Source: a virus
DNA: 20,047 bases
Direction: 5' to 3' (one strand)
IMG/VR virus record: IMGVR_UViG_3300042691_053159
Coordinates: 1 to 20,047 of that record
Shown piece after piece: positions 1 through 20,047 of the stretch (its first letter is position 1; every line of letters starts with the position of its first letter). The notes beneath the pieces are model-generated. The model was not told the origin of the DNA. It searched no databases and was given only the letters and a program-made list of their open reading frames with translations. The position numbers were made by a program, and so were the translations under genes.

Positions 1-99
1 CAGGATACGATCTTCGATGCCGAGACGGTGGATGCAAAGAATGTCGTCGCGTCCAATGCCCTGATCTACGAGCCGGAGAACTACACACCGTTGAAGTGA
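1..99 (+). CDS. 3' end of an unidentified protein (partial)
   Basis: Frame 1 is open from the first base of the window to a TGA and gives 32 residues ending in ENYTPLK. The 5' part lies outside the window, so no family can be named. A 24-codon GTG-started frame (96-170) overlaps its stop, but nothing marks it as a gene. The neighbours downstream are phage tail remnants, so a phage structural protein is possible. That is context only. Confidence 0.4.
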   Translation, partial: QDTIFDAETVDAKNVVASNALIYEPENYTPLK

Positions 100-487
100 G
101 CCTCGGCAAGAACGGCAAGGAGAGCACCTTTATGCTCTGGTCGAAAGCGACTGATGTAATTCAGGCATGACAGCAATGCCTTGTCCCTGACTGTTGGCGG
201 CTCTTGGATCTGTTATCTTTCAGATCGGAACTCGAGATTTCGAGTTCTCCTTCCGTGGGTCTGTCCAGTTCCATGCGGAAGCGGTAGCCGGGGTCTGATG
301 ACCTCGAGCTCCTCCCCTGAAATCTGGACCACCTCATGGCCGGCTCTTCATGAGCCGGCCTTTCTCTTCTTCCGAGAAACCGTATGAGGATATGCAGGTT
401 GAGCGCTCATGAGCTCCTGACACGCCCTCTACTGACTTGCCGGGCCGAGCCCGCGAGGACCTGACCATCGGCCCTGCGACGCCCAGC
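100..487. other. Non-coding stretch with gene debris and a terminator
   Basis: No intact gene is seen between the partial frame at the left edge and the tail chaperone remnant. One short frame (191-298, plus, 35 codons, only CTG or TTG starts) reads LAALGSVIFQIGTRDFEF and then RGSVQFHAEAVAGV before a TGA. Its opening resembles the start of P2 GpU-type tail proteins (ALG-x-F-x-F), but the stretch is too short to be sure. A strong terminator sits at 338-371. Nothing else was recognised. Confidence 0.4.
338..371 (+). terminator. Rho-independent terminator
   Basis: A perfect 9-bp stem (GGCCGGCTC at 338-346, GAGCCGGCC at 352-360) with loop TTCAT is followed directly by a pyrimidine tract, TTTCTCTTCTT. 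The T tract lies on the plus-strand side only, so it terminates transcription coming from the left edge of the window. Confidence 0.85.
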
Positions 488-937
488 CTATTTGGGCTCT
501 TCGGGCCAAACGGCTTCGAAGGGATTGGCGGTCATCTTTGGAAGGTCACGCAGCGCCTGCCGGTAGGAGGCCCAGGCAGACTTGTCGACGGGGCTGTCCG
601 GCAGTTGCGTCCAGTCCGTCGCCGACAGCTTCTCGTTGCGGATCAGGCGAAGCCGCTCCCATTCTTTGGCAATGAGCGCATTCTGTTCATTGGTTCCGAT
701 ATGGATGACCTGCCACTGCTGTACCCATCCTCCCCCTGTCTTCCGGGGATTGATCTCCTCAACGATCTGATACCACCGGCGCACGGGCTGAGGTGTCGGC
801 TACACGGAGAAGACATTGAACGCGGCGAGAACTTCGTCCGTCAGCGGAAGCGGGAAGGAAACATTCGGATGATCCATGTACAGTGTGGTGTAGGGATAGG
901 ACACGACGCGATCGTTCTCGATTTTCACGTAATTCAT
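488..937 (-). pseudogene. Phage tail assembly chaperone (APC-like), split by in-frame TAG
   Basis: The minus-strand frame starts at ATG 937 (MNYVKIENDRVVSYPYTTLY...) and hits a TAG at 802-800 after 45 codons. It then continues in the same frame as PTPQPVRRWYQIVEEINP... to a TAG at 490-488. The C-terminal half carries the Phage_tail_APC-type signature: LSATDWTQLPDSPVD, then WASYRQALRDLP and a closing WPEEPK. In that family such C-termini belong to proteins of about 150 residues that help assemble tail fibres, and the whole frame here is 148 codons plus the two stops. The simplest reading is one gene disabled by one substitution. The second half could restart from GTG 784. It lies 4 bases downstream of the tail-fibre remnant, the usual fibre then chaperone order. 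Confidence 0.75.
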
Positions 938-941
938 TCTG

Positions 942-1223
942 TCACCATGTTATCCTGACAATACCTGCGCCACCTGCGGAGGCGCCATTGGTGGAGACTG
1001 CACTGCTGCCGCCGCCGCCGGACACGCCGCCCGGACCGGACGTGGACCCATCCGTGGCATAAGCATCAGGAGACCCTTCCCGGCCACCGGTTGAAGAGGT
1101 CGATGCCGCGCCGCTCGTGCCCGCACCGGACACCCCGGTGCCACCGCCGCCGCTATTGCTGCCACCGCCCGACGATGCACCACCCGTGGCCGCGGATGAG
1201 TTATTGCGCCTGGCCGATGGGGA
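942..1223 (-). pseudogene. C-terminal fragment of a glycine-rich phage tail fibre protein
   Basis: This open minus-strand frame of 94 codons is dominated by Gly, Ser, Thr and Ala and ends in GGAGIVRITW. Aliphatic endings after Gly-rich repeats are typical of phage tail-fibre and glycine-rich tail domains. No start fits: the frame is closed upstream by a TGA at 1226-1224. Beyond that stop the same frame continues with plausible coding (GGARETWRNTRA), so a nonsense change within a longer fibre gene is possible. It ends just before the tail chaperone frame. It is most likely a decayed 3' end, with the 5' part lost where the plus-strand genes begin. Composition alone would be weak evidence; the GIVRITW end and the chaperone neighbour support the call. 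Confidence 0.5.
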
Positions 1224-1353
1224 TCAGGCCCGCGTGTTCCGCCATGTCTCCCGGGCTCCGCCAGAATGTTCAGAAACAATAGGATTACAAAGCTATTCCG
1301 CTTGTCTTCCACCGAAGGTGAAGCATTCATGGCTCCAACAAGGGAGGCAGACG

Positions 1354-1578
1354 ATGCGCAGACCGGCACGGGACACCAGAACGGCAATCGAAGCCTTCAC
1401 CGCGAAGAAGGTTGAGATCGACGCGATGCTCGCGAGGATCGCCAAGCTCAGCGAGGACCACTTCGGCGCCGACCCCGACAAGGTGAACTGGGGCGATGTC
1501 GGCAGCCTCGAGGACTATGCCTGCCACCTGCGGCGTATCACCGACGCCGCCTTCCGGGAGGGCGAACATGCCGAATGA
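1354..1578 (+). CDS. Small unknown protein, probably helical
   Basis: The gene encodes 74 residues and starts at an ATG preceded by AGGGAGGCAG, a good ribosome binding site. The N-terminal part (AFTAKKVEIDAMLARIAKLSEDHF) is amphipathic and probably helical. It is followed by PDKVNWGDVGSLEDYACHLR. The frame stays open further upstream to 1117, but that stretch overlaps the tail-fibre remnant and has no initiation signal. The start at 1354 is therefore preferred. Its stop overlaps the next gene by 11 bases, so the two are probably translated together. I do not recognise the family well enough to name it. Small proteins of this kind occur in phage-like accessory regions of alphaproteobacteria. 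Confidence 0.7.
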   Translation: MRRPARDTRTAIEAFTAKKVEIDAMLARIAKLSEDHFGADPDKVNWGDVGSLEDYACHLRRITDAAFREGEHAE

Positions 1579-1753
1579 CAGGTCCACGCCCGAGAAGGTC
1601 TTCAGCTACGGCATCGGCATCTTCGGCAGCCAAATCGAGTGCTACCGTATCGGGGACGAGTTCTTCCTCTACGGTGTCACCGCGCAAGGCGGTCCGAGGG
1701 TCCTTCCCAGCATCGGCATGGCACGGGAGGTTGCGGCTTCCGCCCTCCCCTGA
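1568..1753 (+). CDS. Small unknown protein overlapping the previous gene
   Basis: The gene encodes 61 residues from ATG 1568, inside the 3' end of the upstream gene, with GGGAGGGCGAAC in front as a ribosome binding site. The sequence has a compact beta-rich look (FSYGIGIFGSQIECYRIGDEF, then FFLYGVTAQGG) followed by a short helix (GMAREVAASAL). There is no signal peptide or membrane segment. The overlap implies translational coupling. The function is unknown. Confidence 0.65.
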   Translation: MPNDRSTPEKVFSYGIGIFGSQIECYRIGDEFFLYGVTAQGGPRVLPSIGMAREVAASALP

Positions 1754-1853
1754 CCGACTGATGAGCAAAGCCGCTCCGCTCCGCAGATACGCGGGGCCCG
1801 GGGTCGTAGGAGCCGGAGATCGTTCCGGACCGAAACACTGGAAGGGCAACACC

Positions 1854-2384
1854 ATGACCAAACTCACAGACACCCAGCGCGCCATACTCAGCACGGCTTC
1901 GCAGCGCACCGACCGCCTCGCCCTTCCCCTGCCCAGGAGCCTGAAGGGCGGAGCCGCACACAAGGTCATCAACGCGCTGATCGAGAAGGGCCTCCTCAAG
2001 GAGGTGAAGGCCAACCGCAAGCTTGGTGACCCCGTCTGGCGCGACAACGACGAAGGGCACGGCCACACCCTGATCATCACCGACGCCGGCTTTGCTGCCA
2101 TCGGCATCGAGGCCGAGCCCCAGAAGAACAAGGCCCCGAAGCCTGAGTTTGAGCCGAGGCCTGCCTCATCGGAGTTCAAGATCCGAGAGGGCACCAAGCA
2201 GGCGCTTGTGATCAAGATGCTGCGCCGACCCGAGGGAGCGACCATCGCGGAAATTGCTGAAGTCACTTCTTGGGCTGCGCATAGCGTACGTGGCTTTATG
2301 GCCGGTGCCCTCAAGAAGAAGCTTAGCCTCGCCATTGATTCCGAGAAAGACGAGACGAGAGGGCGAGTGTACCGAGTATCCTGA
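1854..2384 (+). CDS. DUF3489 domain protein, probable DNA-binding
   Basis: The protein has 176 residues. The C-terminal part (about 105-173) matches the DUF3489 pattern: REGTKQALVIKMLRRPEGAT, IAEIAEVTSWAAHSVRGFM, ALKKKL and RGRVYRVS. This reads as a winged-helix or helix-turn-helix fold. The N-terminal part (MTKLTDTQRAILSTASQR...) looks like a second helix-turn-helix unit, with a linker rich in Lys, Pro and Glu at about 88-104. Such proteins are common in phage-like and integrative regions of alphaproteobacteria, and their role is not established. The ATG follows GGAAGGGCAACACC. The gene ends in front of two tandem hairpins, so it is probably the last gene of its transcript. The domain call is firm; DNA binding is inferred from the fold. 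Confidence 0.85.
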   Translation: MTKLTDTQRAILSTASQRTDRLALPLPRSLKGGAAHKVINALIEKGLLKEVKANRKLGDPVWRDNDEGHGHTLIITDAGFAAIGIEAEPQKNKAPKPEFEPRPASSEFKIREGTKQALVIKMLRRPEGATIAEIAEVTSWAAHSVRGFMAGALKKKLSLAIDSEKDETRGRVYRVS

Positions 2385-2402
2385 CAGGGCGCCTGAAAAA
2401 GG

Positions 2403-2473
2403 TGAGCCACCAGTCGGGGAACTGGTGGCTCAATCAGTCAGGGTCGCTGGGTGGTTTACCGACCCTGACTGAT
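2403..2473. terminator. Two tandem perfect hairpins between convergent genes
   Basis: The first hairpin pairs TGAGCCACCAGT (2403-2414) with ACTGGTGGCTCA (2421-2432), a 12-bp stem with a 6-base loop. Immediately after it, ATCAGTCAGGGTCG (2433-2446) pairs with CGACCCTGACTGAT (2460-2473), a 14-bp stem with a 13-base loop. Neither has a long T tract. They lie between the stop of the DUF3489 gene and the stop of the opposing membrane-protein gene, so a bidirectional terminator or transcript-end structure is likely. Confidence 0.6.
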
Positions 2474-2488
2474 CCTTGTTAACCTTGG

Positions 2489-2737
2489 TTAACGAATCGT
2501 TAATTCCTTCGGAAACTCGCCAGACCGCGCCAACCACGCACCGTTGAACAACCGGCGAATCGCAAAGCTGCGAATCAGCGATATGCAGGTGAACAGCGCG
2601 GCGAGCAGAACGTTCTCACCCAATGATGGGTGCAAGCCAAAGAGCGGGAACACGATGATCTGGGTCAGCACCGCAAGGCCGTAGCCCACCACAATGTTGG
2701 TGACCGACTCCACAAACGACATCCAGCGCGACTGCAT
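2489..2737 (-). CDS. Small membrane protein, DUF7220-like
   Basis: The protein has 82 residues and begins MQSRWMSFVESVTNIVVGYG. It contains two likely membrane segments, about 11-33 (TNIVVGYGLAVLTQIIVFPLFGL) and 41-55 (NVLLAALFTCISLIR), followed by RSFAIRRLFN. This layout fits the small DUF7220-type proteins found near phage-like genes in alphaproteobacteria. The ATG at 2737 is chosen over the one at 2758 because an AGGAGATCACCC ribosome binding site precedes it. It is transcribed divergently from the YdcH-like gene and converges on the DUF3489 gene. The function is unknown; it sits in the inner membrane by prediction. Confidence 0.75.
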   Translation of the reverse strand: MQSRWMSFVESVTNIVVGYGLAVLTQIIVFPLFGLHPSLGENVLLAALFTCISLIRSFAIRRLFNGAWLARSGEFPKELTIR

Positions 2738-2770
2738 TGGGTGATCTCCTGAATTCAACGCCGGGCTGTT

Positions 2771-2782
2771 TGACGAACGTCA
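2771..2782. promoter_or_regulatory. TGACG-AA-CGTCA palindrome, possible operator
   Basis: A perfect 5+5 inverted repeat with a 2-base centre lies in the 105-base gap between two divergent genes. That position suits a dimeric regulator acting on both. A second, weaker pair (GAAGTC 2805-2810 and GACTTC 2822-2827) follows before the YdcH-like start. No binding protein can be named. Confidence 0.35.
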
Positions 2783-2842
2783 ATTTCAGGTCCACTCTTC
2801 TCTGGAAGTCTGCAGCCAGCGGACTTCAGCAAGAGAGGTACC

Positions 2843-3031
2843 ATGTCGACACAGACCCACCTCGACGCGCTCACGGCCAAGCACAGGGATTGCGAAGCGC
2901 AACTCGCCGATGCCGTATCCCATGCCTCGTCCAGCGATCAGGAAATCGCCGAGATCAAGCACCGGAAGCTCCAACTCAAGGATGAGATCGCCGCGATCGA
3001 GTCAAGGTTACGGTCAAGCGTCAGCGCCTGA
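2843..3031 (+). CDS. YdcH / DUF465 family small protein
   Basis: This 62-residue, nearly all-helical protein (HLDALTAKHRDCEAQLADAV, IAEIKHRKLQLKDEIAAIES) has the YdcH/DUF465 pattern: a charged helix, a short turn, then KRRKL-x-LKDEI. Family members are short coiled-coil proteins of unknown role, common in proteobacteria and their accessory elements. AGAGAGGTACC precedes the ATG. The last 18 bases overlap the 3' end of the opposing methyltransferase gene, so the two genes converge with no terminator between them. Confidence 0.85.
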   Translation: MSTQTHLDALTAKHRDCEAQLADAVSHASSSDQEIAEIKHRKLQLKDEIAAIESRLRSSVSA

Positions 3032-4300
3032 AGGCGCTCCAGTGGAGCGTTTCAATCGCTGATCCTTGAGATCATCAAAGGTCCGGTCCTCGCCGTCCAG
3101 CACGGCCCTGTTGCCGGTATAGTCCTGCCAGCGCTGGACGATCACATCGACGTATTTTGGATCAAGCTCCATGAGCCGGGCTGACCGGCCCGTGCGTTCA
3201 GCGGCGATCAGGGTGGTGCCCGAGCCGCCGAACAGGTCGAGCACGATGTCCCGGCTCTTGGAGGAATTGGTGATGGCGCGCTCGACGAGTTCCACCGGCT
3301 TCATGGTGGGGTGCAAATCGTTGACGCGCGGCTTGTCGACGAACCAGACGTCACCCTGATCGCGGGCCCCGCACCAGTAATGGTCGGCCCCCTGCTTCCA
3401 GCCATAGAGGATCGGCTCATACTGGCGTTGGTAGTCGGCGCGGCCGAGGGTGAAGGTGTTCTTGGCCCAGATGATGAAGGTCGACCACTTGCCACCGGCA
3501 TCGGCGAAGGCCGTCTGTAGGGTATGGAGCTCGGAGGAGCTCATGCAGACGTAGCAGGCGCCTTTGGTGACGAGGAGCAGGTTCACGCAGGTGTCGTAGA
3601 GGAACTGGTAGAAGCTGTCGCCCAGGGCGTCGTTCAGGATGCGGCGGTCCTTGGCGATGGTCTTGTTCTTGGCTGCGTTGCCGTAGTCGACGTTGTAGGG
3701 CGGATCGGTCACGGCGAGGTCAGCCAGCTGCCCGCCCATGAGGCGTTCGACGTCTGTAACCACGGTTGCATCGCCGCACAACAGCCGATGCTCACCGAGA
3801 ACCCACAGATCACCGGGGCGAGATGTAGGAGCGACCGGTACCTCGGGAAGCTCGCCCTCCTCCGCTTCGGCCGCGGTTTCGGCGTCGAGGCCGGCGAGGT
3901 AGCGGTCCAGATCGGCACTCTCGAAGCCCAGAAGGTCCAGTTCGAACTTCTCCGCATCAAGTTCGCGGATCAGGTTGGAGAGAGCGGCCTCATCCCACCC
4001 GGCGTTCAACGCCAGCTGATTGTCGGCGATGACGAGCGCCTTGCGTTGGGCGTCGGACAGGTGGCCGAGACGGACGACCGGAACCTGCGCCAGACCTAGC
4101 CGCGTGGCTGCGGCGAGACGGCCGTGCCCCGCGATGATCGTGCCTTCTGCGTCGGCGAGGATCGGATTTGTCCATCCGAACTCCCGAATGCTGGCGGCGA
4201 TCTGATCGATCTGTGTGTCCGAATGGGTGCGCGGGTTCCCGGAGAACGCCGTCAGCGCGGACACATCCACGCGCTCGATGCCGTAGCTCTCAGGAATCAT
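3014..4300 (-). CDS. ParB-N domain / N6- or N4-DNA methyltransferase fusion
   Basis: The protein has 428 residues. Residues about 8-135 are a ParB/Srx-type nuclease-like domain (GNPRTHSDTQIDQIAASI, IIAGHGR at 55-61, RLGLAQVPVV). Residues about 160-400 are a DNA methyltransferase with DPPY at 199-202, HPTMKP at 330-335 and the SAM-binding FGGSGTT at 357-363. DPPY comes before FGGSGTT, so it is a beta-class enzyme. This fusion is frequent in phages and mobile elements of alphaproteobacteria, usually as an orphan methyltransferase without a partner endonuclease, and none is seen next to it here. The start at ATG 4300 is taken because AGAGGTAGC precedes it; a longer frame to 4381 has no such signal. 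It uses SAM, which the metK cassette at 14247 would make. Any functional link is conjecture. Confidence 0.93.
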   Translation of the reverse strand: MIPESYGIERVDVSALTAFSGNPRTHSDTQIDQIAASIREFGWTNPILADAEGTIIAGHGRLAAATRLGLAQVPVVRLGHLSDAQRKALVIADNQLALNAGWDEAALSNLIRELDAEKFELDLLGFESADLDRYLAGLDAETAAEAEEGELPEVPVAPTSRPGDLWVLGEHRLLCGDATVVTDVERLMGGQLADLAVTDPPYNVDYGNAAKNKTIAKDRRILNDALGDSFYQFLYDTCVNLLLVTKGACYVCMSSSELHTLQTAFADAGGKWSTFIIWAKNTFTLGRADYQRQYEPILYGWKQGADHYWCGARDQGDVWFVDKPRVNDLHPTMKPVELVERAITNSSKSRDIVLDLFGGSGTTLIAAERTGRSARLMELDPKYVDVIVQRWQDYTGNRAVLDGEDRTFDDLKDQRLKRSTGAPSGADA

Positions 4301-4319
4301 TGCTACCTCTTTGCGGAAA

Positions 4320-4399
4320 CTGCGTAGATGGAACTGCGGAGCTTGGCTCCGCTGCTGGCAGATACACGTAGGTAGATTCACCTACGGAGATCTACGCAG
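4320..4399. repeat. Nested inverted repeats upstream of the methyltransferase
   Basis: Three inverted repeats are packed into 80 bases. An outer pair joins CTGCGTAGAT (4320-4329) with ATCTACGCAG (4390-4399). Inside it, CGGAGC (4337-4342) pairs with GCTCCG (4346-4351), and CGTAGGT (4367-4373) pairs with ACCTACG (4380-4386). The set lies 20-99 bases upstream of the methyltransferase start, where its promoter or an autoregulatory operator would be. Confidence 0.5.
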
Positions 4400-4423
4400 G
4401 TGAGACAGGCGATGGCGAAGTCA

Positions 4424-4463
4424 ACGTGGAACCCTGGACGTGGAAACCTGCGTGGAACCCAGG
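4424..4463 (+). repeat. Three imperfect copies of a 14-base unit
   Basis: The units are ACGTGGAACCCTGG (4424-4437), ACGTGGAAACCTGC (4438-4451) and the shorter GTGGAACCCAGG (4452-4463). They follow the nested inverted repeats directly and are not inside a gene I can support. They could be repeated binding sites or slippage products. Confidence 0.45.
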
Positions 4464-4686
4464 AGGCCAGTTCTCTCGCTGATTTTCACCCTCACTTTCC
4501 GGCGGCGGTGAATGATCATGAATGCAGAAAGCCCCGGAACACAGGGCTTGATTCGATTGATGCTGTTCGGATGATGCGATGATCGGCGGGGTGGAAACTG
4601 GAAACCGGGACCCCAAACCGGAACCCTGTCGCTAGCGAAAGCCTGCGCTGAGCGCCCCCGCTATTCCTTCCCTTTGGGAAGGACCC

Positions 4687-4992
4687 GTGATTTCGTTCTG
4701 GCTCCGCGGCAATGTTGTCGAGGCATCTAGCCTCTCTGACACTTCATCGAGCCTTGAATATCGGAACTTCTATCACACCGAGTTTCGACGTCAACACTAT
4801 TTTTCAACTAAATGCATTTTTCTTGTAAGTTGGTTTTCAGCGTCGCGTGGTGGTCCGCTTGTCGAGTTGCAAACTCTCGTGCAGCCCACCGACGGATCGC
4901 TTCAGGATGCCCAGCGCTTTTGTAGCTATTACGCTGCAGAACAATTCAGATCCGTAGGCGTGACTGACGCAACGCCTGAAACATATCGATGA
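4687..4992 (+). CDS. Doubtful ORF, unknown
   Basis: This 101-codon frame opens with GTG (ISFWLRGNVVEASSLSDTSS...). GGGAAGG is just in front, but those bases also form the 3' arm of a small hairpin (4666-4682). I see no family, signal peptide or membrane segment. The interior is rich in Ser, Phe and Tyr. Base composition is lower in GC than in neighbouring genes, so codon bias gives no support. It may be a recently acquired orphan or a chance frame. Confidence 0.25.
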   Translation: MISFWLRGNVVEASSLSDTSSSLEYRNFYHTEFRRQHYFSTKCIFLVSWFSASRGGPLVELQTLVQPTDGSLQDAQRFCSYYAAEQFRSVGVTDATPETYR

Positions 4993-5025
4993 TGTTGATC
5001 ACCATCTCTCCAGCGTGCGTTCGGG

Positions 5026-5451
5026 TCATTCAACGACGACAACCTTCATGTTGTCCAAGCCTTCCGACTGCACGAGGCTGAAGAGCTTTGCGGCATTGTT
5101 CGGGTGAAGCCGGATGCATCCAGCCGACGCCGGCCTGCCGAGCTTCTTGACCTGATTGGTGCCATGGATCGCGAAATGGCCGCTGTAGAAGATCGAGTAG
5201 GGCATGGGCGCGTTGTTGTAGCGGCTGGACCGGTGGTATCGCTTCATGGACTTCGCCGTCCATGTTCCCGATGGCGTGACCTTTCCGGCTCTCGCCGTCG
5301 ATACAGCCCAGTGTCCGATTACCTTCCCGTGATGGTAGACCGTCATGGTCTGGGATGACTTGTCGACCCTCGCGACCACGCTCGCGGCCTGCGCGGATGG
5401 CACGACTAGCACCGCAATCAGTGCGGCGAGTATCATTGCTCTGAACTTCAT
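5026..5451 (-). CDS. Secreted L,D-transpeptidase (YkuD domain)
   Basis: The protein has 141 residues. Residues 1-22 are a signal peptide (MKFRAMILAALIAVLVVPSAQA). The YkuD domain fills the rest, with HGTNQ at 96-100 and the catalytic stretch ASAGCIRL at 108-115; His96 and Cys112 are the expected catalytic pair. The usual ShGC motif appears here as SAGC. Enzymes of this family form 3-3 cross-links in peptidoglycan or attach lipoproteins to it, in the periplasm. It is near the minimum size for the family, with no LysM or other binding domain. GAGGGGGAAGTTCA precedes the ATG. It stands alone: the gene upstream runs the other way. Confidence 0.93.
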   Translation of the reverse strand: MKFRAMILAALIAVLVVPSAQAASVVARVDKSSQTMTVYHHGKVIGHWAVSTARAGKVTPSGTWTAKSMKRYHRSSRYNNAPMPYSIFYSGHFAIHGTNQVKKLGRPASAGCIRLHPNNAAKLFSLVQSEGLDNMKVVVVE

Positions 5452-5556
5452 TGAACTTCCCCCTCAATCAAGAGCCCGGCTCGCCTCCCTGTTGCGAGAA
5501 TCGAGCGGACCCATCTTTGAACGCGAAGGATTCTCTTGCAGGCGGGAAAAGATCAA

Positions 5557-5623
5557 GACCCAGCCTATGGGGTTGGGTCAGCCAGGCCGATCGGAGAAGT
5601 CTGGTTTTGTGACGGCGGTCACA
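5557..5623 (+). promoter_or_regulatory. Two small hairpins upstream of the Sua5-like gene
   Basis: GACCCAGCC (5557-5565) pairs with GGTTGGGTC (5571-5579), 9 bp with one G-T pair. TGTGAC (5608-5613) pairs with GTCACA (5618-5623) around GGCG; the latter could be an operator half-site pair. Both lie in the 240-base gap between the divergent L,D-transpeptidase and Sua5-like genes. There is no T tract, so neither is a terminator. Confidence 0.25.
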
Positions 5624-5691
5624 GCGGGGCTTGCGAACACGCCGTAGGGATTACCCAACGATCAGAAACAGGCGCTCAGGGAGACCCTCCA

Positions 5692-6462
5692 ATGGCATAC
5701 CACCCGCAGATCCTTGATATCAAAGACACGACTGCAGTCGATGCTGCAATCGCCCACATCAGGCACCACGCCATCATCGTGCAGCTTCCCACTGTCTTCG
5801 CGCTGTTCGCGATGCCGAACCGGGACGGCGTAGCGATGATCGATGACGCCAAGGACCGCAAGCCGGGCAAGAACTACGGCACGACGGCAGGTGACGTCGG
5901 CCGCTTTTTCGGCATGTCCTCGAATACATCCGCTCTGGCGAAGGCCGTGCGGCAGGCTGAGCCAGATCACCATTCGCGCAAGGAACTGCTCGGCCGGATC
6001 TCCGGGAGCTTTCTGCGCATCAAGGTTGGACCTGCCAGTCTCGAGACCCCGACCGTTCGGGGAGGTTCCCACCAGAGCCTTCTGCTTGATGGCTTGCATG
6101 GCCAGTTCTTCGACGCCCTTGAGCGTCGCCTGATCGGCCTCGAGGATCCCTCACTCTATGGCGGGCATGCCTTTGCGGCCCCAATCTGCTCGAGTTGCAA
6201 TATCAGCGGCGATCCCGGTGGCTCAATCACCAGTTTCGAGCGCGCGCACGACTTCGCGGTTCGCAGAGCGATCCCGCTCATCATCCGCAGCCAGGTCGAC
6301 AGTTCCGAAATGGGCTCGTTCCCGGTCTTCGAGCTATCGGACACATCAGTCATCGTCCATCGCAGCGGTCCCCGGGTCAAGGAACTGAAAAAGGAACTGG
6401 AGGCCTTGCTTCCCGAGAAGTCAGCGGAAGACATGCCCTTCATCGGCAGGCTTGCTGCCTGA
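5692..6462 (+). CDS. Sua5/YciO/YrdC-like protein, divergent
   Basis: The protein has 256 residues. Parts of it follow the YrdC-type nucleotide-binding fold: IIVQLPTVFALFAMPN at about 28-43 (where the family has PTDTVYGLA), DDAKDRKPGKNYGT at 51-64 (compare KGRP), and SCNISGDPGGSITSFERA at 169-186 (compare the TSANxSG motif). The ending HRSGPRVKELKKELEAL also fits. Family members make threonylcarbamoyl-AMP for tRNA t6A or relate to HypF. This one departs enough from the canonical motifs that the substrate could differ. The start at ATG 5692 is chosen for the GGGAGACCCTCC in front; the open frame upstream to 5536 has none. It has no operon partner. The family call is moderate and no activity is claimed. 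Confidence 0.55.
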   Translation: MAYHPQILDIKDTTAVDAAIAHIRHHAIIVQLPTVFALFAMPNRDGVAMIDDAKDRKPGKNYGTTAGDVGRFFGMSSNTSALAKAVRQAEPDHHSRKELLGRISGSFLRIKVGPASLETPTVRGGSHQSLLLDGLHGQFFDALERRLIGLEDPSLYGGHAFAAPICSSCNISGDPGGSITSFERAHDFAVRRAIPLIIRSQVDSSEMGSFPVFELSDTSVIVHRSGPRVKELKKELEALLPEKSAEDMPFIGRLAA

Positions 6463-6593
6463 GACAGTGTTGCCGCACATGTACCCACGCATATGTCCCT
6501 CCCGCAGCTGAGCGATGGCCCAGCGCCATAAGAAGCCCGTTTTAGCAGGCACGGCGGCACATTGCGGCGCAGACATCACCCAACCGCACCGGT

Positions 6594-6866
6594 TCAACAA
6601 TCGAAGGCGTAGTCGAACACCAGCGTATCGGTCCTGACGCGGCCGGTCGACGCGCAGCGCTCCTGGACTTCACGCGTTTCCCGAAGAACGACCCTTGTGT
6701 CGCTGCGGCTCACCGAGCCCTCGACCGCATATTCCGGGGGATGCGCAAGACAGTGCCGGGGAAACACCCTTGCAGTTCCAATATAGCGGGAACCGCGCCG
6801 CACGCCGTCGAAGAGCAGGCCGCCTTTACGGCTGCGTGGTTGCTCAAAACGAATCGGGGCCAGCAT
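6594..6866 (-). CDS. Unknown small protein, N-terminus probably missing
   Basis: The frame of up to 90 codons ends FDYAFDC. Its C-terminal two thirds (RRGSRYIGTARVFPRHC, PPEYAVEGSV, TREVQERC) look like a real beta-rich domain with three cysteines, possibly a secreted protein stabilised by a disulphide. The only ATG, at 6866, lies inside the terminator hairpin of the upstream gene and has no ribosome binding site. Either a non-ATG start further in is used, or the 5' end, perhaps a signal peptide, has been lost. I do not recognise the family. It follows the coiled-coil gene on the same strand but is cut off from it by the terminator. Confidence 0.45.
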   Translation of the reverse strand: MLAPIRFEQPRSRKGGLLFDGVRRGSRYIGTARVFPRHCLAHPPEYAVEGSVSRSDTRVVLRETREVQERCASTGRVRTDTLVFDYAFDC

Positions 6867-6877
6867 GGGCCAGCCCC
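6846..6877 (-). terminator. Rho-independent terminator of the coiled-coil gene
   Basis: On the minus strand GGGGCTGGC (6877-6869) pairs with GCTGGCCCC (6864-6856), nine pairs including two G-U, with loop CCAT. It is followed by GATTCGTTTT. It lies 29 bases past the stop of the gene at 6906-7262. Confidence 0.65.
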
Positions 6878-6905
6878 GAACTCCGGTTCCTGTAGCTCGA
6901 ATGCG

Positions 6906-7262
6906 TTACTGCGCAGCTCCAGAGCCCGCCTTCGCTGCAGCGAGGGCCGCCTCGAGTTCCCCGACCTTCGCCTGAAGCGCAGTCAGCTCCTTGGTCTTTT
7001 CTTCCAGAGCCTTGCTCATCTCGGCGGCGACACCCTCGGCCTTGGCCTTCGTGTCGGCGATTTCGGCTTCCAAAGCCTTGCCTGCGTCCTGTAGTTTGGT
7101 GACTTCGCCGACTGAAGCCTCGGCCGCTGCCTTTGCCTCGGTCACCTGCGTTTCCAGGGCTGCAGCGGCGGACTGCAGCTGCTTCATCGGTCCCTGCTGG
7201 TAGAAGTACATTCCACCGGCGCCTATCACAAGAGCTACCAGGGCAGTGATTACGGTCTTCAT
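6906..7262 (-). CDS. Membrane-anchored coiled-coil protein, unknown
   Basis: The protein has 118 residues. Residues 4-20 (VITALVALVIGAGGMYF) form one N-terminal membrane segment or uncleaved signal anchor. Residues about 28-110 form a long coiled coil rich in Ala, Glu and Lys (TEAKAAAEASVGEVTKLQ, ADTKAKAEGVAAEMSK, LQAKVGELEAAL). The tail GSGAAQ is flexible. The predicted topology is an inner-membrane anchor with a periplasmic rod. Such proteins are common and often have no assigned role. Its own terminator (6846-6877) and a possible promoter (7315-7342) suggest a single-gene transcript. Confidence 0.8.
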   Translation of the reverse strand: MKTVITALVALVIGAGGMYFYQQGPMKQLQSAAAALETQVTEAKAAAEASVGEVTKLQDAGKALEAEIADTKAKAEGVAAEMSKALEEKTKELTALQAKVGELEAALAAAKAGSGAAQ

Positions 7263-7314
7263 ATTATCTCCATGTCATTATGGCCGAGGTCTCCAGCTGT
7301 CTGGCGACCGGCGA

Positions 7315-7342
7315 AACATCGTCGTAGCCCGAAAGATGTCAA
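7315..7342 (-). promoter_or_regulatory. Possible promoter of the coiled-coil gene
   Basis: On the minus strand a perfect -35 TTGACA (7342-7337) is followed, 16 bases on, by a weak -10, GATGTT (7320-7315). It ends 53 bases before the ATG of the gene at 7262. The -35 is convincing and the -10 is not. Confidence 0.35.
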
Positions 7343-7415
7343 TCTTGAGACAGCGCAACAATCAGGCAAAGGATTTTAACGCAGAATTGAGTTGTTCACC
7401 AAAAATCGCGCGCGC

Positions 7416-7973
7416 CTACAACCTGAACAGTCTCACCAGCGCGTTCAGCGCCACACGCAGATTGCCAATATCCTCCTCAGGCCAGTGCATGGCGTCCTCA
7501 TCCGTGCAAATGACGCGGTAGACCAGCAACGTTGGCCTACGACCTCGCGACATGCGGTGCTCCCGGTCGCAGGCATCCAGCACATTGGTCGCGTCGTTGA
7601 AGCGGCGCTTCAGCTTCTCCAGGACATCCAACACTGGCTCACTCGGGCTGGCACCGACGACACCCTCGTTGATCAAGAGTCCTGCCATCGACCGTGGGCT
7701 GGGAGACGGCAGGCCCACAGTCGCGTGGTGGTCGCGGTAGAGCTGGCCGAAGGCAATGCCCGCCTGATACTGCGTCTCGCTGATGAGGTCGCGGAAGGCG
7801 AGACGCCCCAGCGCCGTGCCGAGCCGCTCGTCCTTCGCCTGTTTGGCTGTCACGCCGAAGTGCCGGCGCCGCGCTTCGATAGCAACGCTCATGGCGTCCT
7901 TCTCGAGTTCCTGACGTGTGCGCTTGCCACAGGGGTAACGCTTGCCGGCCTTGCGCTTGCGTCCGGGTGCCAT
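7416..7973 (-). CDS. Phage-type unknown protein, basic N-terminus
   Basis: The protein has 185 residues. The start (MAPGRKRKAGKRYPCGKRTR) is strongly basic and fits a nucleic-acid-binding tail. The remainder is mostly helical (LGRLAFRDLISETQYQAGIA, VLDVLEKLKRRFNDATNVLD, IGNLRVALNALVRLF). Proteins with this kind of MA-GRKRK-GKR opening occur in replication and early regions of alphaproteobacterial prophages, with no known activity. It is the last gene of a minus-strand operon, starting 3 bases after the stop of the DUF6378-like gene, so it is almost certainly co-translated with the RuvC-like resolvase module. Confidence 0.7.
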   Translation of the reverse strand: MAPGRKRKAGKRYPCGKRTRQELEKDAMSVAIEARRRHFGVTAKQAKDERLGTALGRLAFRDLISETQYQAGIAFGQLYRDHHATVGLPSPSPRSMAGLLINEGVVGASPSEPVLDVLEKLKRRFNDATNVLDACDREHRMSRGRRPTLLVYRVICTDEDAMHWPEEDIGNLRVALNALVRLFRL

Positions 7974-7976
7974 GGT

Positions 7977-8261
7977 TCAGTTTCCTTCCGTGTTGGAGTT
8001 TTGGATCAGTTCGCGCAGCAGGGCGGCGTAACCGCAGACATCCACTGCCGAGTCTTCATGGGTGGGGTCATGGGCGAGGCGGGCCAGCTTCAGATCGAGG
8101 AGGCACAGCACGACCTGCGCCGGGGTGATCTGTCGGCACAGTGTGGTCGACCACCGGGCCGCAATGACCGCCATGCTGCCGCTGACATCCCCGTACTGTG
8201 TGCTCCGCTCAGCGATGACATTGGCAACGTGCTTGAGGAACTTCTCAGCGACGCTGCTCAT
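7977..8261 (-). CDS. DUF6378-like protein
   Basis: The protein has 94 residues. The pattern AERSTQYGD, MAVIAARWS, ITPAQVVLCLLDLKLARL and DSAVDVCGYAALL matches the DUF6378-type fold, a small all-helical phage family. Its conserved acidic and histidine positions resemble those of MazG-like nucleotide pyrophosphohydrolases. That catalytic link is only a suggestion here. The ATG overlaps the stop of the RuvC-like gene (ATGA), so the two are translationally coupled. The start at 8261 is preferred over the upstream frame to 8291 because of this overlap. Confidence 0.7.
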   Translation of the reverse strand: MSSVAEKFLKHVANVIAERSTQYGDVSGSMAVIAARWSTTLCRQITPAQVVLCLLDLKLARLAHDPTHEDSAVDVCGYAALLRELIQNSNTEGN

Positions 8262-8776
8262 GCGACACCGCCGTTCGTGTCGAGGGCCCAAAGCAGGATG
8301 GCGATGGCATCCGCCTCGTTATCGTCGGCAGGCTCGAAGCCGCGTTCCCGGATGGCAGCGATCATCGCCGCCTTGTCGGCGTTCCCCTTGCCCGTGGCGA
8401 AGCGCTTGATGGTGCCCACAGGCACCCCCTGGTAGGCGATGCCCCTCTGCTCGCACCAGCTGGTGAGAGCTGCGAGGAATCCGCCGTAGATGTGGGCGGC
8501 GTCCGTGCCGATGTGGCGACGAACTTCTTCGAAATAGACGGCATCGATGCCGCCTGTGACCTCAAGCGTCTGGTCCAACCACTTGCCGAAGCGCAGATAG
8601 CGCATGCCGCCGCCCTCGTAGCGGCTGGGCCGAAACTCGGTCGTGCCGTGGAGGATCCGGCAACGGGCGGTGCGGACGGCCCACCCGGTGGTGCTGCCGA
8701 GGTCGAGGGCGAGGATCGAAGTGATGACCGGGCTTGGGGTTACCACTGGCGCAGGCAGGGCTGCGGCTACCATCAT
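8258..8776 (-). CDS. RuvC-like Holliday junction resolvase (phage type)
   Basis: The protein has 172 residues with an RNase H-like fold. ILALDLGSTTGWAV (21-34) carries the first catalytic Asp at 25. VYFEEV (80-85) carries the middle Glu. DDNEADAIAILLWAL (151-165) carries the last acidic cluster, ending Asn-Glu-Ala-Asp-Ala as in RuvC and phage resolvases. KRFATGKGNADKAAMIAAI sits just before it, as in the family. Such enzymes cut branched DNA intermediates during phage replication or packaging. The ATG at 8776 follows AAGGAGACCATC. It is the second gene of the operon after the ATPase and overlaps the DUF6378-like gene. Confidence 0.88.
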   Translation of the reverse strand: MMVAAALPAPVVTPSPVITSILALDLGSTTGWAVRTARCRILHGTTEFRPSRYEGGGMRYLRFGKWLDQTLEVTGGIDAVYFEEVRRHIGTDAAHIYGGFLAALTSWCEQRGIAYQGVPVGTIKRFATGKGNADKAAMIAAIRERGFEPADDNEADAIAILLWALDTNGGVA

Positions 8777-8882
8777 GATGGTCTCCTTGAATGAGGTCGG
8801 TTGGGATGAGGGATGGTGGCCTGGCGCCACCGGCCGGTTACTTCGAAAGTAACTCAGGGCGGCCGCGGGAGATGGACCGGGG

Positions 8883-10781
8883 TCATTCCATCACCTCCCG
8901 GAGCCATGCCGGCATCGATTTCTGGTCGGGGAACGTGGGGGAGGATGGGTTCTGACGTTCCCCCAAACGTTCCCCGGCACAAGGCTCTGATTTTGTTGGC
9001 TGAGGGGAAGGTGGGGAACGTGGGGAGGGTTTTTCCGGCTCTTCCTTCACAGGCGCGCGCGTGTGCGCGTGCGTTAGTGTTGGAAAACGTTCCCCACGTT
9101 CCCCACGTTCCCCGGAGGCTTCAAGATCAATGGCTTGGCTCGGGGAACGTTCGAAACCAACGTTCCCCTCCGAGGCACAACGTTCCCCGCTCGACTCCAA
9201 ATCCGACCCCGGAAAACGTTCCCCACGTTCCCCGGCAATCACGAGCTGCCACTGCTGGGCCTGATGCGTCACGCCAGCGGCTCGGAGTCGGATATCAAAA
9301 CCTGCCACCCGGAAGACGCGGTCGCGCATCCGGCCGAGCGCCTTTCCCAGCCGCGTGCGCTGCGACTTGTCGTTTCCGGTGCCAAGCGGAAGGGGCGGCT
9401 CACAGCCGACAGCCACCTCATAGAGGTCGCCCGAGCGAACCTCGGCTGTTCCGTAACGCGACCACCAACCACTGACGAAGGCGGCCCAGGCGCTCCCCTC
9501 GGCATCCGAAGCCGCCATCATCTCATCCAGGTTTCCGAGGAAGCCCTCGATGCCTGCGATTTCCACAATGCCGCCGATGGTGCCGGCCCAGTTCTCGTAG
9601 GAACCGATGGTCTTGCCCCCGCGCGGGCGACCGGCAGCGATCCATGCTTGAACAAGGGTAAGACAGGCAGCGACGAGACGCGCCCGGTTGGCGCGCACCC
9701 AGGTCATGAGATCGGGATGGCGGAAACTCCCACGCTGCCAGGGGCGCTCGACATGCGCATCGAGCCTGATGCGCACGAGGCGGCGTGCCATCTCGTTGGA
9801 GAATTCGGGATTGTTGCCAGTGGCGATCCAGACACAGCGGATCGGCAGCCGCGCCATCTCCGAGGCGCCGAGGATGCGGTCCTCCCAGAAGGGTGCCGTG
9901 AGCGCCGCGGCAACGGCTGAGCTGTCCAGCTTGTTGCGGAGGTTGTCGATGAGTAGGATCGATGGCACCTGCCGGAGCTTGGCGGTGACGCGCTTCCGCC
10001 ACTCCTCGTCATCCCGGCCCTCCGTCATGACACTGGCGCCCAAGCCCGTCAGGATGGTGGCGATCGAGTCCACCATGAGCGTGGCGCCCGTCCCCGGTGT
10101 CGGCTTTTCGATGAGGTGAAGCGGTGTGGGCCCGTCGATCATCGAGCGCACGAAGCCAAGGAGCAGCAGCGCCACGGCATGCGCCATCTCGGAGGGTGAG
10201 ACGAACGGGAAGTCCCCCAGCAGGTCCTCGCAGATCAGGGACCGGGCCTCGGCGATCTGCCGCGGCGATGGACGCTCCGGAACGGCCGGAACGCTGAAAC
10301 CCGGTGCCGGCTGGTAGAGCAATCGCGCATCCGGATGATAGCCGGGGCCGGTGAGCAGCTTGCCGTTCCGGCCGAACACCGGCGTGTTGACGATTCCCAT
10401 CAGAACCGGGAGACCGGGATCAGGAGTGGCAAGCACGGACTTCACGACCGCCACCGGCGGCGGCGCAGGCACGATCTCACCCTTGCTGTTCGAGCGGACC
10501 CAGCTCGCGAGCCTGGCCAGCATGTGACGAAGCCTGTCTTCATTCAGGGCCGCGGCAACAGGGCGTCCCTCATCGTCGGGCACCACCCATGTCGGCTGGC
10601 CGGCGTAGCGGAAGAGCCAGGGCGACCGGTTCGAGGTGAGCAGCAGCGACCACACCCGCTCGACGGCACGCGCAAGATCGCCCTCGTCGGCCCGTAGCAC
10701 CGGCGGATCTTCGGGGCCGTTCAGATAATTGAGCGGCCGATGCTGACCGATTTCCGGAGAAGCCTCTTCTGGCCTGGGCAA
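8883..10781 (-). CDS. Phage-type replication ATPase, N-terminal half apparently missing
   Basis: The frame codes for 632 residues from TTG 10781. It stays open to 10856, adding NPDAVRAAIKAA, which looks like real coding. Residues about 225-240 (KPTPGTGATLMVDSIATI) sit where a P-loop would, but Ala replaces the usual Lys. SILLIDN (274-280) is the Walker B-like strand. ATGNNPEFSNEMARRLVRIR (320-339) is the sensor and arginine region. I recall relatives having a Toprim or primase part upstream; here that part is absent and the frame begins at the edge of a low-GC insert. From about residue 515 the tail is Ser/Pro/Glu-rich with repeated GER and GERFP units. By context it acts as the DNA-unwinding ATPase of the resolvase operon. 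The ATPase class is firm. The truncation is inferred. Confidence 0.75.
   Translation of the reverse strand: MPRPEEASPEIGQHRPLNYLNGPEDPPVLRADEGDLARAVERVWSLLLTSNRSPWLFRYAGQPTWVVPDDEGRPVAAALNEDRLRHMLARLASWVRSNSKGEIVPAPPPVAVVKSVLATPDPGLPVLMGIVNTPVFGRNGKLLTGPGYHPDARLLYQPAPGFSVPAVPERPSPRQIAEARSLICEDLLGDFPFVSPSEMAHAVALLLLGFVRSMIDGPTPLHLIEKPTPGTGATLMVDSIATILTGLGASVMTEGRDDEEWRKRVTAKLRQVPSILLIDNLRNKLDSSAVAAALTAPFWEDRILGASEMARLPIRCVWIATGNNPEFSNEMARRLVRIRLDAHVERPWQRGSFRHPDLMTWVRANRARLVAACLTLVQAWIAAGRPRGGKTIGSYENWAGTIGGIVEIAGIEGFLGNLDEMMAASDAEGSAWAAFVSGWWSRYGTAEVRSGDLYEVAVGCEPPLPLGTGNDKSQRTRLGKALGRMRDRVFRVAGFDIRLRAAGVTHQAQQWQLVIAGERGERFPGSDLESSGERCASEGNVGFERSPSQAIDLEASGERGERGERFPTLTHAHTRAPVKEEPEKPSPRSPPSPQPTKSEPCAGERLGERQNPSSPTFPDQKSMPAWLREVME
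8928..9233. repeat. Twelve copies of ACGTTCCCC in 306 bases
   Basis: Nine plus-strand copies start at 8955, 8967, 9087, 9096, 9105, 9160, 9180, 9216 and 9225. Three inverted copies (GGGGAACGT) start at 8928, 9013 and 9142. Three copies at 9087-9113 are back to back, as are the two at 9216-9233. All lie in the tail of the ATPase gene, where the inverted complement GGG-GAA-CGT codes for Gly-Glu-Arg. An alternating purine-pyrimidine tract lies between copies at 9053-9073. Confidence 0.85.
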
Positions 10782-10819
10782 TGCGGCCTTGATTGCGGCA
10801 CGGACAGCATCGGGGTTAG

Positions 10820-10879
10820 GCGATATACGCGGGCAGGAATTAAGAGGCCGCCATCTCTACCATTCAGCTAGCGCCGTGA
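10820..10879 (-). other. tRNA-like remnant, not a functional tRNA
   Basis: On the minus strand, TAGCTGAATGGTAGAG (10870-10855) matches a tRNA D-arm almost exactly. Eight bases later CTCTTAA (10846-10840) matches a tRNA-Lys(CTT) anticodon loop. The D stem does not close, the anticodon stem is imperfect, and there is no T-arm (GGTTCGA) or CCA end. It looks like the 5' half of a decayed or disrupted tRNA gene. It sits between the stop of the low-GC nuclease gene and the truncated start of the ATPase frame. Confidence 0.3.
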
Positions 10880-10880
10880 G

Positions 10881-11546
10881 TCAAATGCGGATACCACCAT
10901 ACCTTTTGAAGAGCTCAAGGTTATCAGCGTCAAATTGATCATCTCGCTGGAATTGTCTATCGAATGTATGCCCCATCGTGAGATAATTGTTCTCATTCCA
11001 GTACCATGGCTGCAAAACAAGCGTTATCGTCTTAGAACCTAAATACCTGTCAAGGTGAGCATACGCCCATAACTGCGCCCAGCAGTTGGGCCATGTACTT
11101 GGGTCAGTCTCGCCATATAGCAATTCATCACGGGATTTATTCGTTGTCTTGCGTTCGAAGACTATGGCGTGAGATTCTGATCGGTTCACAAGCACAAGGT
11201 CCGGCTTACCCCTAAGCTTTCTATTATCACTCGATCTTAAAAGAACAGATGACTCCAAGATTTCACTATCTTCTCCTTTATCGCAGTAATCAACAGACCA
11301 AATGTCGTTGTTGGTGGCATTCCACTTTGGGCGCAGATGATCTCGTCTTATCTCCTCAATCGTGAAATGCGCCAAGTAGCCCATATACTTTTTGATCTCC
11401 TCAGCATCAAATCTGCTCGATCCACCTCCTTGATTAGACATACCATGCGATGGCCGAAATAAAGACCGCCTCAATCGCGATCCGACTTCAGTATCAAACA
11501 CCCAACTGGCAAAGTTTGACGCTGTGAATGGCCGATCATTTGTCAA
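10881..11546 (-). CDS. PD-(D/E)XK nuclease-like protein (RecB/Cas4 type)
   Basis: The protein has 221 residues. RGKPDLVLVNRSESHAIVFERKT (112-134) holds the PD motif (115-116) and the E-x-K motif (131-133). NCWAQLWAYAHL (154-165) holds a QxxxY motif (158-162), the combination typical of RecB/Cas4-type nucleases. The first 100 residues are unassigned. No ATG fits: the frame begins at TTG 11546, directly after a TAA, with GGTGAGATAA as ribosome binding site. Base composition is much lower in GC than in all neighbours, which points to recent transfer. It overlaps the end of the exonuclease remnant by 11 bases. A defence or DNA-repair role is possible; no partner gene is seen. Confidence 0.72.
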   Translation of the reverse strand: MTNDRPFTASNFASWVFDTEVGSRLRRSLFRPSHGMSNQGGGSSRFDAEEIKKYMGYLAHFTIEEIRRDHLRPKWNATNNDIWSVDYCDKGEDSEILESSVLLRSSDNRKLRGKPDLVLVNRSESHAIVFERKTTNKSRDELLYGETDPSTWPNCWAQLWAYAHLDRYLGSKTITLVLQPWYWNENNYLTMGHTFDRQFQRDDQFDADNLELFKRYGGIRI

Positions 11547-11660
11547 TTATCTCACCAAAATCATTGAGGGCGTCATCAGTCCTGATCGCCGTAATTGCAG
11601 GATTTGGTCATAGATGGCATCGCTGTCCGTCGTTTCGGTGTCGTAGAAGACAAACGTCAT
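11536..11660 (-). pseudogene. N-terminal fragment of an exonuclease I-like gene, frameshifted
   Basis: From ATG 11660 the frame reads MTFVFYDTETTDSDAIYDQI and LQ, the N-terminus of SbcB/DnaQ-type 3'-5' exonucleases, with the Asp-x-Glu catalytic motif at residues 7-9 (YDTETT). The frame then leaves the family (LRRSGLMTPSMILVR, stop at 11549-11547). In the next frame the match resumes: TAIRTDDALNDFGEIIDK, like the AIRTDxxxNxxGE stretch of E. coli exonuclease I, with its stop at 11538-11536. One missing T at about 11593-11596 (CAATTA where CAATTTA would encode Gln-Phe) explains the switch. About 42 of the family's roughly 470 residues remain. The rest is replaced by the nuclease gene. Confidence 0.72.
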
Positions 11661-11688
11661 GGATATTCTGCCTCGCCCCTCAGGTCCT

Positions 11689-12915
11689 TCAGTCTTTCCG
11701 GCCAGAGATCGTGGTTCTTGTTTCGACAGGGCTGGAAATCGTGCTCTTCAGCCAGCAACTCTTTCTTCTGGCCATGTATGTAAATCCGCGGCAGCGATCA
11801 TCCTTCTCACAACTGTCAGAGCACTCCCCGAATCCCACATCCCGGATCTCCCGGTAGTCGTTCCCCGGATAGTCGGTTCTTTCCATGATCGTGATCGTCG
11901 ATCTTCGTAGCTTGCTCTCCAGGTATATCCTGTAGCCAGCGAAGGCATTGGGGTTCCTGAACACGCGTTCGCCATCAGACTTCAGGAAACACACATCGTG
12001 TCTCGTGTTGAACGTGAATGCCTGGCAGCGCCGGTCGGACACGCATGCCTCTTCGCACTGGGCCGCCGAGAGGTTCTTCAGCGGCATGCCGGGAAGGTCA
12101 TGACCGAAGATGTCCGCACCTTGAATATGAGCCATGGCAATCCGGCTGTTGTCGACAGGAGGCGCGGTCACCGCGGGAGGAGTGCCCGGCCCCACCTGGC
12201 CGGATGGCGGCTCTATCGGCGCCACCACGATCTCTTGATCATTCGAGGGGCTGGCAGGCTTTCTCCGGTCCGTCGCAGGCGCCGTTTCATTTGCTATCTT
12301 CACATCGATGCCGACGCTCTCGGCGTCCTGAAGGGTCAACCAAGTCATTGAGTTGGGCGATGCGGAGCTGATGTAGGCAATCGCGTACTGTGACAGGCCC
12401 AGAGAGTTGAGGTATGCGCCAACCAGCGCGTTTCCAACGCCGGTCTCCCGGTTCACACCGTTCTCCTGGATGAAGGAGGCATGGAAGCCCACTTTCGATG
12501 ACTCTTCCATGTAACGTTGCACGCCCGCGAGCCAGATGTAACCGCAGGCGGACGCACAGACGGTCTCGGCGGGAACGTATGTGAAGAAGCCTTTCAGCCT
12601 GATCGCCTTTCCGATCTCCACGCCAGCGAGTGTGCTCCCGCCGGGACTGTTCAGAACGACAATGGCCATGTCGTTCTGAAGGGCCAGCTGCGCGAACTTC
12701 TTTTCGTCTCCGGCTACAAGCTCGCCTTCAATCGTTATGAAGACGAAGTCACCAGAAGGATCCCGTTCCACGCTGATCTCAGCGGCCTCGGGGTAACCCC
12801 ACATTCCTGCGAGCAGAACCGCCGAAAGAAGCAACAAGCAGAGGGCGCGCCCACCGGCCCTGAGTAGAACACCGTTCAGACAAGTACGCCCAGGATCGTC
12901 GTGCTGGCGTTGCAT
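11689..12915 (-). CDS. Secreted ClpP-like serine protease with two PAN domains
   Basis: The protein has 408 residues. Residues about 23-45 are a signal peptide or membrane anchor (GRALCLLLLSAVLLAGMWG). Residues 50-205 are a ClpP/SppA-type crotonase-fold domain: VVLNSPGGSTLAGVEIGKAI (86-105), VPAETVCASACGYIWLAG (114-131) with the nucleophile Ser122, and KVGFHASF (141-148) with His145. A linker rich in Pro and Thr spans about 212-258. Two PAN/Apple domains follow, about 263-332 (Cys287, 291, 297, 309) and 345-408 (Cys365, 369, 375, 387), each with the C-x3-C-x5-C spacing and a final CFLK or CWLK. PAN domains bind protein or sugar, so this is probably an extracytoplasmic protease targeted to a surface ligand. 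The start overlaps the HD-gene stop by one base. Confidence 0.85.
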   Translation of the reverse strand: MQRQHDDPGRTCLNGVLLRAGGRALCLLLLSAVLLAGMWGYPEAAEISVERDPSGDFVFITIEGELVAGDEKKFAQLALQNDMAIVVLNSPGGSTLAGVEIGKAIRLKGFFTYVPAETVCASACGYIWLAGVQRYMEESSKVGFHASFIQENGVNRETGVGNALVGAYLNSLGLSQYAIAYISSASPNSMTWLTLQDAESVGIDVKIANETAPATDRRKPASPSNDQEIVVAPIEPPSGQVGPGTPPAVTAPPVDNSRIAMAHIQGADIFGHDLPGMPLKNLSAAQCEEACVSDRRCQAFTFNTRHDVCFLKSDGERVFRNPNAFAGYRIYLESKLRRSTITIMERTDYPGNDYREIRDVGFGECSDSCEKDDRCRGFTYMARRKSCWLKSTISSPVETRTTISGRKD

Positions 12916-13409
12916 CAGGAACCCTCGGCGCTCTCAGTTTTCCGCTTGGACAGCATGCGCTGAGCCAGGGGCCATGTGCGATCGCAGAACCCCCATTTCG
13001 CGGGCTCGATTCCCACACGCCGCAGTTCGATGCGGTCCGCTGCCCAGCAGCAGGAGATATCGAGATCAGCATGTACCTTTCCGGCGTCGTGCCAGTGCAG
13101 GGCCTCTGTCAACCGGGACAGTCTTCCAGGTTCGAAATCGAAGTAGCGACCGTTGAGCACCTTCGCGACCTCCGCAGCACGCGCCCCGTGTCGCGGATCC
13201 TCCCACTCGTTCTCACGCCGGCAGTCATGCAGCAGTGCGAACACGGCCACGAGCGAGTGATCGCCCGCAAGTTCGTCCGCAAGTACCATTCCGTTCGAGA
13301 GCACGGCACGCCAATGAGTCGGGCCGTGGTGGCTCTCGGGGCCGAGCATGAAGTGGGACTCCGCTTCCCGGAGAAGGCCGGCGGTATCGACATCAATCAG
13401 TTCGATCAT
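12915..13409 (-). CDS. HD-domain metal-dependent phosphohydrolase
   Basis: The protein has 164 residues. HHGPTHWRAV (27-36) supplies the first His. FALLHDCRRENEWEDPRHGARAA (57-79) supplies the His-Asp pair at 61-62 and the later His74. ISCCWAADRIELRRVG (118-133) supplies the last Asp (125). This order fits HD hydrolases that act on nucleotides or other phosphates; the substrate cannot be told. The ATG at 13409 follows AGGAAGAAAGCACTCGC. The frame upstream to 13472 has no signal. It leads a two-gene operon: its TGA overlaps the ATG of the protease gene (TGATG), so they are translationally coupled. Confidence 0.82.
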   Translation of the reverse strand: MIELIDVDTAGLLREAESHFMLGPESHHGPTHWRAVLSNGMVLADELAGDHSLVAVFALLHDCRRENEWEDPRHGARAAEVAKVLNGRYFDFEPGRLSRLTEALHWHDAGKVHADLDISCCWAADRIELRRVGIEPAKWGFCDRTWPLAQRMLSKRKTESAEGS

Positions 13410-13561
13410 GCGAGTGCTTTCTTCCTGATGCAGTAGCGTCTCGGATAACGAGGTCCATTCCGGCAGTATCACTCAAAGGTTTTGGACCATGCAAGCAGAC
13501 TGGGATCAAGACTTGCTGTCGGTCAGACGGGCAGATGAGCGTGTGAGAGCGATCGTCCCTG

Positions 13562-13590
13562 TTGACACCAGCATCGGCGTTCGTTATAAA
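13562..13590 (+). promoter_or_regulatory. Sigma70-type promoter of the SAM cassette
   Basis: The -35 TTGACA (13562-13567) is perfect, the spacer is exactly 17 bases, and the -10 TATAAA (13585-13590) differs from consensus by one base. It points into DUF3293 and metK. Transcription should start near 13597, giving a leader of about 128 bases. Such a close match to consensus is unusual in a high-GC alphaproteobacterium. Confidence 0.75.
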
Positions 13591-13608
13591 GAACATAGCA
13601 TCTAGATT

Positions 13609-13702
13609 GGGTCGACGCCCAAACCAACCTGCCTTCCCGGGCAAGGTGGTATCCGAGAGGAGATGCGGCTTGAAAGAGCAATCATACGGGGTGCGTCGAC
13701 CC
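13609..13702 (+). promoter_or_regulatory. Long-range inverted repeat in the leader RNA
   Basis: GGGTCGACGC (13609-13618) pairs with GCGTCGACCC (13693-13702), a perfect 10-bp stem that would enclose 74 bases of the predicted leader. It ends 22 bases before the DUF3293 start. It may be an RNA structure; the core GTCGAC could also serve as paired protein sites. No known riboswitch class was recognised here. Confidence 0.4.
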
Positions 13703-13724
13703 TCCGAGTTATGAGGGATCAGGA

Positions 13725-14153
13725 ATGGCGCAGACGGAAATCTCATCGGAAAAGATCAGGGCCTACGAGGCTACCGACTATCGTACGGGTAGTGGAGCTG
13801 ATGCATTGGTTCTGCGGATCGGGCAGCATTCGCCCAAGCTTGCCTTGCGCTACAAGGACACTGGCGCGGATTGCGCCCTCTTCATCACGGCCTTCAATCC
13901 CTTTGGACGGAAGCAGGATGATGCCGCCAACAAGGCCGCTCATGCGCACCTCGGCGAGCGAATCCGCGCAGATTCGGAGCTCGTCATTGAAGGTGAAGGA
14001 GCCGATCCCACTGGGAAGTGGAAGCCAGAAAGAAGCTATCTCGCCTTCGGGATCAACGCCGCTGCCGCACGGGAACTGGGACGACATTTCCAGCAGGACG
14101 CGGTGGTCTGGATCGGAAAGGATGCTGTCCCGCAATTGCTGCTGCTTCGCTGA
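13725..14153 (+). CDS. DUF3293 family protein
   Basis: The protein has 142 residues. Recognisable parts are IRAYEATDYRTG, LVLRIGQHSPKL, ALFITAFNPFGR (where the family has AFITAWNP), GEGADPTGKWKPERSYLAFG and LGRHFQQDAVVWIG. DUF3293 proteins have no known activity. The start is ATG 13725, with GAGGGATCAGGA just upstream. It is the first gene after the strong promoter and lies 27 bases before the SAM-II element, so it is transcribed upstream of the riboswitch and should not respond to it if control is translational. Its presence beside metK suggests a role in the same cassette. Confidence 0.85.
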   Translation: MAQTEISSEKIRAYEATDYRTGSGADALVLRIGQHSPKLALRYKDTGADCALFITAFNPFGRKQDDAANKAAHAHLGERIRADSELVIEGEGADPTGKWKPERSYLAFGINAAAARELGRHFQQDAVVWIGKDAVPQLLLLR

Positions 14154-14180
14154 GTTCTCGGTCTGGCCAACCTGACTGGC

Positions 14181-14238
14181 CGGGGGGATTTGATCCGGAT
14201 TGCCGCCCCCGACATCACGTCGAACGCGGCTAAAAGGA
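14181..14238 (+). promoter_or_regulatory. SAM-II riboswitch upstream of metK
   Basis: Stem P1 is CGGGGG (14181-14186) with CCCCCG (14206-14211). Its loop, GATTTGATCCGGATTGCCG, has the SAM-II conserved GATTTGA and ATTGC. The pseudoknot pairs GCCG (14202-14205) with CGGC (14227-14230), followed by the conserved GCTAAAAGG. TCC (14194-14196) can then pair with GGA (14236-14238), inside the metK ribosome binding site. That is the known SAM-II design: bound SAM locks the pseudoknot and hides the ribosome binding site. Confidence 0.9.
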
Positions 14239-14246
14239 GAAGACGA

Positions 14247-15395
14247 ATGTCCATTCGCAATGGCCTTTTCACCTCCGAGTCGGTGTCGGAGGGCCATCCC
14301 GACAAGCTCGCGGACAGGATTTCCGACGGAATCCTTGACGCTTTCCTGAAACGCGATCCCGACGCCAGGGTGGCGTGCGAAACGCTGCTCGCCGACCAGT
14401 GCATCGTCGTCGCCGGGGAGTTCAGGACGAGGCGCATCGAGGATTTCCGGGCAGTCCGCGAGGAAGCCGTCCGCCTGGTGCGGCAGGTGCTGCAGGATGC
14501 CGGCTACACCGACAGCGACACCGGCATCGATCCCGACCGGTGCGAAGTCCAGATCAGGTTCAACGGCCAGTCGCAGGACATCAACCAGGGCGTAGACCGT
14601 GAGGACGGGGTTCTCGGAGCTGGCGACCAGGGCTTGATGTTCGGCTATGCCTGCACCGAGACGCCCGAGCTGATGCCGGCGCCCATCGTCCATGCCCACC
14701 GCCTGGTACAGCGGCAGGCAGAGCTCAGGCGGAGCGGCACCCTGCCGTGGCTTCGTCCCGACGCGAAGTCCCAGGTCACGTTCCGCTACGAGGACGGGCA
14801 GCCGGTGGAGATCGAGGCGGTCGTGCTGTCGACCCAGCACGGCGCCGAGATCGGGCTCGAGGACGTACGATCCGCCGTCCAGGCGCACATCGTCGATGCC
14901 GTCATACCGAAGGATCTGATGTCGAGGAGTTTTCGGACATTGATCAACCCGACCGGCCGCTTCGTGACGGGCGGACCCAAGGGCGACACTGGCGTCACGG
15001 GCCGGAAGATCATCGTCGATACCTATGGCGGGTCGGCGCCCCACGGCGGTGGCGCGTTCTCGGGCAAGGACCCGTCGAAGGTCGACCGATCCGCGGCCTA
15101 CATGGCGCGGTTTCTCGCGAAACAGGCCGTCGCACGCGGCTGGGCCTCGCGCGCCCTCGTGCAGTTGTCCTACGCCATCGGCGTCGCGGAGCCCGTGAGC
15201 TTCGCCGTGGAAACCTTCGGCACGGAAAGGGATTCCGGCCGGGACATCGGCGCCGTTCTATCCCAGGAGTTCGATCTTCGACCGCAGGCGATCATAGAGC
15301 GCCTCGACCTCAGGAGGCCCATCTACTACCCGACGGCTGCCTACGGTCACTTCGGCCGCACGGATATCGAGCTTCCCTGGGAGGCGGTGCAGTGA
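14247..15395 (+). CDS. metK: S-adenosylmethionine synthetase
   Basis: The protein has 382 residues and the full MetK pattern: [19 protein letters not shown] (8-26), the ATP-binding [12 protein letters not shown] (124-135), [14 protein letters not shown] (166-179), [20 protein letters not shown] (233-252) and the phosphate-binding GGGAFSGKD (267-275). It makes SAM from methionine and ATP in the cytoplasm. The motifs follow the E. coli enzyme closely ([20 protein letters not shown]), which I take as a sign that this is an acquired extra copy. The ATG follows the SAM-II element and AAAAGGAGAAGACGA, so the product SAM should shut off its own synthesis. The GTG of the next gene overlaps its stop. 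Confidence 0.97.
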
Positions 15396-15748
15396 GCACG
15401 GATTTCAGCCATACGGTGGAAAGCATCGGCCCCCTTCATTCGCTCTATGTTGGATCTGATCCGACTGGGATCTTGTCGCCCGAGGACCGGCGCCGTATCC
15501 TCGATCTGTGCAGCGAAGCCTTTTCCTCGTTCACCTGCATCAAGGCCCGTGGGTACTTCCGCGGCCGGGCCGAGGAGACGCTGGTGATTCAGGTCGCGAC
15601 CTCGGACTTTGAGCGGCTCCTTGCTCTCGCCCGCGACATCGCCATCGCCCACCAACAGCTTGGCATCGGGCTGGCAGGACCGGAGCCGGGCGGAAGCCTC
15701 GTCTATCAGCGCATCATTCCACGGAGGCAACATGGCATGGAAACTTGA
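15392..15748 (+). CDS. Unknown protein, DUF3574-like fold possible
   Basis: The protein has 118 residues and starts at GTG 15392, which overlaps the metK stop (GTGA); the two are translationally coupled. The arrangement [41 protein letters not shown] and [20 protein letters not shown] looks like a strand-helix-strand-helix sandwich. It resembles DUF3574 (LYFGL, then GRGQW, then VLI), but the match is loose. Coupling to metK suggests a role tied to SAM or methionine. No activity can be assigned. Confidence 0.65.
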
Positions 15749-15914
15749 GCCGGGACTGCGGCTGGCGATCAAGGTCATTCTTGAGGTCCGGAGCCAGTAT
15801 CAGAGCGGCGACGAAGGCTGGAGTGCCTGCGACGAGATCCTGCACGACATCCATATCGAGACGGACGGCAGATCCATGGAGATCGCGGAGTCCCTCGACG
15901 ACCTGCCTCACTAG
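15732..15914 (+). CDS. Small unknown protein
   Basis: The protein has 60 residues from ATG 15732, which lies 17 bases inside the previous gene, with CGGAGGCAAC as a good ribosome binding site. The sequence ([39 protein letters not shown]) is acidic and mixed helix-strand, with no membrane segment. It is the third coupled gene of the metK transcript. The family is not recognised. Confidence 0.6.
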   Translation: MAWKLEPGLRLAIKVILEVRSQYQSGDEGWSACDEILHDIHIETDGRSMEIAESLDDLPH

Positions 15915-15969
15915 CCGGACACCACTGGAACATCCCGGTCCTCCACGCCAATGACCAGAAGGAGACTGC

Positions 15970-16314
15970 ATGTACGGAAACCTGAAACTCAAACCCCTGC
16001 TGACACCTACGCCAGGCATCGGCGGGAGATCGAGAACCGAGCTGGGCCAGCAGTACTTGCAGGTCCTTGCAGCCTGCGACGCATTGCTGAAGGCGCTCGA
16101 TGAGGCGGCGCCCGCCGACCCTGAAGACGGCCCGGCACTGGCCGCAAGTGGTGCAAGGGCCCGGGAGCCCTGGCGTGAACGGACCGACCTCATCCAGGGG
16201 CTCCGGTCAGAGTTCGAACTCGTGACAATGAAGATCGCGATCGGCTGGGGTGAAGGCACTAGCGGCTCACAGGAAAGCGACGGTACCGGATCTCCAGAGA
16301 TCACCCTGGGCTGA
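15970..16314 (+). CDS. Unknown helical protein
   Basis: The protein has 114 residues. AGAAGGAGACTGC before the ATG is a strong ribosome binding site. The middle part is helical (ELGQQYLQVLAACDALLKAL, LIQGLRSEFELVTMKIAIGW), and the ends look disordered. There is no signal peptide. It is the last gene before the second SAM-II element, separated from the preceding gene by 55 bases. The function is unknown. Confidence 0.6.
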   Translation: MYGNLKLKPLLTPTPGIGGRSRTELGQQYLQVLAACDALLKALDEAAPADPEDGPALAASGARAREPWRERTDLIQGLRSEFELVTMKIAIGWGEGTSGSQESDGTGSPEITLG

Positions 16315-16328
16315 CCCACCTCAAGGGT

Positions 16329-16385
16329 CGGGGAATTTGAATCCAGCTTGCCGCCCCGGCATTCCGCCAAACCGGCTAAAGAGGA
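16329..16385 (+). promoter_or_regulatory. Second SAM-II riboswitch, before an unknown gene
   Basis: Stem P1 is CGGGG (16329-16333) with CCCCG (16354-16358). The loop has AATTTGAATCC and CTTGCCG, where the class has GATTTGA and TTGC. The pseudoknot pairs GCCG (16350-16353) with CGGC (16373-16376), followed by GGCTAAA. TCC (16342-16344) can pair with GGA (16383-16385) in the ribosome binding site GAGGAG of the gene at 16394. The layout matches the metK element base for base in architecture but differs in sequence, so it is not a recent copy. Confidence 0.82.
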
Positions 16386-16393
16386 GACGAGAC

Positions 16394-16828
16394 ATGTCGA
16401 ACGACGCCGTACTGCATACCCCCTTCCCGTGGACGCGCCACGACGATGGCGGAACCTTGCCGGGAGTCTACGTGAAACGCGGCGGATTCCGATACGGACC
16501 TCAGGCTTCGGACTGGATCTGGGGACCCAGAGGTCCCGGGTACGGCGTGGTCGCAGATTGCTCGCCCCATGCCCCCGCCACCCAGGAGACAGTCGCCAAT
16601 GCGAGGATCATCGCCGCCGTTCCGGACCTGATCGCGGCGCTCGAGGCATGCGTGGCGGAATTCCGATCCCTCGCCGCAACGAATGGCAAAGCCGGAATTC
16701 CGGAGGTGTGTGCCGAGGCAATCGCGGCACTGGACCTCGCCTTTGGACGAGCCTCTGGCCCAACCAGCGCTGAAGATCAAGCCGTTCACGCGCGGGAGTG
16801 GCCGGTATTCGCGGAGGCCGCGCGATGA
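16394..16828 (+). CDS. Unknown phage-type protein under SAM-II control
   Basis: The protein has 144 residues. Its middle, TVANARIIAAVPDLIAALEAC (about 63-83), is the NARLIAAAPELLEALE helix seen in many small phage proteins of unknown role. The N-terminus (TPFPWTRHDDGG, WGPRGPGYGVVADC) is the part that precedes it in such proteins. The ATG at 16394 is set by GAGGAGACGAGAC, which the riboswitch would mask. The next gene overlaps by ATGA. I know of no link between this type of protein and SAM. If the riboswitch is real, expression rises when SAM is low. Confidence 0.7.
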   Translation: MSNDAVLHTPFPWTRHDDGGTLPGVYVKRGGFRYGPQASDWIWGPRGPGYGVVADCSPHAPATQETVANARIIAAVPDLIAALEACVAEFRSLAATNGKAGIPEVCAEAIAALDLAFGRASGPTSAEDQAVHAREWPVFAEAAR

Positions 16829-17304
16829 CAAGTCCTCCCAGGATTCCGATGTCGCCGAAGGAACTTCCCCGTCAGCGCCTGCACGAGGTGGTCGCCCTTC
16901 CCGAAAGGCCGGCAGCATTCGATGTTGTTGTCTTCGATGGGCGCCTGCCAAGCGGTATCAGGATTCCCAGGAAACCCAGTTCTCCCGAACTGATCGTTCA
17001 CTGCGAATGGGCGTGGTCGCCGATGCACAGCCGCATCGCAGCATGGTACCTGCATCGCTCGAGAACCCACTGGGTGCTCTGGATCAGGCACCATGACGAC
17101 AACTGGGGCACGTGGGAGTGGCATGTCGTTTCCGGTGTTCCGCTGAAGCAGGCCAGCGAGGAACAGGCGGCGACGCACCTGCTGATGGACACATGGAGAC
17201 GCGAGAAGGACGAGATGACCATCGACAGGTTTCACTGGATCAACGAGGCGTCACTGCTCTCTATCTCCCAGGTCAAGGAAATCGCTCGCGAGGTCTGGGG
17301 CTAA
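16825..17304 (+). CDS. Unknown protein, Trp/His-rich
   Basis: The protein has 159 residues from ATG 16825, overlapping the previous stop (ATGA), so it is coupled to the SAM-II controlled gene. The centre is unusually rich in Trp and His (HCEWAWSPMHSRIAAWYLHR, HWVLWIRHHDDNWGTWEW), which looks like a beta-sheet core. The C-terminal third is helical (ASEEQAATHLLMDTWRREKD). There is no signal peptide or membrane segment. The family is not recognised. Confidence 0.6.
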   Translation: MTSPPRIPMSPKELPRQRLHEVVALPERPAAFDVVVFDGRLPSGIRIPRKPSSPELIVHCEWAWSPMHSRIAAWYLHRSRTHWVLWIRHHDDNWGTWEWHVVSGVPLKQASEEQAATHLLMDTWRREKDEMTIDRFHWINEASLLSISQVKEIAREVWG

Positions 17305-17358
17305 CGTCCTGCCCCGCCGTCCGGTCAGTTCACTAATCATACCAACAGGACCCTCAAC

Positions 17359-18012
17359 ATGGATCGCCGATCATTCATCGTGAGCGCCGCGTCCGCACTT
17401 TTGACGCCAACTTTTCTCAGGGATGCTACTCGCATCCTTGAGCGGACATCGTCGCCGCTTCTCGTGCCACCAGACAGCCCGTCCCGGACGCTCTATGCCT
17501 TGCGCGGCGCGAAGCCGACGGGAACTGGCTACTTCTACGATCTCTGGCTCGATAGTCTGAGCGAGGATCCGGAAGACGATTTTTTCTACATGACATGGCG
17601 CGAATACCTCTCCGCAAGGGGATACCGTGTACGTGGAAAGGACCGCGCCCTGGCGAAGCTGCTTCTGAAATACTGCGAGGAACATCTGACCTTGAACGGC
17701 GAAACCGACAGCGAAAGGCTGAAGGAATCTCGTGTGCTCCTTGACGAGCCCGCGAACGGGGACTTCCTGGTGGACCAGTGGAAGAGCTGGGGCTCTCCCC
17801 AAGGAAAAGCCTACAACGAACTGTACGACCTCGATCTCGGACCTGATCCACGCCTCCACCGGGGCACCGGATCGGTCGACTTCATCGACAGCCCGAGCCT
17901 CGGGTACTACGCCTGCAGCGTGGAGGTCGACGGGTGCCTTTCGCTCTCGCTGCTCCAGGGCCGCCTGAACGAGCTCGGGACCGGCATGCAAATCGAAGTC
18001 CGCGATCTCTGA
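17359..18012 (+). CDS. Unknown protein with Tat-like N-terminus
   Basis: The protein has 217 residues. MDRRSFIVSAASALLTPTFL resembles a twin-arginine leader (RR-x-F followed by a hydrophobic stretch), though no clear cleavage site follows and the hydrophobic part is short. The rest is acidic and aromatic (FYDLWLDSLSEDPEDDFFYM, LAKLLLKYCEEHLTLNG, DFIDSPSLGYYACSVEVDG). No family is recognised. ACAGGACCCTCAAC precedes the ATG, a weak ribosome binding site. It lies between the two coupled unknown genes and the SNF2 helicase, on the same strand. Export is uncertain. Confidence 0.6.
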   Translation: MDRRSFIVSAASALLTPTFLRDATRILERTSSPLLVPPDSPSRTLYALRGAKPTGTGYFYDLWLDSLSEDPEDDFFYMTWREYLSARGYRVRGKDRALAKLLLKYCEEHLTLNGETDSERLKESRVLLDEPANGDFLVDQWKSWGSPQGKAYNELYDLDLGPDPRLHRGTGSVDFIDSPSLGYYACSVEVDGCLSLSLLQGRLNELGTGMQIEVRDL

Positions 18013-18030
18013 GACCTGAGGAGAATGGCA

Positions 18031-19302
18031 ATGACCGCTTTCCCGATCCCGAAGCTTGATGAACTCTCGAAGATCCCGGCCGGGCTTCTCTATCCCCACC
18101 AGGCAGATGGAGTGGCCTTCCTGCTGTCGAAGAAGCGCGTTATTCTCGCCGACGATATGGGCTTGGGCAAAACCAGGCAGGCCATCGTCGCGATGAATGT
18201 CGGGGCACCCGAAGGAGCTATCCTCGTGGTCTGCCCCGCCTCCCTCAAGCTCAACTGGCGGCGCGAGATCCGGATGGTCGATCCAGATGCCGTGGTGGAG
18301 ATCATCGGTGCAAAGGATGGCGCCCCCAACGGGACGCCGCGATGGGTGATCGTCAATTATGACCTGCTCACCAGGAACGCCGCCCGGCTGCACGACATCC
18401 CCTGGGCCGGGGTGATCCTCGACGAGGCTCACTTCATCAAGAACGCCAGTCAGCGCACCGGCCACTGTCTGAAGCTGCTGGGTGTCCAGAAGGAGGCCCG
18501 TGCGCCCGTCATCGGTCCGCAGTACGTGTTCCTGCTGACCGGCACCCCGATGACCAACCGGCCGCGGGACCTGTTCAACCTGCTCCGCTGCGTCGGCCAC
18601 CCGGCGGCGCGTTCCTTCCTGTCCTTCGCCAAGCGCTATTGCGACGCCTACCAGAATGACTTCGGCTGGGTGACGACTGGCGCCTCGAACCTCGAGGAGC
18701 TGAACCTCCTGCTCAAGGAGGTCTCAATCCGCCGGAAGAAGGAGGAGGTTCTCGATCTGCCGCCGAAGGTGCGGAGCTGGGTACCGGTCGATGTCGCCTC
18801 GAGCCCTTCGGCGGTCGAGAGTTCGCTGGCCTTCATCCGGTGGTATGCCGCCACGGATCCGGCAAACCCCAACGACAAGCAGTTCCTGGCCAAGCTCATG
18901 AAGGTGAGGACTGCCCTCCACAAGGCCAAGCACAAGGCCGTGGAGGAACGGATCTATGACGTTCTGGAGACGGGCCAGAAGGTCGTGGTGTTCACCTCCT
19001 TCACCGAGGGTCTGAAGCGCCACGCCAAGACGCTGGGCGCCTCCTGCGTGACGATTTCCGGGTCGGACACGGCCGAGCAGCGCCAGGCCGCCGTCGAGCG
19101 CTTCCAGGACGATCCGGAGGTCCGGGTTGCGGTCTGCAACCTGATCGCCGGCGGCGTTGGCATCACGCTCACCGCAGGCACCCACGTTATCTTCCAGGAC
19201 CTCGACTGGGTGCCGGCGAACCATGCCCAGGCGGAGGACCGCTGCTACCGCCTGCGCCAGAAGAATCGGGCTACAGTGGAATACGTCTACGCCCGACGAT
19301 GA
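18031..19302 (+). CDS. SNF2-family DNA helicase/translocase, C-terminus short
   Basis: The protein has 423 residues. The order is that of SMARCAL1-like SNF2 proteins: YPHQADGVAFLL (21-32), Walker A DDMGLGKT (41-48), Walker B DEAH (131-134), LTGTPMTNRP (169-178), then a RecA2 domain with KVVVFTSF, AGGVGITLTAG and motif VI QAEDRCYRLRQ. It moves along duplex DNA using ATP. After motif VI, relatives usually have a further stretch (YMVAEGTIDE...); here the frame stops at VEYVYARR. The start at ATG 18031 is chosen because the ATG at 18025 is only one base from the GAGGAG. It is the last gene of the SAM cassette. Confidence 0.9.
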   Translation: MTAFPIPKLDELSKIPAGLLYPHQADGVAFLLSKKRVILADDMGLGKTRQAIVAMNVGAPEGAILVVCPASLKLNWRREIRMVDPDAVVEIIGAKDGAPNGTPRWVIVNYDLLTRNAARLHDIPWAGVILDEAHFIKNASQRTGHCLKLLGVQKEARAPVIGPQYVFLLTGTPMTNRPRDLFNLLRCVGHPAARSFLSFAKRYCDAYQNDFGWVTTGASNLEELNLLLKEVSIRRKKEEVLDLPPKVRSWVPVDVASSPSAVESSLAFIRWYAATDPANPNDKQFLAKLMKVRTALHKAKHKAVEERIYDVLETGQKVVVFTSFTEGLKRHAKTLGASCVTISGSDTAEQRQAAVERFQDDPEVRVAVCNLIAGGVGITLTAGTHVIFQDLDWVPANHAQAEDRCYRLRQKNRATVEYVYARR

Positions 19303-19449
19303 TGAGCACTATGTCTACGCCATAGCCCTATGAATTCGCCCAAAAAAGCGGCGAGCAGCGGCTTTCGAAATCGCATTGCGACCGCCAGTTTCGGGTGTAG
19401 GTTAATCCCATCTGATTTCAAGTACCGACTGATCGACAGGAGACGCGCA

Positions 19450-20047
19450 ATGGCAAGCACGCCGGTCACACCTGAAACCTACATCCGCGCCGAGACCGAT
19501 CGAACGTTCGACAATGCATCGAAGCTGGCGGGCGGCGTAAACAGCATGTTCAGCTTCCGCAATGTCACGCCACTGGACAAGCAAACGGTCGTCCGGATGA
19601 ACAAGGACACGCTCTACACGGTAGTCTTGGTGGATACGTCCAGGGGCGCCACCATTACGGTGCCGGAAATGCCTGCGGGCCGCTATTTCTCCGTGCTGCT
19701 GGTCGACAACGATCACTATTGCCCCGGCGTAATCTATGCCTCGGGCACACACAAACTGCCCCAGGACACCAAGTATCTCGCCGTTATAATTCGTATCCAA
19801 CTGTTGCACCCGGATGACCCGGCGGACGTCGCGCTGGTCAACAAGTTGCAGGATCAGTTTGTCATCAAGGCCAATAGCGCTGACCCGTTTCCGGAACCGA
19901 AATGGGACAAGAAATCGTTGGAAGAACTGACGGCGAAATACAACGCCGAGTTCGCCAAGTTCGATCTGTATCCTGAGGGCTGGATGGGCAAGCGCGGAGA
20001 AGCCGATGAAAACACGCGGCACCTGGGCTGCGCCGGGGCGTGGGGGC
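19450..20047 (+). CDS. DUF1254 domain protein (5' part, runs off the window)
   Basis: The frame is open from ATG 19450 to the end of the window, 199 codons, with ACAGGAGACGCGCA as ribosome binding site. The DUF1254 pattern is clear: VNSMFSFRNVTPLDKQTVVR, MNKDTLYTVVLVDTS, TVPEMPAGRYFSVLLVDNDH and GTHKLPQDTKYL. In this family a DUF1214 domain usually follows, beyond the window. No signal peptide is seen at this start. Members are often secreted or outer-membrane related, with no known activity. It is separated from the helicase by 147 bases and probably has its own transcript. Confidence 0.88.
   Translation, partial: MASTPVTPETYIRAETDRTFDNASKLAGGVNSMFSFRNVTPLDKQTVVRMNKDTLYTVVLVDTSRGATITVPEMPAGRYFSVLLVDNDHYCPGVIYASGTHKLPQDTKYLAVIIRIQLLHPDDPADVALVNKLQDQFVIKANSADPFPEPKWDKKSLEELTAKYNAEFAKFDLYPEGWMGKRGEADENTRHLGCAGAWG

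Follow-up and report, generated by a model that had tools for sequence, protein, structure and literature searches.

The window analysed here is the whole of a virus record of 20,047 bases, which is a fragment without end repeats. It contains a 221-residue open reading frame (ORF) of low GC content for a nuclease, started by TTG, between a primase/helicase gene and the stump of an exonuclease gene (Table 1). The nuclease ORF has a GC content of 0.452 and a GC3 of 0.468, compared with 0.655 and 0.747 for the flanking primase gene and 0.584 and 0.697 for the PAN-domain gene on the opposite flank. The lowest GC contents among 666-base stretches of the record were found in the nuclease region (0.447), and the rest of the record bottoms at 0.535. 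When 850 bases of the nuclease region were shuffled 2000 times at the mononucleotide level, no stop-free frame of at least 221 codons arose. Both the composition step and the 221-codon ORF are real, and the ORF was confirmed as given in the first-pass annotation. The same annotation had placed a sharply distinct insert at 10881-11660. Its base composition does differ sharply from both sides, but its extent had to be revised to about 10826 to about 11536-11560. For the PAN-domain protein, no relatives were found in viral contigs.

Table 1. Coordinates of the features discussed, with strand and basis of assignment.
Feature	Position	Strand	Basis
Primase/helicase without about 334 N-terminal residues	8883..10826	-	comparison with intact relative L007
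Left joint (J1), end of primase homology	10811..10826	none	right-most homology extents in 80 loci
Foreign tail 3' of the nuclease stop, containing a 15-base string like a tRNA D-arm	10827..10880	-	
ORF of 221 residues, TTG start; apparently 5'-truncated PD-(D/E)XK nuclease	10881..11546	-	motifs; N-terminal lengths of relatives
Right joint (J2), boundary of exonuclease stump and nuclease	11536..11560	none	range is an estimate
N-terminal stump of DEDDh exonuclease, about 41 codons, one frameshift	11537..11662	-	read in two frames
MetK-like S-adenosylmethionine synthetase, right arm	14190..15395	+	
SNF2 helicase, right arm, without about 135 C-terminal residues	18025..19302	+	comparison with L094

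For analysis of the left border, the primase was compared with 80 viral loci (the best 80 of 152). The window ATPase (632 aa) corresponds to the C-terminal portion of a longer primase/helicase. Depending on the relative, homology stops between 10727 and 10826: the right-most extent was 10826 in 5 of the 80 loci, 10817 in 4, 10814 in 9, 10811 in 21 and smaller in the remaining 41. The primase is therefore cut at about 10826, and the foreign segment starts there and not at 10881. Upstream of the homologous part, the frame stays open for at least 338 further codons in 77 of the 80 loci; the three exceptions are L045 (110 codons), L055 (101 codons) and L064 (0 codons, contig edge). In the intact primase of L007, the first part holds DUF7146 and Toprim_3, and the match to the window does not begin until residue 334. 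No credible match to this first part was found elsewhere in the window. With the match from residue 334 and the longer upstream frames in 77 loci, the truncated ATPase noted previously is real. Within the 3' part of the primase gene (8927-9233), direct and inverted repeats of the GAACGTTCCCC type form a cluster.

Upstream of the primase, 74 of the 80 loci carry a homologue of the L005 nuclease, which PHROGs assigns to the Cas4-domain exonucleases (phrog_1990, E 4.6e-73) and which is 252-275 aa long among the 58 distinct copies listed. Six loci lack it: L028, L030 and L064 have little upstream DNA, and L007, L058 and L082 lack it despite more upstream DNA. tblastn gave no credible match to the L005 nuclease in the window. 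An origin of the window gene by divergence from the nuclease native to this lineage was rejected (hhalign probability 0.4%). The low-GC nuclease is thus not a constant neighbour of the ATPase in related genomes. A different nuclease holds this place in 74 of the 80 relatives, and the insertion reading therefore stands unrefuted.

At the right border, the exonuclease stump is truncated on its 3' side, and its end coincides with the beginning of the nuclease. Read through across both frames, it matched RNase_T (E 2.6e-5), so the broken exonuclease reported on this flank is genuine; the best match was an annotated Mesorhizobium plasmid exonuclease with 59.5% identity (E 6e-6). On two plasmids inspected, a helix-turn-helix regulator and an ImmA/IrrE peptidase are followed by an intact exonuclease of the stump's gene type. 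These cassettes are located at L118:4102-6407 and L119:4089-6410 in alphaproteobacterial plasmids. The TTG of the nuclease lies within, or adjoins, the frameshifted stump; TAA directly upstream of it closes the nuclease frame, and GGTGAG is found 4 bases upstream of the TTG. Repeats marking a transposon were not detected in the region, which contains only repeat pairs of 10-18 nt. A perfect 12-base inverted repeat (10978-10989 and 11544-11555) has one arm inside the J2 range. An inversion by way of this repeat is opposed by family homology on both sides.

A tRNA-like remnant had been described on the ATPase side, and this flank was not supported. ARAGORN called 0 tRNA genes, Rfam at E 10 gave no match to either a 1001-base or a 37-base piece (a 5' part may be too short), and the sole tRNA-like match was the 15-base string AGCTGAATGGTAGAG at 10855-10869 on the minus strand. 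Exact copies of AGCTGAATGGTAGAG were found in 15 viral stretches. Two of these, of the same sequence, lie inside ARAGORN-called tRNA-Phe genes, three are tRNA-like sequences in tRNA arrays which ARAGORN did not call, and the remaining ten have no called tRNA nearby. It is at most a lead that the window piece might be the 5' part of a tRNA cut at J1. A tRNA-like gene on which ARAGORN is silent was observed in three viral contigs rich in tRNAs (L125:2354, minus strand; L130:870, minus strand; L132:4430, plus strand). By reading, its D-loop is enlarged, the two halves of the D-stem being about 27-30 bases apart; the anticodon loop has TTC (Glu), and the T-arm is normal.

In the window nuclease, the catalytic core is present (D116, E131, K133, Q158 and Y162). 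In an alignment of eight family members, P115 and these five residues were invariant in 8/8, which bears out the PD-(D/E)XK and QxxxY motifs recognised in the first-pass annotation. P-D followed by E-x-K and then by Q-x-x-x-Y is the motif pattern of RecB/Cas4/lambda-type nucleases. Searches with the window protein matched DUF4350 in Pfam (E 0.1), the PHROG 298 exonuclease in PHROGs (E 0.0027), Cas4 followed by DruK in PADLOC (E 0.0061 and 0.017) and cas4 in NCBIfam (14.5 bits, cutoff 65). Shedu (SduA_C, E 0.12) and PDDEXK_1 (E 0.14) were each matched by one family member. As judged from these four libraries, the family has only weak matches, none of which appears convincing. The earlier description as a RecB-like nuclease of unknown family can thus be kept with refinement: by motif the protein is RecB/Cas4/lambda-exonuclease-like, and it belongs to a small family with weak library matches.

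For identification of relatives, the window nuclease was used in tblastn searches, which matched four plasmid records, one Cupriavidus strain accounting for two of them, and no phage record. A search of viral contigs that reaches close relatives found none, and no relative was found among the sequences of solved structures; a profile run against eight viral records, of which three are rich in tRNAs, also gave nothing. Scanning genome contigs with an alignment of four sequences yielded 41 candidate stretches and 4 relatives. Genomes with a family match numbered at least 1 of 385, at least 2 of 369 and at least 3 of 399 in three samples; each count takes in the genome on which the search was centred and is a lower bound, with up to 5 or 6 first-look candidates scored per genome. 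Altogether, 10 distinct relatives were found, and the family is rare in the genome samples searched.

The window protein was compared with the relatives in L085 (Pseudoroseomonas) and L086 (Paraburkholderia), Variovorax WP_162590329.1 and Cupriavidus WP_011154064.1. It is 24-34% identical to these proteins and shares with them an N-terminal FxxW motif, PDL...ExK, WPN...QLWxY and a C-terminal LF. The relatives are 237-366 aa long, whereas the window copy has 221 aa. The conserved core of the family, from FxxW to the C-terminal LF, is kept in the window protein, which has 11 residues ahead of FxxW versus 75-170 in 10/10 relatives (76, 112, 81, 129, 120, 170, 77, 82, 106 and 75), the latter being upper bounds, with the longest frame, from its earliest possible start codon, taken for 8 of the 10 relatives. 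In the alignment of eight members, the region ahead of FxxW is partly conserved among several relatives. The window gene looks 5'-truncated by this comparison, and its N-terminal part and native start would have been lost. Since the core is intact and lies downstream of the cut, it is possible that the predicted nuclease retains residual activity.

In 9 of the 10 relatives, the nuclease gene is lower in GC content than the rest of its locus. Integrases are encoded near the L085 and L087 relatives, a transposase near the L088 relative and, as read from the sequence, a resolvase near the L136 relative. Full-length family members sit on plasmids and near integrases or transposases, and two of them near defence genes.

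The two sides of the low-GC segment appear to belong to different phage lineages. The SNF2 protein of the right arm is 72% identical to that of L094, the MetK 49% and an HD-type protein 40%; the protein encoded at 13725-14153 is 39% identical to L094 and 44% identical to L096. The window SNF2 protein has 425 aa versus 560 aa in L094, and homology stops at 19293. Its missing C-terminal part would include a likely zinc-binding end, by sequence reading. Right-arm stretches at 13598-13705, 14094-14240 and 16308-16398 match L094 or L096; the latter two match overlapping parts of L096 and may be a repeated element. For co-occurrence analysis, the records of 23 of the 80 primase loci were searched over their whole length. 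MetK was found in 0/23 and SNF2 as one distant match (35%, record of L077), with L094 as positive control matching both, while none of the three SNF2 records (L094-L096; control L007) contained the primase; many of the records behind this test are fragments. The window holds both sets, the primase on one side and MetK and SNF2 on the other, with the foreign scrap in between, and in the records tested the arms were not found together elsewhere. At least four genes of the record look truncated. The right-arm MetK-like S-adenosylmethionine synthetase occurs in one record with a ParB-domain DNA methyltransferase (3014-4381, minus strand) on the other arm.

Taken together, the segment at about 10827-11543 is probably a short foreign scrap lying where two parts of a mosaic phage, or of a decayed prophage, meet. 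A left arm of a lineage with primase, RuvC and ParB-methyltransferase would have been fused through the scrap, by illegitimate joins at J1 and J2, to a right arm of a lineage with MetK and SNF2. These joins would have removed the N-terminus of the primase, the 5' part of the gene for a rare stand-alone PD-(D/E)XK nuclease and the 3' part of the exonuclease gene. The intact proteins of this family are presumably metal-dependent DNA nucleases of the RecB/Cas4/lambda-exonuclease class, and we infer that plasmids and other kinds of mobile DNA carry them as accessory genes. The window copy, with its core kept but apparently devoid of the N-terminal part and native start, is most likely not a working gene. 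Several points do not fit readily. Intact catalytic residues and 221 undamaged codons are unexpected in a long-decayed fragment; a recent event or selection possibly accounts for this. L045 and L055, relatives by their primase, also have short upstream frames. The GGTGAG ahead of the TTG, the upper-bound N-terminal counts of eight relatives, the low confidence of the models and the fragmentary state of many records in the co-occurrence test likewise count against this reading. The two joints are known from this record alone.

An assembly chimera, in which two phages and a bacterial or plasmid scrap were misjoined into one contig, is unlikely. Genes cut at both joints, two arms not seen together in the tested records, the lack of close nuclease relatives in viral contigs and a fragmentary record without end repeats all speak for such an artefact. 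However, two joins within 0.7 kb around a real, partly truncated gene need two misassemblies, and repeats in the region are no longer than 10-18 nt. Because the two joins sit only 0.7 kb apart, a chimera is considered less likely than a natural mosaic or decayed prophage.

We regard as very improbable a functional replacement, in which the foreign core does the job of the Cas4-type exonuclease that the lineage has upstream of the primase. The window nuclease is of the same superfamily, lies in about the same place and has an intact catalytic core, and the native nuclease of 74/80 relatives was not found here. Against this stand the loss of about 334 primase residues at the same joint, the missing N-terminus of the window nuclease and the absence of a sequence relation between the two nucleases.

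Equally doubtful is an intact anti-phage defence gene carried as phage cargo, as the first-pass annotation had suggested with a defence gene that landed in a replication module. The gene does look foreign and does interrupt a phage replication module, but a working defence gene is not supported because of the apparent 5' truncation and because other truncated genes border the scrap that contains it. A look for the same nuclease in defence islands had been suggested, and known defence genes were found near 2 of the 10 relatives, on Cupriavidus pHG1 (GajA and GajB of Gabija and two AbiJ-like proteins) and in Rhodoferax (a TIR protein). The lower GC content of the relatives' genes than of their own loci is likewise as expected of accessory genes. 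A PADLOC scan of neighbours covered 10 proteins from 5 of the 10 relatives; in Variovorax, the topoisomerase adjoining the relative matched DpdF in part (E 3.5e-21). The window nuclease itself has no convincing match to a defence model, with its best PADLOC match at E 0.0061. Among 10 other window proteins, PADLOC matched the methyltransferase (MTase_II, E 3.3e-161) and the SNF2 helicase (ZorD/DpdE-type, best E 2.1e-40) and none of the other eight. Both are also strong members of phage families and common phage gene types, and at a distance of at least 6 kb neither adjoins the nuclease. In a further reading, the catalytic core of a nuclease belonging to an undescribed and rare family of accessory genes took the place of both the phage Cas4-type exonuclease and the Toprim part of the primase, which would mean a rebuilt replication module with end-processing by a former plasmid or island nuclease; this is very improbable.

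A working swap of nuclease types within a replication module would merit attention; nothing here shows one. The main lesson is that a low-GC 'insert' can be scrap from a recombination joint, as we propose for this segment. Full-length family members could be tested as nucleases or defence proteins.

For structural comparison, models of the L085 relative and of the window protein were used. The L085 model had a mean pLDDT of 57, with the best core blocks in the 80s, and gave high ranks to Cas4 (Z 9.6), DinG (8.8), MGME1 (8.7) and AdnAB (7.8), with LHK-Exo at 7.3; for the search tool used, top Z values of 7 to 8 are commonplace. Foldseek with this model gave nothing at E <=0.001. The model of the window protein (mean pLDDT 56.8) had DinG (E 1.9e-4), RecE, Wolbachia CidB and lambda exonuclease as its top four matches. 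The structural lists also hold unrelated entries, such as viral cap-snatching endonucleases, eIF3d, Wolbachia CidB and restriction enzymes. At this low model quality, the class alone was drawn from the lists, and a RecB/Cas4/lambda-exonuclease class is plausible for the family.

Like the window gene, the L005-type Cas4-domain exonuclease (phrog_1990) is located upstream of the primase, and by its family name it is of the PD-(D/E)XK type. A sequence relation between it and the window family was not found by profile or tblastn searches. The L005 exonuclease has 253 aa, and its C54, C240, C243 and C249 are invariant in 12/12 aligned sequences. Cas4 with an iron-sulphur cluster carries a cysteine cluster, whereas the window nuclease is without one and has C88 and C155 as its only cysteines. 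With the Cas4/RecB-type and lambda-exonuclease-type nucleases, the family shares the order of the motifs and, as the low-confidence L085 model suggests, possibly the fold.
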